From Comamonadaceae bacterium (GTDB lineage Bacteria; Pseudomonadota; Gammaproteobacteria; Burkholderiales; Burkholderiaceae_C), in contig CANJNC010000009.1 of NCBI GenBank assembly GCA_947475685.1, positions 1 through 64,000 on the forward strand: a stretch of DNA of 64,000 bases, in the 5' to 3' direction. The first letter of the stretch is position 1; every line of letters starts with the position of its first letter. A program made the position numbers and the translations under genes. The notes under the pieces are model-generated. The model was not told where the DNA came from. It worked only from the letters and a program-made list of their open reading frames with translations, and ran no database searches. Shown piece by piece: positions 1 to 64,000 of this stretch.

Positions 1-213
1 ACTAAAAAACTTACTGATGCTGTTCCGGATATAGATATTAAAATAAATAATAATGAAATTGCTTTTAATAAAAAATATCATTTTATTGAATTTAGTAAAC
101 TAAATAATATAAGTCGCGCTAAGATAACAAACGATGAGTTTTATAATGTTAATGATATTTTTGACATTAAAACCTTTTTGAGCCTTGTTGTTGAAATGAA
201 GAAACTAAGTTGA
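1..213 (+). CDS. C-terminal part of an unknown protein (5' truncated by window edge)
   Basis: An open frame runs from the first base to a TGA at 211-213 and encodes about 70 residues rich in Asn, Lys and Ile, ending in the short segment FLSLVVEMKKLS. Its start lies outside the window. The DNA is much more AT-rich than the catabolic genes that begin near 0.9 kb. I do not recognise a family. It lies on the far side of a tRNA-Asn scar, so it probably belongs to a different genomic unit from the rest of the window. Confidence 0.5.
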   Translation, partial: TKKLTDAVPDIDIKINNNEIAFNKKYHFIEFSKLNNISRAKITNDEFYNVNDIFDIKTFLSLVVEMKKLS

Positions 214-654
214 ATCAGTTTTTTCAAATCTGTTGAATATCATTTAATTTATGTTGCCGTCTTCCTGTTTTTTTGACACTTTATTGGCTCACAGCCCGTT
301 AGAGTTCTTAAGCAAGAAAGTTATGTCGAACTAAATCTTGTTTTGGATTGTAGTCGTCGTGTTGTAATCTTGATTTAAATGGGACGTAAAGCCATGGGAA
401 TAGCCCAGTCGAAATGGGAAAAAGCACAATATCTAATGCAGTCAGTGCTTCCTAAAAATGCGTATAAATTACTTGGGTATTTAAGCTTTACTCTATAGGG
501 TATTTCTATTTGCTTTTTTTATTTGCAACGTCTCTGACGTTAAAAGTTGTCAATTATTTGTCAAGAGCACTACTCAAATTAAGTTAAATGGGGTAAAGCA
601 GTGTCGTGTTAAGTCTATGATTTTATTCGGGTTTTATACTTGCCCTGAGTACTC
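214..654. other. Intergenic AT-rich stretch without a recognised gene
   Basis: About 440 bases without a convincing gene. A 39-codon frame at 379-498 (+) starts with ATG but has no clear ribosome binding site and no recognised homology, so I do not call it. A short direct repeat of TTGTCAA, 4 bases apart, lies near 548-565. No promoter or terminator is convincing. Confidence 0.4.
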
Positions 655-703
655 TGGCTCCTCGACCTGGGCTCGAACCAGGGACCTACGGATTAACAGT
701 CCG
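655..703 (-). tRNA. 3' fragment of tRNA-Asn(GTT), candidate att site
   Basis: Read on the minus strand, 703 down to 655 gives the anticodon arm (GGACTGTTAATCC, anticodon GTT), the variable region, a complete T arm (GGTTCGAGCC core), the 3' acceptor strand TCGAGGA, a discriminator base and CCA. The 5' half (acceptor 5' strand and D arm) is absent: right of 703 the sequence no longer matches a tRNA. This is a truncated gene copy of about 49 bases. Such 3' tRNA pieces are the usual leftovers of tyrosine-recombinase integration at tRNA genes. In that model the inserted DNA lies on the side of the missing 5' half, here to the right. Confidence 0.8.
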
Positions 704-879
704 AGCTGACTTCCTTAGGCCTGATGATTTCGTTTGGAAAAACTATCAATCAATATCCAATGTGAAGTTAACATCACTTGTCGCTATCGACGAAGTTAGT
801 GTTTCCTATAGTTACGTCGTATCGTAATTGTTTGATAATTGTTGTAAGAACAATGAACATCAAACACTTGGGAGATTGG

Positions 880-1845
880 ATGAAAATTTTATTCATGCTT
901 GGTGTGCTTTGCAGTTCGCTCTTGCAACCCATTGCCCATGTTCTAGCACAAGAGTACCCTACAAAGCCCGTTAAATTGGTATTGCCTTTCCCAACAGGGG
1001 GGACATTTTTTGTGGGCCAACTGTTGGCTGAGGGTCTTTCCGAGTCTTTAGGACAACCGGTTGTGATTGAGAACAAACCAGGTGCTGGGGGACTGGTTGC
1101 CATGGAGTATGCGGCCAAAGCTGCTCCAGACGGGTATACCCTATTTGTGACGTCCCCGACCTTGACCATTACACCGATCATCAAAAAAAATCTGAAGTTT
1201 GACCCCCTCAAAGATCTGACGCCCATTTCAATGGTGGCAGCCATTCCAAACGTCATGGTGGTCAATCCACAGGTCAATGCCAACACATTCAATGAATTTA
1301 TCCAGCTTGCTAGAAACTCTCCCGGCAAGTTGACCTACGGAACGGGCGGGCCTGGGGCATCCAACAATTTTGCAACTGAGCAGTTTTTATCGATTGCAAA
1401 AATTAAAGTCTTGCCCATCCCTTACCAATCTGCGTCCCATGCAGTGACCAATTTGGTAGGCGGGCAAATTGACATGGTGATTGGGGGTCTGCCGACCTCT
1501 GCACCCTTGGTGGTGGGCAAGCAGTTAAGGGCACTGGCCTTGTTCACCACACAGCGCAGTCCCTTGCTGCCAGATGTGCCCACCGTTGTAGAGCTTGGCA
1601 TGCCTGAACTCGTGACCGATACCTGGTATGGCTTATTGGCCCCCAAAGGCACAAATCCTCAAATCATTGAGCGATTGAATCGCGAGGTCACCAAAATCAT
1701 GAAAACCAATGAAACAAAAGTCAGGCTCGAAAAACAAGGCGTGACACCTCTTTGGTCAAGCACGGCTGAGTTTGCCGATTTCATTCGAAATGATTATGAA
1801 AAGTGGTCAAAATTGGCAGTGACCAACAACATGAAATTCAACTAA
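880..1845 (+). CDS. Bug/TctC-family periplasmic solute receptor
   Basis: A 321-residue receptor of the Bug (tripartite tricarboxylate transporter substrate-binding) family, which binds organic acids in the periplasm and delivers them to a TctAB-type carrier. A Sec signal peptide (about residues 1-23, ending AHVLAQ) is followed by the family opening EYPTKPVKLVLPFP. The usual GGxxD anion-contact loop reads PTGGTFFVGQ, so the conserved Asp is missing; the later A-PDGYTL element is intact. I chose the ATG at 880 because GGGAG lies 7 bases upstream and it opens the signal peptide; an in-frame ATG at 853 is possible. It heads a co-directional run with the cupin and ThDP-enzyme genes, so its ligand is probably their substrate. 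Confidence 0.9.
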   Translation: MKILFMLGVLCSSLLQPIAHVLAQEYPTKPVKLVLPFPTGGTFFVGQLLAEGLSESLGQPVVIENKPGAGGLVAMEYAAKAAPDGYTLFVTSPTLTITPIIKKNLKFDPLKDLTPISMVAAIPNVMVVNPQVNANTFNEFIQLARNSPGKLTYGTGGPGASNNFATEQFLSIAKIKVLPIPYQSASHAVTNLVGGQIDMVIGGLPTSAPLVVGKQLRALALFTTQRSPLLPDVPTVVELGMPELVTDTWYGLLAPKGTNPQIIERLNREVTKIMKTNETKVRLEKQGVTPLWSSTAEFADFIRNDYEKWSKLAVTNNMKFN

Positions 1846-1855
1846 GGAAGAAGAA

Positions 1856-2458
1856 ATGAAAACCATATGCCCAACACAAGAGGAAATGAAATCAAGAATA
1901 GCCAGGTTCAATGAGCTCAAGCCTAGAGCCAGCAATTGGGAAAAGGATTTGGGTATACCCATGGATGTCTTGAGAATGTTCAATCCCAAGGCCAATTATG
2001 TTTTGATGGCGCCTGCCAATATGCCTGGACGATTGTCAAACAATCCAGCCATAGAGGATGGTGATAAAGGGGATATCAGAATTGGCATCGCTTTGGCAGA
2101 AGCTGGAGACGGTCCGGGTTTGCATGTGCATTGGAAAACCACGGAAACATTCATGGCTTTAAGTGGACAGTGGAAAATTCGTTGGGGCGATGATGGGCAG
2201 GAGCACATCATTTTGAACCCCTTTGACATGATTTCGATGCCGCCCAAAGTCGCTCGTCAGTTCATCAATGTATCGGACAAAGACGCCCATTTACTCGTCA
2301 TCATTCAAGGTAAAAAAGAAGATTTCAACGATGTGGGTCGCTTGCCGCAAGCAGCGGACCCCATTGTTGCAAAGTATGGACACGAGATGATCGAAAAACT
2401 GGAAGCCAATGGTTGGAAGTTTTCGCTTGATGCCAATTCTGGCACAGAGAAAGTCTGA
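1856..2458 (+). CDS. Cupin-domain protein
   Basis: A 200-residue protein with one cupin barrel in its centre. Residues near 95-110 carry the first cupin motif (G-HVHWKTTETFMALSG, with His, His and Glu as likely metal ligands), and the second motif is the stretch DMISMPPKVARQFIN, in which the usual His is not obvious. The N-terminal 60 residues and C-terminal 40 residues are helical extensions. It starts 10 bases after the Bug gene stop and ends 5 bases before the ThDP enzyme, so all three are probably co-transcribed. Cupins of this size can be dioxygenases, isomerases or ligand sensors; the sequence does not decide. Confidence 0.8.
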   Translation: MKTICPTQEEMKSRIARFNELKPRASNWEKDLGIPMDVLRMFNPKANYVLMAPANMPGRLSNNPAIEDGDKGDIRIGIALAEAGDGPGLHVHWKTTETFMALSGQWKIRWGDDGQEHIILNPFDMISMPPKVARQFINVSDKDAHLLVIIQGKKEDFNDVGRLPQAADPIVAKYGHEMIEKLEANGWKFSLDANSGTEKV

Positions 2459-2463
2459 TTAAC

Positions 2464-4140
2464 ATGTCAATGACGGGTGGTCTGTACTTGGCTCAGGTGT
2501 TGAAAGCTCACGGGGTTGATCATGTTTTTTTCATGGATGCAATTCTTCGTCGCTCTTTGATTGAGATGGAGCACTTGGGAATTCGACGTATCTTGACACA
2601 TTCAGAAAAAGCCGCTGCCTACATGGCCGATGGGTATGCCAGAGCGGGCTACAAGCCTGGTGTCTGTATGGCGCAATCGGTGGGGGCAGCCAATTTAGCC
2701 TCGGGTCTTCAAGACGCTTTCCTAGGTCATTCGCCCGTGATTGCCTTGACGGGCAGGCAAGCCGCAGTGAACCAATATCGAAACGCCTATCAAGAGATTT
2801 CGCACCAACCCTTGTTTCAATCCGTGACTCGATTTTCTGGTCGGGTTGATGAAATCTCTCAATTGCCACACTTGATCAGAACGGCGTTTAGGGAGGCCAT
2901 GTGTGGCTCACCCAGACCCGTGCATCTGGATATTGCAGGCCATACGGGAGACTTGATTGGTGCACAGCACATCGATTCGGCTCCATCTGTGGACTCTATA
3001 TTTAGCTCATACACACCTTTTAGGCCAAGGCCCGCTAAAGAGGATTTGGTCTTTGTTCAAGAGGCGCTCAAACTCAGTCATCGACCTGTACTGGTGGTTG
3101 ACAAAGGTGCAATGGAGAGCAGAGCACAAAGGGAGATTGAAGCCTTTGCAAATGCGGCCAATGTGGCTGTTGTCGCCTCTTTGGATGCCAAAGCCGTCTT
3201 GATTGAATCGAATGCTTGGTTTGCAGGCGTTGCGGGAACGTACTCGAGATCGTGTGCAAATGAAATCCTGGCTCAATCGGATTTGGTGATCTTTGCAGGC
3301 AGTGACACGGGAGACCAGATGACTGCGGGCTGGACGCTTCCTGCCCGTGGCACTCAAGTCATCCAAATTGACATTGACCCATTTGAGCTTGGGCGCAATT
3401 TTGAAAATGCCAAGTTGATCCATGGCGATGTTCGTGAAACTTTATCTGAATTGATGCTGATGGACATCCATACCAAGCGAGCGCCATGGTTGGAAACCAT
3501 TCAAAAGGCCATTGAAAACTGGCGAATCCATGCTGAAAAACATTGGACAGACGACTCCGTGCCCATCAAGCCAGCGCATTTATGCCATCAACTGTCAAAT
3601 TTTTTGCCAAAGGATGCGATGGTTGTTGCCGACACGGGTTACTCGTCTGAATGGTCGGGAACGATGATAGAGATGAAATACCCTGAACAAAGGTATCTTC
3701 GCGCTGCTGGATCTTTGGGCTGGGCGTTCCCAGCTGCATTGGGTGCCAAATGCGCCCGCCCCGATACCCCTGTTTTTTGTTTCACCGGAGATGGCGGCTT
3801 CATGTATCACCAGTCTGAGTTGGAAACGGCAAGGCGCTGGGGGATCAAAACCATCACCGTCATCAACAACAACAGTCAATTGGCTCAAGGTGCGCCCAAC
3901 ATCCATGCAGTGTACAAAGACCGATCTGAAACGGGTCAAAAGGATATTCATGTTTATAGGGATACCAATTTTGCGGATTTGGCAAAAGTGTTTGATTGCG
4001 AAGGTATCCGAGTTGAGCATCCCGCAGAAATTGCGTCTGCCATCAAGAGGGCTTTAATGAGCGATAAACCCGTGGTCATTGATGTGGTGACCGATCCGAG
4101 TGCGAGGCCCATGTCTGGCGCACCAAGAAGAGCAACATAA
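2464..4140 (+). CDS. Thiamine diphosphate-dependent enzyme, acetolactate synthase/decarboxylase superfamily
   Basis: 558 residues with the three-domain IlvB/benzoylformate-decarboxylase layout. The N-terminal pyrimidine-binding domain has the activating Glu at residue 48 (HSEKAAAYMADGYAR). The central domain is the FAD/nucleotide-type fold. The C-terminal pyrophosphate domain has the GDGG motif at about 442-445 and NNN about 25 residues later, which bind Mg and ThDP. Family members decarboxylate or ligate 2-oxoacids in the cytoplasm. Placement between a cupin, an esterase-like hydrolase and an aromatic hydroxylase suggests decarboxylation of an aromatic or ring-cleavage 2-oxoacid rather than branched-chain amino acid synthesis; there is no regulatory subunit gene beside it. 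Confidence 0.85.
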   Translation: MSMTGGLYLAQVLKAHGVDHVFFMDAILRRSLIEMEHLGIRRILTHSEKAAAYMADGYARAGYKPGVCMAQSVGAANLASGLQDAFLGHSPVIALTGRQAAVNQYRNAYQEISHQPLFQSVTRFSGRVDEISQLPHLIRTAFREAMCGSPRPVHLDIAGHTGDLIGAQHIDSAPSVDSIFSSYTPFRPRPAKEDLVFVQEALKLSHRPVLVVDKGAMESRAQREIEAFANAANVAVVASLDAKAVLIESNAWFAGVAGTYSRSCANEILAQSDLVIFAGSDTGDQMTAGWTLPARGTQVIQIDIDPFELGRNFENAKLIHGDVRETLSELMLMDIHTKRAPWLETIQKAIENWRIHAEKHWTDDSVPIKPAHLCHQLSNFLPKDAMVVADTGYSSEWSGTMIEMKYPEQRYLRAAGSLGWAFPAALGAKCARPDTPVFCFTGDGGFMYHQSELETARRWGIKTITVINNNSQLAQGAPNIHAVYKDRSETGQKDIHVYRDTNFADLAKVFDCEGIRVEHPAEIASAIKRALMSDKPVVIDVVTDPSARPMSGAPRRAT

Positions 4141-4152
4141 TCCCCTGTCTTG

Positions 4153-5052
4153 ATGTTTAAAACCTTTCAAGAAGCGCAAGCCTTCCACAAAAAATTGGGG
4201 CTTGACCCCGGGGACCCCTTGTCAATGCCCATTCAAGAAGCCAGGGAAAAACAAAATCTATATTTCGACTCTTTGAAAGGCGTTTTGCCAAGCGCCTTAA
4301 AAATCATAGATCTTTATGTAGAAGGCCAGGAAGGCCCCATCCCTGTTCGACTGACGTATCCCTTGGGGCCAGGTCCTTTTCATTGTGTGATTTTTATAAG
4401 AGGTGCGGGTTGGTGGGCCGGTGGGTTGGACTCGCATTCCCAGACAACGACAACCCTTGCCGATTTATCTTCGTGTGTGGTCTGTGCCATTGATTACTAC
4501 AAGACGCCTGAGTATTGCTATCCCACGCAAGTCAACCAAGTCATGGAAGTTTTAAGCCATCTCTGCACCCATCAAGCACAGTATCAAATCCAAGGAAAGC
4601 CCATACTTTTTGGAGAGTCTGCGGGGTCGACGATTGCGCTTTCCGTTGCTCAGAAATTAAGAGACTTGAAAGACGATGCACTCCACGGTTTAGTTTTGTT
4701 TTACTGCAATGCAGATGGATTTAAGCCTTCAGCCAGAAAGTATTCTCAGTGGGTCTGGGAGCAGTATATTGGCAAAGGGCGTCCTATGAATGACAATGGC
4801 GCCGTGCCTTTGCAAGAGGATTTAAACAATTTACCCCCTATTTGGTTGGCAGTGGGGGAGGATGACCCATTGATTGCAGACACACAAAAACTTTTCAATC
4901 AATTGAGCGCTTTGGGTGCAACTCCACAGCTGTGCGTCATTCCTCAATTGCCCCATGGTTTCTTGATGTGGACAGCAAGCCTTGAGCCTGCCTTAAAAGC
5001 CCTCGAAAAAGCCTCTCATGCAATCAAAAGCTGGTTTAAAAAAAGAGCCTAA
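4153..5052 (+). CDS. Alpha/beta hydrolase (HSL/esterase-like)
   Basis: 299 residues. The nucleophile elbow is GESAG with Ser156; the acid is Asp237 or Asp238 in GEDDP and the base is His268 in PHGF. The oxyanion motif of this family, normally HGGG, is altered to RGAGWWAGG around residue 80. The ATG at 4153 is preferred to an in-frame TTG at 4150. It follows the ThDP enzyme by 12 bases, so it is likely in the same operon. Probable role: hydrolysis of an ester, lactone or C-C bond in the same pathway; the altered oxyanion loop makes the substrate unpredictable. Confidence 0.85.
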   Translation: MFKTFQEAQAFHKKLGLDPGDPLSMPIQEAREKQNLYFDSLKGVLPSALKIIDLYVEGQEGPIPVRLTYPLGPGPFHCVIFIRGAGWWAGGLDSHSQTTTTLADLSSCVVCAIDYYKTPEYCYPTQVNQVMEVLSHLCTHQAQYQIQGKPILFGESAGSTIALSVAQKLRDLKDDALHGLVLFYCNADGFKPSARKYSQWVWEQYIGKGRPMNDNGAVPLQEDLNNLPPIWLAVGEDDPLIADTQKLFNQLSALGATPQLCVIPQLPHGFLMWTASLEPALKALEKASHAIKSWFKKRA

Positions 5053-5111
5053 ATTTTCACAGCTCAAATTCATTCCTTTAATTTAAGTGACTTTCTATTG
5101 AAGGTGTAAAA

Positions 5112-6986
5112 ATGAAATACGAACAAAGCGCGAAAAGCGATCCCTTTGGCTTCCCACAGGAGATGAGTCACAAATCGATTGTTCACCCGGTCATCATTGT
5201 TGGAGCCGGTCCCATTGGTTTGACCTTAGCGCTTACCTTACAAAAAACAGGCGTTGACTGTGTGTTGATTGAAGACGATCACCAAGTCTGTGAGGGCAGT
5301 CGAGCCATTGGGATGTCAAGGCGAACATTGGAGATATGGGATGCTTTGGGTGCGGTTGATGAAATCATTGAAAAGGGACTGGATTGGAAAGGGGGGAGAA
5401 GTTTTTACAAGGATCAAGAAATTTTAAATTTCGAGATGGCTGACGATCCTCGCGTGATGTATCGCCCAATGTTTAATATTCAGCAGTCTTACACCGAGCA
5501 ATTCTTGGTCAATCAAGTCAATCAAAGTCCACACATCGATTTGCGCTGGCAAAGTAAGCTCCTAGCCCTGGAGCGAGAAGGATCCGTGATGGAGTTGAGT
5601 ATCGATACCCCAAACGGTGTCTATCAAGCGTCATCTCAGTATGTTGTGGCTTGTGATGGCGCCAAGAGTTCTGTGAGGTCTCTCCTCGGTTTGAATCTCA
5701 ATGGCACATCCTATGAGGCAACTTACATCATTGTTGATATCAAATTAAAAACAGATTCCATCATTGAGAGACGCTGTTGGTTTGATTCACCTTCAAATCC
5801 AGGACTGACGGTTTTGATGCACGGTCAACCCGATGGGATTTGGCGTTTGGATTACCAATTGGGAGAGAGTGAGGACTTGGCGCAGGCTTTGAAGCTTGAA
5901 AATATCCATCTCAAAATCAAAGCGCATCTAGACTTCATTGGTGAAAGGGGGAAGTGGGAATTGCTGTGGTTCAGCCCCTACAAGGTCCATAGTCGCGCAC
6001 TTGATACATTCAATCATGGGAGAGTTTTGTTTGCGGGCGATGCTGCCCATTTGATGCCTATCTTTGGAATTCGGGGCTTGAATTCTGGCGTTGAGGATGC
6101 TTGGAATTTAGGTTGGAAGCTTTCATCTGTGATCTTTGGGCAGTCACCTGAGAGCTTATTGGATGCATACTCTTTAGAGAGAAAAAGAGTGTTCCTAGAA
6201 AATGCTGCCCTGGCCAATAGGAATGCTTTGTTCATGACGCCTCCCAATTCCGGTATTCGGGTTCTGAGAGATGCGGTCCTGTCCTTGGCCTTGGGCGCCA
6301 CAGATGTAGAGGATATTTTGAATCCCAAGCAAGCGACCTATGTCCCCTTGCGCGATTCTCCCTTGAATACGCCTGAGGTCGAGCACTGGGATGGTGGGCC
6401 AAAAGTGGGGGAGGTCATTCCAGATGTGTTGCTTATAAAAAGCCACAACGCCCATGACACCCATTTGCAAAAGCTTGTGAAGTTGAAGACTTGTGGCTTT
6501 TATTTCTTAGCGCATGAGATGGACAAAAGAGCTTTGTCTGATTTGGCGATTTTGAGGACATTTGAAAACATTGATCTGATTGTCATCTCAAAAGCACCGG
6601 TGAGTGTTCAGCATGCAGTTCAAGTGACGCATCCCGATTTGCATCAAATTTTCTCTGCTGAAGACGGGGGTTTTTACTTAATTCGACCCGATCATCACAT
6701 CGCGGGCAGATGGAAAAAATTAGATGCGGCCATGGTAGAAACTGCCCTGCAAAAATTAAAGGGGCTTGCCTTGCAGGGGAAAACCCTAGGCCATTTCGAA
6801 TCTATCGATGTACCCTATACGGTGCCTGAACAAATCTATCGACTTCTTGGCAATGCAATGGATCGCATTGATGACAAAAACAAAATGTTGATGCTCATGA
6901 AGTTGTGCTTGATCCAATCTCTAGAGCATGCAAGTGTTGAAAAGTTTGAATTGGATTTAGAGGCTGCGTTGAAGAATATTGTTTAA
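5112..6986 (+). CDS. FAD-dependent aromatic-ring hydroxylase (PheA/TfdB/MhpA type)
   Basis: 624 residues, the usual length for class A flavoprotein monooxygenases with a C-terminal thioredoxin-like domain. The Rossmann motif GAGPIG starts at residue 31, the middle DG motif reads YVVACDGAKSSVR, and the FAD-ribityl motif GRVLFAGDAAH has Asp310. The last 180 residues match the thioredoxin-like tail in position. The enzyme would use NAD(P)H and O2 to hydroxylate a phenolic substrate in the cytoplasm. AAGGTG lies just upstream of the ATG. Its place after the ThDP enzyme and hydrolase and before another Bug gene supports an aromatic catabolic operon. Confidence 0.88.
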   Translation: MKYEQSAKSDPFGFPQEMSHKSIVHPVIIVGAGPIGLTLALTLQKTGVDCVLIEDDHQVCEGSRAIGMSRRTLEIWDALGAVDEIIEKGLDWKGGRSFYKDQEILNFEMADDPRVMYRPMFNIQQSYTEQFLVNQVNQSPHIDLRWQSKLLALEREGSVMELSIDTPNGVYQASSQYVVACDGAKSSVRSLLGLNLNGTSYEATYIIVDIKLKTDSIIERRCWFDSPSNPGLTVLMHGQPDGIWRLDYQLGESEDLAQALKLENIHLKIKAHLDFIGERGKWELLWFSPYKVHSRALDTFNHGRVLFAGDAAHLMPIFGIRGLNSGVEDAWNLGWKLSSVIFGQSPESLLDAYSLERKRVFLENAALANRNALFMTPPNSGIRVLRDAVLSLALGATDVEDILNPKQATYVPLRDSPLNTPEVEHWDGGPKVGEVIPDVLLIKSHNAHDTHLQKLVKLKTCGFYFLAHEMDKRALSDLAILRTFENIDLIVISKAPVSVQHAVQVTHPDLHQIFSAEDGGFYLIRPDHHIAGRWKKLDAAMVETALQKLKGLALQGKTLGHFESIDVPYTVPEQIYRLLGNAMDRIDDKNKMLMLMKLCLIQSLEHASVEKFELDLEAALKNIV

Positions 6987-7061
6987 GGGCCCGATCGGAT
7001 GGGTGGAGTGGGTGTCGTTTCAATTTGACGCACAAATTTTGAACTCTGTTAAAGGAATATC

Positions 7062-8039
7062 ATGAAAAATCGTAGAAAAGTTTTATCCTATTTAGGCGCT
7101 ACGTCACTGCTTCCTTTGGTTGGAGAGGCGAGAGCCGATAATTACCCAAGCAAGTCGATTCGATTGATCGTGCCCTATCCTCCCGGGGGCGGCTCGGATA
7201 CGTTTGCGCGCGTGATTGCGCCTAAATTGTCTGAGGCCTTGGGCCAACAATTCATCGTGGACAACCGCCCTGGGGCTGCGACCATCATTGGAGCGGAGTT
7301 TGTGGCCAAGTCGCCTGCAGATGGTTACACCTTGCTTTTAGGTGACAATTCAACGTACGCTGTCAATTCAAGTTTGTATAAAAAGTTGCCATATTCACCC
7401 TTGCTTGATTTTGCGCCTATCAGCTTGACTGCAAAATTCTCACTCGTTTTGGTGGTCAACCCATCCATGCCAGTCAACAAGTTGTCTGAGTTCGTGGCCT
7501 ATGCCAAATCGAGGCCCAAACAAATTAACTTTGCAAGTCCAGGTGCGGGTTCTCCTCACCATTTGGCCATGGAGCTTTTTGCTGATCGGGCAGGGATTCA
7601 AGTGACCCATGTGCCCTATAAAGGAGGCGCGCCTGCTGCACAAGATTTGTTGGCCGGTGTCATACCTGCCATGGTGCTGGATTATGCAACCGCTTCCCAA
7701 CACATTCAAACGGGTAAATTAAGAGCCATTGCGGCCCTCAGTGACAAGCGCTTGGACCAATTAAAAGAATTGCCAACCATTGCAGAAAGTGGTTATCCAG
7801 GCTTTGAGGCATGGGCCTGGCAAGGGATTGTGGTGCCGGCTAAAACACCTGATGAGATCGTCCAACGCTTGAATGCTGAATTGGTCAAGGTTGCACAAGA
7901 CAAAGATGTTCAAACCAGGATTGTGGAAATTGGGGGTGAATTCAAGTCCAGTTCACCATCGGCCATGATGAGTTACATGCGCAGCGAGACCGACAAATGG
8001 GCAAAAATCATCAAAGAGGCCAATATCTCAATCGAGTAA
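7062..8039 (+). CDS. Bug/TctC-family receptor with twin-arginine-like signal
   Basis: 325 residues. The N-terminus (NRRKVLSYLG followed by a short hydrophobic core and ARA) looks like a Tat signal rather than a plain Sec signal, which is uncommon for this family. The ligand loop PYPPGGGSDTFAR with its conserved Asp is intact, as is SPADGYTLLLGDN. AAAGGA lies 7 bases before the ATG. It shares the arrangement and many motifs of the receptor at 8643 (for example the HHLAMELFA and HVPYKG region), so the two flanking DoxX are probably duplicates with related ligands. Confidence 0.92.
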   Translation: MKNRRKVLSYLGATSLLPLVGEARADNYPSKSIRLIVPYPPGGGSDTFARVIAPKLSEALGQQFIVDNRPGAATIIGAEFVAKSPADGYTLLLGDNSTYAVNSSLYKKLPYSPLLDFAPISLTAKFSLVLVVNPSMPVNKLSEFVAYAKSRPKQINFASPGAGSPHHLAMELFADRAGIQVTHVPYKGGAPAAQDLLAGVIPAMVLDYATASQHIQTGKLRAIAALSDKRLDQLKELPTIAESGYPGFEAWAWQGIVVPAKTPDEIVQRLNAELVKVAQDKDVQTRIVEIGGEFKSSSPSAMMSYMRSETDKWAKIIKEANISIE

Positions 8040-8135
8040 GTCCGTTAATTTTGTTCATCGTAAACCCTTGTGCCTTCATGGTAATTATTCACATAAACTG
8101 AGTTGGCCGTCGTAACTTTTTAAATGGAATACAAC

Positions 8136-8570
8136 ATGTCAGAACAAACTTTAGAGTCCCCTAAGAATTTCGAAGAAAAATTATTTTTGGTAGGCAGAAT
8201 TTTAATGAGCCTATTGTTTTTTGTGCCAGCCTATAGGAAAGCGTCTTCGATCGATGGCACGATTGCTTATTTTGGGAAATTGGGCTTGCCCTTTCCAGAG
8301 ATCACTGTGTATGTGGTCGTTGCATTTGAATTTATTGTAGCAATTTGTTTCTTGCTTGGCTGGCGTATCAAGTTGGTCGCCTATTTGATGGCAGCGTTCT
8401 CCATTGCAGCTGGATTGATTGCCCATCAATTTTGGAGTGTTGATCCAGCACAACTGGGCAATCAATTGAACCACTTGTTGAAAAATGGTGCCGTCGCCGG
8501 TGGCTTTATCATGGCCGCTTTACTGGCCGATCGATTCTCGAATGCACCTGCTGAAGAACATAACGATTGA
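8136..8570 (+). CDS. DoxX-family membrane protein
   Basis: 144 residues with four predicted membrane segments (approximately residues 16-35, 55-80, 84-105 and 118-137) and the DoxX-type opening F-RILMSLLFFVPAYRK. DoxX proteins are small inner-membrane proteins of poorly defined function, often next to aromatic-degradation or redox genes. I prefer the ATG at 8136, which has GGA about 8 bases upstream, over an in-frame ATG at 8124 with none. It sits between two closely similar Bug genes. The segment lengths are estimated by eye. Confidence 0.75.
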   Translation: MSEQTLESPKNFEEKLFLVGRILMSLLFFVPAYRKASSIDGTIAYFGKLGLPFPEITVYVVVAFEFIVAICFLLGWRIKLVAYLMAAFSIAAGLIAHQFWSVDPAQLGNQLNHLLKNGAVAGGFIMAALLADRFSNAPAEEHND

Positions 8571-8586
8571 GCATTGTTTTTTTTAA

Positions 8587-8614
8587 CGCATCTTTTGATG
8601 GATCAAAAGATGTG
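8587..8614. repeat. Perfect stem-loop between doxX-like gene and Bug gene
   Basis: CATCTTTTGAT at 8589-8599 pairs with ATCAAAAGATG at 8602-8612; adding one C-G and one G-T pair gives a stem of up to 13 bp with only two central bases. It is preceded by a T8 run and followed by TTCTTC. It could be a weak terminator for the preceding operon, a processing site, or a dimeric-repressor operator for the Bug gene 28 bases downstream. Confidence 0.55.
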
Positions 8615-8642
8615 TTCTTCAACTATGCGAAGGTAGAAAAAA

Positions 8643-9626
8643 ATGTGGTCTAAGCTTTTTAGAGTCGTGGGGCTTTGGGGTCCTTTGTTTTTGACACTCT
8701 CCTTGACTTCGTTGGTGAACGCGCAAACCTATCCCGATAAGCCCGTTAAGTTGATTGTGTCTCTTGCGCCGGGTGGCGGTGTTGATTACTTTGGTCGTCT
8801 GATTGCGCCAAAATTATCAGAAATTCTGGGTCAAACGGTAGTTGTTGAAAATCGCCCTGGGGGTGCAACCAACATCGCCGCTGATTTTGTGGCACACGCC
8901 GCGCCTGATGGGCATACACTTTTACTCTCCAGTGTCACAACCTATGCCATCAATTCTTCTTTGTTCAAAACTTTAAGTTACGATCCAGTCAAGGATTTTT
9001 CGCCCATCGGACTGGCTGCAACCTTTCAATTTCTTTTGGTTTGCAACGCGGATTTTCCAGTCGATTCGGTCGCAAAGTTTGTAAGCTATGCCAAGGCCAA
9101 TCCTAAAAAGGTGAGCTTTGGCTCTTCCGGCCCAGGAAGCCCTCATCAGTTGACCATGGAATTGTTTGCTAAACGCGCAAACATCGATCTTGTGCATGTT
9201 CCTTATAAGGGTGCGGGTCCAGCGGTTTTGGATCTGATTTCAGGTCAAATTCCAGTGATGTTCTTGGATGTGGCCACCGCGCTTCCTCACATCAAGTCTG
9301 GCAGAATTCGCGCTTTGGCATCTGCAAGCCTGAAGAGGACCGAGTTGTTGCCCGCAACGCCCACCATCAGTGAGTCAGGATTTCCAAATTTTGAAGCCTC
9401 GTCTTGGCTTGGGATTGTGGCGCCAGCTAAAACACCGCAGCCTATCATCCAAAAGCTCAATGGCGCTTTGAATCGGGTTCTTGCTGATCCCGAGGTGGTT
9501 TCACGCTTAAGCGGTGCGGGTGCTGAGCCCACCTCCGGCACACCGCAGGCGTTTGCGCTTTACCAAGCGTTGGAGCTTCAAAAATGGGGTGAGATCATCA
9601 AGTCCTCAAACATCACGCCTGACTGA
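8643..9626 (+). CDS. Bug/TctC-family receptor
   Basis: 327 residues with a Sec signal peptide (cleavage near LVNAQ-TYP) and intact family motifs: KLIVSLAPGGGVDYFGR with the conserved Asp, and AAPDGHTLLLSS. It resembles the receptor at 7062 along its whole length (shared segments such as LTMELFA, HVPYKGAGPA and KTPQPIIQKLN). A stem-loop just upstream and a 28-base leader suggest its own regulation. The following amidohydrolase starts 58 bases after the stop. Confidence 0.92.
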   Translation: MWSKLFRVVGLWGPLFLTLSLTSLVNAQTYPDKPVKLIVSLAPGGGVDYFGRLIAPKLSEILGQTVVVENRPGGATNIAADFVAHAAPDGHTLLLSSVTTYAINSSLFKTLSYDPVKDFSPIGLAATFQFLLVCNADFPVDSVAKFVSYAKANPKKVSFGSSGPGSPHQLTMELFAKRANIDLVHVPYKGAGPAVLDLISGQIPVMFLDVATALPHIKSGRIRALASASLKRTELLPATPTISESGFPNFEASSWLGIVAPAKTPQPIIQKLNGALNRVLADPEVVSRLSGAGAEPTSGTPQAFALYQALELQKWGEIIKSSNITPD

Positions 9627-9684
9627 TTTCACCCTAGATTTTTTCTGATGTATTTGATTTGATTGATCTAAAGCTAGGCCCACT

Positions 9685-10647
9685 TTGAAAATAGATATTC
9701 ACTCCCACGTGTTTGATCGTGGTTATTTTGATGCCATGTTGAGGGACATGGTGCTCCAAGTCGAAAAGACCCCATCAGGTCAAACCTTGTTGCGCAAAGA
9801 TGGCTACACCTACATGTGGTGGCGTGACGCTTTTTTTGATATCGACGAGCGACTGCGCGTCATGGATGCTCAAGGCATTGACATGCGGGCCTTGTCACTG
9901 TCCTCTCCCAGCGTTTACGACTGGAGCGGTGAGCGTCAAGTTGAAATGGCCAGGTACATGAACGATGTGACAGCCAAGATTGTTCAATCCCATCCAGACC
10001 GTTTTTTTGGATTGGGCACCTTGCCCTTGAGTGACATTGAGGCGTCTCTCATTGAACTTGATCGCTTGACGCTTGAGCTGGGGATGAAAGGCGTCATGAT
10101 GGGTTCGAACGTCGCGGGTATGCAATTGAATCACGAACGCTTTGAGCCCATTTGGGCAAAAATAGACGCTTTGAAACTTCCTGTTTTTGAGCATCCGATG
10201 TTTCCGCCCAATGTGGGGCAGGAGGAGTTTGAACTCCCCTTGAGGTTGGGCTTTATTTTTGATACGACGACTTGTGCAACTCGGTTGATCTATTCGGGCG
10301 TCTTTGAAAGATATCCAAATTTCCCCTACATCATGGCCCATACAGGTGGTGCGTTGTTGATGCTTTTAAAGCGTTTGGACAATGGGTACGAGTTGTTTCC
10401 AGATTGTCGCAAATACATCAACAAACCGCCCAGTGAATACGCCAAGCAGCTCTACTACGATACGGCTTCTTTTTATGCGCCCAGCATCATGATGGCCCAT
10501 GAAATTGTGGGCCCAGAGCGAATTCTTTTTGGCTCTGATGAGCCTTTGATTGGGGCAGACACAAGCCTCATTGAGGGCTTAAACATTCCACAGTCTCACA
10601 AGGCCAAGATTCTTGGTGGAAATGCAGCTCGTTTATTTGGTTTATAA
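9685..10647 (+). CDS. Amidohydrolase-2 family protein (ACMSD-like decarboxylase/hydrolase)
   Basis: 320 residues of the metal-dependent amidohydrolase-2 family, which includes aminocarboxymuconate-semialdehyde and hydroxybenzoate decarboxylases. Metal-site residues are present: His6 and His8 (DIHSH), His170 (FEHPMFP), His219 (AHTGG) and Asp285 (FGSDEP). A TTG start is needed because the HxH motif begins only five residues in and no ATG is available. It lies between a Bug receptor and a GMC oxidoreductase. Likely a cytoplasmic nonoxidative decarboxylase acting on a product made by the upstream enzymes, but hydrolase activity cannot be excluded. Confidence 0.85.
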   Translation: MKIDIHSHVFDRGYFDAMLRDMVLQVEKTPSGQTLLRKDGYTYMWWRDAFFDIDERLRVMDAQGIDMRALSLSSPSVYDWSGERQVEMARYMNDVTAKIVQSHPDRFFGLGTLPLSDIEASLIELDRLTLELGMKGVMMGSNVAGMQLNHERFEPIWAKIDALKLPVFEHPMFPPNVGQEEFELPLRLGFIFDTTTCATRLIYSGVFERYPNFPYIMAHTGGALLMLLKRLDNGYELFPDCRKYINKPPSEYAKQLYYDTASFYAPSIMMAHEIVGPERILFGSDEPLIGADTSLIEGLNIPQSHKAKILGGNAARLFGL

Positions 10648-10717
10648 AAATGAATTTTTCTGTCGATATCCTTTCTTGAACTTAGTCATTTGATGGATCA
10701 GTCGACAATCGAACGCA

Positions 10718-12334
10718 ATGAAGAATAATTCTTATGATTACATCATCGTTGGCGCCGGTTCTGCGGGTTGTGCGTTGGCTTACAGGTTGGGCGCTGACCC
10801 CAAGGTCAAAATATTGGTCTTAGAGGCAGGTGGCTATGACCGCTCGCCAATGATCAAAATACCCTTGACATGGGGATTGATTCTTAAGCATCGTCTCTAC
10901 GATTGGGGCTACTTTACACAAAGTGAGCGCTTTATGGGCCATCGAGAAATTGAGTGTGCACGGGGCAAGGTCATCGGGGGATCTTCCAGTATCAACGGCA
11001 TGGCTTATGCACGGGGTGCTCCACAGGATTACGACGCTTGGGCGCAGGACTTTGGTTTAACCGATTGGTCGTATGAGAGGGTATTGCCTTTTTTTAAGAG
11101 ATGCGAACATTGGCAAGAGGGGGAGAATTCAGAGCGAGGGGGGGCAGGCCCCTTGTTTGTCTCAAGGATGATTTATCAAGATCCATTGATGGATGCTTTT
11201 TTAAAGACCACTGGTGAGTTGGGTTTTCCTTTTATTGATGACTACAACGCCGGGCGCATGGATGGGTTTTCGCACATGCAGACCACCATCCACAAGGGCA
11301 AGCGCTGGAGTGCCGCCTCAGCCTACTTGTACCCCTCCATTGCAAGAGGCAATGTGGATGTGATCCCCCATGTCATGGTCAACAAAGTGAGGATCAAAAG
11401 GGGCCGGGCGATTGGGGTTGATGTGAGCTTGAAGGGCAGCGCTCAAACCTTCTTTGCCTCCCAAGAGGTGATTGTCAGTGCTGGTGTGATCAACTCACCT
11501 CAATTGTTGATGCTCTCAGGCATTGGAGAGGAAAAGGCCCTTAAAAAACACGACATCAAGGTCGAGGTTGATTTGCCAGGGGTTGGGAAAAACTTGCACG
11601 ATCACCTGGTTTGCGATGTTCGTTGGAAGAGAAAAGACAATGGCCCTTTGTTTGATGTACTGCGCTTGGATAGAATTTTGCTTGACCTCTTTAAAACCGT
11701 TTTTTGGGGCTCTGGTTTAAGTGGCCAAGTACCCGCAGCAGCGGTGGGTCACGTGAAAAGCAATGCGTCACTGAGTCTTCCCGATTTGCAATTGATCTTG
11801 GCCGCAGCCCCCATGACCGCTGGCCCTTACCTCCGTCCCTTTGTCAAGCCGTATTTGGATGCCTATGCGTTGAAGGGTGTTCTCTTAACGCCCCAGAGTC
11901 GAGGCGAGGTTAGATTGACCGATCGCAATCCCACCTCAAAGCCTTTGATCATCCAAAATTTCCTATCCAATGAAAGCGACATTGCAGCTCTGAGGCAAAT
12001 GATCAAGATCATGCGCCATATTGGGAGTTCAGGTGCATTTGCCCAATTTTCTGAGGGAGAAATTTTTCCCGGGCCATCGATCCTATCGGACCAGGAGATT
12101 GAGGGTTTCATTGCGAGCAATGCCATCACCCTTCATCATCCGGTGGGTACGTGTCGGATGGGGCTTGAGAGTGACCCGATGAGCGTACTCAATTCAAATA
12201 TGCAAGTTTTTGGTGTTGATGGACTCAGAGTGGTGGACGGCTCTGCCATGCCCAAAGTCGTTCGCGGTCCTGTCAACGCGCCCATCATGATGATGGCAGA
12301 AAAAGTGTCTGATCACATCTTACTGAGAGATTGA
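10718..12334 (+). CDS. GMC-family FAD oxidoreductase (choline/alcohol dehydrogenase type)
   Basis: 538 residues. The N-terminal dinucleotide motif is IIVGAGSAGC, the GMC signature GKVIGGSSSINGM follows near residue 87, and the C-terminal catalytic region has the family HHP-GTCRMG element with the active-site His and a second polar position near the Asn/His of GPVNAPIM. These flavoenzymes oxidise primary or secondary alcohols, often with quinone acceptors. It overlaps the 3' end of the convergent MarR gene by 15 bases. Its role may be oxidation of a hydroxylated side chain of the imported compound. Confidence 0.88.
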   Translation: MKNNSYDYIIVGAGSAGCALAYRLGADPKVKILVLEAGGYDRSPMIKIPLTWGLILKHRLYDWGYFTQSERFMGHREIECARGKVIGGSSSINGMAYARGAPQDYDAWAQDFGLTDWSYERVLPFFKRCEHWQEGENSERGGAGPLFVSRMIYQDPLMDAFLKTTGELGFPFIDDYNAGRMDGFSHMQTTIHKGKRWSAASAYLYPSIARGNVDVIPHVMVNKVRIKRGRAIGVDVSLKGSAQTFFASQEVIVSAGVINSPQLLMLSGIGEEKALKKHDIKVEVDLPGVGKNLHDHLVCDVRWKRKDNGPLFDVLRLDRILLDLFKTVFWGSGLSGQVPAAAVGHVKSNASLSLPDLQLILAAAPMTAGPYLRPFVKPYLDAYALKGVLLTPQSRGEVRLTDRNPTSKPLIIQNFLSNESDIAALRQMIKIMRHIGSSGAFAQFSEGEIFPGPSILSDQEIEGFIASNAITLHHPVGTCRMGLESDPMSVLNSNMQVFGVDGLRVVDGSAMPKVVRGPVNAPIMMMAEKVSDHILLRD

Positions 12335-12769
12335 GCTTTGGCCCATGTTGTTGTGAATGCGTTTGAGTAAGCTGCGAAGTTGATCAATCTCTTCGTGCCC
12401 AAAGTCAATCAAAGCTTTCGTTTCGTACTCTTGGGCAAGGGGGATGATTTTTTCGGTGACTTGTTTTCCCTTGAGCGTTAAATTCAGGACATAGGATCTT
12501 TTGTCCAAACGCGATTGAACGCGTTTGATGTACCCCTTTTTAATCAATCCGTTGACGGTCCTTGATAGGGTAGAGGGGTCGTTGGAGCAGGTGTGGGCGA
12601 CTTGACTGAGGGTTGAGTTTTGCGTCTCGTAAATCGTCACGCACACCCTCCACTCAATCAGTGAGATCGAAAAGGGAAGGAGTTGCTTGGTGAAGGCTTG
12701 CCCCATGCTGATTCCAGTGCGAGCCAGAAGGAAGGGGAGCGCTTTCTCTAACGAGTGTTGTATGGCCAT
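12320..12769 (-). CDS. MarR-family transcriptional regulator
   Basis: 149 residues from the ATG at 12769, the usual MarR length; the open frame continues upstream to 12859 but that would overlap an inverted repeat. The winged helix-turn-helix covers about residues 45-110 (LSQVAHTCSND-STLSRTVNGLIKKGYIKR, wing QSRLDKRSYVLNLT). It is divergent from the monooxygenase-decarboxylase operon at 12907, the arrangement seen for MarR regulators of resorcylate catabolism. It probably represses that operon and is released by a phenolic acid. The regulated gene is inferred from position. Confidence 0.85.
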   Translation of the reverse strand: MAIQHSLEKALPFLLARTGISMGQAFTKQLLPFSISLIEWRVCVTIYETQNSTLSQVAHTCSNDPSTLSRTVNGLIKKGYIKRVQSRLDKRSYVLNLTLKGKQVTEKIIPLAQEYETKALIDFGHEEIDQLRSLLKRIHNNMGQSSISQ

Positions 12770-12847
12770 TGGAGAGATAGATGTGGGTGCGATTGCAGTG
12801 AAATTGTAAGGGCTGTATTTTAAGGGTAAACACCACATGTAATTTAA

Positions 12848-12859
12848 TTGCATTTGCAA
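12848..12859. promoter_or_regulatory. Inverted repeat, candidate MarR operator
   Basis: TTGCA-TT-TGCAA is a perfect 5-base dyad with a 2-base centre. It lies in the divergent gap between the MarR gene and the monooxygenase gene at 12907, about 48 bases before the latter's start. Position and symmetry fit a MarR dimer site, but the dyad is short. Confidence 0.4.
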
Positions 12860-12906
12860 GTATTTGGGTTGAAAATAGGACTATTCACATCTGAGGAGAT
12901 TTTCTG

Positions 12907-14172
12907 ATGAATGCGCCTTTGCACACTTTTAATCAGTTTTTAGATCCTTTCGCTCATGCGCCTGGAAGAACCAGCGCGGTCCTTGGCGCGCCCTCTTTGA
13001 GCCACATTTTGGAGCAAGCCAAAGAGATGAGGCCTTATTTAATTGCAAATGCTCAATTGACCGAACAAAATAGGCGCGTGTCTGAGGAGACCACCCAGCG
13101 ATTTAAGGACCTTGGTTTTTTTAAGCTGCTTCAACCCGCTCGCTACGGAGGGTATGAGTATGGTTTTACCGGTTTCATGGACTTGATTTCTGAAGTGGGT
13201 CGGGGTTGTACGTCAACGGCTTGGGGTTGCGCATTGGGTTTGATCCATCAGTGGCTTTTGTCCACCTTGCCCAAAGAGGCCCAAGATGACGTGTGGGGGG
13301 AGAACCCGCAAGCGATTTTGTGTGGCTCCTACGCACCCGCAACGAAGGCTCAAAAGGTTCAGGGCGGCTACCTCATCAAAGGCACTTGGGCTTATGCCTC
13401 CAATGTCGACAATTCTCAGTGGGCCTTGCTTGGCGTACACTTTCCCGTGGCTCATCCGCAGGACAAGCCCAGTGCTGGCTTTTTGTTGGTGCCCAAAGAG
13501 AAGTGGGCCATCAAGGACGATTGGTTTGTCGTGGGACAAGCAGGAACGGGATCAAAGTCCATTGTGATAGCGGAGGATGTTTTTGTGCCTGAGCACCGCA
13601 AAATCACTTTTGCCGAATTGTCCTCTGGCAATCCACCCGGACTTAAAGACAATCCCCATCCGATCTACAGCATTCCTTTCTTATCAGCAGTGCCTGTTTG
13701 CTTGGTGGCGCCCATTTTGGGAACACTGCAAGGCGCCATTGATGCCTTTATTGAGCTTTGTGAGTCGCGTGTGACCCGAGGTGCAGTGGCAGGCGGTGGG
13801 CACAGCCTAAGGGATTTCTTTCCCGTTCAATCTCGCTTGGCAGAAGCCACTGCCGCTTTGGATGCGGCGACACTTTTGATCAACCGAGATACCACCGAGG
13901 TTGAACAAATGGCCATGAGTGGTGTGCCCATTGCAGTGACCCAGCGCATTCGAAATCGACGCGACCATGCCTATGCGACAAGACTTGCACAACAAGGTGT
14001 GGATGGTCTTTTTACATCGGTTGGCGGCGCTGGGCTGTCACTGGATCAGCCCTTGCAGCGCATGTGGCGTGATGCCAATGCAATATCAAGGCACATCAGT
14101 TTAAATTGGGATGCGGTGTCCTCGATGGTGGGACAGCATTTGCTGGGCCTAGAGCCCAAGGGACAGTATTGA
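12907..14172 (+). CDS. Group-D flavin-dependent monooxygenase, oxygenase component (resorcinol hydroxylase/HsaA-like)
   Basis: 421 residues with the acyl-CoA-dehydrogenase fold used by two-component flavin monooxygenases such as HsaA, the C2 component of 4-hydroxyphenylacetate hydroxylase, and GraD resorcinol hydroxylase. Visible family marks are LLQPARYGGYE near residue 77, GRGCTSTAWG near 97 and GTGSKSIVI near residue 217. GAGGAG lies 8 bases before the ATG. It uses reduced flavin from a separate reductase, which is not encoded next to it. The downstream decarboxylase suggests it hydroxylates resorcinol or a related phenol. Confidence 0.82.
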   Translation: MNAPLHTFNQFLDPFAHAPGRTSAVLGAPSLSHILEQAKEMRPYLIANAQLTEQNRRVSEETTQRFKDLGFFKLLQPARYGGYEYGFTGFMDLISEVGRGCTSTAWGCALGLIHQWLLSTLPKEAQDDVWGENPQAILCGSYAPATKAQKVQGGYLIKGTWAYASNVDNSQWALLGVHFPVAHPQDKPSAGFLLVPKEKWAIKDDWFVVGQAGTGSKSIVIAEDVFVPEHRKITFAELSSGNPPGLKDNPHPIYSIPFLSAVPVCLVAPILGTLQGAIDAFIELCESRVTRGAVAGGGHSLRDFFPVQSRLAEATAALDAATLLINRDTTEVEQMAMSGVPIAVTQRIRNRRDHAYATRLAQQGVDGLFTSVGGAGLSLDQPLQRMWRDANAISRHISLNWDAVSSMVGQHLLGLEPKGQY

Positions 14173-14200
14173 TTGTTTTTTTACAAAAGGTTTAAATATC

Positions 14201-15181
14201 ATGGACGGAAAAATTGGTTTAGAGGAGCATTTTGCAATCCCAGAAACTTTGCAAGACTCTGCGGGGTTTTTAGCCGAGTCCGTTTGGGGCGAGTTGTCAA
14301 AGCGTTTGATCGATGTTCAAGAATACCGTCTGAGAGAAATGGACAAGCACGGTATGCAAATGATGATCTTGTCTTTGAATGCGCCTGCCGTTCAAGCGAT
14401 ATGTGATAAAAAAAGAGCCAACGAGATTGCCATTCGGGCCAACGACTTTTTGGCCGAACAGGTTGCAAAAAGACCAGACCGCTTTCAAGGCTTTGCAGCC
14501 CTTCCCATGCAAGATCCGGACATGGCCATCACCGAGTTGACCCGCTGCATGAAGGTTCTGGGATTCAAAGGGGCATTGGTCAATGGATTTTCTCAAGTGG
14601 ACCATGCTGAGAACGTGGTTTACTACGATGCGCCTCAGTATGGGGAGTTTTGGAAGGTGTGTGAGCAGTTGGATGCGCCCTTTTATTTGCATCCAAGAAA
14701 CCCGATTCCTTCGTGGTCTCAAATTTATGCGGGCCACCCCTGGCTCATGGGGCCGACTTGGGCCTTTGGCCAAGAGACCGCAGTTCATGCGCTCAGACTG
14801 ATGGCCAGTGGAGTGTTTGACAAGCACCCGAAACTTAAAATTATTTTGGGTCACTTGGGTGAGGGCTTGCCTTACAGCATTTGGCGCGTTGACCACCGAA
14901 ATGGCTGGGTCAATGAAGAGAAGGCCTATCCCGCAAAGAGAAAGCTTGGAGACTATTTCCAAGAAAACTTTTATCTCACCACCTCTGGCAACTTTAGGAC
15001 ACAAAGTCTGATCGACGCGATGCTGGAGATCGGTTCAGACCGTATTTTATTTTCTACCGATTGGCCCTTTGAAAACGTTGACCATGCGGCCATTTGGTTT
15101 GATCAAACCAGCATCAGTGCGGCAGATCGTCAAAAAATTGGTCGCACCAATGCCATTGATTTGTTTAAATTGAAGCTTTAA
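14201..15181 (+). CDS. Gamma-resorcylate (2,6-dihydroxybenzoate) decarboxylase-type amidohydrolase
   Basis: 326 residues. It matches known gamma-resorcylate decarboxylases in length and in many conserved blocks (GLEEHFAIPETLQDSAGF, MMILSLNAPAVQAI, GALVNGFSQ, ILFSTDWPFEN). The metal and catalytic residues fall at the numbers I recall for the characterised enzyme: Glu8, His10, His164, His218 and Asp287. The reaction is reversible nonoxidative decarboxylation of a hydroxybenzoate to the phenol, 2,6-dihydroxybenzoate giving resorcinol. The preceding monooxygenase would act next. Salicylate or 2,3-dihydroxybenzoate as substrate is possible because the subfamily is promiscuous. Confidence 0.9.
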   Translation: MDGKIGLEEHFAIPETLQDSAGFLAESVWGELSKRLIDVQEYRLREMDKHGMQMMILSLNAPAVQAICDKKRANEIAIRANDFLAEQVAKRPDRFQGFAALPMQDPDMAITELTRCMKVLGFKGALVNGFSQVDHAENVVYYDAPQYGEFWKVCEQLDAPFYLHPRNPIPSWSQIYAGHPWLMGPTWAFGQETAVHALRLMASGVFDKHPKLKIILGHLGEGLPYSIWRVDHRNGWVNEEKAYPAKRKLGDYFQENFYLTTSGNFRTQSLIDAMLEIGSDRILFSTDWPFENVDHAAIWFDQTSISAADRQKIGRTNAIDLFKLKL

Positions 15182-15234
15182 ATATCATCGCCTTTTGATT
15201 TTTCATTGAACTTAACGCTTGCATTGAGGATCCT

Positions 15235-15852
15235 ATGCACTCTGAACCCTTGAGAGCCCAACACAACTTAACGCCCACGTCCCGCGGGGTGCACCACTTG
15301 GCTTTGAACACCTCAGACATGAAGATGACGACTGAGTTTTATACGGGTGTCTTGGGGATGCCTTTGGTGCATGCTCTGAGGGTCCCGCCAGGCGTTGGTG
15401 TAGGGCCAGGAAACAGGGGTAACCCCCCCTTTGAGAATTTACGGCACTATTTCTTTGATGCAGGAGGAGACACCTTGTTGGCCTTTTTTGAGTTGCCAGC
15501 CAAAGAAGTTACAGTAGGGGATCGAAATGCCATCGCCTCCATGCAGCATGTGTCATTTACCACGACCAAATCACAGTTTGATGCCATGATGGCTCGACTT
15601 CAGTCCAATGCAGTTTCATTTCTAGGTCCCGTTTGTGTCGGTGTTCAAACGTGGTCTATTTATATTTTTGACCCCAATGGCATTCGTCTAGAGTACTCTT
15701 ACCAAGAGGACGATCCCGATGACTTGCAAGGCGTTCATGTGGTTGAGCGGTGGACGCAGACCAAGAGCGAAATTTTGGAGGAGTTAAATACCTTGGATGT
15801 TGACAGCCAGTGGCTAGACTCAATGACCAAGCATTTGCCCTCTAGTCGGTAG
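15235..15852 (+). CDS. VOC-superfamily protein (glyoxalase/extradiol dioxygenase fold)
   Basis: 205 residues with two beta-alpha-beta-beta-beta modules. A likely 2-His-1-Glu metal site is visible: His in GVHHLAL, His in MQHVSF and Glu in IRLEYSY. GAGGA lies directly upstream of the ATG. It follows the decarboxylase by 53 bases and precedes the P450. Because no intradiol hydroxyquinol dioxygenase is present, an extradiol-type ring-cleavage role is attractive, but single-domain VOC proteins also include isomerases, lyases and fosfomycin-type transferases. Confidence 0.75.
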   Translation: MHSEPLRAQHNLTPTSRGVHHLALNTSDMKMTTEFYTGVLGMPLVHALRVPPGVGVGPGNRGNPPFENLRHYFFDAGGDTLLAFFELPAKEVTVGDRNAIASMQHVSFTTTKSQFDAMMARLQSNAVSFLGPVCVGVQTWSIYIFDPNGIRLEYSYQEDDPDDLQGVHVVERWTQTKSEILEELNTLDVDSQWLDSMTKHLPSSR

Positions 15853-15891
15853 AGCTTGATATCATTTTTTTAATTTGATTGGTAAACACTT

Positions 15892-17118
15892 ATGACTTCT
15901 GCTCAAGCAACGCCCATAGACCCCAAAGCGTTCAATCTATTTAATATTCCAGACGATTACTACTTGGATCCCCAGCCTTATTTCAAGGCCCTAAGGGATG
16001 AGGACCCTATTCATCGCAACGCCGATGGATCGGTCTTGCTCACGCGTTACGAGGACATCATCACCGTTTGGCGGGACCTCTCAGGCGTCGTGAACCGAGA
16101 GCAAGCCTACACCAAGAAGTTCGGGCCAGGTCCTCTTTTGGAGCACCACACCACCAGCATGCTGTTTCGCGATCCACCAGATCACGATCGACTCAGAACC
16201 ATTGTCAATCCATTTTTCAGTCAAAAATCCATTGAGCGCTTGAGGCAAGCGACAGTGGATATTGTTGCAAAATTATTGGTCGATATTGAAAAAAAACGCG
16301 ACATTGATTTCATCTTGGATTTTTCCTCCAAAATACCCGTTCAGTTGGTTTGCGACATCTTTGGCGTGCCCAGAGAAGAGGGGCCCATTATTCGAGATTT
16401 AGGCGCTCAAGTATTGCTTCCCTTGAATCCCACTGTGACGCAAGAGATCATTGATGCGGGTCATGTGGCCACGCAAAAATTCAAGGACTATTTGCTTCAA
16501 TACATCAATCTTTGGCGCAAGCGGCCCATGGAGGAGACGCCTTCAAACATCATCAGTGCCTTGGTGGCTGCAGAAAAGCGGGGTGAGGACATCTCTGAAA
16601 ATGAAATGGCGCACTTGTGTATTTTGGTCTTGAACGGCGGGCATGAGACAACGACCAACTTAATTGGACTTTCAACCCTGGCTTTGATCAATCACCCCGA
16701 TCAAATGGCTTTGATGGCGAGCGAGGAGCTCAACGTGCCTGTGGCCGTTGAAGAGTGCATTCGCTTTTGCTCTCCCCTGCAACTTCAAGGCAGACGCACC
16801 ACGCGCGAAGTGGTCATCGCTTCAGGCCTGATCCCAGCCCATACAGAGGTCATCTTTTCAGTCGGCGCCGGTAACCGCGATGAAAGGGTATTTGATCACC
16901 CCAATGCCTTTGATTTGAACCGCAAGCCCAACTTGCATTTGGCTTTTGGGTCCGGCATCCATGTCTGCTTGGGCCGTCCCTTGGCCAGACTTGAGCTTGC
17001 CATCGCTTTACCGGCTTTGGCCAAGAGATTTCCTAAAATGAGTTTGATTGAACCGCCTGTTTTTAACAAAAATGCACGTTTTCGAGGTATTCAAAAAATG
17101 AAAATTAATCTATATTAA
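15892..17118 (+). CDS. Soluble bacterial cytochrome P450
   Basis: 408 residues without a membrane anchor. All P450 landmarks are present: I-helix oxygen-binding motif GGHETT near residue 250, the ExxR motif in EECIR, and the haem loop FGSGIHVCLG with Cys359 as axial ligand. These enzymes need ferredoxin and ferredoxin reductase, and neither lies in this operon. In aromatic clusters bacterial P450s often O-demethylate or hydroxylate methoxylated rings. It is the last enzyme before the Liv-type importer, which starts 59 bases after its stop. Confidence 0.93.
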   Translation: MTSAQATPIDPKAFNLFNIPDDYYLDPQPYFKALRDEDPIHRNADGSVLLTRYEDIITVWRDLSGVVNREQAYTKKFGPGPLLEHHTTSMLFRDPPDHDRLRTIVNPFFSQKSIERLRQATVDIVAKLLVDIEKKRDIDFILDFSSKIPVQLVCDIFGVPREEGPIIRDLGAQVLLPLNPTVTQEIIDAGHVATQKFKDYLLQYINLWRKRPMEETPSNIISALVAAEKRGEDISENEMAHLCILVLNGGHETTTNLIGLSTLALINHPDQMALMASEELNVPVAVEECIRFCSPLQLQGRRTTREVVIASGLIPAHTEVIFSVGAGNRDERVFDHPNAFDLNRKPNLHLAFGSGIHVCLGRPLARLELAIALPALAKRFPKMSLIEPPVFNKNARFRGIQKMKINLY

Positions 17119-17177
17119 GCGGGTGGCTTTGATTTTAATTTTTGACAATAAACCCAATCGTAAATGGAGATAGTGAT

Positions 17178-18359
17178 ATGAAACGAATTTTAAAGACGGG
17201 CGTGATCAGTGCGGCTTTGTTGATGCTTCTTGGATTGAATCAAGTTTTGGCAGACACGAAGCTCAAAGTCGGTTTTATTTCTGCGCAAAGTGGACCTCTG
17301 AACGTATTGGGTTTGGAGCAAAAAAGGGGCTTTGAAATTGCCATGGACCACTTGGGTGGTAAATTTGGACAAACTCAAATTGAGGTGGTGGCAGCCGACT
17401 CCAAGGGAAACCCCAGTGCAACGGTGCAGGAGATTTCCAGGTTGATAGACAAAGAAAAGGTCGATGTGATCGTCGGACTGTCTGCCTCCAATGAGTTGGT
17501 GGCTGGCGTCAAGCCCATTGTGGACGCGAAAATTTTCTTCATCGGCATGAACGGCGGTGTCGCTATGAACGCAGGCGAGCAGTGCAGCCCCTATTATTTC
17601 AACGCCGCCTTTCAAAATGCACAGTTGACCACTGGCATGGGGGCTTTCATGACCAAGCAAGGGGTCAAGAAGCTCTATTTGATTGGTGCAGACTTTGAAG
17701 CTGGCTACGAGCACACCGATGCCGCAAAGACAGGCTTCAAGGGTGAGATTGTGGCATCCCAATTCACCCCATTGACGCAGCTCGATTTTGCTGCAGACAT
17801 TGCCAAAATCCGAGCCTCTGGCGCGGATGGTGTGTTTGCCTTTTATCCTGGTGGACTCGGTATTGCTTTCATGCGCCAATGGGCTCAAGCCGGTTTGGTT
17901 GGAAAGATTCCCGTGTTTTCAAATATTGCTCTGACCGAACCCACCGCCTTCCAAGCTCAAGGCAAGAGCGTTTTAGGCACCTATGTGAGTGCAACTTACT
18001 TTGCAGGAATTGACAACGCGGTCAACAAGCGCTTTGTGCAAGATTTCAAGACCAAATTTGGACGCGATCCTGCAAGTTACGCGGGCTTGGCTTATGATGC
18101 AATGATGCTTCTTGATTCCGCTGTGAAAGAGGTCAAGGGCAATGTGAAAGATCAAACGGCCTTTCGTGCGGCTTTGAAGAAAGCCAATTTTCAAAGCGTT
18201 CGTGGCCCATTTGCATTCAATACCAACAATCACCCCATCGAGAACACCTATCTCACCGTGGTGGACGAAAGACCTGATGGCTCTTTGTACTTGAAACAAG
18301 TGGCGATCATTGCAGAAAAATCCCCAGATGAATTTGCTAAAAAATGCCCTTTGAAATAA
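17178..18359 (+). CDS. Branched-chain-amino-acid-type ABC importer, periplasmic binding protein
   Basis: 393 residues with a Sec signal peptide (about residues 1-25, ending NQVLA-DTK) followed by the LivK-like opening LKVGFISAQSGPLNVLG. I chose the ATG at 17178, which has GGAGA 7 bases upstream. Peripla_BP_6 proteins of this kind often bind aromatic acids rather than amino acids when next to catabolic genes. It is the first of five co-directional importer genes, and a P450 gene lies upstream. Confidence 0.9.
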   Translation: MKRILKTGVISAALLMLLGLNQVLADTKLKVGFISAQSGPLNVLGLEQKRGFEIAMDHLGGKFGQTQIEVVAADSKGNPSATVQEISRLIDKEKVDVIVGLSASNELVAGVKPIVDAKIFFIGMNGGVAMNAGEQCSPYYFNAAFQNAQLTTGMGAFMTKQGVKKLYLIGADFEAGYEHTDAAKTGFKGEIVASQFTPLTQLDFAADIAKIRASGADGVFAFYPGGLGIAFMRQWAQAGLVGKIPVFSNIALTEPTAFQAQGKSVLGTYVSATYFAGIDNAVNKRFVQDFKTKFGRDPASYAGLAYDAMMLLDSAVKEVKGNVKDQTAFRAALKKANFQSVRGPFAFNTNNHPIENTYLTVVDERPDGSLYLKQVAIIAEKSPDEFAKKCPLK

Positions 18360-18381
18360 TCAGCCAAGGATTGTTTTGGAC

Positions 18382-19281
18382 ATGAGTTTGGGCTTGTTCA
18401 TCGAGCAGGTCTTTAACGGCCTGCAATTGGGCATGATCTTGTTTTTAATGGCTGTTGGTGTGACGCTCACATTTGGTGTGATGAATCTCATCAACTTGGC
18501 ACACGGCTCCATGCTCATGATCGGGGCTTTCCTCATTGCCTTTGCGGCAAGTACGGTTCACTCCTTTGGCCTGGCCATTTTGCTCGCCATGGTCATGGTT
18601 TTCGCACTTTCTTGGTTCATTGAAAAAGTATTGGTCAAGCACCTGTATGCAAAAACACATTTGGACCAGGTGCTGGCCAGTTTTGGTTTGAGCATTGTTT
18701 TGAATGACGGTGTGATCATGATTTGGGGCAGAGAGCCCTTGTATGTGAACTTGCCCTCTTGGTTGGAGGGGCCGGTTCAACTCACCCCGACCTTTAGTTA
18801 TCCTCTTTACCGTTTGGTCATCACTGGCGTTGCAATTTTAGCGGGTTTGGTGCTTTGGTATTTGCTCACCAAAACACGCTTGGGTATGCAAATCAGAGCG
18901 GGTGCGGAGAAGCGAGAAATGATCGGTGCCTTGGGTGTCAATATCAACTTTCTCTTTACCGCCGTCTTTGCGATGAGCGCCATTTTGGCCGCTTTGGGTG
19001 GCGTGATGCTGGGTCCCATGATTTCCGTTCAATCGGGCATGGGAGACCCCTTGTTGATTTTGTCCCTCGCGGTGGTGGTGATTGGTGGAATAGGCTCACT
19101 CAAAGGTGCGCTTTATGCGGCATTGTTGGTGGGCCTTGTCGATACGCTGGGTCGAATGGTGTGGCCAAGCTTGTTGGGCGCTTTGGTTGGAAATATCGTA
19201 TCAAACGCGGCCATTTACATCTTGATGGCCTTGGTGATCGCCATTAGACCCTCTGGTTTATTTGGGCGGCAACTTCAATGA
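18382..19281 (+). CDS. ABC importer permease, LivH type
   Basis: 299 residues, strongly hydrophobic, with about eight membrane segments. The family opening LGMILFLMAVGVTLTFGVMN and the later GIGSLKGAL loop (coupling region) are clear. The ATG at 18382 is used; a TTG at 18376 is an alternative with slightly better spacing to AAGGA. Its stop overlaps the start of the next permease gene, indicating translational coupling. It forms the membrane channel together with the LivM-like protein. Confidence 0.9.
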   Translation: MSLGLFIEQVFNGLQLGMILFLMAVGVTLTFGVMNLINLAHGSMLMIGAFLIAFAASTVHSFGLAILLAMVMVFALSWFIEKVLVKHLYAKTHLDQVLASFGLSIVLNDGVIMIWGREPLYVNLPSWLEGPVQLTPTFSYPLYRLVITGVAILAGLVLWYLLTKTRLGMQIRAGAEKREMIGALGVNINFLFTAVFAMSAILAALGGVMLGPMISVQSGMGDPLLILSLAVVVIGGIGSLKGALYAALLVGLVDTLGRMVWPSLLGALVGNIVSNAAIYILMALVIAIRPSGLFGRQLQ

Positions 19282-20237
19282 CGGGTGCACACGTGATCAA
19301 ACAGTCTGAGGCAAAGAATTTGAGGTTGACACTCACCTTTTGTGCGATCTTCATCTTGGCGCTATTGGTGCCATTGTTGGATCAAGTCTATTACACCAAG
19401 TTGGTCGCAAGAATTTCTGTGTTTGCAATTGCTGCGGTCAGTTTGGATTTGATTGTGGGTTTTTCCGGCAGAGTGAGCTTAGGACACGCTGCATTTTTTG
19501 GAATCGGCGTCTATAGCGCAGGTATATTGGCGCAGTTTGGCATTTCTCAAATTTGGTTGGTCATGCCCATTGCCTTCTTGGTTGCGGGTTTGATTGGGTG
19601 TTTTATTGGTGCGATTTCACTGAGAACCAGTGGCTTGTATTTTATTTTTATCACCTTGGCCTTTTCTCAAATGATCTTTTTCATCGCGCAAGGCCTTCGC
19701 ATGTATGGAGGAGATGATGGGTTCAGATTGCCCGCTGCCACCGTTTGGTTCGAGGGCGTTGATTTATCTCAGGCCAAAGTGTTGGCCTACACCATGTTAG
19801 GGGTTTTGTTGGCTGTGGCCTATGTTGCTCATCGAGTCATGTCCTCCAATTTTGGTCAAGTCATCATTGCAAGTCGCGACAACTCCAGAAAGGTCAACTC
19901 TTTGGGACTGCAGCCTTATCCCTATCAGTTGACGCTTTTTACGCTTTCAGCTTGTATGTGTGCTTTGGGGGGAGTGGGCTTTGCCAATTTAAATGAATAC
20001 GTGTCTCCTGCGAGCATTTCCTGGGTTCAATCGGGAGAGTTTTTGTTCATGGTGATTTTAGGTTCGGCTGGGACACTTCTGGGTCCTATCTTGGGCGCCG
20101 CTGCCTTTGTCACATTGGAGCAAATTCTCTCCGCTTGGACAGAGTATTGGATGTTCTATCTAGGGATCATTTTGATGCTGCGGGTGTTGTTTTTAAAAAC
20201 GGGGCTCTTGGGCTTGATCTCAAAACAAGGCGCATGA
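19278..20237 (+). CDS. ABC importer permease, LivM type
   Basis: 319 residues with many hydrophobic segments and LivM marks: SLDLIVGFSGRVSLGHAAFFGIG near residue 55, and GSAGTLLGPILGAA near the C-terminus. Its ATG overlaps the TGA of the LivH-like gene (ATGA). The ATPase gene starts 4 bases after its stop. It is the second half of the inner-membrane channel for the importer. Confidence 0.9.
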   Translation: MTGAHVIKQSEAKNLRLTLTFCAIFILALLVPLLDQVYYTKLVARISVFAIAAVSLDLIVGFSGRVSLGHAAFFGIGVYSAGILAQFGISQIWLVMPIAFLVAGLIGCFIGAISLRTSGLYFIFITLAFSQMIFFIAQGLRMYGGDDGFRLPAATVWFEGVDLSQAKVLAYTMLGVLLAVAYVAHRVMSSNFGQVIIASRDNSRKVNSLGLQPYPYQLTLFTLSACMCALGGVGFANLNEYVSPASISWVQSGEFLFMVILGSAGTLLGPILGAAAFVTLEQILSAWTEYWMFYLGIILMLRVLFLKTGLLGLISKQGA

Positions 20238-20241
20238 AGAA

Positions 20242-21003
20242 ATGAGTCAATCTCCCATCTTAGAGACGGTCGATATTGTCAAAAGCTTTGGTGCTTTGAT
20301 GGTGACCGATCGCGTGTCATTGAGCGTTTATTCGGGTGAGTTGCATGCATTGATTGGCCCAAACGGCGCAGGAAAATCCACCCTCATTAACCAAATCACA
20401 GGCGAATTGGAGGTCAATTCAGGCTTGATCTATTTTGAAGGCGAGATGATCAACAAAGTCACCGTCGCTGCGCGATCGCGCCTTGGAATATCGAGGGCGT
20501 ATCAAGTCCCTCAATTGTTTGGCTCAATGAGTGTTGCCCAGCATTTGATCATGGCCGAGATCGCTTCAAAGGATCAGGGCTTTAAGATGTGGGCCAAGAG
20601 TGCTGGCCTTGACGATCTGAGTTCCTCTCAAAAAAGCATTCTGCAACAAGTGGGTTTGCTGCACCTGGCCTCCAAGCCAACGGCGGCCTTGGCGCATGGG
20701 GAAAAGCGCCAATTGGAGTTGGCGATTTGTTTGTCATCCAAGGCCAAGTTGCTGATCTTGGATGAGCCCCTTGCTGGGCTGGGTCCAACGGAGAGTGAGC
20801 AGATGATTGAGCTGTTGAGAAGTTTAAAGTCCCATTTCGGTATTTTATTGGTCGAGCATGACATGGATGCGGTTTTTTCTTTGGCCGATCGAGTCTCTGT
20901 CCTTGTGAATGGTGCCATCATTGCAAGCGGCACGGTCGAGCAAATCAAGAACGATCCCTTGGTGAAATCGGCCTACCTTGGAGACGAACTTGACGTCCAT
21001 TAA
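20242..21003 (+). CDS. ABC importer ATPase, LivG type
   Basis: 253 residues. Walker A is GPNGAGKST, the signature is the LivG-style variant LAHGEKRQLE, Walker B is LLILDEPLAG and the switch His is in LLVEHDMD. These are all the residues needed for ATP hydrolysis. The 3' end overlaps the beginning of the LivF-like gene, which supports coupled translation of a LivG-LivF heterodimer. Confidence 0.92.
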   Translation: MSQSPILETVDIVKSFGALMVTDRVSLSVYSGELHALIGPNGAGKSTLINQITGELEVNSGLIYFEGEMINKVTVAARSRLGISRAYQVPQLFGSMSVAQHLIMAEIASKDQGFKMWAKSAGLDDLSSSQKSILQQVGLLHLASKPTAALAHGEKRQLELAICLSSKAKLLILDEPLAGLGPTESEQMIELLRSLKSHFGILLVEHDMDAVFSLADRVSVLVNGAIIASGTVEQIKNDPLVKSAYLGDELDVH

Positions 21004-21709
21004 GCCACTGCTGCAGGTGCGGGATCTGTCTGCGGGTTATGCAGGTTCTCGCGTTTTGTTTGATGTCTCCATGAACATTTCTCAAGGCGAGGTGGTGGCG
21101 CTCTTGGGCCGAAATGGAATGGGCAAATCAACCTTTATTCGCTCATTGTTTGGATTGACGACTTACATGGGGGGGACCATCCATTTTAGGGACCAACCCA
21201 TCGAGCAACTGGCCTCTTTTAAAGTCGCTCGTGCGGGTCTGGGATGGGTGCCTGAGGGGCGACAAATCTTTGCGACCCTGACGGTTCAAGAGAATTTGAT
21301 GGCCAGTTTTAAAAAGACCTCGCAGATCAGCCGAGTTTGGCGCTTGGAGGACGTCTATGAGCTTTTTCCAAGGCTTGCAGAGCGCAAAACACATTTCGGC
21401 AATCAACTCTCGGGCGGCGAGCAACAAATGCTGGCCATTGGACGCGCTTTGCTTACTCAGCCCTCGTTGCTTGTCTTGGATGAGGCCACCGAAGGGCTTG
21501 CACCTTTGATCAGAAGAGAGATTTGGAGCACCTTGCTTAAACTCAAAGGCACCGAACTTGCGGTCTTGATTGTGGACCGGGATCTGAAATCATTGAGTAA
21601 ATTGGCAGATGGTTTTCTCGTCTTGGAAAAAGGACAAATTGTCCATCAAGGTTTGGGCTCAGAGTTGTACTCGGATAAAGAGCGGATTGAAAAGTACATG
21701 AGCGTTTGA
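20990..21709 (+). CDS. ABC importer ATPase, LivF type
   Basis: 239 residues. Walker A is GRNGMGKST, the signature LSGGEQQM and Walker B LLVLDEATEG. The usual LivF switch region VEQN reads VDRD, so the switch residue is unusual. No ATG is available; the TTG at 20990 has GGAG six bases upstream inside the preceding gene, while a TTG at 20978 has no such site. It overlaps the LivG-like gene by 14 bases. It completes the importer. Confidence 0.88.
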   Translation: MTSIKPLLQVRDLSAGYAGSRVLFDVSMNISQGEVVALLGRNGMGKSTFIRSLFGLTTYMGGTIHFRDQPIEQLASFKVARAGLGWVPEGRQIFATLTVQENLMASFKKTSQISRVWRLEDVYELFPRLAERKTHFGNQLSGGEQQMLAIGRALLTQPSLLVLDEATEGLAPLIRREIWSTLLKLKGTELAVLIVDRDLKSLSKLADGFLVLEKGQIVHQGLGSELYSDKERIEKYMSV

Positions 21710-21765
21710 GAAAAGGCTCAAGATGCACGCATGGGCAGTGGTTGACGCAACCTACTTTTGTAAAT

Positions 21766-22338
21766 TCAGGGGTTTCTCAGAGGTGCTGTGGGTTGATGCA
21801 CTGTGCGAATCAAAAAGTGACTCTCGGGCTCGCCCGCTCTGAGTCTTTTGACCAAGTCATCGGGATCGAACTCTACGCCAATGGGGTTGTCCGCAAATCC
21901 AGGTCCCATCATAAAAGCGTTGGCTTCTTCGTTGGATTTGTAAACATCGACTTGGAACTCCATTCGGTTGCCGTCAGGGTCCCCATAATACAAAGAGACG
22001 GTGATGCCATGGTGTAAGCACCAGTAGGGCATGATGCCCAGACCCTTGAGGTGGTCGTAGTTGTCTGCGAGATCTCTCAGCGAGTCGTAGGTGTAGGCCA
22101 CATGATCCGTTCCAACTCGGTCTTGCCTGGTTTTGTTGCCATCGGGTTCAAATATAGAGAGATTCAAAAATGCCACTCGGTGGTGTTCTTCATCATAAGT
22201 GATGAACGCAATGGCTGGGTTATGGTGCTGAACTTTGGCACCCAAGACATCTTGATACCATTTGATCATCCGCTCAAATTGGTGAGTTCTGTAAACGATG
22301 TGGGCGAATTTATTGGGGCTTTTGCGAGTCACGAACAT
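21766..22338 (-). CDS. VOC-superfamily protein (catechol-2,3-dioxygenase-like)
   Basis: 190 residues, convergent with the importer. Two VOC modules and a probable metal triad are visible: His in KFAHIVYRT, His in GTDHVAYTY and Glu in GNRMEFQVD, as in extradiol dioxygenases. AGGAG abuts the ATG at 22338; a GTG at 22332 would have better spacing and may be the true start. Likely ring-cleavage or a related lyase; it is the second VOC protein of this half of the window and shares no operon with the first. Confidence 0.75.
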   Translation of the reverse strand: MFVTRKSPNKFAHIVYRTHQFERMIKWYQDVLGAKVQHHNPAIAFITYDEEHHRVAFLNLSIFEPDGNKTRQDRVGTDHVAYTYDSLRDLADNYDHLKGLGIMPYWCLHHGITVSLYYGDPDGNRMEFQVDVYKSNEEANAFMMGPGFADNPIGVEFDPDDLVKRLRAGEPESHFLIRTVHQPTAPLRNP

Positions 22339-22424
22339 CTCCTATTTGTTGGATTGAAAGTTCACCATCATCTTCTAGATTTTGCAAATCGCAGTAGGGG
22401 GTAAATACTTAGAGGCAATTCCTT

Positions 22425-22461
22425 GGGTCAAGGTGTTTTAAACACGCGTTTTTTTTGACCC
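22425..22461. repeat. Nested inverted repeats upstream of VOC gene
   Basis: GGGTCAA (22425-22431) and TTGACCC (22455-22461) enclose the palindrome GTGTTTTAAACAC (22433-22445) and a T8 run. The element lies about 90-120 bases upstream of the minus-strand VOC gene and 48 bases beyond the MFS stop. It may be a regulatory site, or a terminator read on the plus strand. Confidence 0.4.
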
Positions 22462-22488
22462 TCTCTTGGATCAAGTAGGTCCCTAAAA

Positions 22489-22513
22489 AGCCTTTAAGTT
22501 TACAGCCTTTAAG
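22489..22513. repeat. Short direct repeat AGCCTTTAAG x2
   Basis: Two copies of the 10-base word AGCCTTTAAG at 22489-22498 and 22504-22513, 5 bases apart; the second overlaps the stop codon of the minus-strand MFS gene. Function unknown, possibly chance. Confidence 0.35.
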
Positions 22514-23708
22514 CGTCATTTTTTTGTTGATTGAATTTATTCAAGATCAAGGAGATGAAGATCAGGGGAAAGAAGAGAAATGAAAAACACAATTCAATGT
22601 TGTTGGTGACGCTCACCATATAGCCAAAAATAGGTGGACCCACCACGACACCTAGGAAGGTGAAGAACAAGCAACCCGCAGTGGCTTGTGCGGCATTTTC
22701 TTTCTTTGCAATTTGAGCGACATACGCTAAAAATACGCCATTCCAGCTGATTGCGGTGAAACCAAAGATGCACAAGATGCAATAGACAAGCCATTCCTTC
22801 GTGTGTACATCTGGGTAGAGCATGCTCAGGCACGAAAGTGCCATGAGACTGGACAAGGCTATCAAGGCTTGAATGGTTTTCCCCGTTTTATCGGCTAGTA
22901 AACTCCATGCAATTCTTCCTGTCACTCCAGAGAATTGAACAAATGAAAACCCGATTCCTGCATCGATCAATGACCATTTCAGTGAGGTGTTCAGGTAGGT
23001 GACCAAGTAGGAGCTGAGGCAAAGTTGCACGATTGAAAACACAAAAGAGCAGATACAAAGAATCGATAAAACGGGGTGAGACAAAACATATCGAATGGGG
23101 TTGAAAAATCGATAGGCCTTTGGCCACGCTGCATGGGGATTGCGGTTGACATCCAGTTGATGGCGCAATGACTGAGCCAGTATGGCAATCGCTAGCGAAA
23201 TCGCCAGCAGTATTTCAAAGGCAAAGCCCGCATTTTGATAGTCCGTTAAGTTGGGTATCAAAAGCCCTGCGAGGGCACCTCCCAGGGGGACACCGGTTTG
23301 TTTGATAGAGAAAATCAAGGAAAAGCGATTTTTGGGGGTGGCTCTGACCAAAATGTCCGAGCTCGCTGGTGTGATTGGCCCATACCCCAGCCCTAAGCAC
23401 ACGGCTCCAATGATGTTAATGACCAAATAGTCCTGCAAGATCAAAAGCAATCCGGCACAAGAAAACAAGAGCGCAATTTGGCTGGTCCTGATGGGGCCCA
23501 GTTTTTCGATCATGGCGGCGGCAAAGACGCCTGCGGTTGCTGCACAGAGGTAGACAATGCTGATGTAAAAACCAATCGTACTGCTTGCCCAGTGGTGCTC
23601 AAGCAATAAGATCGGTGCAATCGCCGTGGGAGCCAATACCATGGCGGCACTGGCCATTTGAATCAACAAGGTGAGAATCAAAGAACAATTGCTAGCAGAG
23701 AAGATCAT
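22509..23708 (-). CDS. Major facilitator superfamily transporter
   Basis: 399 residues with about 12 hydrophobic segments in two halves, the usual MFS size. The loop 2-3 signature is weak (EKLGPIRTSQIALL), and the second half has a comparable loop at DKTGKTIQA. No substrate-specific motif is recognised. It is upstream of the VOC gene on the same strand with 170 bases between, and downstream of a CitE-like remnant, so it was probably once part of a longer operon. It might import or export an aromatic acid. Confidence 0.82.
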   Translation of the reverse strand: MIFSASNCSLILTLLIQMASAAMVLAPTAIAPILLLEHHWASSTIGFYISIVYLCAATAGVFAAAMIEKLGPIRTSQIALLFSCAGLLLILQDYLVINIIGAVCLGLGYGPITPASSDILVRATPKNRFSLIFSIKQTGVPLGGALAGLLIPNLTDYQNAGFAFEILLAISLAIAILAQSLRHQLDVNRNPHAAWPKAYRFFNPIRYVLSHPVLSILCICSFVFSIVQLCLSSYLVTYLNTSLKWSLIDAGIGFSFVQFSGVTGRIAWSLLADKTGKTIQALIALSSLMALSCLSMLYPDVHTKEWLVYCILCIFGFTAISWNGVFLAYVAQIAKKENAAQATAGCLFFTFLGVVVGPPIFGYMVSVTNNIELCFSFLFFPLIFISLILNKFNQQKNDA

Positions 23709-23730
23709 GGCAAAGAGGGCCCAAGTGTTT

Positions 23731-24009
23731 TCAAGTGATCAGTCCAAGAATTCTTTTTGCTCTGAATACCACGGGTAGATCGATTAATTTTCCATTCAAT
23801 CGAACAGCGCTGCCTTTAGAGGCCTTTGAGGCTGAACACACCTCTTTGGCCCATGCCACTTCTTGTGGACTGGGTTTGAAGCCCTCTTGCGTTGCATGGA
23901 CTTGGGAGGGGTGGATGCAAAGCTTAGCAACAAAGCCAAGATTAATTTTAAAACTTTCATCGAGTGGGTCTTTCCGTATTGGATTTGTTTGTTGATAACA
24001 AATAAGCCA
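23731..24009 (-). pseudogene. Remnant of a CitE/HpcH-type CoA-ester lyase (C-terminal end only)
   Basis: On the minus strand an open frame without a start codon encodes about 90 residues ending in TGA at 23731. It contains the family block GFVAKLCIHPSQV, a helix with PSPQEVAWAKEV, then AVRLNGKLIDLPVV and RAKRIL, which is the C-terminal end of citrate-lyase-beta-like (malyl-CoA or citramalyl-CoA lyase) proteins. A stop in the same frame lies just upstream, and the catalytic N-terminal barrel is absent. The remnant sits 22 bases upstream of the MFS gene on the same strand. Confidence 0.75.
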
Positions 24010-24212
24010 TTAATGATAAGCCTAGTATAAGATCATCTATTAATGCTCTTAATCGAGCGCATTGAAGATTCCACATCCAAATAAATGACGCCCGCGTAAA
24101 CCCTAGTAAAGTTTTAGGTTTGGCAAAGGGGGGGTAATTGTGCTCGCTGTGGCCGGGTATTTTTATATTTCATCCAAGCTAGATAAAGTTAACTTAGAAG
24201 AGAAATCTAACC
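24010..24212. other. Intergenic region upstream of methyltransferase gene
   Basis: About 200 bases between the CitE-like remnant and the plus-strand methyltransferase. A G7 run occurs near 24128-24134. I see no confident promoter or terminator. Confidence 0.35.
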
Positions 24213-24815
24213 ATGGCTGATTTATTTAAAGAAAAATCTATCAATTGGGACGCAAATGAAGCGAGAGTAAAGATGCCATTGGCCATTGGAACTTGTATTT
24301 TAGAAATTGTGGAGTTAAGCAATCAAATGTCGGTTTTGGGTTTTGGTGCGGGTACGAGATTGATTACCTCGCAGGTTGCGCCTTATGTCAAAAAAAATAC
24401 GGCAGTTGATGTATCAAAGTCAATGCTTGAGAAGTTGATTTCAAAAACTGAATTGAATGGCAAAGTTGAAATTCTTTGTCAAGACATTGCCTCTCAACCC
24501 ACTGGTGTTCAATACGATCTGATCATGAGTGCAATGGCGATGCACCACGTAGAGGATACAAACAATATGATGCAAAAGTTTGCAGAGCACCAGAAATCGG
24601 GTGGGAAGATCGCTTTGGCAGGCTTGGACAGCGAGGATGGTGGATTTCACTCCACTTCAACAGAGGGCGTCTTTCACCAAAGCTTTGATCGAGAAGAGTT
24701 TGCTGCAATGCTTAAGAGAAGTGGATTTGCTGACATCGAGTATGTAACGGCTCACATTGCTGTGAGGGCAAATGGCTCGTACCCTATTTTCCTGGCCTTA
24801 GCGACAAAGCAGTAG
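24213..24815 (+). CDS. Class I SAM-dependent methyltransferase
   Basis: 200 residues with a Rossmann-type methyltransferase fold: motif I VLGFGAGTRL near residue 42, the acidic loop TAVDVSKSMLEKL, motif II YDLIMSAMAMHHVED near residue 101 and the post-motif segment KSGGKIALAGLD. It resembles small stand-alone methyltransferases (UbiE/COQ5-like). It stands alone with about 125 bases before the acyl-CoA dehydrogenase, so a link to that operon is uncertain. Substrate unknown. Confidence 0.8.
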   Translation: MADLFKEKSINWDANEARVKMPLAIGTCILEIVELSNQMSVLGFGAGTRLITSQVAPYVKKNTAVDVSKSMLEKLISKTELNGKVEILCQDIASQPTGVQYDLIMSAMAMHHVEDTNNMMQKFAEHQKSGGKIALAGLDSEDGGFHSTSTEGVFHQSFDREEFAAMLKRSGFADIEYVTAHIAVRANGSYPIFLALATKQ

Positions 24816-24939
24816 AGATCACTTGCAAGAAAATTTCGCAATCATAAATCCCGACATACATTTTCATAGAATGAACCATGAGTTTGAAAAAACACTTGGC
24901 ATCTATTGCATTACTTTAAAGCTCATAAGATAATGGCTC

Positions 24940-26103
24940 ATGAACATCGATATAAATGAGTTTCTACGTGAAATGCGCCCGCATGTCAGGCGCTTTGTGA
25001 TGGAGCGAATGGAGCCCATATCTCGGGCGATGGACTCGGGTGGCGAATTGCCTCAAAGCGCGTTTGAAGAACTTCGCAATCAAGGCTATCTTGGTATGCG
25101 TTTGCCAACGTCTGAAGGGGGTGGTGGGTTCGATTTGTCGACCTATTGTTTGGTCATGGAGGAGCTTAGTCGTTCACACCGAATTTACACACTGATGTTA
25201 GATGCTTCTAGTGGATTGACACCCATTGCGATATCAAAATTTGGGACACCAGATCAAAAAAATAAATTCTTGCCGAAATTATCCTCCGGTGAATGGGTGG
25301 CCTCTTTTGCTTTGACAGAGCCTGAGGCAGGCTCAGATGCTGCTGCTATCAAAACGTCTGCGAAAAAAGACGATGCTGGCTGGGTTCTGAATGGTGTAAA
25401 GCATTACATCAGTTGGGCTCACCGTGCTCAAGTTATTCTTGTGATTGCGCTGACTGACCCTATCAAAAAAGCCAAAGGGGGCATCAGTGCTTTTTTGGTA
25501 GAAAAAAATACGCCAGGCATGAATATTGTTCGGGTTGATAAAACCATTGGTTCAGATGCCATTGAGTTGGCTGAAATTCATTTCACAGATTGCTTCATTG
25601 CGAACGATGCAATGATTGGCCAAGTTGGTGAAGGTTTTGGTATCGCAATGAGCTCTCTTACTGCGGGGAGAATGGGCGTGTCAGCCGCATGCTTGGGTGC
25701 TGCTGACCGATTGATTGAACTTGCAACCGAGCATGTGCAATCGCGAATTACATTTGGACAGGCGCTCTCGCAACGACAAGCCATCCAGTGGATGCTAGCT
25801 GATTCTGCCACCGAGTTGGCCGTTGCTCGGGCCTTGGCTTACGAGACTTTGCGACAAATAGATGCTGGGAGTGATCCTGGCATTGCCCCTAATATGGTCA
25901 AACTCTACTGCTCGGAGATGGTTGGCCGCGTTGCCGACCGGGCCGTTCAAATCTTTGGGGGCTCTGGTCTGATTCGAGGCTTCAATGTTGAGCGGTTTTA
26001 TAGAGACGTAAGGCATTACCGAATTGGAGAGGGATCATCAGAAATTCAAAGAATGCTAATTGCCAAGGACTTATTTAAATCAAATCACTCTTCTAAGAGA
26101 TGA
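24940..26103 (+). CDS. Acyl-CoA dehydrogenase
   Basis: 387 residues with the full FAD acyl-CoA dehydrogenase pattern: ALTEPEAGSDAA near residue 127, the GRMGVSAACLG helix, SRITFGQALSQRQAIQ, and the C-terminal FYRDVRHYRIGEGSSEIQR with the likely catalytic base Glu364. It would oxidise an acyl-CoA to the enoyl-CoA and pass electrons to ETF in the cytoplasm. Its 3' end runs directly into the Bug gene region. An acyl-CoA synthetase at the end of the same run could supply its substrate. Confidence 0.9.
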   Translation: MNIDINEFLREMRPHVRRFVMERMEPISRAMDSGGELPQSAFEELRNQGYLGMRLPTSEGGGGFDLSTYCLVMEELSRSHRIYTLMLDASSGLTPIAISKFGTPDQKNKFLPKLSSGEWVASFALTEPEAGSDAAAIKTSAKKDDAGWVLNGVKHYISWAHRAQVILVIALTDPIKKAKGGISAFLVEKNTPGMNIVRVDKTIGSDAIELAEIHFTDCFIANDAMIGQVGEGFGIAMSSLTAGRMGVSAACLGAADRLIELATEHVQSRITFGQALSQRQAIQWMLADSATELAVARALAYETLRQIDAGSDPGIAPNMVKLYCSEMVGRVADRAVQIFGGSGLIRGFNVERFYRDVRHYRIGEGSSEIQRMLIAKDLFKSNHSSKR

Positions 26104-26120
26104 CCAAAAAAGGGAAAAAA

Positions 26121-27110
26121 ATGAATCAACTTGTTTCAAGATATTTTTCAAAAATAATATTTATATTTACGGTGCTCGTTAGCGCTATTTGGGTCTCTTT
26201 TGCACATTCACAAGAGTCTTATCCAAATAGAGCTGTGATTTTGATCAATCCATGGGCGGCAGGAGGTCCCTCCGAGGCCATTATTCGACCTATTGCTGAG
26301 AAACTCACTCAGCTGTTAGGCCAGCCCTTTGTCATAGAGGCCAAACCTGGCGCCAATGGCACAATAGGTACCGCTATGGTGTCTCATGCCAAACCGGATG
26401 GATACACTCTTTTATTTGCCAATGCTGGGCCGATCACCATTAGTCCGTCTTTGCCCAATAAGCCAGCTTATGATGTCAGTCGAGACTTTGTTCCTATCAC
26501 TCAAATTGTTTCTGCGCCCACGTTGCTTGTTGTTCGTTCAGATTTTCCTGCAAAAAATTTGGCTGAATTTATTGACTATATAAAGAAAAATCCTGGCAAG
26601 GTGGCATACGGCTCAGTTGGGATTGGTAGCACAACACATTTGGCCGGAGCGACCCTGGCTGAGCGAGTTCGCACAGAAATGATACATATTCCGTACACTG
26701 GATCCTCTCAAATCAATACCGACTTGCTAGGTGGTCAGATTCAGACTGCTTTTGTCAATATAGCTGGCGTCATGGGCTTGGTGACTGAGGGTAAATTGCG
26801 ATCTTTGGCAGTGAGTACTCTAAGGCGAACGTCAGTCTTACCCAACATTCCTACCGTTGCTGAGCAAGTCCCCGAATTTGAAATGAATTCCTGGTATGGG
26901 CTCATGGCACCTGCCAATACACCACCAGCAATCACACAAAAACTAAATTCAACTCTGGTTCAAATTCTTAAAATGCCCGACATCGTCAATCGCTTGAGTG
27001 ACTATGGCTTGGTGATCGAGGGAACCTCCCCAGAGGCTTTTACAGCTAAAATTAAATTGGACTTGACCAATTATGCCAACTCGGTTCGTGCGGCTAAAAT
27101 CAAGGACTGA
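26121..27110 (+). CDS. Bug/TctC-family receptor
   Basis: 329 residues. The ATG at 26121 has AGGG upstream and opens a Sec signal (cleavage near FAHSQ-ESYP); an ATG at 26100 overlapping the preceding stop is the alternative. The ligand loop reads NPWAAGGPSEAIIRP, so the family Asp is replaced by Glu. The KPDGYTLLFAN element is intact. It is flanked by the acyl-CoA dehydrogenase and two hydrolase-fold proteins, suggesting uptake of an acid that is then activated to a CoA ester. Confidence 0.9.
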   Translation: MNQLVSRYFSKIIFIFTVLVSAIWVSFAHSQESYPNRAVILINPWAAGGPSEAIIRPIAEKLTQLLGQPFVIEAKPGANGTIGTAMVSHAKPDGYTLLFANAGPITISPSLPNKPAYDVSRDFVPITQIVSAPTLLVVRSDFPAKNLAEFIDYIKKNPGKVAYGSVGIGSTTHLAGATLAERVRTEMIHIPYTGSSQINTDLLGGQIQTAFVNIAGVMGLVTEGKLRSLAVSTLRRTSVLPNIPTVAEQVPEFEMNSWYGLMAPANTPPAITQKLNSTLVQILKMPDIVNRLSDYGLVIEGTSPEAFTAKIKLDLTNYANSVRAAKIKD

Positions 27111-27157
27111 TGCGCTGGCATTGCTTTAATTTAAGCTTGGTACATCATCTCTAGCCT

Positions 27158-28024
27158 ATGGCGACTGTTATGCGCGATCATCCAATTCTCAGAGGCTTTG
27201 CTCAAATAGAGGAAGGACAAGTGCACTTTCGTCATTGTGGTGCTCAGCATGGAAAAATTAAAAAACCCTTGGTGATGATTCACGCATCTCCAGGATCTGC
27301 CAAAACACTTGAGCCTTTGATGACTGCGCTGTCCAAGCACCGCTGGGTCATTGCACTTGACACGCTGGGCAATGGGGATTCATGTGCTCCAAAGGCACCC
27401 TTGGTTGACATGACTTATTTAGCGCATGCTCACCTGCGAGCTTTGAATGACATAGGAGTTGAGGAGTTTAGTCTTTATGGAACACACACTGGAGCAAATA
27501 TTGCTGGCGAAATATCCATTGCGGCACCAAAGCGTATTCATCGCTTGATTCTGGATGGGGTTTCCTTTTACTCGGATGAGCAACGTCGTGAGTTTTTACA
27601 GCACTATGCCCCTGATGTGGAGTTTGATCAAAATGGCTCTCAGTTTCAATTCATGTGGGGGTTTATAAGGGATGCTTATTTGTTTTGGCCATGGTACCAA
27701 AGGAGTGCCTCTCATTTGAGAAAGACTGGCCTACCGTCTGCCGAGATACTTCACGATAAAGCTGTTGAAGTTTTCAAAGCCGCTAGAACGTATCCCGCAA
27801 TATACCGTGCCGCTTTGGCTTATGACAAAGCCGCACGCCTTCCATTGATTCAATCCAATACTTTACTTTGCTGCGCTAAAAATGACATGCTCTTTGAATA
27901 TTTCCAAGAAGTTTCACAATTCATGCCGAATGCGCAAAAATGCGTGACTGCTGGAACTTCTAACCCTGACGATTTTAAATCTACGGTGGCTACTTTTGAA
28001 GACTTTCTTTCGCAACAATCTTAG
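27158..28024 (+). CDS. Alpha/beta-hydrolase-fold protein with atypical nucleophile elbow
   Basis: 288 residues with the alpha/beta-hydrolase pattern: HASPGSAKT (oxyanion loop after strand 3), DTLGNGDS, then the elbow YGTHTGANIA. The GxSxG serine position is occupied by His110 (GTHTG). I also do not find a clear catalytic His near the C-terminus. It may be inactive, use another mechanism, or act as a lyase or isomerase. It lies 47 bases after the Bug gene and 41 before an amidohydrolase-fold protein that also lacks metal ligands. Confidence 0.8.
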   Translation: MATVMRDHPILRGFAQIEEGQVHFRHCGAQHGKIKKPLVMIHASPGSAKTLEPLMTALSKHRWVIALDTLGNGDSCAPKAPLVDMTYLAHAHLRALNDIGVEEFSLYGTHTGANIAGEISIAAPKRIHRLILDGVSFYSDEQRREFLQHYAPDVEFDQNGSQFQFMWGFIRDAYLFWPWYQRSASHLRKTGLPSAEILHDKAVEVFKAARTYPAIYRAALAYDKAARLPLIQSNTLLCCAKNDMLFEYFQEVSQFMPNAQKCVTAGTSNPDDFKSTVATFEDFLSQQS

Positions 28025-28065
28025 TTAAGCCTTGTACTTTAAAATTTTCACATATTGGATCGAAA

Positions 28066-28971
28066 ATGAATCAACCAACCAACTCTTTAAAACATCTGGG
28101 TGTCATTGATGCCGTGGTTAATATTTGGACAGCTGAGAGCTTGGCCATTCGACCTAACCGCGATGCTTTCTTTGGCGATAAGATGGGAGTGAGTCAAGAG
28201 ATATTAAAGGGTATCACCATTGCTGAAATGGTCAACCGCATGGATCAAGCCGGTATAGAGAAGTCTTTTTTGATTGCAGCCAAAGTGGGACCCTTTCTTC
28301 ACCGATCCACGTATCACATTCCTTATGAAATGGTGGTACGGGCCATTGCAGAGTTTCCAGATCGTTTTTACGGATTGGCTGGTCTTGACCCGACCGAGGG
28401 CATGCAAGGAGTGAGGGGACTCGAGAGAGCGGTGCGAGACCATGGATTTATTGGCGCGCATTTTTACCCACATTGGTTTGAACTCGCGCCGGATCACGCC
28501 AAGTGGTACCCCTTCTACGCAAAATGCGTGGAACTCGACATACCTGTCCAACTGCAAGTGGGTCAGTCCATGATTTATGACCCAGCCCATCGATTGAAAA
28601 GCGTAGCTCGCCCAATCAGCTTAGATGGTGTAGCTTGCGACTTTCCAGAATTAAAATTAATTGGTATCCATGTGGGTATTCCCTGGGCGGATGAGATGAT
28701 TGCCATGGCCTGGAAACACCCCAACGTTTTTATTGGCTGTGATGCACACTCTCCCAAATACTGGCCAAATTCTTTTGTCAATTACATCAATACCTTTGGA
28801 CAGGACAAGGTCATTTTTGGTACAGATTTTCCTATTTTGGATTTTGAAAGAACCCTTAAACAAATCGATGATTTGCAATTGAGACCCATCCCAAAGCAAA
28901 AGTTACTTCGTGACAATGCGATCAGAATTTATAAACTAAATTTAGAAAAATTTACAGATCATGCCACTTGA
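28066..28971 (+). CDS. Amidohydrolase-2-fold protein lacking the HxH metal motif
   Basis: 301 residues clearly of the amidohydrolase-2/ACMSD fold (FPDRFYGLAGLDP, GFIGAHFYPHW, LIGIHVGIPW with His202, FGTDFPI with Asp254). However, the N-terminal DxHxH is replaced by DAVVNIW, and the usual His of the central strand is Gln in VQLQVGQ. Metal coordination like that of the decarboxylase at 14201 is therefore unlikely. The 3' end overlaps the acyl-CoA synthetase start by 11 bases, so the two are translationally coupled. Function unknown. Confidence 0.82.
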   Translation: MNQPTNSLKHLGVIDAVVNIWTAESLAIRPNRDAFFGDKMGVSQEILKGITIAEMVNRMDQAGIEKSFLIAAKVGPFLHRSTYHIPYEMVVRAIAEFPDRFYGLAGLDPTEGMQGVRGLERAVRDHGFIGAHFYPHWFELAPDHAKWYPFYAKCVELDIPVQLQVGQSMIYDPAHRLKSVARPISLDGVACDFPELKLIGIHVGIPWADEMIAMAWKHPNVFIGCDAHSPKYWPNSFVNYINTFGQDKVIFGTDFPILDFERTLKQIDDLQLRPIPKQKLLRDNAIRIYKLNLEKFTDHAT

Positions 28972-30454
28972 GTTTCAACTTGGTTCGAATATTTCCGATC
29001 AATTGAAGCGGCTAGCTCATCAACGGCCCACTAAAACTGCAATCATCCATGGAGCTGCTCGTATTAATTACGCCCAGCTTTATGAGAGGGTCATTGAAAA
29101 AGCAAAGGCTTTAATCGATTTGGGTATTCAAGAGGGCGACATTGTGGGTGTTGCACTTGAAGACTCAATCGATCATTTGGTGATGTTGTTTGCAGTTGCA
29201 AGGGCTGGTGCAATCATTTTACCGATGGATCACCGTTGGTCCATCACAGAAAAAGAAGCCCTTTTTCAGCACTTCAAGCCCAAATGTGTATTGGTCAATG
29301 AGCAAGATGATTGGTCGCCTCACAATGCCTGGCTAGTAAAGTCACTCACGGCTGAAGTCGACGTGAGCCCTCTAAGCGAATATGAGTTTCCGTTGGGTCG
29401 ACACGGACTCACCCTATCTTTGTCCTCCGGTACAACTGGCAGACCCAAGGGACCCTTGGTATCGCACCAGCAGTTTATCAGTCGCTTTCTGACCCATTGG
29501 ATCGATTTAGGCTTTGGTTCAAGAGAGACTTACATCAATGCCACACCACTTTATTTTGGAGGCGGTAGAGCTTTTAGTTTGTCCATTCTTTTCGTGGGCG
29601 GGACATTGGTGTTATTTCCGCCTCCTTACACTCCACATGAACTCGCCAGTGAAATTGAGCGAACCAAGTCCACGTTATTATTTTTGGTACCGACTTTGCT
29701 TAGACGTATTTTGAGCAAGATCCATGAAGAGAAGTCCAATGACACAGATTTGAAGTATTTTCAAAAGCTCAATACGCTTATTTCATCGGGCTCTGCTTTG
29801 ACCTCGGAAGAAAGGCAAGCCATAAGTCAAAACATATGCGCTCATTTTATCGAATACTACAGCTCAACGGAAGGTGGAGGCGTTTCGGTATTGACACCCA
29901 AGGATCAGATGCATTTTCCTGATTCTGTGGGTAGGCCGATTTTTGGGGTGGATGTTCAAATTGTCAGCGAAGAACATCAACCATTATCTGCAAATACTGT
30001 AGGACGTATTCGATACAAAGGAATGGCTGTTTCAAGTGGCTTTTACAACGATCCTGAATCGAGCCTTGAATCCTTTCATGAAGGATGGTTTTATCCTGGC
30101 GATCTAGGCCTTCTCAATGAAGAGGGATATCTCTTTTTAAAGGGTCGATTCAAAGATATGATTATTCGAGGGGGTATCAATATTTATCCACTGGAAATAG
30201 AAAACACTTTGATGAACAACCATTGTGTTTCTGAGGCCGCCGTGATTTCTACGCCTTCAAAAGAATTTGGAGAGGAAATTGTAGCTTTCGTCAGTTTAAA
30301 AGCACCCATATCATCTTCTGATTTGATTGATTTTTGCAAAACTCACTTGGCACCTTATAAAGTTCCTAAGCTTATACAATTCATGGATCAGCTTCCTAAA
30401 AACTCTGGTGGAAAAGTTGTCAAATCCCAGTTGTCAAAAATGCTGAACAATTGA
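28961..30454 (+). CDS. AMP-forming acyl-CoA synthetase (ANL superfamily)
   Basis: 497 residues. Motif A3 is SSGTTGRPKG near residue 152, A5 is YSSTEGGG, A7/A8 is the block GDLGLLNEEGY and GRFKDMIIRGG followed by NIYPLEIE, and the C-terminal catalytic Lys is in NSGGKVVKSQL. These catalyse ATP-dependent activation of a carboxylic acid to its CoA thioester. Given the operon, the substrate is probably the acid captured by the Bug receptor, which the acyl-CoA dehydrogenase would then oxidise. Benzoate-, coumarate- or medium-chain-type specificity cannot be separated by eye. Confidence 0.9.
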   Translation: MPLEFQLGSNISDQLKRLAHQRPTKTAIIHGAARINYAQLYERVIEKAKALIDLGIQEGDIVGVALEDSIDHLVMLFAVARAGAIILPMDHRWSITEKEALFQHFKPKCVLVNEQDDWSPHNAWLVKSLTAEVDVSPLSEYEFPLGRHGLTLSLSSGTTGRPKGPLVSHQQFISRFLTHWIDLGFGSRETYINATPLYFGGGRAFSLSILFVGGTLVLFPPPYTPHELASEIERTKSTLLFLVPTLLRRILSKIHEEKSNDTDLKYFQKLNTLISSGSALTSEERQAISQNICAHFIEYYSSTEGGGVSVLTPKDQMHFPDSVGRPIFGVDVQIVSEEHQPLSANTVGRIRYKGMAVSSGFYNDPESSLESFHEGWFYPGDLGLLNEEGYLFLKGRFKDMIIRGGINIYPLEIENTLMNNHCVSEAAVISTPSKEFGEEIVAFVSLKAPISSSDLIDFCKTHLAPYKVPKLIQFMDQLPKNSGGKVVKSQLSKMLNN

Positions 30455-30688
30455 GATTGCTAAGCCGATAATTTTCTATCAAAAACGAATTCATGAAGTT
30501 TTTAGTGAAATGCTATTCTTGCAATCGGTTAGAAAAGTGCAGCTTATGAAGCTTTCACGGTGTTTAAACTGATTGGTGAGACCGAGTTCAATCTAGGGGG
30601 GAACAAATAGGGCAAGGCATGCAAAATGATATCTCTTTGGTTCAATTTTGAAAAATACAGACCTAATCCATGATAAAAAATGACTTGA

Positions 30689-31675
30689 TTAATCTGGTTT
30701 TACATTTGCAGACTTGATCAAAGCACCCCATTTAATACTTTCAGTATTGATAAATTTACCAAAGTCTTGAGGTGAGCCAATTTCAGCTTGAACGCCTTGG
30801 GCTTTAAAGAAGGCTGTGGTCTCAGGGTGCTGCAAGGCCTTGTTAAGCGCCGCATTGACCTTGGTTACAACTTCAATAGGCATCTTGGCGGGCCCCATTA
30901 AGCCGTACCACGTTCCGCTGATGACTGTTTTATACCCGGCTTCGCTCGTGGTCATCACTTCTGGCAAAGCCGAAGTGCGCTCGGGAGCTGCAAGAGCAAG
31001 AGCTTTAAGTTGGCCAGAATGGATAAATGAAATCACTGCAGGTACATCTGCAAACATGAGATCGACTGTTCCCGAAATAAGGTCTGTGATAGCAGGAGCT
31101 GCGCCCCTATAGGGAATATGCGTAATGAATATACTGGCATCTCTTTTTAAAAGTTCAGTACCCAACTGAGTTGACGTACCACTTCCAGCGGAGGCGTAGT
31201 TAAGTTTGGCTGGGTTATCCTTTGCGTAGGATACGAGTTCACTTAACTTATTGAATCGACTCTTTGCAGAGACAACCGCAACTGAGGGGGTATTCACCGC
31301 TTGACCGATGGCAATGAGATCGCGCTCGGGTCTGTAATTTGGATTGAGTGAAATGGCAGGGATAATAACCAAGGCGCCAGTAGATGCAAATAATATGCTG
31401 TGGCCATCTGTCGATTGAATGACATCCATGGCACCCAAAACTCCACCTGCTCCTGCTTTATTGTCGATCACAACAGGTTGTCCGAGCTCAGAGGTCATTT
31501 TCATGCTGATAAAACGTGCAAGGGCATCTGCAGGTCCACCGGCTGCGAATGGAACAACTATGCGGATAGATTTTGAAGGCCAATTTTGCGCTTGAGCGCA
31601 AAACAATGAAAAGAAAAGAGAGAAAGAAATTGGTAGTAAAAAAAAGAAAAACTTTTCACTTTGTTTATATATCAT
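30689..31675 (-). CDS. Bug/TctC-family receptor
   Basis: 328 residues with a Sec signal (hydrophobic core LLPISFSLFFSLF, cleavage near AQAQN-WPSK). The ligand loop VPFAAGGPADALAR keeps the conserved Asp. It is transcribed away from the ketopantoate-reductase-like gene at 31945, with 269 AT-rich bases between them that must hold both promoters. It is the only gene on its strand here, so it is probably a single-gene unit serving the divergent pathway. Confidence 0.92.
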   Translation of the reverse strand: MIYKQSEKFFFFLLPISFSLFFSLFCAQAQNWPSKSIRIVVPFAAGGPADALARFISMKMTSELGQPVVIDNKAGAGGVLGAMDVIQSTDGHSILFASTGALVIIPAISLNPNYRPERDLIAIGQAVNTPSVAVVSAKSRFNKLSELVSYAKDNPAKLNYASAGSGTSTQLGTELLKRDASIFITHIPYRGAAPAITDLISGTVDLMFADVPAVISFIHSGQLKALALAAPERTSALPEVMTTSEAGYKTVISGTWYGLMGPAKMPIEVVTKVNAALNKALQHPETTAFFKAQGVQAEIGSPQDFGKFINTESIKWGALIKSANVKPD

Positions 31676-31944
31676 TTAGGTGATCTCAGTCATAGTTATC
31701 GTTAAAGAATACTGTTAATATTTCATCAAAGTTGGCATATTGGAAATATTACAAAAAATAAATCCAAGGCAAAGTCATAATCTTTTCAAAAATTAGATAA
31801 GTTTTATTTAATCATTTAGAAAAACAACTGTATCATAAACCTTCAAAAACATGTGTATCGTGATGATCAATCGCCCAAAATATCCAACTTTAATTCGCTA
31901 TAAATAATAGTTACACTAAGATCAAATAACTCAAAGACGTATTT

Positions 31945-32955
31945 ATGACTGAATCGCATCTTCTAAAAGTGTGTATCTTCGGAGCAGGCGCAGTAGGTGG
32001 TTATTTCGGTGTTCGCCTAGCTCAAAGCTCAGCCCAAGTGAGTGTTGTCGCAAGAGGCGCCAGCCTTGAGGCCATCCAAAACCGAGGATGGATCTTGGAG
32101 AGCGAAGGACAACGCTTGACATCCAAAGTCAAAGCAGTCAGCGATCCAACCCAACTTGGGCTGCAAGATATCCTTATCATCGCTGTCAAAAGTCATGATC
32201 TAGAAAGTGTCGTTGATAAGGTTAAACCCTTACTGGGTCCGCAGACACTTTTGATACCAGCCCTGAACGGCATTCCATGGTGGTTCTGCGGTGAGTCGGG
32301 TCAACCAGGCGCGCTAGGAAGAATCCATTGTGTTGATAAAAGCGGTCTCATAGAGTCTTCAATACCTTCAAGTTCTGTCATCGGTACTGTGGTTTATCCT
32401 TCGCTTTCACGTCCAGAGCCTGGTCTAACTCGCCATCATTCGGGTACAAAAATAGTGTTTGGTGAGCCCAGCTTGGCTCCTGGAGCCGCTGCTTCATTGA
32501 GATTACAAAGCCTTGTAGATCTTATGCGCTCCAGTGGCTTGGATGCAGAAATAAGTTCTGATATTCGTACAGAGGTATGGAAGAAATTGATGGGCAATGC
32601 ATGCTTCAATCCTGTGAGCTTGTTGACATCTTCTGCAACTGATTTGATGATTGATGACCCTGGGACTTATCAGGTGTTTAAGTCTATGATGTCTGAGCTG
32701 TTGGAGGTGGGAAACTCATTGGGTTTAAGGCCCAATATAAGTGTGGAAGATCGGATTGCGTTGACGCGTAAGCTTGGGCATATTAAAACATCCATGTTGC
32801 AAGATGCCGAGCGAGGTCGAAAAGTTGAAATTGATGCTATTTTAGGTGCGGCGTGTGAATTAGGGCGAAAGGTAAATGCATTGACTCCAACCCTTGATAC
32901 GGTCTATTCTCTTGCACGTTTAAAAGCAATAACTGAAGGCCTTCTTTCTAGTTGA
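31945..32955 (+). CDS. 2-dehydropantoate 2-reductase-like dehydrogenase (PanE/ApbA family)
   Basis: 336 residues. The N-terminal NAD(P) motif is IFGAGAVGGYFG and the C-terminal domain has KLMGNACFNPVS with the conserved Lys and Asn, then ISVEDRI and KTSMLQDAERGRKVEIDAI, as in PanE. Members reduce 2-oxoacids or oxidise 2-hydroxyacids; the genome context is catabolic rather than pantothenate synthesis. It is followed 9 bases later by the hydro-lyase alpha subunit, so both are in one operon and likely act on the same hydroxy/oxo acid. Confidence 0.87.
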   Translation: MTESHLLKVCIFGAGAVGGYFGVRLAQSSAQVSVVARGASLEAIQNRGWILESEGQRLTSKVKAVSDPTQLGLQDILIIAVKSHDLESVVDKVKPLLGPQTLLIPALNGIPWWFCGESGQPGALGRIHCVDKSGLIESSIPSSSVIGTVVYPSLSRPEPGLTRHHSGTKIVFGEPSLAPGAAASLRLQSLVDLMRSSGLDAEISSDIRTEVWKKLMGNACFNPVSLLTSSATDLMIDDPGTYQVFKSMMSELLEVGNSLGLRPNISVEDRIALTRKLGHIKTSMLQDAERGRKVEIDAILGAACELGRKVNALTPTLDTVYSLARLKAITEGLLSS

Positions 32956-32964
32956 TTAAATTTT

Positions 32965-33834
32965 ATGGCGATATCTTCCGAACTCATCAAATCTGTGACT
33001 GCTGAACTCTATGAGCGTTCGCTTAGAAAAATCCCACTTGATGCGATGGATGCGCTCGTTGGTGCCGCTCAAGTTGAATCCAATGAAACTGCTCGTCACA
33101 CCTTGCGCATCATGATCAAAAGCGCTGAGGAAGCAGAAAAAACAGGACAGTTTGTTTGTTCCGATTCAGGGGTGCCCGTATATTTCATTCGTGTGGGGAC
33201 CCAAGTCCAATTCAGCGGTCATGTTCGTGAAGCCATTACACAAGGGTTTGATCAATTGGTTTCAACCATTCAACCCCCATTGTTACCCCACATTACTCAC
33301 CCTCTGACCTTGGAGAGAGGGTACAAGGGGGCTGGTATGCCACTTGTTACTTTTGACATGGTGGATGGTTCAGACTGCATGGACATCACCTGTTCTCCAA
33401 AAGCACTGGGCTCTGGACGCTGGGCTGCGTTGGAGGTTTTCAGTTTCCCGGACTTGCGCACAATTGAAAAATATGTTCTTGACGTGGTCGCTCGTGCAGG
33501 GTCTCAACCGTGCCCGCCTGTTGTCGTTGGCGTTGGGATTGGCGGAAGCTTTGACTACGCGGCCAAATTGGCCAAGGAGGCTACTTTGCGCCCAATTGGG
33601 GAGCATCACACTGAGGGCATGGTAGCTGACATGGAAAAGCGACTCTTGGCTGGCATCAACATGATGGGTTTTGGGCCAATGGGAACAGGAGGAGACTTTA
33701 CCGCCTCAGCTGTGCACGTAAACTATGCAGCGGGTCATGGTTTTACGCCTGTCGCCGTTGCTTTTAATTGTTGGATCAATCGTCGAACCCGTGCTCATAT
33801 TTTCAACGATGGTCGAGTTGAATTTTTGGAGTAA
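32965..33834 (+). CDS. Fe-S hydro-lyase alpha subunit (tartrate dehydratase/class I fumarase type), copy 1
   Basis: 289 residues, length and layout of TtdA. Three cysteines, Cys65 (VCSDSG), Cys183 (SQPCPP) and Cys269 (FNCW), have the spacing of the 4Fe-4S ligands of TtdA. The substrate motif VGVGIGGSFDYAAKLAKE is intact. The complex with the next protein would dehydrate a hydroxydiacid or hydrate an enedioate; class I members act on fumarate, mesaconate or tartrate. A closely similar second copy lies at 34854. Confidence 0.9.
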   Translation: MAISSELIKSVTAELYERSLRKIPLDAMDALVGAAQVESNETARHTLRIMIKSAEEAEKTGQFVCSDSGVPVYFIRVGTQVQFSGHVREAITQGFDQLVSTIQPPLLPHITHPLTLERGYKGAGMPLVTFDMVDGSDCMDITCSPKALGSGRWAALEVFSFPDLRTIEKYVLDVVARAGSQPCPPVVVGVGIGGSFDYAAKLAKEATLRPIGEHHTEGMVADMEKRLLAGINMMGFGPMGTGGDFTASAVHVNYAAGHGFTPVAVAFNCWINRRTRAHIFNDGRVEFLE

Positions 33835-33838
33835 ATTC

Positions 33839-34495
33839 TTGACCATTCAAACACATCGGATGAAGTTTCCGCTATCAGAAAATGACTCGAGGACATTGAG
33901 AGCAGGCGACCAAGTTGTCATCGATGGTGAAATCATCGTGACAGCGGGACTTCCGACTCACCAGCGCCTTATTCGCTGCCTTGATGGACTAGAGCCATTG
34001 CCTTTTAATTTACTTGGTCAGACTCTTTTTCATCTTGGAAGCTACTGCCAAGCGAAGACTCGTCCTGAAGGAATAGAGCAACTTGATGTTGTCTATATCA
34101 ATCCAACCACCAGCACGCGTTTTAACGATGTCATGCCTAGACTTATTGGTGAATTACAACTTCACGCTGTAGGCGGAAAAGGCGGACTTGATGCAAGATC
34201 TGTTGAGGCCATGAAAAAAACAGGCTGTGTGTACTTATCTTTTCTGGGAGGAGGTGCAACTCTTCACACTCAATCTATCCAAGAGGTTCTTGAAGTTGGA
34301 TGGAGCGATATGCTAATGCACTATAGGTTGATGCGACTGCGAGTGATGGGTTTAGGGCCAGTGACCGTTGCTATGGATGCGCATGGAAATAGCATATACG
34401 CTGACACTCAAGTAAACGCTCAAACACGAATGAATCAAATCATGGCCTTTATGGATGTTGCTCGTCAAGAAGCTGCAACCAAGAATAAGTGCTAG
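33839..34495 (+). CDS. Fe-S hydro-lyase beta subunit (tartrate dehydratase/class I fumarase type), copy 1
   Basis: 218 residues from a TTG at 33839. This start has GGAG seven bases upstream, lies just after the alpha stop at 33834, and gives an N-terminus that lines up with the second copy (MTIQTHRMKF against MSTVQHINLN). The ATG at 33860 has no ribosome site. The beta-subunit marks are YINPTTSTRFNDVMPRLIG, GGKGGLDARSV and CVYLSFLGGG. It pairs with the preceding alpha subunit. Confidence 0.88.
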   Translation: MTIQTHRMKFPLSENDSRTLRAGDQVVIDGEIIVTAGLPTHQRLIRCLDGLEPLPFNLLGQTLFHLGSYCQAKTRPEGIEQLDVVYINPTTSTRFNDVMPRLIGELQLHAVGGKGGLDARSVEAMKKTGCVYLSFLGGGATLHTQSIQEVLEVGWSDMLMHYRLMRLRVMGLGPVTVAMDAHGNSIYADTQVNAQTRMNQIMAFMDVARQEAATKNKC

Positions 34496-34853
34496 ATATT
34501 GACTCAATGGCCCATAAAATATTTACAAAATGATCGAAAAAAATCCGATGATTAAGGTGGTGAAGCTTTTTTGATGTTGTGCTTGCACTTTTATCTATGA
34601 GCTAGCGCGAGTTGTTATATGTTTCATGAGTGAATTCAGTTGGGTTCAAGTTAGGAGAATGCTTAAAGGGTTTACCCTTGTTTTTTTGCTTGAAATTTGA
34701 ATGATTTGATCAAGCTCAAAAAGAAGATGAAAAGCAGATTGAAAGACTTCTTTAGAGTTTTTATTCAAAAAATCTTTTCATTGTGTAACAATAAAAATAT
34801 GCAAATAGAAGTTAACTGGCACATTCTAAAACCCATAGAAATGGATCAATAAA
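34496..34853. other. AT-rich intergenic region between tandem hydro-lyase copies
   Basis: 358 bases without a gene. It contains a probable weak terminator at 34666-34687 and otherwise AT-rich sequence. From here to about 41 kb the DNA is visibly richer in A and T than the first hydro-lyase copy and the fds operon, so the gap may mark a junction between segments of different origin. Confidence 0.5.
34666..34687 (+). terminator. Weak Rho-independent terminator candidate
   Basis: AAGGG (34666-34670), loop TTTA, CCCTT (34675-34679), one G, then T7 (34681-34687). The stem has only 5 bp. It lies 170 bases after the first hydro-lyase pair. Confidence 0.4.
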
Positions 34854-35726
34854 ATGGCGATTGAGAGTGCACTGATCAAACAGGTCACAGCTGAGTTGTA
34901 TGAAAAATCTCTTAAAAAGATTCCAGAAGACACGCACTCATTTTTGAACCGTGCGATCAATAAAGAATCAAATTTAACAGCTAAGAAAACCCTGAAGATC
35001 ATGGTGCAAAGCGCTGATTTAGCGAAAAGTACAGATCAATTAATCTGTTCGGATGTGGGTATTCCAACATATATCTTTAAGATAGGTTCTAAGGTTCAAT
35101 TTAATGGACCGATAAGGCAGGCCATTCAAGACGGATTCAAGGAGTTGACTGAAAAAATCAATCCTCCGATTTTAAAGATGGTCACCAATCCCTTGACTCA
35201 CGAGAGAAGTTTTGAGGGTAAAGATATACCAATTGTCAGCTACGATGTAATAGATGATGCTGATTATGTTGAAATTATTTGTTCTCCGAAAGCCATGGGC
35301 ACTGGACGATGGGAGGCGATTGAGGCTTTTGTTTATCCAACCCACGAAGACATCGAAAGATTTGTGATTGATGTTGTGATGAAGGCGGGCTCACAACCTT
35401 GTTTACCGATTGTTGTAGGCGTCGGAATTGGGGGAACTTTTGACTACGCTGCAAAATTGGCTAAAGAAAGCATGTTAAGGCCACACGGCATTATCAGTTC
35501 CAATCCGATATTGGCAGATATGGAGGTGCGATTACTTAAGGCCATCAATCAAATGGGCTTTGGACCTATGGGTACAGGGGGTGAAACTTCTGCAATGTCA
35601 GTGAATATTGATTTTGCCTTTAGTCACGGTTTTGTCCCTGTTGCCGTTTGTTTCAACTGTTGGATCAATAGAAGAACCTCAGCAAAAATATACAATGACG
35701 GTCGAGTTGAGAATTTAGATTGGTAA
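34854..35726 (+). CDS. Fe-S hydro-lyase alpha subunit, copy 2
   Basis: 290 residues, aligned without gaps over most of its length with the copy at 32965. The presumed cluster ligands Cys65, Cys183 and Cys269 are at the same positions, with an extra Cys266. The block GVGIGGTFDYAAKLAKE is the same except for one residue. The coding DNA uses far more A/T-ending codons than copy 1. Substrate may differ from copy 1, since the polar segment after residue 210 (HGIISSNP against IGEHHTEG) is divergent. Confidence 0.9.
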   Translation: MAIESALIKQVTAELYEKSLKKIPEDTHSFLNRAINKESNLTAKKTLKIMVQSADLAKSTDQLICSDVGIPTYIFKIGSKVQFNGPIRQAIQDGFKELTEKINPPILKMVTNPLTHERSFEGKDIPIVSYDVIDDADYVEIICSPKAMGTGRWEAIEAFVYPTHEDIERFVIDVVMKAGSQPCLPIVVGVGIGGTFDYAAKLAKESMLRPHGIISSNPILADMEVRLLKAINQMGFGPMGTGGETSAMSVNIDFAFSHGFVPVAVCFNCWINRRTSAKIYNDGRVENLDW

Positions 35727-35729
35727 TGA

Positions 35730-36374
35730 ATGAGTACTGTTCAGCATATTAATTTAAACGCAAACTCCTCAGATATTAAAAATTTGAGGATTGGTGACCT
35801 TGTCACCATCTCGGGTTCCATTCATGTAACGATAGGAATTCCTGTGCACAAACATTTAATTGAATGTATAAAAGAAAATGATTTAAGTATTTGCGAAGAA
35901 ATGAAGGGTGGGTGTTTTTTCCATTTAAGTACGTATGTTGAGGAAACATCCGCGGGCCATAAACCTCTTTATATCAATCCCAGTACAAGCACTCGGTATA
36001 ACGAATGGATGCCCGATATAATTGATGGATTTAATTTAAAAATGGTTGGTGGAAAGGGTGGTTTAGATCAAAGAAGTGTTGATCAATTAACTAAAAATGG
36101 CTGTGTCTACCTCTCATTTCTGGGAGGAGGGAGTCCTTTTTTATCCAAAGGGTTAAAGCGCGTGATTAATTCTCGTTGGAATAATTACATTTCTCAGTTT
36201 CGGTTGTTGACGCTTGAGGTTGATCATTTCGGCCCTGCAACAGTGGCTATCGACTCGACTGGAAATAGTATTTACGGAAACTTAATATCAAGCGCTGAGG
36301 GAAAACTTGATTCAATCATGAATGAATTAAATATTCAGAGAAATAAGTTCATTGATCAATTTAACTTGTCTTAG
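35730..36374 (+). CDS. Fe-S hydro-lyase beta subunit, copy 2
   Basis: 214 residues. Motifs YINPSTSTRYNEWMPDII, GGKGGLDQRSVDQL and CVYLSFLGGGSP correspond to copy 1. Its ATG begins 4 bases after the alpha stop. The Bug gene follows within 10 bases. The alpha-beta-Bug order in an AT-rich segment suggests the complex acts on the ligand of that receptor. Confidence 0.9.
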   Translation: MSTVQHINLNANSSDIKNLRIGDLVTISGSIHVTIGIPVHKHLIECIKENDLSICEEMKGGCFFHLSTYVEETSAGHKPLYINPSTSTRYNEWMPDIIDGFNLKMVGGKGGLDQRSVDQLTKNGCVYLSFLGGGSPFLSKGLKRVINSRWNNYISQFRLLTLEVDHFGPATVAIDSTGNSIYGNLISSAEGKLDSIMNELNIQRNKFIDQFNLS

Positions 36375-36383
36375 GAGATGAAT

Positions 36384-37382
36384 ATGTATATCGATAGAAA
36401 TAATTTATTAAAACCTTCATTGTTTATAAAATTTCTGGCCTTTTCATTCTTTATTATTTCGCACTTTAGTTTATTTGCTCAGCAAAATTGGCCAACAAAG
36501 CCAGTGAAAATCATCGTTCCTTTTCCAGCGGGTGGAAGTACCGACCTCGTTGCTCGATTTTTAGCTCAAGGCTTGTCTGAAAAATTTGGCCAACAGTTTG
36601 TTGTTGAAAATAAATCTGGTGCGGCAGGAAATTTAGGAACAGATTATGTTGCAAAGTCTAATGCGGATGGATATACGATTGGATTGGTAACCTCTGGGCC
36701 ACTGGTCAATAACAAATTCTTATATCCAAACATGCCATTTGATGCAGATAGAGATTTATCTCCTATCGCACTTGTATGTGAAATACCTTTGGTCATCACA
36801 AGCAATCCTAAATTTCCAGCTCGCAATTTAAAGCAATTTATTGATTTTTCCAAAGCAAAGCCGCAGGACTATTCTGTTGGTCATCCTGGGAACGGCACGA
36901 TAGGTCATTTGGCCTTGGAATATCTATCAATGGTCACGCAAAATAAAATCACCGCAATTGCCTATAGAGGGGATACGCCTGCAATGGCTGACTTATTAGG
37001 TGGAAGCATTCAAGCACTATCTGCTCCAATAACTGCATTTATTCCGAATATAACCGCTGGAAAAATCATAGGGTTGGCGGTCACTTCAAGTTCAAGATAT
37101 CCGGGTTTGCCCGACATTCCAACTGCAAAGGAGCAGGGTATTGATATCGTTGCAACCGTTTGGTTTGCTATAGTGGGCCCAGCTAATTTGCAAAGTTCTA
37201 TTGTTCAAAAATTAAATGCTGAAATCAATACTGTGTTGGCATCCAATGCCGGCAAATCTAAATTACAGCAGTTTGGTGCGGTTCCTTCAATTGGTTCACC
37301 TGAAAATTTAATTCAATTAATTAAAGAAGATGGTAAAAAGTGGAGAGCTGTGATTGAAGCTGCAAATATCAAAGCCGATTAA
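36384..37382 (+). CDS. Bug/TctC-family receptor
   Basis: 332 residues with a Sec signal (core FLAFSFFIISHFSLFA, cleavage before QQNW). The ligand loop VPFPAGGSTDLVAR is canonical, and NADGYTIGLVTSGP follows. AGGAG at 36373-36377 is directly next to an ATG at 36378 but six bases before the ATG at 36384, so I use the latter. It sits between the second hydro-lyase and a metal-hydrolase gene in one co-directional run. Confidence 0.92.
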   Translation: MYIDRNNLLKPSLFIKFLAFSFFIISHFSLFAQQNWPTKPVKIIVPFPAGGSTDLVARFLAQGLSEKFGQQFVVENKSGAAGNLGTDYVAKSNADGYTIGLVTSGPLVNNKFLYPNMPFDADRDLSPIALVCEIPLVITSNPKFPARNLKQFIDFSKAKPQDYSVGHPGNGTIGHLALEYLSMVTQNKITAIAYRGDTPAMADLLGGSIQALSAPITAFIPNITAGKIIGLAVTSSSRYPGLPDIPTAKEQGIDIVATVWFAIVGPANLQSSIVQKLNAEINTVLASNAGKSKLQQFGAVPSIGSPENLIQLIKEDGKKWRAVIEAANIKAD

Positions 37383-37395
37383 AAAGTAGGTAAAA

Positions 37396-38343
37396 ATGAC
37401 AAATCACGACAATACAAACCATGAGTTCTCAATGGAAAATCTAAGCCCCGAAGTCGAAAAAAGAATCAATTCACTGATAAAGGGCGCTATTGACATGCAT
37501 TGCCATAGCGGCCCTTCCGTCATGCCTAGGAGAATTGATCATATTCAGGCCTTGGAAGAAGCCTCTGAAGCTGGGTTAAGAGCTATTTTATTTAAAGATC
37601 ATTATTATTCTGCTACACCAATCACAGAACTTTTAAAGGATCGATATCAGCACCTCGGTGTGAAAATGTTTTCTGGTGTTCCCTTAAATGACTGTTGTGG
37701 CGGATTAAATCCATACGCCGTTGATCATGGTTTAAAACTTGGAGCTAGATTGATTTGGATGCCTACTTTCTCAGCTGCGAATCACATTCGTCATAATTAT
37801 CGTGGTCATTTATTGGCTACTAAATTTCCAATGATGCCTGCCTCAATGCTGACAGTTGTTGATGAGAAAGGAAAAATCAAAGATGAAGTTAAAGTCATAT
37901 TGGATCAAATTGCTGAGTTTGATGCAGTTTTGTCTGCTGGACATTTGCACATAAGTGAAATTTTCCCACTCTTTGAGGAAGCAGTGTCTAGAGGCGTTAA
38001 AAGAAGAGTCGTACAGCATCCAACCTATACTATAGATGCGACCCTAGCCGATATAACTGAATTGGCGCATAAAGGGTCATACATGGAGCATTCTCTTTGT
38101 ATGTTTATCGATGAATCGCGATTTAAAAAATGGACTCCTGCACAATTGAAAGAAGTCATCCTTGCGGGCACGGTAGATAAAACAATTTTAGGATCAGATT
38201 TGGGTCAAATCAAAAACCCAACTCCAGTTACTGGTTTTAAGGCGGTCATTCGCGATTGTATAGCTCAAGGTTTTACTGATGAGGACATAAGGAAGCTTGT
38301 TGGTGGTAATGCTGCAAATTTGCTCGGTATGGATAATGTCTAA
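37396..38343 (+). CDS. DUF6282-like metal-dependent hydrolase
   Basis: 315 residues of an amidohydrolase/PHP-like barrel. An HxH metal motif (AIDMHCHSGP) stands near residue 36, with further candidate ligands in FKDHYY, SAGHLH and VQHPTY, and an Asp in ILGSDLGQ near the end. The family is related to phosphotriesterase-like hydrolases but has no assigned reaction that I can name. It starts 13 bases after the Bug stop, and its stop overlaps the next start (TAATG). A lactone, amide or cyclic anhydride could be its substrate. Confidence 0.78.
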   Translation: MTNHDNTNHEFSMENLSPEVEKRINSLIKGAIDMHCHSGPSVMPRRIDHIQALEEASEAGLRAILFKDHYYSATPITELLKDRYQHLGVKMFSGVPLNDCCGGLNPYAVDHGLKLGARLIWMPTFSAANHIRHNYRGHLLATKFPMMPASMLTVVDEKGKIKDEVKVILDQIAEFDAVLSAGHLHISEIFPLFEEAVSRGVKRRVVQHPTYTIDATLADITELAHKGSYMEHSLCMFIDESRFKKWTPAQLKEVILAGTVDKTILGSDLGQIKNPTPVTGFKAVIRDCIAQGFTDEDIRKLVGGNAANLLGMDNV

Positions 38344-38960
38344 TGTCTTTTATCACCATTGAATCTTCTAAATTATCGACTCAAGAGGCTTATAAGTTAA
38401 TTTGTGGAGCTGTGGTTCCTAGGCCTGTTGCTTGGATTTCTACGGTCAATAAAAAAGGACTGGTCAATCTTGCTCCGTTTAGTTCTTTTAATTATGTTGC
38501 GCACAGCCCTCCAATGTTGGCTGTCAACATTGGTTCTAGAGGTGGTAGTTTGAAAGATACAGCCAGTAATATTGTTCAAACAAAGGAGTTTGTTGTCAAT
38601 GTTGCAACAGTTGATAATTTTGAAATAATGCATCAAACCAGTGCAGAATATCCATCCAATATCAGTGAGGCTGATGCCTTAGGTCTTGTATTGATACCAA
38701 GCAGCATCGTTGCTCCTCCTAGGATAAAATTATCACCCATCCATATGGAGTGCCGTTTGGAAAAGGTTATATCTTTAGGCAAAGGGCTTAATACTTTATA
38801 CATCGGGGAAGTTGTTGCTTTTCACCTCGATTCAGATATTTTTGATGGTGTATACATTGACAGCGTAAAGATGAAACCCATCGCTAGATTAGGTGGTCCA
38901 TTTTATGCTGAGCTAGGGAAAATTCACAAAATGGAAGTCTTACAACAACCGCCTGCATGA
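38343..38960 (+). CDS. Flavin reductase-domain protein
   Basis: 205 residues of the FMN-binding split-barrel flavin reductase family: VVPRPVAWISTVNKKGLVNLAPFSSFN near residue 24 and PPMLAVNIGSR near residue 55. These proteins reduce flavin with NAD(P)H for two-component monooxygenases or act as flavin oxidoreductases. Start overlaps the previous stop. No oxygenase partner is in this run; the group-D monooxygenase at 12907 lacks a neighbouring reductase and is one possible partner, but this is distant. Confidence 0.85.
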   Translation: MSFITIESSKLSTQEAYKLICGAVVPRPVAWISTVNKKGLVNLAPFSSFNYVAHSPPMLAVNIGSRGGSLKDTASNIVQTKEFVVNVATVDNFEIMHQTSAEYPSNISEADALGLVLIPSSIVAPPRIKLSPIHMECRLEKVISLGKGLNTLYIGEVVAFHLDSDIFDGVYIDSVKMKPIARLGGPFYAELGKIHKMEVLQQPPA

Positions 38961-38976
38961 TTGGAGTTTTATAAAA

Positions 38977-39687
38977 GTGATCAAACAAACTGAAATTGGA
39001 ACCTTTGTAAAAACTGCATCTCCTCAAGTTGTTGAAGTGCTTGGGACCACTGACCTGGGTTTTGTGGTTGTTGATGCAGAGCATGCTCCTTTTGACCGAG
39101 GAATGCTTGATTTAATGGTGATGGCTGGTCGTGCCAGTCAAATCCCTGTTTTTATTCGTATTGCTGAAATTAATGCATCTGTCATCCTGTCGTGTCTTGA
39201 CATTGGTGCGGCGGGTCTATTAATTCCTCATGTCGATAATGCTGAAATAGCTAAAGAGGTCGTTTCATTGGCTCATTATGTTGGCGGTAAAAGGGGCTTT
39301 TCGAGTTCTCCACGCTTTGCAGGGTATGGAAGTTTAGGAATGAAGGAGAGTTTGAAATTAGGTGAAAGTCCAAAAATAATTTGCCAAATTGAAAGCCAAG
39401 AGGCAATTGATAATGTTGAAGCCATTGCTTCAGTTTCTGGCGTCAGTGGTATTTTTGTTGGTAGAGCAGATTTGGCTCTTTCAATGGGGCTAGATAATCC
39501 GAGAGATGAGTCCGTTTTTTTGGCAACTTTAAAAAGTTTAAATGCTGCTTTGAAATTTAATAAAATGGCCGGTATACACGTCTCTGGCAAGGAGGAGTTG
39601 GATAAATTTAAGCTACTAGGTGCAAATTGGTTTGTTGTTTCATCTGACCAAACTTTACTTAGGCAGTCAATTGCTGGTTTTATTTGA
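38977..39687 (+). CDS. HpcH/HpaI-family aldolase
   Basis: 236 residues from a GTG with TTGGAG upstream. The class II HpcH/HpaI pattern is clear: VVDAEHAPFD near residue 31, RGFSSSPR near 109, and CQIESQEAIDNV with the metal-binding Glu near 138, followed by GIFVGRADLALSMG. Such enzymes cleave 4-hydroxy-2-oxoacids into pyruvate and an aldehyde or oxoacid. It could act last in a route in which hydro-lyase copy 2 makes a hydroxyacid. Confidence 0.88.
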   Translation: MIKQTEIGTFVKTASPQVVEVLGTTDLGFVVVDAEHAPFDRGMLDLMVMAGRASQIPVFIRIAEINASVILSCLDIGAAGLLIPHVDNAEIAKEVVSLAHYVGGKRGFSSSPRFAGYGSLGMKESLKLGESPKIICQIESQEAIDNVEAIASVSGVSGIFVGRADLALSMGLDNPRDESVFLATLKSLNAALKFNKMAGIHVSGKEELDKFKLLGANWFVVSSDQTLLRQSIAGFI

Positions 39688-39708
39688 TTTTCTTTTTGGG
39701 AGTTTTTA

Positions 39709-40584
39709 ATGTCGCTTAACCCCGCTCAATTGGCATACAGTTCGAAATTTTACGATTTACCCCTAATTGCTCTTAAAGGTGACACTGCTAAATCTTGGAT
39801 TTCACGCGGTGCAAACTTTGTTGTCACTGTCACGACTGTCAACTCTGGTGACGTACTTTGTAGAGATAATTCAGACGAATACGTATTGATCATTCCAGAC
39901 ACGATTGGTTTGAGTGCAAGCATTCAGGCGGGCGAATTTAATCAAGTTGCTGCACACGATAGTTTATCCATTATCCCTCCTGGTCAGAGTAGGATAGACT
40001 TTACCGGGTCTGGCTTGGTTGTTCGAGTTTTTAGCTCTGACGCCATTGATTTGATTAATTTGGCTGAAAATTCAAACCATTACATTGTTCCCAATCCAGA
40101 TATAGCTCCACTCATTGCATGGCCTGACCCTATTGATGGCTTTAAGATCAGGTATTACAAACTATCTGATTATTCAAAAGGGGATAGCAATATGCGTGTT
40201 TTTAGGACAGCTAAATTAATGATCAATCCATTGCTCAAAAGAGTTGTACCTAGGGATATCACTAAATTAAGTCCACATCAACACACGGATTTTGAGCAAG
40301 GATCCCTGGCTATCAGTGGGATTTATGTTCATCACATGCGTTATCCTTGGGGGCCAGACTTAAATTTTTGGCATGCTGATGAAGCAATTGAGGTTAAAAG
40401 TCCATCTCTTCAAATTATTCCACCCAAAGTCTTGCATACAAGTCGAAATGTTGGAGATGAGCATGGGTACTTAATTGATATTTTTGCTCCCCCAAGAGTT
40501 GACTTCACAGTAAAAAACATGGTTTGTAATGCAAGCGAATATCCACTTCCGCAAGAATTGGTTGACAATAAAATTCGACTTTGA
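39709..40584 (+). CDS. Cupin-like protein
   Basis: 291 residues. The C-terminal half carries a cupin-type metal site: SPHQHTDFEQG (two His and Glu), and a later His in PPKVLHTS, followed by a final strand YLIDIFAPPR. The N-terminal half looks like a second, degenerate barrel without the His pair. It might be a bicupin isomerase or dioxygenase. It ends the AT-rich co-directional run that began with the second hydro-lyase. Confidence 0.7.
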   Translation: MSLNPAQLAYSSKFYDLPLIALKGDTAKSWISRGANFVVTVTTVNSGDVLCRDNSDEYVLIIPDTIGLSASIQAGEFNQVAAHDSLSIIPPGQSRIDFTGSGLVVRVFSSDAIDLINLAENSNHYIVPNPDIAPLIAWPDPIDGFKIRYYKLSDYSKGDSNMRVFRTAKLMINPLLKRVVPRDITKLSPHQHTDFEQGSLAISGIYVHHMRYPWGPDLNFWHADEAIEVKSPSLQIIPPKVLHTSRNVGDEHGYLIDIFAPPRVDFTVKNMVCNASEYPLPQELVDNKIRL

Positions 40585-41099
40585 ATTAAATACAAAAATG
40601 AATTCGAATATCTATGGGGCTTGATTGTTAGACCGTTTTTGATCCCTTGCCCATGTAAAAAGTCTTCGCCACAAAAAGCCTAATTTGAACGTTGCGCCCC
40701 AAAGAAATTAAAATTTCATTCCGTCGATTTCAGCAAACCTTGGTTCCATTGGCGATCAATCCTTCCATCCTCTCGCAATGAGCTGCCCTGATCGTGCTAG
40801 ATCTGCTCAGTTAGCCGTCTTTTTTCAATTCTGTCATCAACTCCCGTCGTCTTTTTGACTTCTTTACTCTTCTTCTTTGGCCGTGGTTCACGGAGACTTC
40901 ATTGAGACTTTGTCTATTTAGATACGTTAATGATGTGAGGAGGGTATTTAAAAATAGGATTGTTGTAGGGTTTCTACTTACAAGTACTCTTTATTTCACA
41001 TGTTTTTAGGCTAATGTTTTAAAATCACAATATATTTGGAAAGCCTATATTAATGATATCTTGAGCAATAACTATAACTATAACTCTCAAGGAGATGAC
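40585..41099. other. Long AT-rich intergenic region
   Basis: About 500 bases with no supported gene. Translations in several frames show no family I recognise; stops are frequent. It ends in a threefold ATAACT repeat and a good ribosome site (AAGGAG) for the decayed carrier gene that follows. Confidence 0.45.
41068..41085. repeat. Tandem hexamer ATAACT x3
   Basis: Three perfect head-to-tail copies of ATAACT, ending 15 bases before the start codon of the decayed carrier gene, in its leader. Confidence 0.6.
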
Positions 41100-41768
41100 A
41101 TGACGACACGAGTTCATGGCGAAAGCAAAAAGAGGCATGATAAGGGGGGCCTCCTATCCTAGTTTCTCTGATAAGCTTGGACGCAAACTCACCTACATCG
41201 TCTTCTTCGTGTTGGATGCTGTTTTGTATGCCAGTATTGCAGCCAACGCGGGTGCCGGTGGCAAGTTGTTTTTTGTATCTGCCTTTTGAATCATTTCGAG
41301 CATGTATGCCGGTTTTTTTTCAACTGTCCCAACCTACTTGGCGGATATGTTTGGTTCGCAAATGGTGGGGGCAATTCATAGGCGACTTTTAACCACTTGG
41401 GCAACTGCGGGTTTTTTTTGGGGCCTGTCGTTGTGATCTTTATGCGCGATTTCCACCTGAGTTTGGTTTTACCATGAGAGCAGGTTTACAAGCAAACCAT
41501 GTATATCTTGGTAGGTATGTTGCTGGTGGGTTTGATGTGTAACTTGATGTTCGAGCCTGTTGATCAATAGTACTTAATGACGGCTGAAGAATTGGCCCAT
41601 GAGAAGAATCTGGCACACGAGCGCTCATCTTCAGAGGCGGGCTCATCTTTGGGTCAATTCGAAGCGCACAACCCGATTTGGGCCTGGCTGGCATGGTCAG
41701 TTGTTGGCATTTCGCTTGCACAGGGTGTTTACCGAACAGGCTTGAGCGTCGTTAAGTTCTTTGGGTAA
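41100..41768 (+). pseudogene. Decayed oxalate/formate-antiporter (OFA) MFS gene
   Basis: A ribosome site AAGGAG and ATG at 41100 open a short N-terminus (MTTRVHGESKK) followed after about 55 bases directly by the carrier's C-terminal half: SDKLGRKLTYIVFF, SSMYAGFFSTVPTYLADMFGS, LLTTWATAGFF, then GPVVVIFMRDF after a frameshift in a T run near 41418, VYKQTMYILVGMLL, and finally IWAWLAWSVVGISLAQGVY before TAA at 41766-41768. In-frame stops interrupt it near 41287, 41474 and 41569. Roughly the first 60-70 percent of the protein is deleted. OFA carriers exchange oxalate or formate, which fits the adjacent formate dehydrogenase operon. Confidence 0.85.
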
Positions 41769-41779
41769 TGCAATCAACG

Positions 41780-41826
41780 ACAGCCTTGAACAGTTGATCC
41801 TTCATCATACTAGAGGCTGTTTTTTT
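41780..41826 (+). terminator. Terminator candidate upstream of fdsG
   Basis: ACAGCCT (41780-41786) pairs with AGGCTGT (41814-41820), directly followed by T6 (41821-41826). The loop is long (27 bases), so efficiency is uncertain. It separates the decayed carrier gene from the fds operon. Confidence 0.5.
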
Positions 41827-41868
41827 CTTCTGACTTTAATGCCCCATTGTTGAGCAGGGGTGAGCAAA

Positions 41869-42345
41869 ATGAATAACACGACAGATCTTACAGATTCGGT
41901 TCTTGAGCTGATTAAATTGCACCAAAATACCAAGGGTGCTTTGTTGCCTTTGCTTCACGCTGTTCAGGAGAAAATAGGATTTATCCCTCCTCACTCAGTG
42001 GCGGACATTGCCAGCGGACTCAATTTATCTCGTGCAGAGGTGCATGGGGTCATTTCCTACTATCACTTCTTCAGAAGTGAGCCTGCAGGTCGACATGTGA
42101 TTCAGGTTTGCCGTGCCGAGTCTTGTCAGGCTTGTGGTGCGGAGGAGTTGATGGCGCTTGCTGAAAAGACACTGGGGATTAAAACGCATCACACCACATT
42201 AAATGGTGAAGTGACGCTTGAACCTGTTTATTGCCTTGGCCTGTGCGCTTCATCTCCTGCTGTGCAAGTGGATGATAAATTGCATGCTCGCGTTACTGTA
42301 GATAAGTTCAAATCTCTTTTGTCAAAAATAGGGGGTAGGCCATGA
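41869..42345 (+). CDS. fdsG: NAD-dependent formate dehydrogenase gamma subunit
   Basis: 158 residues, NuoE-like 2Fe-2S thioredoxin-fold subunit. Cluster ligands are in CRAESCQAC and YCLGLCASSPA. It passes electrons within the diaphorase part of the soluble molybdenum formate dehydrogenase. I use the ATG at 41869 with AGGGG upstream; a GTG at 41860 would lie in that site. It is first of five genes in the order G-B-A-C-D and overlaps fdsB by 4 bases. Confidence 0.92.
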   Translation: MNNTTDLTDSVLELIKLHQNTKGALLPLLHAVQEKIGFIPPHSVADIASGLNLSRAEVHGVISYYHFFRSEPAGRHVIQVCRAESCQACGAEELMALAEKTLGIKTHHTTLNGEVTLEPVYCLGLCASSPAVQVDDKLHARVTVDKFKSLLSKIGGRP

Positions 42346-43901
42346 GCGCCGTTAAAGTATTTGTGCCCCGCGATAGTGCAGCGCTTGCCTTGGGTGCTGA
42401 TGAGGTTGCGCAAGCGCTTACGCAAGAAGCTCTAACTCGCGCTATGACTGTTGAATTGGTCCGCAACGGATCAAGGGGACTGTTTTGGCTTGAACCTATG
42501 GTGGAGGTTCAAACGCCCCAGGGAAGAGTGGCTTATGGCCCTGTTCAAGCTGAAGACATCAAATCCCTCCTTGATGGCGGGATGCTAGAAGGTCAAAAGC
42601 ATGCCTTGTATCTCGGCTTAACAGATCAAATCCCCTATTTGGCCAAACAAGAACGTTTGACGTTTGCTCGTATGGGGGTGATCGATCCTCTGTCTTTGAC
42701 TGATTATGAAGCCCATGGGGGGTGGGCTGGTCTTTTGCGCGCTTTGAAGATGGACGAAGCTGGCATTGTTCAAGAAGTGAGCGACTCAGGTTTGCGTGGA
42801 CGCGGTGGTGCTGCATTTCCAGCGGGTATCAAATGGCGCACAGTGTTAAACGCGACAGGCCAACAAAAGTACATTGTCTGCAATGCGGATGAAGGGGATT
42901 CAGGTACCTTCTCAGACCGCATGACGATGGAGGGCGACCCCTTCATGTTAATCGAAGGCATGATTATCGCCGGTCTTGCTGTTGGCGCAACTCAAGGCTA
43001 CCTGTACATTCGCTCTGAGTATCCTCACGCCATTGAGGTGATGAACGAGGCGATCAAACGGGCTTTGAACGCTGGGTACTTAGGCCAAAACATATGCAAA
43101 AGTGCAAAGACTTTCTCGCTTGAAGTGAGAAAAGCCGCAGGATCCTATGTTTGTGGCGAAGAAACAGCGCTCCTAGAAAGCATTGAGGGCAAGCGCGGTG
43201 TTGTTCGTGCGAAACCTCCTTTGCCTGCAGTTGCGGGTTTGTTTGGACTGCCAACCGTCATCAACAACGTCATTACTCTCGCCTCCGTGCCATTGATCTT
43301 GGCCAAGGGCGCTTCCTTTTACCGAGATTTTGGTGTGGGCCGTTCTCAAGGCACGTTGCCCTTTCAGATTGCTGGCAATATCAAGCATGGTGGGTTGGTT
43401 GAAAAGGCATTTGGACTCACATTGCGTGAGCTTTTGTTTGATTTTGGGGGCGGTAGCCGAAGCGGTCGTCCTATCAAGGCGGTTCAAGTCGGTGGGCCGC
43501 TTGGTGCCTATGTGCCAGAGTCGCAGTGGGACTTGCCCCTTGACTACGAGGCATATGCCGCTGTTGGCGCTGTGGTGGGGCATGGTGGTATTGTTGTGCA
43601 CGATGAAACAGCCAACATGGCCAAGTTGGCGCGTTACGCCATGGAGTTCTGTGCAATTGAGAGCTGCGGAAAATGTACCCCTTGTCGCATTGGTTCTACC
43701 CGAGGTGTGGAAGTCATTGACCGAATCATCAATGACAACAACAGGGAGCAACAAGTCCATTTGCTGCGTGACCTGTGCAACACCATGCTCAGCGGCAGCC
43801 TTTGCGCAATGGGTGGCATGACGCCATATCCAGTTATATCTGCTTTGAATCACTATCCAAAAGACTTCGGCATCGAAGTTCATGAAACTGAAAAAGTTTA
43901 A
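42342..43901 (+). CDS. fdsB: NAD-dependent formate dehydrogenase beta subunit
   Basis: 519 residues. The N-terminal part is a fused thioredoxin-like domain, then the NuoF-type FMN/NAD site GRGGAAFPAGIKWR near residue 148 and NADEGDSGTFSDR. The 4Fe-4S motif is ESCGKCTPCRIGSTRG with a further Cys about 40 residues later. This subunit reduces NAD+. ATGA overlap with fdsG. Confidence 0.95.
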   Translation: MSAVKVFVPRDSAALALGADEVAQALTQEALTRAMTVELVRNGSRGLFWLEPMVEVQTPQGRVAYGPVQAEDIKSLLDGGMLEGQKHALYLGLTDQIPYLAKQERLTFARMGVIDPLSLTDYEAHGGWAGLLRALKMDEAGIVQEVSDSGLRGRGGAAFPAGIKWRTVLNATGQQKYIVCNADEGDSGTFSDRMTMEGDPFMLIEGMIIAGLAVGATQGYLYIRSEYPHAIEVMNEAIKRALNAGYLGQNICKSAKTFSLEVRKAAGSYVCGEETALLESIEGKRGVVRAKPPLPAVAGLFGLPTVINNVITLASVPLILAKGASFYRDFGVGRSQGTLPFQIAGNIKHGGLVEKAFGLTLRELLFDFGGGSRSGRPIKAVQVGGPLGAYVPESQWDLPLDYEAYAAVGAVVGHGGIVVHDETANMAKLARYAMEFCAIESCGKCTPCRIGSTRGVEVIDRIINDNNREQQVHLLRDLCNTMLSGSLCAMGGMTPYPVISALNHYPKDFGIEVHETEKV

Positions 43902-43910
43902 GGAGAAACC

Positions 43911-46793
43911 ATGTTAAGCCCCTTTCAACAAGAAATCGATTACGGCACCCCAGCGCGCAAGTCTGCGGAGTTGGTCGAATTGACGATCGATGGATACCAA
44001 GTCTGTGTCCCCAAAGGAACGTCCTTGATGCGTGCGGCAGTCGATGCAGGCGTACAAATTCCTAAGTTGTGCGCGACAGATAGTCTGGAGCCCTTTGGCT
44101 CGTGCCGCTTGTGCTTGGTTGAGATTGATGGCCGAAAAGGGACCCCGTCCTCGTGTACAACGCCAGCCGAGGCAGGCATGGTGGTTCATACGCAAACTAC
44201 AAAGCTGCAAGAGCTTCGCAAAGGTGTGATGGAACTCTACATCAGCGACCACCCGTTGGATTGTTTGACTTGCAGTGCCAATGGCAATTGTGAACTACAA
44301 ACTCAAGCTGGCGTCGTGGGTTTGCGAAATGTGCGGTATGGCGTTGGGGCTCAAGCGGGCGCTCACCACCTTGATCTTAAAAAAGATGAGTCCAATCCTT
44401 ATTTCACGTTCGACTCCAGCAAGTGCATTGTTTGCAACCGCTGTGTGCGTGCATGTGAAGAAACCCAAGGCACGTTTGCTTTGACCATTTCTGGACGGGG
44501 TTTTGAAAGCCGTGTCTCTCCCGGACAAGACCAGTCGTTCATGGAAAGTGACTGTGTTTCATGTGGTGCTTGTGTTCAAGCTTGCCCAACGGCTACTTTG
44601 CAAGAAAAATCCGTCATTGAACTGGGTCAGCCCGAACACAGCCTCATTACAACGTGTGCCTACTGCGGTGTAGGTTGCGGCTTTAAGGCAGAGATGAAGG
44701 GCAACACCGTGGTTCGCATGGTGCCATGGAAAGACGGCAAAGCCAACGAAGGCCACTCTTGCGTGAAAGGTCGTTTCGCTTGGGGTTATGCGACCCATCA
44801 AGACCGAATTACGACGCCAATGATTCGCGAGAAGATCTCGGATCCCTGGCAGGTCGTGAGTTGGGATGAGGCACTCACCTATGCAGCGACTCGCATCAAG
44901 AAAATTCAAGCTGAAAATGGTGTAGATTCAGTTGGAGGCATCACCTCTTCACGTTGTACCAATGAAGAAACCTACTTGGTACAAAAGTTGGTTCGTGCTG
45001 CATTTGGAACCAACAACGTAGACACTTGCGCGCGCGTGTGCCATTCGCCAACTGGGTATGGCTTGGGTCAAACAATGGGCACGTCTGCTGGAACTCAAAC
45101 CTTCAAGTCGGTTGAACAAGCCGATGTGATCATGGTCATTGGTGCAAATCCAAGTGATGCGCACCCTGTGTTTGCCTCTCGCATGAAACGCCGTATTCGA
45201 GAGGGCGCAAAATTGATCGTGATGGATCCGCGTAAAATTGATTTGGTCAGTTCCGTTCACGTCAAAGCGGACCACCACTTGGCTTTAAAGCCTGGTACGA
45301 ATGTCGCAATGATCACCGCTTTGGCTCACGTGGTTGTGACAGAGGGTTTGATTGCAGATGCTTATATCAAAGAGCGTTGCGATGACAAGAGCTTTAATGA
45401 GTGGCGTGAGTTTGTCTCTAAGTCCGAGAACTCACCTGAGGCATTCGAATCGGTGACTGGGGTTTTGGCGACCGAAGTGCGTGCAGCCGCTCGCTTGTAT
45501 GCAAGCGGTCCGAACTCGGCGATTTACTATGGTTTAGGTGTCACTGAGCACGCGCAAGGCTCCACCATGGTCTTGGGCATTGCCAATTTGGCAATGGCTT
45601 GTGGCATGGTGGGTCGTGAAGGCGTTGGCATCAACCCCTTGCGTGGTCAAAATAATGTGCAGGGCAGCTGCGACATGGGAAGCTTTCCGCACGAGTTGCC
45701 TGGATACCGCCACATCTCTGACACGACCACACGTGCGCTCTTTGAAGAGGCTTGGGGCGTGACGCTGAGCCCAGAGCCAGGACTGCGCATTCCCAATATG
45801 TTTGAAGCCGCCTTGGACGGCAGTTTCAAGGGCTTGTACTGCCAAGGAGAGGACATTGTTCAGTCTGACCCCAATACCCAGCACGTGGAGGCTGCGCTGT
45901 CTGCAATGGAGTGCATTGTGGTTCAAGACATCTTCTTGAATGAAACAGCCAAGTTTGCACACGTGTTTTTGCCGGGTAGTTCGTTTCTTGAAAAGGACGG
46001 CACCTTCACAAACGCAGAGCGACGCATTTCACGAGTTCGTCAAGCCATGCCACCCATGGCCGGTTTTGCCGATTGGGAAGTGACTTTAAAGTTCGCCAAC
46101 GCATTGGGCTACAAAATGCATTACGACCATCCTGAGCAAATCATGCAAGAAATTGCCGATTTGACGCCTACCTTTCGGGGGGTCAGTTACGAGAAAATTG
46201 AACGCTTGGGCAGCGTTCAGTGGCCCTGTAATGAGAACACCGATGAGGCTGGAACGCCCATCATGCACATCAAGAAGTTTGTGCGCGGGAAGGGTAAATT
46301 TTTCCATACCCAGTATATAGCGAGTGAGGAAAAGGTGACGCAAAAGTTCCCACTGTTGTTGACAACGGGACGCGAGTTATCTCAATACAATGTGGGTGCA
46401 CAAACACGCCGAACACTCAACAATGTGTGGCATAAAGAGGACCGATTGGAAATCCACCCGCATGATGCTCTGGAGCGTGGCATCAAGGACATGGACTGGG
46501 TCGGTATTGAGAGCCGTGCTGGGCGAACTGTTCTTCGAGCTCAGGTGAGTGAACGCATGCAGCCGGGCGTTGTGTACACAACATTTCACTACCCTGAATC
46601 GGGTGCAAATGTGATTACAACCGATAGCTCTGACTGGGCCACCAACTGTCCTGAGTACAAAGTGACTGCGGTCCAGGTTGTGGCTGTGAGCCAACCCTCT
46701 GATTGGCAAAATCGTTATGTCAAGTTCAGCAAGAAACAAATCGACTTGTTGCCCAAGGCTCAAGCAAAGTTAACGGAGAGCATTGCTAAATGA
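43911..46793 (+). CDS. fdsA: Molybdenum formate dehydrogenase alpha (catalytic) subunit
   Basis: 960 residues. An N-terminal 2Fe-2S domain (SCRLCLVEIDG) and His-Cys type cluster (LDCLTCSANGNCELQ) precede two 4Fe-4S motifs (CIVCNRCVRAC and CVSCGACVQAC), then the molybdopterin domain with CAYCGVGCG. The Mo ligand Cys and adjacent His are in ARVCHSPTG. It oxidises formate to CO2 in the cytoplasm. AAGGAG precedes the ATG. Full-length with no interruptions, unlike the carrier gene upstream. Confidence 0.95.
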   Translation: MLSPFQQEIDYGTPARKSAELVELTIDGYQVCVPKGTSLMRAAVDAGVQIPKLCATDSLEPFGSCRLCLVEIDGRKGTPSSCTTPAEAGMVVHTQTTKLQELRKGVMELYISDHPLDCLTCSANGNCELQTQAGVVGLRNVRYGVGAQAGAHHLDLKKDESNPYFTFDSSKCIVCNRCVRACEETQGTFALTISGRGFESRVSPGQDQSFMESDCVSCGACVQACPTATLQEKSVIELGQPEHSLITTCAYCGVGCGFKAEMKGNTVVRMVPWKDGKANEGHSCVKGRFAWGYATHQDRITTPMIREKISDPWQVVSWDEALTYAATRIKKIQAENGVDSVGGITSSRCTNEETYLVQKLVRAAFGTNNVDTCARVCHSPTGYGLGQTMGTSAGTQTFKSVEQADVIMVIGANPSDAHPVFASRMKRRIREGAKLIVMDPRKIDLVSSVHVKADHHLALKPGTNVAMITALAHVVVTEGLIADAYIKERCDDKSFNEWREFVSKSENSPEAFESVTGVLATEVRAAARLYASGPNSAIYYGLGVTEHAQGSTMVLGIANLAMACGMVGREGVGINPLRGQNNVQGSCDMGSFPHELPGYRHISDTTTRALFEEAWGVTLSPEPGLRIPNMFEAALDGSFKGLYCQGEDIVQSDPNTQHVEAALSAMECIVVQDIFLNETAKFAHVFLPGSSFLEKDGTFTNAERRISRVRQAMPPMAGFADWEVTLKFANALGYKMHYDHPEQIMQEIADLTPTFRGVSYEKIERLGSVQWPCNENTDEAGTPIMHIKKFVRGKGKFFHTQYIASEEKVTQKFPLLLTTGRELSQYNVGAQTRRTLNNVWHKEDRLEIHPHDALERGIKDMDWVGIESRAGRTVLRAQVSERMQPGVVYTTFHYPESGANVITTDSSDWATNCPEYKVTAVQVVAVSQPSDWQNRYVKFSKKQIDLLPKAQAKLTESIAK

Positions 46794-47617
46794 TGAGAAG
46801 TTCCCTAGAGCTTTTGCCTCTTGGAGTATCCGAGCTTGAAGTGACTGGCTACAAATCTGGCGAGATCCAAGCTCGCCAGGAGTTTGTCGCTCAAGAGGTG
46901 CCCATTGCTTTGGTCTTTAACGGTATTTCTCATGCGGTGATGATGGCAAGTCCTAGCGACTTGGAAGACTTTGCATTGGGCTTTGGTTTGACCGAAGGAT
47001 TGCTTGAATCACAACAGGAGCTATTTGGCTTTGAGCAGCGAGAAGTCCAAGACGGAATTGAGTTGCATTTGGACGTTTCGTCTGCATGCGAGTGGCGTTT
47101 AAAAGAACGCAGGCGCAATCTGGCCGGAAGAACGGGTTGCGGTCTTTGTGGGACCGATAGTTTGTCTCAAATTCGACGAGCATTGGCGCCTGTTGTTTCC
47201 ACGGCGGTATCGGTCGAGGCTGTCATCAAGGCAGAAAAGGACTTGCATCACTGGCAACATATTCAACAACTCACCGGTGCAACGCATGCGGCTGCTTGGG
47301 TTGATGAAACGGGTGTGATTTTGCGCCTCAAAGAGGATATAGGCCGTCACAACGCCCTTGACAAACTCATAGGAGATTTGGTTCGCCATCAAGTCAATCC
47401 CTCCTCTGGGTTTTTATGCATCACCAGTCGCGCAAGCTTTGAAATGGTCCAAAAGGCGGTGGTCTTTGGTGCAGGTCTCTTGGCGGCTGTTTCAGCGCCA
47501 ACTGCGTTTGCAGTTGAGATTGCCAAAGCCCATAATTTGGCATTGGCGGGCTATGTTCGCAGTGGAGCCCTTGTTGCATACAGTTTCCCCGAGCGATTTA
47601 ATTTAGCTTCGGTTTAG
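46790..47617 (+). CDS. fdhD: Formate dehydrogenase accessory sulfurtransferase
   Basis: 275 residues of the FdhD/FdsC family, which transfers sulfur to the molybdenum cofactor of formate dehydrogenase. The active CxxC is in GRTGCGLCGTDS near residue 110, and the cofactor-binding segment DIGRHNALDKLIG follows near residue 181. The ATG overlaps the fdsA stop. In fds operons this gene is called fdsC. Confidence 0.93.
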   Translation: MMRSSLELLPLGVSELEVTGYKSGEIQARQEFVAQEVPIALVFNGISHAVMMASPSDLEDFALGFGLTEGLLESQQELFGFEQREVQDGIELHLDVSSACEWRLKERRRNLAGRTGCGLCGTDSLSQIRRALAPVVSTAVSVEAVIKAEKDLHHWQHIQQLTGATHAAAWVDETGVILRLKEDIGRHNALDKLIGDLVRHQVNPSSGFLCITSRASFEMVQKAVVFGAGLLAAVSAPTAFAVEIAKAHNLALAGYVRSGALVAYSFPERFNLASV

Positions 47618-47650
47618 TTAAGAATTGAATTCAAGGATGGTTTTAAGATA

Positions 47651-47914
47651 ATGGATATCAATAATCTTGTGGGAATGGCCAATCGCATTGGGGACTTTTT
47701 TCAAAGTTTCCCCAACCGCGCTGAGGCTAAATCTAGCATCGCTCTTCACATTAGTCAAACCTGGGCGCCAAGAATGCGAGAAGCACTTATGTCCCATGTC
47801 GATCAAACTCCAGCATCTGACTTGCATGATATTGTTCGTGAGGCACTGAAAGAAAATTTAGAGCTTCTTAAAAGAAAGAGCCCATCAACACCTGCTCAGC
47901 CCTTGGTTAAATAA
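47651..47914 (+). CDS. fdsD: Formate dehydrogenase delta subunit
   Basis: 87 residues of the small FdsD family: MANRIGDFFQSFPNRAEAK and HISQTWAPRMR are the conserved parts. It is needed for full activity of FdsABG in related bacteria; its precise role is unclear. It ends the operon, 34 bases after fdhD, and converges with the Rieske oxygenase gene. Confidence 0.9.
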   Translation: MDINNLVGMANRIGDFFQSFPNRAEAKSSIALHISQTWAPRMREALMSHVDQTPASDLHDIVREALKENLELLKRKSPSTPAQPLVK

Positions 47915-47948
47915 AAACCAAATGAAATTCAACTTGAACAAATCAAAA

Positions 47949-49247
47949 TTATTTTTTTGAGTGCCTTGGTACAACGATGCCATCAAAGTCTTTGACCTCT
48001 ATGCCCAAGGCCTGGCTTGACATTTTTGCAACCCAACTTGGTTGCCCCGCTTGAAAGACATACGATTTGTAAAAGGGATATAAAGTTTTTTGATCTTTTA
48101 TTTCTTGAATGGTTCTGCTTTGAGTCACTAGATGTCCGTAGACCATCGGCAGTTTAATTTGATGGTTCAAAGAGGCGTCAAAAATGAGTGCTTTTAGGGG
48201 TTTTTTATTTGAGTAATTTTGCATTTCGTCAAAGAACTTTTTGCGCATCAATACAATTCCCTTGTCGCTGGCACTGAGTTGTTCCTTTGTCCGGTCTGCT
48301 ATGGTGCCTTGACCCATCCAAGCCAAGAAATCTTGATTCATGACGTGTGTATTGATGGGTTTTCCTCGCTCATCAAAGACTGGGCCATACCAAGTGGGTA
48401 TGATTTTTTGCTCATAGGGCTCCATTTCTTTAGGAACTCGAGTGTATTTCCAAGTCACACTCAGGGTGTTCTCGTCATCAATTGGCACCCTCCATTCAAA
48501 GTGTTCGCCCAAGAAGAACCCATTGGGCCATAAGCATACGCGTCCAATTTGCCAGGCATCATCGTTTTCATCGCTGCCGTCCTTGATGCGGTGATAGGTA
48601 AAGCCATGCTCAAATTCTTTGAAATCGACTTTAAGGTGCTTGGCACCAAATTCGATCTTTTGGGTTCTGAGTCGATTTCCCCAGTTTTCATGCATCCATT
48701 CAAAATGGATGGGGTCGATGGAGTTTTCTTGACACTGAAACCAATTGCAAGGCACGCTTGAAATGACAATTTGTACAAAGCCGTCGGTCCATGAAAAAGC
48801 CTCCCAATCTGCAAGAAGTGGCGCAGGAGACGGGCCAAAATAGGCCCAAATCAGTCCAGATTTCACCTCAACGGGGTAGGATTTGATCTTGATTTTTGCT
48901 TTACTGTGGACTTCTGGATGCGCCGTGTCTTCGTAGGGTTGCTCTAAGCATTCACCCTTTGCATTGAATAACCAACCATGGTAGTGACAGCGAATCCCTT
49001 GGTTTTCAACCATTCCAGCGCTTAAATCCGATCTTCTGTGAACGCAGTTGCGATCAATGAGCCCAAACTGACCGCTGAGGTCTTTGTACAAGACCAATTC
49101 CTCGCCTAAAATTTTAATGGGTTTGGCTTGAATTTCATCAAATTCTGATGCGCCTGCAATGGGCATCCAGTAGCACCTGAGGAGATGACCCATTGGCGTA
49201 CCGGGCCCAACTTGCGTCAACTGATCATTTTGTGCTTGAGTGAGCAT
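47949..49247 (-). CDS. Rieske oxygenase alpha subunit (phthalate-dioxygenase-like), copy A
   Basis: 432 residues. The Rieske 2Fe-2S ligands are Cys68 and His70 (NCVHRR) and Cys87 and His90 (CHYHGW). The mononuclear iron triad starts with Asp178, His181 and His186 (SIDPIHFEWMH). This single-component alpha-3 type includes phthalate 4,5-dioxygenase and many demethylases. A Bug gene lies 42 bases upstream and no beta subunit is present, consistent with that type. The electron donor is probably the reductase at 51932. Confidence 0.9.
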   Translation of the reverse strand: MLTQAQNDQLTQVGPGTPMGHLLRCYWMPIAGASEFDEIQAKPIKILGEELVLYKDLSGQFGLIDRNCVHRRSDLSAGMVENQGIRCHYHGWLFNAKGECLEQPYEDTAHPEVHSKAKIKIKSYPVEVKSGLIWAYFGPSPAPLLADWEAFSWTDGFVQIVISSVPCNWFQCQENSIDPIHFEWMHENWGNRLRTQKIEFGAKHLKVDFKEFEHGFTYHRIKDGSDENDDAWQIGRVCLWPNGFFLGEHFEWRVPIDDENTLSVTWKYTRVPKEMEPYEQKIIPTWYGPVFDERGKPINTHVMNQDFLAWMGQGTIADRTKEQLSASDKGIVLMRKKFFDEMQNYSNKKPLKALIFDASLNHQIKLPMVYGHLVTQSRTIQEIKDQKTLYPFYKSYVFQAGQPSWVAKMSSQALGIEVKDFDGIVVPRHSKK

Positions 49248-49289
49248 GAGGCAGCAGTTTTCTCTATCACCGGCAAAAGCGCAAGAGTT

Positions 49290-50249
49290 TCATTCGGCTT
49301 GAATTTTTGCAAGAGCGACTGCTCTTTCATATTTCCTAAGATTTTTCTTGATCTGTTCGCTGTACTCAGTGGGATTCATGTAGCCAATTGAAAAGGCGGT
49401 TTCCTTGAACTTGTTGATGAAGTCGGGACTTTCTGTGGCTTGTTTGATGGCGAGGGTGAGCTTATTGGTGATGCTCTGGGGTAAGCCTGCTGGGGCCAAT
49501 ACACCGGTTTCGGCTGAGAAATCAAAATCTTTGATGATCTCAGAGATGGCTGGCGTGTCAGGGTAGCGAGACCAACGCTTTGCCGAGGTCACTGCCAAGA
49601 GGTTGAGTGAATTGGCCTTGATATGCGGTGCAGAGGCCGTAAAAGCGGTAATCAAAATGGTGACGTCTCCAGACAAAATGGCTGGAACGGATTGACCACT
49701 GCCCTTGTAAGGGATGTGCGTGATGTCTAAGCCCGCATCGGCTTTGAACGCCTCCATCGCAATATGGTGAATACTCCCTATGCCAGAGGAGCCATAGTTG
49801 TATTTATTTGGATTTGATTTTGCATTTTGGATCAGATCATTGAGCGTTTTGATATTCGTTTTTGAATTGGAGACAATCATCAATGGCTCTGAAGTCAGGC
49901 CAGCAATCGAGGTCAGATCCTTTAAAGTGTCATAGGGAAGGGTTTTGAAAATGTAGGGCGCAATGCCAAGCTGTGAGGTGTCACCCAGCAGCAATGAGTA
50001 TCCATCTGGTGCCATCTTGACAAGTTGTGCCGTGGCAGTGATGCCACCTCCGCCAGGTTTGTTTTCAACCAGGAACGACTGGTTCAGTATCTCGGACAGC
50101 TTTTGAGCCAATGCTCTTGCTACAAAATCAGGACTTCCACCAGCCACGTAACCAACCAAGATCTTGACGGGTTTATTGGGATAGTCCTGTGCCCAAACCA
50201 AACTTGTGAATGAAATCAAAGCAAGTTGAACTAAAAATTTAAATTTCAT
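49290..50249 (-). CDS. Bug/TctC-family receptor
   Basis: 319 residues with a Sec signal (cleavage near LVWAQ-DYP). The ligand loop VGYVAGGSPDFVARA retains Asp. It lies between two Rieske oxygenase genes on the minus strand, so its ligand is plausibly the aromatic acid they oxidise. A 10-bp inverted repeat 35 bases upstream of the start may control it. Confidence 0.92.
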   Translation of the reverse strand: MKFKFLVQLALISFTSLVWAQDYPNKPVKILVGYVAGGSPDFVARALAQKLSEILNQSFLVENKPGGGGITATAQLVKMAPDGYSLLLGDTSQLGIAPYIFKTLPYDTLKDLTSIAGLTSEPLMIVSNSKTNIKTLNDLIQNAKSNPNKYNYGSSGIGSIHHIAMEAFKADAGLDITHIPYKGSGQSVPAILSGDVTILITAFTASAPHIKANSLNLLAVTSAKRWSRYPDTPAISEIIKDFDFSAETGVLAPAGLPQSITNKLTLAIKQATESPDFINKFKETAFSIGYMNPTEYSEQIKKNLRKYERAVALAKIQAE

Positions 50250-50283
50250 ATTTCGATTACCTGTTTTTTTAAAGACATCAAAG

Positions 50284-50307
50284 GCATTTCAAATTGGTTT
50301 GAAATGC
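50284..50307. promoter_or_regulatory. Perfect 10-bp inverted repeat upstream of Bug gene
   Basis: GCATTTCAAA (50284-50293), TTGG, TTTGAAATGC (50298-50307). It is centred about 46 bases before the start codon of the minus-strand Bug gene. Length and AT content fit a repressor operator; the MarR gene at 54078 is the nearest candidate regulator. Confidence 0.55.
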
Positions 50308-50538
50308 TTACAAAATTGAATTCACATACCGTTGATAGACTATTTTAACCATTGGAAGTATGAAATGGGTATATACGATAGTATTGAATCTTGGGCTGTT
50401 TTTTTGCCAGTCAACCATCGACGCTCGCTCAGACTTCAAAGGATCAATATGCAAGGGCCCTTAAAATGCGGACGCATTGAAGACCAACAAAAGAATTGAG
50501 GCTGATTGCACCTTGGTTACCGGTTATGGGGTCTTCAT

Positions 50539-51804
50539 TTAGACGGGTGACGCTGAATACTCTCTCCAGTCGACTTCTTTAGGGATGATGGCTTGGTACG
50601 AACACACGGAGGATGGGATTTTGAGTTCTCCAACTCCAATGGGCGCTTCGCCTTGAATGAAACGCTTGACTGCATTGACCATTTGCCTGCGAAACTCCAC
50701 CACCGCCATATCACTCGCGCCCAATCTGTCTTGAGAGCGATCGGTGATGGCTCCCATGGTGACCCACATTGCCATGTCTTGGTTGGGGATACCCTTGATG
50801 CCAGTGAAATTGCCCGCCTTCATGGCTTGGCGGTCTTGTAAAAAGTGGTTCTCTTTATTGCGCATGGGCTTGAAAGTCGAGTCGAGATCGATATTGACTT
50901 GCGTGCTCAAAAATTCGCGCCAATTTTCAGTATCAGGTGTCGTGGCTGGATCCCCCCAAGCAATGAAGTGAAAGGCGGTGTGTGTGTCATCGATTGCCGT
51001 ATTGATGTTGGCCACGTTGTACAAATTGTTCGGAGGTATCAATGCCGATGAGGGTGCGACAAAGACGGTAGAGCGCACATATTCATGGGTATTTGCATTT
51101 TGAATAGGGCGCCTGATTGCTGCGTACCTAAAACCATAGGTATCAGCTTGAGTCTGCATTCTTGGCGACTTGTCTGTAGAGGGGCGAAGCCAGGTGTTTT
51201 CGGTGGCCGTTGCGCCCTCTATGCGCGAGGGCGTCATATCTGAGGAGTGAAGGCTTGAGCTGTGGGCCGAATCTATTTGTCCCTCCATGATTTGCGCCCA
51301 ATTGCATGGAATGATAATTTTTGATATGGAGACTCGGACCGATTCATTGGGAGCCCAAGCAGGGGGTGTGAATGCCGTTAAAGTTTCCGGGGGGCCCATG
51401 TAGGCCCAAACCATCCCACCCCATTCTTGAGCTGGATAAGAGATGTGTTTTATTTTCTCTTTGAGTCGGCTAGAGTTGGGCTCAGAGCTCATGTCGACGA
51501 CTTGGCCTGAAATGTCCATTTTCCAGCCATGATACAAGCAGCGCAGTCCAGAGTTCTCATTTCTACCGAACACCAATGATGCTCTGCGATGAGGACAGTA
51601 TTCACCTAAAACGCCAATGCGACCTTCAGTGTCACGAAAAACAACCAGATCTTCTCCAAGAACTCGAGCTCGAACAGGGGTGCCATCGGGTTCGCTCACC
51701 TCTTCTTGCAGGCAAATGGCCTGCCAGTGTCGGCGCATCAACGCTCCCATTGGAGCGTCCCCTTCTACTCTACACAACAAGTCATTTTCTTCCATGGTCA
51801 GCAT
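50539..51804 (-). CDS. Rieske oxygenase alpha subunit (phthalate 4,5-dioxygenase-like), copy B
   Basis: 421 residues. Ligands Cys70, His72, Cys89 and His92 (CPHRR and CLYHGW) bind the Rieske cluster; Asp178, His181 and His186 (QIDSAHSSSLH) form the iron site at the same numbers as in copy A. GAGGA lies 5 bases before the ATG. It is divergent from the reductase gene. With the reductase and the Gfo/Idh/MocA dehydrogenase this reproduces the first two phthalate 4,5-pathway steps, so phthalate or an analogue is the favoured substrate. Confidence 0.9.
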   Translation of the reverse strand: MLTMEENDLLCRVEGDAPMGALMRRHWQAICLQEEVSEPDGTPVRARVLGEDLVVFRDTEGRIGVLGEYCPHRRASLVFGRNENSGLRCLYHGWKMDISGQVVDMSSEPNSSRLKEKIKHISYPAQEWGGMVWAYMGPPETLTAFTPPAWAPNESVRVSISKIIIPCNWAQIMEGQIDSAHSSSLHSSDMTPSRIEGATATENTWLRPSTDKSPRMQTQADTYGFRYAAIRRPIQNANTHEYVRSTVFVAPSSALIPPNNLYNVANINTAIDDTHTAFHFIAWGDPATTPDTENWREFLSTQVNIDLDSTFKPMRNKENHFLQDRQAMKAGNFTGIKGIPNQDMAMWVTMGAITDRSQDRLGASDMAVVEFRRQMVNAVKRFIQGEAPIGVGELKIPSSVCSYQAIIPKEVDWREYSASPV

Positions 51805-51845
51805 ATTTGTCCTCGATTATGACAATCAAACTTGCCAAAAAATAG

Positions 51846-51857
51846 TTAGATTGCTAA
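51846..51857. promoter_or_regulatory. Short dyad in divergent promoter region
   Basis: TTAG-ATTG-CTAA, part of a longer imperfect dyad (AATAGTTAG and CTAAGATTAT), lies in the 127-base gap between the minus-strand oxygenase and the plus-strand reductase. It may be an operator for the MarR protein encoded downstream. Confidence 0.3.
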
Positions 51858-51931
51858 GATTATGCCATGATTTAATTCCTGTCAAGTGCCGACTAAAGCC
51901 TTGACCAAAGCCTTTATCAATCCAAATACCC

Positions 51932-52885
51932 ATGAATGAACCTTTCTTTGCTCTGCGTGTATCACGCAAACATCAGCTCACGCCAGACATTGTTTTGATT
52001 GATCTTGTGCACCCAGAGGGCCTCGATTTGCCTGTATTCACGCCTGGCGCACACATCACTGTTCAAACACCTAAGGGTTTACACCGAAGTTATTCTTTGT
52101 GTGGTCAACCCAAAGATCAGCAGAAATGGCAAATTGCAGTCAAGCGTGAAAATGCCGGTCGAGGGGGCTCATGCAGCATGTTTGACGATTTGCTTGAAGG
52201 AGATCAGTTGCAGACGCACCCTTGGCTAAATCTTTTTGAGCTCAAAGACCAAGCCAAATTCTTTATATTTGTAGCCGGTGGGATTGGCATTACCCCAATC
52301 ATGTCTATGATGCGGCATTTGTTGAGCATGGGTAAAAATAATTTTCAACTCTACTACTGCACTCGCGACTCCTTGAGCACTGCGTTTTTGGAGCAATTGA
52401 ATGCACCAGAAATGGTCGATCATGTGAAAATTCACCACGATCATGGAGACCTATCTCAAGCGCTTGATTTGTGGCCACTTTTTGAAAATCCAAACGGCTC
52501 GGATATCTACTGCTGTGGACCTGCTGGCTTGATGGACAGTGTCAGAGACATGACAGGTCACTGGCCTAGCGAGAGCGTTCATTTTGAGAGTTTTGGTATC
52601 TCCAAAAATACATCCAATGAAAATAAATCGTTTGATATCATCTTGAATTCATCGGGCAAAAGAATCCATGTTTTCCCCGATTGTTCTATTCTTGATGCTT
52701 TGCGCTCAAATGGAGAGACAGTCTCTAGCTCGTGTGAGAGTGGTACTTGCGGTTCGTGCCGGACGGGTCTCATTTCTGGTGAAGCCGAGCACCGAGATTA
52801 TGTATTGCTCGATGATGAGAAAGACACACATATCATGGTTTGTGTGTCACGTGCTCTTACAACTGAATTGGTTCTCGATTTATGA
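51932..52885 (+). CDS. Phthalate-dioxygenase-type reductase (FMN, NAD, 2Fe-2S)
   Basis: 317 residues in one chain: flavin domain with RSYSLCG, NAD(P) domain with VAGGIGITPIMSMM near residue 113, and a C-terminal plant-type ferredoxin with Cys268, Cys273, Cys276 and Cys304. This order is that of phthalate dioxygenase reductase and VanB. It transfers electrons from NADH to Rieske oxygenases, here probably both copies. Its stop overlaps the dehydrogenase start (ATGA). Confidence 0.93.
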   Translation: MNEPFFALRVSRKHQLTPDIVLIDLVHPEGLDLPVFTPGAHITVQTPKGLHRSYSLCGQPKDQQKWQIAVKRENAGRGGSCSMFDDLLEGDQLQTHPWLNLFELKDQAKFFIFVAGGIGITPIMSMMRHLLSMGKNNFQLYYCTRDSLSTAFLEQLNAPEMVDHVKIHHDHGDLSQALDLWPLFENPNGSDIYCCGPAGLMDSVRDMTGHWPSESVHFESFGISKNTSNENKSFDIILNSSGKRIHVFPDCSILDALRSNGETVSSSCESGTCGSCRTGLISGEAEHRDYVLLDDEKDTHIMVCVSRALTTELVLDL

Positions 52886-54081
52886 GTGAATCAAAACTTA
52901 GAGTGGGTGTTGCCGGTTTAGGCCGTGCATTTACCCTCATGTTACCCACCTTTTTAAAGGATCCGCGTATTCAATTGGTGAGTGCTACCGATCCACAGCC
53001 CTTGGCCTGCGCTCAATTTGAGCGCGACTTTGGTGCGCAATGTGTAGACAGCGTAGAAGACTTGTGTGCTCGCTCAGATGTGCAAGTGGTCTACATTGCT
53101 ACGCCCCATCAATTGCATGCAAGTCATGTGGAGCTGGCCGCGGCAAAGGGCAAGCATATCTTGGTCGAAAAACCAATGGCGCTGAGCTTGGGCGATTGCG
53201 ATCGAATGATTCAAGCGGTCAAAAGGGCCGGTACAGTGATGGTGGTAGGCCACAGCCATAGCTTTAACGCCCCTATCTTAAGGGCGTACGATCGCATTAG
53301 AAGCGGTGAATTCGGATCTGTCAGAATGATTCATTCTTTGAATTACACCGATTTTTTATACCGACCAAGGCGCCCCGAAGAGCTCGATACTGAACAAGGT
53401 GGAGGGGTCATTTTTAGCCAAGCCGCTCATCAATTGGATATCGTGAGATTGCTTGGAGGAGGGCTGGTGACAAGTGTGACCGCGCGCACCGGTGCGTGGG
53501 ATCCCCAAAGACCAACCGAGGGTGCTTACAGCGCACTTTTGAGCTTCGCAAATGGAGCCTTTGCAAGTCTGAGTTACAGTGGCTATGCACACTTTGACAG
53601 CGATACGTGGATGGAGAAAGTAGGGGAGTTGGGGCAAGCGAAAAATGATGTTGACTATGGCACTGCAAAACGCAGACTGGCAACTGTTCAAACGCATGAG
53701 CAAGAAACAGCTCTCAAAGCCGCAAGAAATTATGGGGCCCCAGATTGGAAAAGTAATCTTGACTCAAAACTGCCAAGCAAGCATCAGCACTTTGGACCAC
53801 TGATCATCAGTTGCGACAAGGCTGATTTGAGGCCTGTCCCAAATGGGTTGTGGATTGATGGTGAAAGCGAATCACGGCTTTTCGAAATTCCAGCTCCAAT
53901 CGTGCCACGCCAAGAAGTGATCGACGAGCTATACAATGCGGTTTTATTTCAAAAGCCTGTATTGCATAGTGGAGCTTGGGCTCGTGCCACCACAGAGCTC
54001 AGTCTTGCAATCTTGGAGTCAGCACGTGGTGACAAAACGGTTTTACCAAAATATCAAATTGAACCCACTCACTCATTATGA
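52882..54081 (+). CDS. Gfo/Idh/MocA-family dehydrogenase (phthalate cis-dihydrodiol dehydrogenase-like)
   Basis: 399 residues. NAD-binding motif VAGLGRAFTLML, the Gfo/Idh/MocA lysine segment ILVEKPMALS near residue 96, and a C-terminal sheet domain with GGGVIFSQAAHQLDIVRLL, where the His is the usual catalytic residue. The phthalate 4,5-cis-dihydrodiol dehydrogenase Pht4 belongs to this family, and the neighbours are the oxygenase and reductase of that pathway. The following decarboxylase of that pathway is not found in the window. Overlaps the MarR gene by 4 bases. Confidence 0.85.
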   Translation: MSESKLRVGVAGLGRAFTLMLPTFLKDPRIQLVSATDPQPLACAQFERDFGAQCVDSVEDLCARSDVQVVYIATPHQLHASHVELAAAKGKHILVEKPMALSLGDCDRMIQAVKRAGTVMVVGHSHSFNAPILRAYDRIRSGEFGSVRMIHSLNYTDFLYRPRRPEELDTEQGGGVIFSQAAHQLDIVRLLGGGLVTSVTARTGAWDPQRPTEGAYSALLSFANGAFASLSYSGYAHFDSDTWMEKVGELGQAKNDVDYGTAKRRLATVQTHEQETALKAARNYGAPDWKSNLDSKLPSKHQHFGPLIISCDKADLRPVPNGLWIDGESESRLFEIPAPIVPRQEVIDELYNAVLFQKPVLHSGAWARATTELSLAILESARGDKTVLPKYQIEPTHSL

Positions 54082-54563
54082 AGAAAAACAAGCAAGAGAC
54101 TCAACTTATTCTCAAGCACTGGCAAAATGCGGTCCCAGATGATCGTTTGGCACACTTGGTGAGGGACTCTGGTCGGGCATATTCCCGTGCACTTCAAACG
54201 CGATTGAGTCAACACGATGTTCCCTTTGGACATTGGACTTTCCTTAGAATTCTTTGGGAGTCAGACGGATTGACTCAAAGTGAGCTCAGCGCTCAAGCTG
54301 GGGTCATGGAGCCGACCACTTTCAGTGCCATGAAAAAAATGGAAAGCTTGGGGTATATCACTAGACGTCATTCTCCTGAGAATAAAAAAAATTTATACGT
54401 CCACCTGACCACAAAAGGGCGCAAACTCAAGCAAATTTTGGTACCCTTGGCCGAACAAGTCAACCAAGTCAGTGTCAAGGGTATAAGCGCACAAGATGTC
54501 GCTACAACCAGGCGAGTTTTACTCTGTATTTTGACCAACCTTGCAAGTGATGGTGTTTCCTAA
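54078..54563 (+). CDS. MarR-family transcriptional regulator
   Basis: 161 residues. The winged helix-turn-helix is at about 60-125 (LTQSELSAQAGVMEPTTFSAMKKMESLGYITRR, wing HSPENKKNLYVHLTTKG). Its ATG overlaps the dehydrogenase stop, so it is the third gene of the reductase operon and probably its autoregulated repressor. It may also act on the oxygenase and Bug genes, where dyads are visible. Confidence 0.88.
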   Translation: MKKNKQETQLILKHWQNAVPDDRLAHLVRDSGRAYSRALQTRLSQHDVPFGHWTFLRILWESDGLTQSELSAQAGVMEPTTFSAMKKMESLGYITRRHSPENKKNLYVHLTTKGRKLKQILVPLAEQVNQVSVKGISAQDVATTRRVLLCILTNLASDGVS

Positions 54564-54590
54564 GATGAGAGTTAGAGAATTTAGAAAAAT

Positions 54591-54612
54591 AAATCAATGA
54601 TTCGATTGATTT
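54591..54612. repeat. 8-bp inverted repeat after MarR gene
   Basis: AAATCAAT (54591-54598), GATTCG, ATTGATTT (54605-54612). It lies between the MarR stop and the Bug gene at 54727. AT-rich and without a clear T run, so an operator is as likely as a terminator. Confidence 0.4.
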
Positions 54613-54726
54613 TCTTAAACTCGCTGTACTTGATGGAGATCTGTCACGATTTTTGGTTTGAGTTAAATGAGAATAGAAAATCGAACTTTCTGTATTCAAT
54701 CGTATTTTGATTAGGAGCTAACTCTC

Positions 54727-55734
54727 ATGAAATTTCACATGCTTACATTTCGTTGCGCGTATGCACTTGTATACTTTTTGAGTGTATTTTTTGCGCACTC
54801 GGTACAGTCTCAAACTCAAACTGCTCCAAGTGTTGCTTATCCAGACAGACCCATTCGATTGATTGTGCCTTTCCCGCCAGCAGGAGGAGCCGATAATTTG
54901 GCCCGTACGATCGTTCCTAAAGCCGCTCAAATTTTAGGCCAAACGATTTTCATCGATAACAAACCCGGTGCTGGGGGGAATGTAGGCTCAGAAATTGTGG
55001 CTCACGCCAATCCCGATGGTTATACCTTGCTCTACGGTACCAACGGTACTCACGGAACCAATCACGCTTTGTATTCAAAAACCGGCTTTGATCCCTTTAA
55101 GGATTTTGCGCCAATTTCAAGGTTGACAACCATTCCTGCCATGTTGGTGGTCAATCCCAATCTAGGAGTCAATTCAGTCAAGGAATTGATCAACTATATC
55201 AAGTCCAATCCAGGAAGAGTGAGCTTTGCATCTGCTGGCAATGGAACCACTTCTCATATGGCGGGAATGCAGTTCAAGAACATGGCCGCTTTAGATATTG
55301 TCCACGTTCCATATAAAGGCGGAGGACCCGCGTTGATGGGGGTGATGGGTGGGGAGGTTCAAATCACATTGGATTTGATGGCCAACGTCTACACTCAGGT
55401 CAAAGCTGGAAAGCTAAAAGGCCTTGCAGTTACGACCTCTGGCCGAATCAGTATGGTGCCCGATATACCTACCTTGGATGAATCCGGCATAAATGGTTTT
55501 GATATGGCGGCCACGGATGGGCTATACGCGCCCTTTGGAACACCAGCGCTCATCATTGAAAAGCTCAATAAAGTTTTTCGACAAGCTTTGACGGATACCC
55601 AAGTGACTGAAAATCTGAATTTAAAAGGTGCCTTTCCTACGCCCAGTTCTGCGGAGGAGTTGGCCAAACACATTGCCAAAGAAATGCCCATGTGGGTACG
55701 TTTGGTCAAAGAGTCTGGTGCAAAGGTTGATTAA
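54727..55734 (+). CDS. Bug/TctC-family receptor
   Basis: 335 residues with a Sec signal (cleavage near VQSQT) and a longer linker before YPDRPIRLIVPF. The ligand loop reads PPAGGADNLART with Asp, and NPDGYTLLYGTNGT follows. AGGAG lies 9 bases upstream of the ATG. The next gene starts 23 bases after its stop, so this receptor and the M29-like enzyme form a two-gene unit. Confidence 0.92.
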   Translation: MKFHMLTFRCAYALVYFLSVFFAHSVQSQTQTAPSVAYPDRPIRLIVPFPPAGGADNLARTIVPKAAQILGQTIFIDNKPGAGGNVGSEIVAHANPDGYTLLYGTNGTHGTNHALYSKTGFDPFKDFAPISRLTTIPAMLVVNPNLGVNSVKELINYIKSNPGRVSFASAGNGTTSHMAGMQFKNMAALDIVHVPYKGGGPALMGVMGGEVQITLDLMANVYTQVKAGKLKGLAVTTSGRISMVPDIPTLDESGINGFDMAATDGLYAPFGTPALIIEKLNKVFRQALTDTQVTENLNLKGAFPTPSSAEELAKHIAKEMPMWVRLVKESGAKVD

Positions 55735-55757
55735 TCAACGAAAAAAACAGGATACAT

Positions 55758-56933
55758 ATGAACTTATTTGAACACTATCAATCCCATCCATCCTTATTCA
55801 ATGGAACGCCCAAGCCTTTAAGAAAAGAGATTACAGAGGTTAAAAATTATTTCAAGGCGCTTGAAAATTTTTCAAAGGTTTTTGCGATTCGACCTGGTGA
55901 AAGAGTCCTCTTTTTAACCGATCCGCTTTTAGATACGAGAGTCGTGGATGCCATATCTGGACTAGCAAATGCAAGAGGGGCCACTGTGACCCAATACATG
56001 GCAGAAAGCACCACTTTATCTAGCGTTCCAGATGAGGTGAAGCCACTGATTGAAAAAGCAAATTTTGTGGTGTCGACTTGGTTTTGCTCAATTGAAGACC
56101 CCTTCAATGTATCCATGAGAAAAAAAGGTCAACGGTGGGTCAAGATCACCTACTTTAGAGATCTCGATTTGCTGATGACGGCACAAGCACGTTTTCCAAT
56201 AGAGTTGGTTGGTGAAATTTTGCGAGCAACGGTTAGGAAAATTCCGCAGAATCAAGCATTCAAGTTCTCCTTTACCGATGAGAGAGGTTCGCATTTAGAA
56301 ATTCCGTATTCTGCTTCCATGCGAGAGTCGATGTTTTCTGGCAATCGTTGGAGGGGAAAGATGTGCGCAGATGAGGATGGTTGCTATGTGCACTACCTTC
56401 CAACGCACGGTCCTAATTTTTGGGACAGTACAGCCATGAAGAATGAAGCCCATAAAAATATTCAAATCAATGGGGTACTCTATCCCCAATGGGCCATCGG
56501 TTTTGAAAAGCCATTCCAAGAAAAAATTGCCGTGGAACTAAAAGACAATCACGTGATTGGAGTGAGTGGTGAGTCTAATGATGCAAAAATTCTTAGAGAG
56601 ATGTTGATTGGCGGGAAAATTATTGAAGGAGGCGGTTGTGGTTTTAATCCGCAAGCGCCTAGGTACTCCATTTATCCGGCGGGATCTAATTCACCGGGTG
56701 CATTGCATTTCGGTATCGATTTGGCAAAACCAAGCGATTTCATACGCCGGGTCATGCCAAATTGGGAAGAGCCACCAGTCCATCAGGACTTGGTTATTTA
56801 CGATTCAACTCTAAAGGCTGGTGAAAATTTAATTATTGATCAAGGCCATTTAACCGCATTGAGTGATCAAAGTGTCATTGATCTTGCTAACAAATTTGGA
56901 GACTCTGAATCGATTCTTTATGGCGAAATCTAA
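55758..56933 (+). CDS. M29-family-like metalloenzyme (NicX/aminopeptidase superfamily)
   Basis: 391 residues. The C-terminal half resembles the M29 superfamily that includes thermophilic aminopeptidases and the 2,5-dihydroxypyridine 5,6-dioxygenase NicX: GGCGFNPQAPRY and SPGALHFGID-LAKPSDF are the likely metal-site segments, preceded by FSFTDERGSHLEI and FSGNRWRGK. Next to a Bug gene and oxygenases, a ring-cleaving or hydrolytic role on an N-containing aromatic is possible; peptidase activity is also possible. The match is by pattern only. Confidence 0.65.
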   Translation: MNLFEHYQSHPSLFNGTPKPLRKEITEVKNYFKALENFSKVFAIRPGERVLFLTDPLLDTRVVDAISGLANARGATVTQYMAESTTLSSVPDEVKPLIEKANFVVSTWFCSIEDPFNVSMRKKGQRWVKITYFRDLDLLMTAQARFPIELVGEILRATVRKIPQNQAFKFSFTDERGSHLEIPYSASMRESMFSGNRWRGKMCADEDGCYVHYLPTHGPNFWDSTAMKNEAHKNIQINGVLYPQWAIGFEKPFQEKIAVELKDNHVIGVSGESNDAKILREMLIGGKIIEGGGCGFNPQAPRYSIYPAGSNSPGALHFGIDLAKPSDFIRRVMPNWEEPPVHQDLVIYDSTLKAGENLIIDQGHLTALSDQSVIDLANKFGDSESILYGEI

Positions 56934-57036
56934 AAAATGACGCCATCAAAATCGGTTGACAAGATATTTTGTGGAAAATTGATTCAGGTCCAAGAAGAGG
57001 GCGTTTTTTTAGAGTAAATTATTTTCTAAGTAAACG

Positions 57037-58038
57037 TCAATCTTGAAGTTCAATATGTGCATCCTTGATTGCTTTTGCATAACTCAACAGATCTTGCTGG
57101 TATTTAACAGAAAAATTTTCTGGCGTACTTCCAACTGCTTCATAACCCCAGTTTGGCAATTTCCCTTTGATTTCAGGTGAGTTCAGAACTTTGGTAAATT
57201 CAGCCTGAATTTTTCTTGCGATAAGCAATTGAGTTCCTGCAGGAGCAAACAGCCCAAGCCATCCCGTATGTTCAAAATTAGGGACACCACTTTCACTTAT
57301 TGTTGGAACATCCGGTATTGCTTCTGATCTTTTGGTGCCGGTCATTGCAATGATCTTTAATTTACCCGCATGCATTGGATTAATGACTCCTGAAAGGGGT
57401 GAAATTGCTGCACCCACGTAACCAGACAAGAGTGCTTGATTCATGGGAGCATCGCCTTTATAGGGGATGTGAGTAAGTTCTAAATTTGCACTTTGTTTGA
57501 GCAATTCCATCACCAAATGTGGCGCCGAACCAAGGCCAGTAGAGCCATAGTTTAATGAATTGGGCTTGACTCTTGCTGCATTTAAAAAATCCGAAAAATT
57601 ATTCACTCCAATTGTGGGGCCTACTGCAAGAACTAAGTAAGACGACATGATTTGAGTAACCGCAGTGAGATCTTTTTTTGCATCAAAGGGCAGTTTTTTA
57701 TAAAGACTTGGTGCAATCGCTAGCCCGTGAGTGGTTAGCAAAAGTGTATATCCGTCAGGATTGGACTTTGCAACAGTATCCGCCCCTATGATGGCTCCTG
57801 CTCCGGGCTTATTTTCAATCAAAAAAGGTTGCTTGAGTGATTCACTGATTTGCTGACTTAAGTTTCTTGTGACGGTATCAACGGCCCCTCCCGCTGGAAA
57901 GGGGACAACAATTCGAACGGGTTTTACTGGCCAATTTTGAGCACTCGCTCCATTCATCGCTAAAGTTATCAAAATACTGGATAAATAAAATAGACCGTTT
58001 TTAATTTTAAAAACACCAGTGTTGAATGAGTATTTCAT
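57037..58038 (-). CDS. Bug/TctC-family receptor
   Basis: 333 residues with a Sec signal (cleavage near GASAQN-WPVK) and a canonical loop VPFPAGGAVDTVTRN. Its ATG is two bases beyond the hyuB-like stop, so it is the last gene of the hydantoinase operon. Its ligand is probably a hydantoin, 5-oxoproline-like lactam or related acid. Confidence 0.92.
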   Translation of the reverse strand: MKYSFNTGVFKIKNGLFYLSSILITLAMNGASAQNWPVKPVRIVVPFPAGGAVDTVTRNLSQQISESLKQPFLIENKPGAGAIIGADTVAKSNPDGYTLLLTTHGLAIAPSLYKKLPFDAKKDLTAVTQIMSSYLVLAVGPTIGVNNFSDFLNAARVKPNSLNYGSTGLGSAPHLVMELLKQSANLELTHIPYKGDAPMNQALLSGYVGAAISPLSGVINPMHAGKLKIIAMTGTKRSEAIPDVPTISESGVPNFEHTGWLGLFAPAGTQLLIARKIQAEFTKVLNSPEIKGKLPNWGYEAVGSTPENFSVKYQQDLLSYAKAIKDAHIELQD

Positions 58039-58040
58039 TT

Positions 58041-59789
58041 TTATTTCTTTTTTGCGTTTTTGCGCAGTTCATTGGTCGCTTTAATATCAATGCTTCCAGC
58101 CTTTAACACTGCAACTTTATATATTTTCTTTGCACTTTCTTTACAAATATATCCTTGGCGAAGATCATTTTTAACTCGCTCAGGATCCCTTTCAACAGGG
58201 GGGCCAAATCCACCGCCACCACCTGTCAATAAGGTAAAGGTGTCTCCCTTGTTGAGTCTTTTTAATAACACCTTGGCGTTGGGGAATTGATCAAAAATCT
58301 CTCCAGATTGGTTGAGATTGACTTTGTTTCCCATGCCACTTAATCCGCCTTCTAAGCCCCAGGGTTGGCAATGCATGCGGTCAACTTGTGCATTAAAGTT
58401 CATGCTTGATCTTGCCATGATGATTTGTTCTGTACCAAGTCCGCCCCTAAATCTTCCTGGGCCGCCCGAGTTCTGTCGAAGACCGTGTTTGAGATACATC
58501 AATGGAAATTTTGCTTCCATTTGTTCAATGGGATTGTTATGTGTATCGCCATCGTTCATACAGACAGTGGCGGACATTCCATCTTCATTGAACTTGGCTC
58601 CCCAGCCGCCTCCAGAAGGTCCTACGCTGCTTAAAAAGAAGCGACCGTCTTTTGGAGAAATGCCATTGACCATCGCCAATCCTAGATCTGCGTGATGTCC
58701 TGCAATGACTTTATCTGGCATCGCCGCGTACATGGCTTTGAATATTGAATCTATCACTGTCATTGGGTAAGTCATCCACCACCTCATAGCGGCGGGTTTG
58801 ACTGCACTCACAACAGTACCCTCTGGAACAATCGTCTCCAGTGCTCTAAAACTGCCTTCGTTGATCGGATAGTCAGTTGCTGAGGTTAAGCACTTATAGG
58901 CGACTTGTGCGCAAGAAATACCTGTGCTGGGTCCAGAGTTGTAAAATCCACGAACTTGCGGGCTAACACCCGTAAGGTCAATCGTCATGCGGTCGCCTTT
59001 TTTGATGATCTTGACTTTGATCGGGATGCGTTTTCCGATCTCAACTCCATCATCATCCATAAATGACTCAGCCTCGTACACGCCATCTGGTATGGCTTTG
59101 GTTTGGGCTCTGGCCTTTGCCTCTGAGATATCCATGATCCGATCAATGGCATTCAATACAGGTAATTGTCCGTAGCGATGTAAGAGCTCTAAAAAGCGTC
59201 TTTCACCCGTGGTGACTGCAATAATTTGAGCTCTCAAATCCCCCATGGCCCTATCTGGAATTCGTACGTTGTTTCGGATGATATCTACGAGATCTTGATT
59301 AACCACTCCTGCGGTTTGATATTTTAAAATTGGAACTTGAATTCCTTCAGAGTAAATATCGGTGGTCACGCCGCCTAGAACACCGCCAACATCAGGCCAG
59401 TGTGCCATGCAGCATGACCAGCCTGATAACTTGCCTTCAAAGAAAATTGGAATGCTGAACGTGAAATGATGAAGATGAGAGCCAGTGATATAAGCATCGT
59501 TGGTCACTAAAATATCACCGGGCCCTATATTTTTTCCAAAATGTTTAATTTTCTCCTTGATGGTGTTGGACATGCCTCTTATAAAGCTAGGCAATCCAAG
59601 GCCAATAGATACTGTATCTCCCTTGGCTGTGTAAAGTCCAACGGTAAAGTCCAATGCTTCGTAAATAATCATATTGTAGGCTGTACGCATAAGGTTAATT
59701 TTCATTTCCTCTGTGACAGCAAGGACACCATTTCTCACAATTTCAGTCAGTACGGCATCGGCTCTGATTATTTTTGATTTTGCTTTCAT
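58041..59789 (-). CDS. Hydantoinase B/oxoprolinase-family subunit
   Basis: 582 residues, the HyuB length. Family blocks visible are the N-terminal RTAYNMIIYEALDFTVGLY, NDAYITGSHLHHF with likely metal or catalytic His, GHHADLGLAMV, GGWGAKFNEDGMSATVCMNDGDTHNNPIEQ, and GGGGGFGPPVERDPE. With HyuA it forms an ATP-dependent cyclic-amidase or carboxylase-type complex. It overlaps the A subunit by 4 bases. Confidence 0.92.
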   Translation of the reverse strand: MKAKSKIIRADAVLTEIVRNGVLAVTEEMKINLMRTAYNMIIYEALDFTVGLYTAKGDTVSIGLGLPSFIRGMSNTIKEKIKHFGKNIGPGDILVTNDAYITGSHLHHFTFSIPIFFEGKLSGWSCCMAHWPDVGGVLGGVTTDIYSEGIQVPILKYQTAGVVNQDLVDIIRNNVRIPDRAMGDLRAQIIAVTTGERRFLELLHRYGQLPVLNAIDRIMDISEAKARAQTKAIPDGVYEAESFMDDDGVEIGKRIPIKVKIIKKGDRMTIDLTGVSPQVRGFYNSGPSTGISCAQVAYKCLTSATDYPINEGSFRALETIVPEGTVVSAVKPAAMRWWMTYPMTVIDSIFKAMYAAMPDKVIAGHHADLGLAMVNGISPKDGRFFLSSVGPSGGGWGAKFNEDGMSATVCMNDGDTHNNPIEQMEAKFPLMYLKHGLRQNSGGPGRFRGGLGTEQIIMARSSMNFNAQVDRMHCQPWGLEGGLSGMGNKVNLNQSGEIFDQFPNAKVLLKRLNKGDTFTLLTGGGGGFGPPVERDPERVKNDLRQGYICKESAKKIYKVAVLKAGSIDIKATNELRKNAKKK

Positions 59790-61867
59790 GTGAAGCTTCC
59801 TTCAATATCTATGATTAAATTACCGTAATCATCTACATGCAATCGATCGCCCGGTTGAACCACGGTGATTGAGGCATATTCTTCAATAAGCGCTGGTCCA
59901 ATTATTTTGTTGCCCGCTTTGAGAAGGGCTCTGTCATAGGTCAGCGTTTTAACGGATTTGTTAAGTTCGGAAAAATACACCAGCCTGTGTCCATTTAAAG
60001 CAGCGTTTAAAGGCTTAGAGCTGCCTTTTTGAATTTTTTCAAGTTGGGGTTTTTTCATCACTCCACACACAGTAGCTCTAAGGCTAACGATTTCCCCTGC
60101 TTCTTGTGGTGCGCAGGTTCCATATCGGCGTTGATGAACTGCGTCAAATTGCGTTTTAATTGCTTGGCGGTCTCCTTTTTTTAATACATCGGCGTGAAGA
60201 TCAACCGTCACAGGATGCTCTTGGCCAACATACCTCATGTCTGCAGCAAAACTCAATGTCACTTTTGAGGGCTTGATTCCACTGGCTGACAAGGAGGCTT
60301 TACCTTGCTTGACCAAATCATTGAATACTTTTTTTAAGTCAGAAAAAGAAACATCCGATAGTTTTGTAAACCATGTTTTAACAAAATCATATCTAAGGTC
60401 CGAGTGAAGCATGCCAAATGCACAAAAATGACCAGGTCCCTTTGGAATGATAACTCTGCTCATACCTATTTCGCGAGCTATGGCCGTTGCGTGCAGTGGT
60501 CCGGCACCTCCATACGCGATAAGTGGAAATGAAGCCGCGTCCAGTCCTCGTTCAGTAGATACGCCCTTGACGGCATAAGACATAGTGGTCGTTGCAATTC
60601 TTAGTATGCCGTCTGCAGCTTGCAAAATATTGAGCCCCAAAGGTTTGGCAATGTTTTTTAAAATTGTTCGCTCAGCGGCTTTGAGATCTAGTTGCATCTC
60701 ACCTCCTAAAAACCTGTCTGCGGCAAGTCGACCTAAGACCAAATTGGCATCTGTCACAGTTGCATAATCACCTCCCTGCCCATAGCAGGCGGGCCCTGGC
60801 TGTGCTCCAGCACTTTTGGGCCCCACACTTAAAGCACCAGACTCGTCAACTTTGGCAATGCTGCCGCCACCCGTTCCGACTTCAAAGACGTCTACCATTG
60901 GAATTTGAACGGGTAGTGCTTGGTTATATCCACCTATTAAGGCAGCGGTCGTTGTTAAAATTTCACCTTCATAAATAACACCTGCTTTTGCAGTTGTCCC
61001 GCCCATATCAAAGGCGACAGCATTTAAAATACCTAACTCTCGACAAAGCGCTTGAGCTCCAACCACGCCTGCCGCTGGTCCCGATTCAAGCATTCGTATG
61101 CACTGTTGTTGCGCTTGCTGTGATTCGTACAAGCCGCCCGTTGATTGCACAATTAGAAATGACCCTTTGAATCCTTGAGAATGAATATGCTCATTAATTT
61201 CAGCTACATACGCACTAACTTTTGGACCAATATAGGCATTAGAGACTACGGTTGAGCAGCGTTCAAACTCTCTGTATTCTTGAGAAAGTTCATGTGAGGC
61301 CGTCACAAAAGTCTTTGGCATTCTCTCCAAGACAATTTCTTTGACGCGTTCCTCGTGTGCTGGATTTTTATAGCAATGAAATAATAAAATGGCTACTGAT
61401 TCAACCTTTTCTTCAATCATTTTGTCGCACAGGGCATGAACACCTTGCTCATCCAAAGGAATATATATTTCACCCTCTGCTGTAATTCTTTCTTTAACTT
61501 CTAAACAAAGGGCTCTTTCAACCAAAGGAATGTGTTTTCGAAAAAAAAGGTTATAGGCGTCTGGGCGATTGATACGACCTATTTCATAAATATCGCGAAA
61601 TCCCTCTGTAATGAGAAGCGCAGTTTTCGATCCTGTACGCTCAAGCATGGTATTGATCGCAACAGTAGATCCGTGCAAAAAAAGTTCAGCATCTGAATAC
61701 TTGGTTTTCGCTTTCTCAACACCTTCTGAAATTCCATTGACAAGTTTACTCGGCGTTGAAAGAGTTTTACCTAATAAAAGTTTGAGTGTTTTTTGATCAA
61801 AAGCGGCCACGTCTGTAAAAGTTCCACCGATATCGGCGGCAAGACGTGTTTTGAATTTTCTTTGCAT
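59786..61867 (-). CDS. Hydantoinase A/oxoprolinase-family subunit
   Basis: 693 residues, the HyuA length. The N-terminal ATPase motif is ADIGGTFTDVA, with GSTVAINTMLERTG following, and the second phosphate motif is VAFDMGGTTAKAG. The family uses ATP to open lactam rings (5-oxoproline, N-methylhydantoin) or to carboxylate ketones such as acetone or acetophenone. Without a gamma subunit or biotin gene the hydantoinase/lactamase role is preferred. Confidence 0.92.
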   Translation of the reverse strand: MQRKFKTRLAADIGGTFTDVAAFDQKTLKLLLGKTLSTPSKLVNGISEGVEKAKTKYSDAELFLHGSTVAINTMLERTGSKTALLITEGFRDIYEIGRINRPDAYNLFFRKHIPLVERALCLEVKERITAEGEIYIPLDEQGVHALCDKMIEEKVESVAILLFHCYKNPAHEERVKEIVLERMPKTFVTASHELSQEYREFERCSTVVSNAYIGPKVSAYVAEINEHIHSQGFKGSFLIVQSTGGLYESQQAQQQCIRMLESGPAAGVVGAQALCRELGILNAVAFDMGGTTAKAGVIYEGEILTTTAALIGGYNQALPVQIPMVDVFEVGTGGGSIAKVDESGALSVGPKSAGAQPGPACYGQGGDYATVTDANLVLGRLAADRFLGGEMQLDLKAAERTILKNIAKPLGLNILQAADGILRIATTTMSYAVKGVSTERGLDAASFPLIAYGGAGPLHATAIAREIGMSRVIIPKGPGHFCAFGMLHSDLRYDFVKTWFTKLSDVSFSDLKKVFNDLVKQGKASLSASGIKPSKVTLSFAADMRYVGQEHPVTVDLHADVLKKGDRQAIKTQFDAVHQRRYGTCAPQEAGEIVSLRATVCGVMKKPQLEKIQKGSSKPLNAALNGHRLVYFSELNKSVKTLTYDRALLKAGNKIIGPALIEEYASITVVQPGDRLHVDDYGNLIIDIEGSFT

Positions 61868-61997
61868 AAAATAAGACTTTATATTTGACTGATACTATTC
61901 AATGATACAGAAGTACTCTTGAAACTTGGTAGGGGTAATTCCCGTTTTTTTTTAACATATTTTTCTGAAGTTATTGATTGCTTAATCTCTTTAAGCC

Positions 61998-62351
61998 TTA
62001 GCCTAAGTGAGATTTATTCAAGGACGTAATCGTATTGGATAAATCGTTTAAAACCCTCGTTGCGAGAGATTTTGAGGGAGGTTGAATCGCTATGTTTTTA
62101 AGGAGGTCGGAAAGGCTTCCCGTATGTCCCTCTCTGTATTGAGCGAATTGTTTAAGCCACTGATCAAACGCCACTTCTTTTTTATATTTTTCGCATAAAA
62201 AATCGATGATGTTTATTTCTAAATCGGTTACAGCAATACCAGGCATGGATCCAGCGCAACTGCATCCGGAGCTTAGTGACAAGTGAACTTGGGATAATCG
62301 ATTCCATTGACCCAGTAACTGAACAGCTAAAAGCGATGTATTAACTTTCAT
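61998..62351 (-). CDS. Small CxC-motif protein of unknown function
   Basis: 117 residues, predicted soluble and mostly helical. A compact GCSCAGS segment at about residues 29-35 could bind metal or carry a redox dithiol; one further Cys is in IDFLCEKY. It lies in the hydantoinase operon, 130 bases before hyuA and 27 bases after the upstream Bug gene. I do not recognise the family. Confidence 0.65.
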   Translation of the reverse strand: MKVNTSLLAVQLLGQWNRLSQVHLSLSSGCSCAGSMPGIAVTDLEINIIDFLCEKYKKEVAFDQWLKQFAQYREGHTGSLSDLLKNIAIQPPSKSLATRVLNDLSNTITSLNKSHLG

Positions 62352-62378
62352 GAGTTTTCTTATAATCTATACCTTCAA

Positions 62379-63356
62379 TTAATTGCTTTCTATTTTTAAC
62401 TCCTTAATCATTTTTTTATATTTTTCAAGATCATCTTTGATGAGATCTTGGAATTCTTGTTGAGTTGATGCCGAAGGTGAATAACCAAATGCTGATAGAC
62501 GCTCACGGACTGATTTATCTTGTAAAACTTTATTGATTTGATTGTTTAGCTTTTGAATAATGTCCTTGGATGTGTTTGCGGGTGCCAATATTCCACTCCA
62601 AGAGGAAAAGTTATATCCTTTGAGTCCAGCTTCATCAAGAGTCGGTGTGTCGGTTAGTGCAAATGATCGGTTAAGAGTTGTGACTGCTAGTGCCTTTAGA
62701 CGATTTGCGCGTATATTGGGTAAAGGGCCTGTAAGGCTGTCAAATACCATATCGACCTCGCCTTTCAAAAGTGCCAATGTCATAGGACCATTTCCAGAGT
62801 ATGGCACGTGAACGATATCAACATTGGCCATATACTTGAAGTATTCTGCTGATAAATTTAATGCACTACCAGGTCCCGATGAGCCATAAGTAAATTTCTT
62901 TGGTTTTTCTCTAGCCAATCGAATTAGATCTTTTATGGTGTCAGCTTCAAAATCATTTTTTACCGCCAGGACCAAGGGATTGTTCACCAATGTGCTAATT
63001 GGTGAAAAGTCTTTAATCGGATTCCAATTAACCTTTTGTAGGTTAGGTTGTATGCAATGACCGGAAGTTGTAAAAAGAAGTGTGTATCCATCTGGTTGGG
63101 AATGAGCTACATATTCTGTGGCTACACTTCCACCTGCTCCTATTTTATTTTCTACGATGATTGACTGATTAAATTCCTCACTCATTCTTTGAGTCACTAT
63201 TCGAGCGACTGCATCGGTTCCACCACCCGCGGGAAATGGGACGATAAGTTTTATTGTTTTAATTGGGTAGGTGGTTTCACAAGAAACTCTTAAAGGACTA
63301 AAGAAAAAAACTGAAAACAATAAAAGGAGACTCGAGAAGCGAAAGAAATTCTGCAT
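62379..63356 (-). CDS. Bug/TctC-family receptor
   Basis: 325 residues from the ATG at 63356, which opens a clear Sec signal (LLLLFSVFFFSPLRVSC, ending in a cysteine that might make it a lipoprotein: LRVSC). Other in-frame starts at 63383 and 63401 (TTG) cannot be excluded, since no site has a good ribosome signal. The loop VPFPAGGGTDAVARI is canonical. It is first of five minus-strand genes ending with another Bug gene. Confidence 0.9.
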   Translation of the reverse strand: MQNFFRFSSLLLLFSVFFFSPLRVSCETTYPIKTIKLIVPFPAGGGTDAVARIVTQRMSEEFNQSIIVENKIGAGGSVATEYVAHSQPDGYTLLFTTSGHCIQPNLQKVNWNPIKDFSPISTLVNNPLVLAVKNDFEADTIKDLIRLAREKPKKFTYGSSGPGSALNLSAEYFKYMANVDIVHVPYSGNGPMTLALLKGEVDMVFDSLTGPLPNIRANRLKALAVTTLNRSFALTDTPTLDEAGLKGYNFSSWSGILAPANTSKDIIQKLNNQINKVLQDKSVRERLSAFGYSPSASTQQEFQDLIKDDLEKYKKMIKELKIESN

Positions 63357-63628
63357 GGTTGTCGTGTATTGAAGTTTTATCATGCCAATATTATCGAACA
63401 AATTAGGCGAAGAAGGAGTTCACTTCATTTCAGTAAATCTAAAAAAAATCTCGCCTTATTGATGTTTACCCTTGGATTTTATTTATTTTTTTGGATTAAA
63501 AATGTAATACCAACGCAGAGTAGGGGATCTTTATTGATGCATCCTTAATTTAAGATTGATTCAAGGATTTTAATATAAAAGTTTGATCTCGAATTTTTTA
63601 CTACATATACAGATAATCAGGAGTCAAA
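63357..63628. other. Divergent intergenic region between two Bug genes
   Basis: About 270 AT-rich bases that must carry promoters for the minus-strand hydantoinase operon and the plus-strand Bug gene. I see no confident -35/-10 pair by eye. Confidence 0.35.
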
Positions 63629-64000
63629 GTGTCAAACATCAATCGTCGCCAGGCCGTAGTTGCTTTTCTTGCTGGGTTGACTGCCCAATCGATACATAGC
63701 TCTGCTCATGCACAAACTTCAAAGCTCAGTCGAATAATCATTGGATTTCCTCCAGGTGGTGGCGTTGATTCAGCATTGCGACCTTTAGTTCAAAATATGT
63801 CTGATGGATTTCCGGGGGGACTCATCATTGAATCCAAACCGGGAGCTGCAACTCGTCTTGCTGTTGAATATGTTAAAAATAGTCTGCCCGATGGCACGAC
63901 CATGTTGTTTACACCTGATTTCTCCCTAACCCTTGCCCCCTTTAGCTTTAAGAAACTTAATTATGATCCCATTGCTGATTTCAGTCCCGTAGCCACCGTT
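63629..64000 (+). CDS. Bug/TctC-family receptor, 3' truncated by window edge
   Basis: The first 124 residues are in the window. A GTG start has CAGGAG five bases upstream. The N-terminus NRRQAVVAFLAG has a twin-arginine-like pair with a hydrophobic core and AHAQ cleavage, then RIIIGFPPGGGVDSALRP, the Bug ligand loop, and LPDGTTMLFTPD. It is divergent from the previous Bug gene and its partners lie outside the window. Confidence 0.88.
   Translation, partial: MSNINRRQAVVAFLAGLTAQSIHSSAHAQTSKLSRIIIGFPPGGGVDSALRPLVQNMSDGFPGGLIIESKPGAATRLAVEYVKNSLPDGTTMLFTPDFSLTLAPFSFKKLNYDPIADFSPVATV

What the first reader, a model, noticed from the sequence alone, without database searches (positions are those of the whole stretch)
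27158..28971. Adjacent hydrolase-fold proteins both lacking standard catalytic residues
The alpha/beta-hydrolase has GTHTG instead of GxSxG (His110 at the serine position) and no evident C-terminal His. The next protein has the amidohydrolase-2 fold but DAVVN instead of DxHxH and Gln instead of a metal His. Two altered enzymes side by side in an operon with Bug, acyl-CoA dehydrogenase and acyl-CoA synthetase suggest a coupled, unusual reaction rather than decay, since both reading frames are full length.
Basis: partly seen in the sequence, partly recalled or inferred. Interest (0 to 1): 0.75.

Follow-up and report, generated by a model that had tools for sequence, protein, structure and literature searches.

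The report
Paired hydrolase-fold enzymes with rewired active sites
Two neighbouring bacterial enzymes have lost the catalytic residues normally used by their families, yet relatives in other bacteria keep the same replacements, so they look like working enzymes with re-wired active sites rather than broken ones.

Summary
ABH (27158-28024) has His110 at the serine-nucleophile position and no His after Asp243. AMH (28066-28971) lacks three of the four usual metal ligands (V17, N19, Q164) but keeps H202 and D254. These are clade signatures, not decay: H110 occurs in 9 of 9 close ABHs read and V17/N19 in 16 of 16 rows of the AMH clade, and dN/dS is 0.02-0.14. Seven of seven other loci where the surroundings could be read carry the same five-gene set (Bug, ACS, ACAD, ABH, AMH) in two gene orders; a more distant pair is near-adjacent in another class. 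The mechanism is inferred: ABH would use an elbow His110-Asp243 dyad as general base, and AMH would work metal-free or with a relocated metal, both acting on CoA-activated acids. His at the elbow belongs to a wider GxHTG family (30 of 45 domains compared). I found no description of it in the searches made. Substrate and reaction are unknown.

The parts
27158..28024 (+). ABH: 288-aa alpha/beta-hydrolase-fold protein with His at the nucleophile elbow
   Evidence: Pfam Abhydrolase_1 36.3 bits, cut-off 25.8; relatives
27485..27487 (+). codon of His110 (CAC) at the nucleophile position, G-T-H-T-G
   Evidence: aligned with Ser110 of 1azw; His in 9 of 9 close ABHs read, the window included
27884..27886 (+). 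codon of Asp243, position of the usual catalytic acid after strand beta7
   Evidence: aligned with the GRDDMLI stretch of 8v16; Asp in 28 of 28 H110-type domains that reach it
28066..28971 (+). AMH: 301-aa Amidohydro_2 protein with altered metal site
   Evidence: Pfam Amidohydro_2 140.2 bits, cut-off 26.4
28108..28122 (+). D15-A-V17-V-N19 in place of DxHxH
   Evidence: V17 and N19 in 16 of 16 rows of the clade; His and His in 12 of 12 canonical relatives
28555..28557 (+). Gln164 in place of the strand-beta5 metal His
   Evidence: Gln in 15 of 16 rows of the clade, His in the paralogue L041
28825..28827 (+). Asp254, retained strand-beta8 Asp
   Evidence: 16 of 16 in the clade
24940..26103 (+). 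ACAD: acyl-CoA dehydrogenase
   Evidence: Pfam Acyl-CoA_dh domains; 70% identical to the ACAD of the Variovorax SRS16 operon
26100..27110 (+). Bug/TctC solute-binding protein
   Evidence: Pfam TctC; a Bug gene is in 7 of 7 other five-gene sets read
28961..30454 (+). ACS: AMP-binding acyl-CoA synthetase, overlaps AMH by 11 bases
   Evidence: Pfam AMP-binding; commonest partner of AMH

Best explanation
Shown: ABH and AMH are selected proteins of a five-gene set (Bug solute-binding protein, acyl-CoA synthetase, acyl-CoA dehydrogenase, ABH, AMH), and their unusual residues are fixed clade signatures. Inferred: Bug helps take up a carboxylic acid, ACS makes its CoA ester and ACAD introduces a double bond. 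AMH then does a metal-free (or relocated-metal) hydration, hydrolysis or decarboxylation using the retained D254/H202 pair in a rebuilt pocket (N19, H132, H136, Q164). ABH does a further deprotonation-driven cleavage or elimination, using His110 at the elbow, polarised by Asp243, as general base, with the remaining oxyanion hole holding the negative charge. No acyl-serine intermediate would form.
For: The five-gene set is kept in 7 of 7 other loci where it can be read, in two gene orders. A tandem-domain ABH with FYGTHTGA, an ACS homologue and an AMH (50% identical) stand next to each other in G712, outside the class. H110 and T111 are invariant and D243 nearly so in 16 chosen members at 25-56% identity. 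Of 45 PW-type domains 30 have H110, and the 28 of these that reach position 243 all have Asp; of the 10 without H110 that reach it, 7 have Asp (Fisher p = 0.014, not corrected for relatedness). dN/dS is 0.07-0.14 for ABH and 0.018-0.069 for AMH. The 7 AMHs in the tree with a close ABH beside them form one supported group (99/94). N19, H132, Y134 and H136 are invariant in 16 of 16 AMH-clade rows where 12 canonical relatives have H, K, H and mostly T. Precedent: in HOD-type alpha/beta-hydrolase dioxygenases the nucleophile is not essential and a His-Asp dyad is the general base (PMC10548524 passages; PMC3961685 start of abstract).
Against: No structure of useful confidence: AlphaFold2 mean pLDDT was 57 and 58, so the H110-D243 distance is unmeasured. 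Asp243 does not depend strictly on H110: 6 of 6 evaluable degenerate halves of tandem proteins, and the stand-alone L110, keep Asp243 without it. Some stand-alone members lack H110 altogether (7 of 45 domains). Several close relatives have His residues after position 243, though in no shared column; in L047 one lies near the usual place. AMH often lives without ABH. The order of reactions and the substrate are guesses.
Confidence: 0.4

Rival explanations
1. Pseudoenzymes: both proteins keep the fold but only bind a ligand, or stabilise ACS/ACAD.
For: Most canonical catalytic residues are gone in both. Some ABH-family members lack even H110. Tandem members carry one half with a degenerate elbow.
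Against: Pocket residues are among the most conserved: H110/T111 invariant in 16 chosen members, D243 in 28 of 28 H110-type domains that reach it, AMH D254/H202/N19 in 16 of 16. The tandem proteins examined keep one half with a His elbow.
Confidence: 0.22
2. Relocated metal site: AMH, and perhaps ABH, bind a metal through new ligands (AMH H132, H136, H202, D254; ABH H42, H110, H199, D243).
For: H132 and H136 are invariant in the AMH clade, where 12 canonical relatives have Lys and mostly Thr. H42, H110, H199 and D243 are the same in 8 of 8 close ABHs compared.
Against: In the wider ABH family H42 and H199 vary (Q/M and S/A/E/Q/N/R) among domains that keep H110. A haloarchaeal AMH relative with N19/Q164 has Leu at 132 (L050).
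Confidence: 0.2
3. ABH is a cofactor-free oxygenase of the HOD/QDO kind, or another non-hydrolytic alpha/beta-hydrolase, acting on a (hetero)aromatic intermediate.
For: HOD-type enzymes do not need the nucleophile and use a His-Asp dyad (PMC10548524 passages). ABH relatives sit with isochorismatase and polysaccharide-deacetylase family genes, which could fit ring catabolism.
Against: In HOD the His is that of the normal triad, whose usual place (from general knowledge, the loop after beta8) has no His here. The window operon has no ring-activating gene inside it.
Confidence: 0.08
4. Decay, sequencing error or chance.
For: The genome is a draft of 146 contigs.
Against: Same residues in other records, synonymous codon variation and low dN/dS; full-length frames.
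Confidence: 0.02

Closest known systems
Canonical alpha/beta-hydrolases (3-oxoadipate enol-lactonase PcaD, RutD, HsaD; Pfam Abhydrolase_1)
   Same: Fold, nucleophile-elbow glycines, acid Asp after beta7
   Different: His replaces Ser at the elbow, and there is no His in the C-terminal place; NCBIfam models of these enzymes match only far below their cut-offs
HOD/QDO cofactor-free dioxygenases
   Same: Alpha/beta-hydrolase fold working without an essential nucleophile; a His-Asp dyad is proposed here as general base
   Different: In HOD the dyad is the His-Asp part of the normal triad and the elbow is Ser or Ala (PMC10548524 passages)
Amidohydro_2 decarboxylases and hydratases (gamma-resorcylate decarboxylase 3s4t, 4-oxalomesaconate hydratase LigJ 2gwg)
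   Same: Barrel fold and sequence family; beta6 His and beta8 Asp kept
   Different: Both His of DxHxH and the beta5 His are replaced
BB4693 (3irs/3k4w), uncharacterised solved Amidohydro_2 protein
   Same: Best solved relative of AMH by sequence; it too lacks usual ligands (Met at the beta5 place, Ala at beta8 in the alignment)
   Different: It has lost the beta8 Asp that AMH keeps; rows with such states (RRMA, RRMS) lie outside the AMH clade in the tree
LigI, an amidohydrolase-superfamily lactonase said to work without metal (recalled; no paper read)
   Same: Precedent for metal-independent catalysis in the superfamily
   Different: As recalled it keeps HxH; sequence not compared here

Membership tests
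Alpha/beta-hydrolase superfamily (Abhydrolase_1) | Profile match above curated cut-off | tested here: met
   36.3 against 25.8 bits
Alpha/beta-hydrolase superfamily (Abhydrolase_1) | Ser, Asp or Cys at the nucleophile elbow | tested here: not met
   His110, aligned with Ser110 of 1azw
Alpha/beta-hydrolase superfamily (Abhydrolase_1) | Acid after beta7 | tested here: met
   Asp243
Alpha/beta-hydrolase superfamily (Abhydrolase_1) | Catalytic His after beta8 | tested here: not met
   Window protein has no His after residue 243; relatives have 0 to 3, in no shared column
Amidohydro_2 / amidohydrolase superfamily | Profile match above curated cut-off | tested here: met
   140.2 against 26.4 bits
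Amidohydro_2 / amidohydrolase superfamily | HxH metal pair on beta1 | tested here: not met
   V17, N19
Amidohydro_2 / amidohydrolase superfamily | His on beta5 | tested here: not met
   Gln164
Amidohydro_2 / amidohydrolase superfamily | His on beta6 and Asp on beta8 | tested here: met
   H202, D254
Amidohydro_2 / amidohydrolase superfamily | Bound divalent metal | not testable with these tools
   Needs purified protein
HOD-type cofactor-free dioxygenase | His-Asp dyad with the His of the normal triad position | tested here: not met
   No His after residue 243 in the window protein
HOD-type cofactor-free dioxygenase | Oxygen-dependent ring cleavage | not testable with these tools
   Needs assay

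The most novel reading that the evidence does not exclude
GxHTG proteins are a distinct catalytic architecture of the alpha/beta-hydrolase fold: the catalytic His sits in the nucleophile elbow and pairs directly with the beta7 Asp, with no Ser and no beta8-loop His. Fused tandem members pair one active and one degenerate half. In Burkholderiales this enzyme acts with a metal-free amidohydrolase in an undescribed CoA-dependent acid catabolic pathway.
Probability: 0.3. Interest if true: 0.75.

Novelty: new variant of a known kind. Interest (0 to 1): 0.55.

Why it matters
The alpha/beta-hydrolase triad is one of the best-studied catalytic designs. A 2024 classification (PMC11878206, section 2.7 read) lists Ser, Asp, Cys, or a missing Ser with a D/E-H dyad, and in that section does not mention His at the elbow. 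A conserved family with His there and none in the usual place would extend what the fold can do. The AMH side shows metal-ligand sets in Amidohydro_2 switching clade by clade and then staying fixed, which gives a natural series for asking how a metalloenzyme becomes metal-free. Both make automatic annotation as 'hydrolase' doubtful.

Tried and rejected
Decay or error: rejected by synonymous codon variation and low dN/dS. Pairs with saturated dS were not evaluable: 4 of 7 for ABH, 2 of 6 for AMH, 2 of 6 for ACS.

Three-ligand metal site in ABH as a family trait: unlikely, because H42 and H199 vary among domains that keep H110.

Naming the substrate from neighbours: failed. Neighbours differ between loci (MmgE/PrpD, isochorismatase and others). 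In NCBIfam no listed model reached its cut-off for ABH (15 listed), ACAD (22 listed) or ACS (the best 25 of 106 listed), and AMH matched none.

Structure: both AlphaFold2 models were weak. Foldseek only confirmed the two folds, at TM about 0.4 and 0.5, and no distances were taken from the models.

Promoters and terminators: counts within one standard deviation of shuffles.

Literature: in their listings, searches showed no paper on a GxHxG alpha/beta-hydrolase, on this operon or on a DxVxN amidohydrolase. Several listings were cut to the best 10-20 papers. Only listings were seen, except PMC11878206 (passages; section 2.7), PMC7034887 (passages) and PMC10548524 (passages); of PMC3961685 only the start of the abstract. 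Most subscription papers are not in the library.

The statement that close relatives have no C-terminal His was corrected to 'no shared column'. The degenerate halves that keep Asp243 without H110 were added to the count, which weakens the dyad argument, so the confidence of the best explanation was lowered from 0.42 to 0.40.

Full report
Anatomy. The window region 24940-30454 holds, on the + strand, ACAD, Bug, ABH, AMH and ACS (Pfam). ACAD and Bug overlap by 4 bases, AMH and ACS by 11; the gaps Bug-ABH and ABH-AMH are 47 and 41 bases, as in an operon. The window lies in a draft genome of 3.77 Mb in 146 contigs. The nearest named relatives of this operon are Burkholderiales, apart from one contig titled Akkermansia that is probably mis-binned (L037).

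ABH. The protein is an alpha/beta-hydrolase by profile (36.3 bits, cut-off 25.8). His110 aligns with Ser110 of the solved proline iminopeptidase 1azw. Asp243 aligns with the acid region of Est1 (8v16). The window protein has no His beyond residue 243. The usual triad Ser-Asp-His is therefore His-Asp-none.

Close relatives. In L036-L040, Variovorax SRS16 (L046), Variovorax PBL-E5 (L114) and Comamonas endophytica (L047) the elbow reads G[T/A/S]HTGA[N/S], with Asp243: with the window 9 of 9. After Asp243 these proteins have 0 to 3 His, in no shared column; one in L047 lies near the usual place. The set Bug, AMH, ACS, ACAD surrounds ABH in 7 of 7 other loci where it can be read: L037-L040 and L047 in the order Bug-AMH-ACS-ACAD-ABH, SRS16 and PBL-E5 in the window's order ACAD-Bug-ABH-AMH-ACS. 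SRS16 and PBL-E5 are near-copies (99% for ABH). L036 is cut by its contig end. The two orders use different ACADs: the window ACAD is 70% identical to that of SRS16 but about 32% to the other type. AMH has DxVxN and Gln164 in all 8 of these operons, the window's included.

Selection. By counting (Nei-Gojobori) dN/dS is 0.137, 0.070 and 0.079 for ABH (3 of 7 pairs evaluable), 0.018, 0.020, 0.027 and 0.069 for AMH (4 of 6), and 0.092, 0.077, 0.101 and 0.127 for ACS (4 of 6); the other pairs are saturated. The codons of H110 (8 loci) and of N19 and Q164 (7 loci) vary only synonymously.

The wider GxHTG family. Plasmid records of Novosphingobium, Sphingomonas JE1, Sphingobium, Azospirillum, Antarctobacter and Rhizorhabdus carry relatives at 32-43% identity. 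Across the loci fetched, 51 distinct domains of at least 150 residues matched the family profile, of which 45 have the lid motif PW. Of these 45, 30 have His110, and the 28 of them that reach position 243 all have Asp there. The 15 without His110 are 8 halves of tandem two-domain proteins and 7 stand-alone proteins (four with Leu from one genus, three with Ala). Position 243 is aligned in 4 of the 7 stand-alone ones, of which 1 keeps Asp (Fisher p = 0.0008 against the 28), and in 6 of the 8 halves, all of which keep Asp; with the halves included 7 of 10 keep it (p = 0.014). Neither test corrects for relatedness, so the link of H110 and D243 is suggestive only. A looser group with GHHTG at the elbow (L073, L098, L099, L100) has, in the three whose ends were read (L073, L098, L099), GGMVP where I read the canonical His to lie. 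The host genome has 25 other alpha/beta-hydrolase matches to the family profile, all far weaker (68 bits or less against 378).

AMH. Profile Amidohydro_2 at 140 bits. A tree of 52 relatives (states) puts the window in a 16-row clade (support 100/97) in which V17 and N19 are invariant and Q164 occurs in 15; the exception, with His164, is the host's own paralogue (L041). Twelve canonical rows (HxH, H, D) form a separate clade, and other clades have other fixed swaps (RRMA/RRMS, HYDD, WQQN, haloarchaeal WNQD). The beta6 His is kept in 50 of 52 rows. Compared with the 12 canonical rows the AMH clade also has H132 for Lys, Y134 for His and H136 for mostly Thr, all invariant: the pocket has been rebuilt rather than merely stripped. 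The 7 AMHs of the tree with a close ABH beside them, the window's included, are one supported group (99/94). The window also holds a canonical relative at 14201-15181 with LEEH and LHPR, whose best solved match is gamma-resorcylate decarboxylase (3s4t, E = 1.8e-160), so the host encodes both kinds.

Coupling. In the 16 AMH loci an ACS homologue lies within about 3.3 kb in 15 (not L042), and a His-elbow ABH of this family in 8: the seven above and G712, where AMH (50%), an ACS homologue (27%) and a tandem ABH with FYGTHTGA follow each other. G712's second AMH has an Ala-elbow member (L110) about 6 kb away, not counted. Some stretches are short (L044 ends soon after ACS), so absence there is not proof. 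In an even draw of 398 genomes of the phylum, AMH-clade genes occurred in 2 (G000, G712) and PW-type ABHs in 3 (G000, G486, G712). Leaving the host out, the overlap of 1 genome in 397 has Fisher p = 0.005. Only 6 candidates per genome were scored, so misses are possible. In the order draws AMH-clade genes occurred in 5 of 300 genomes and ABH at E <= 1e-30 in 6 of 399. Protein distances of ABH correlate with those of AMH (r 0.87) and ACS (r 0.95) over 7 loci, as co-inheritance predicts.

Mechanism. Everything from here is inference. The retained oxyanion-hole region, His110 and Asp243 suggest a His-Asp general-base dyad moved into the elbow. HOD-type dioxygenases show that the fold can work with a His-Asp dyad and a dispensable nucleophile (PMC10548524, passages; PMC3961685, start of abstract). 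For AMH, D254 and H202 are the likely acid/base pair; a relocated metal bound by H132/H136 is not excluded. The order uptake, CoA activation, dehydrogenation, AMH, ABH follows from the families, not from data. The predicted structures are too weak to test geometry.

Verdict. Observation confirmed; not decay; a new variant of two known enzyme kinds.

Noticed in passing
L002 (G000:C72 about 9944-10288) and L004 (G000:C26 about 42757-43134), host genome: Two other alpha/beta-hydrolases of the host have elbow G-L-A-M-G (Ala for Ser) but keep a C-terminal AAHFPP His, a different kind of altered site, recalling Ala-elbow HOD-type enzymes.
   Followed up: no
window 14201-15181: Canonical gamma-resorcylate-decarboxylase-like Amidohydro_2 protein (LEEH, LHPR, GHLG, STDW; best solved match 3s4t), beside a glyoxalase-fold protein, a P450 and an ACAD-like protein.
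   Followed up: partly
window 32965-34495 and 34854-36374: Two fumarase/tartrate-dehydratase-type gene pairs in tandem (Pfam Fumerase at 32965 and 34854, Fumerase_C at 33725 and 35730).
   Followed up: no
L023-L035, L050, L077, L080-L083: Amidohydro_2 relatives show several fixed metal-ligand swaps (RRMA/RRMS, HYDD, WQQN, WNQD), most of them one side of a branch in the tree.
   Followed up: partly
L051, L052, L054, L061, L064-L066, L072, L074-L076, L087, L088: Fused tandem GxHTG proteins in which one half keeps the His elbow and the other is degenerate, as if a homodimer had been fused.
   Followed up: partly
L037: Record titled Akkermansia muciniphila MAG holds an operon whose ACAD is 97% identical to that of a Comamonadaceae contig (L040); probably a mis-binned contig.
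   Followed up: no
L051/L067, L071, L047: Isochorismatase plus two polysaccharide-deacetylase-family genes recur near GxHTG proteins, with LeuCD and HMG-CoA-lyase-like genes in sphingomonads: an unassigned catabolic cluster.
   Followed up: no
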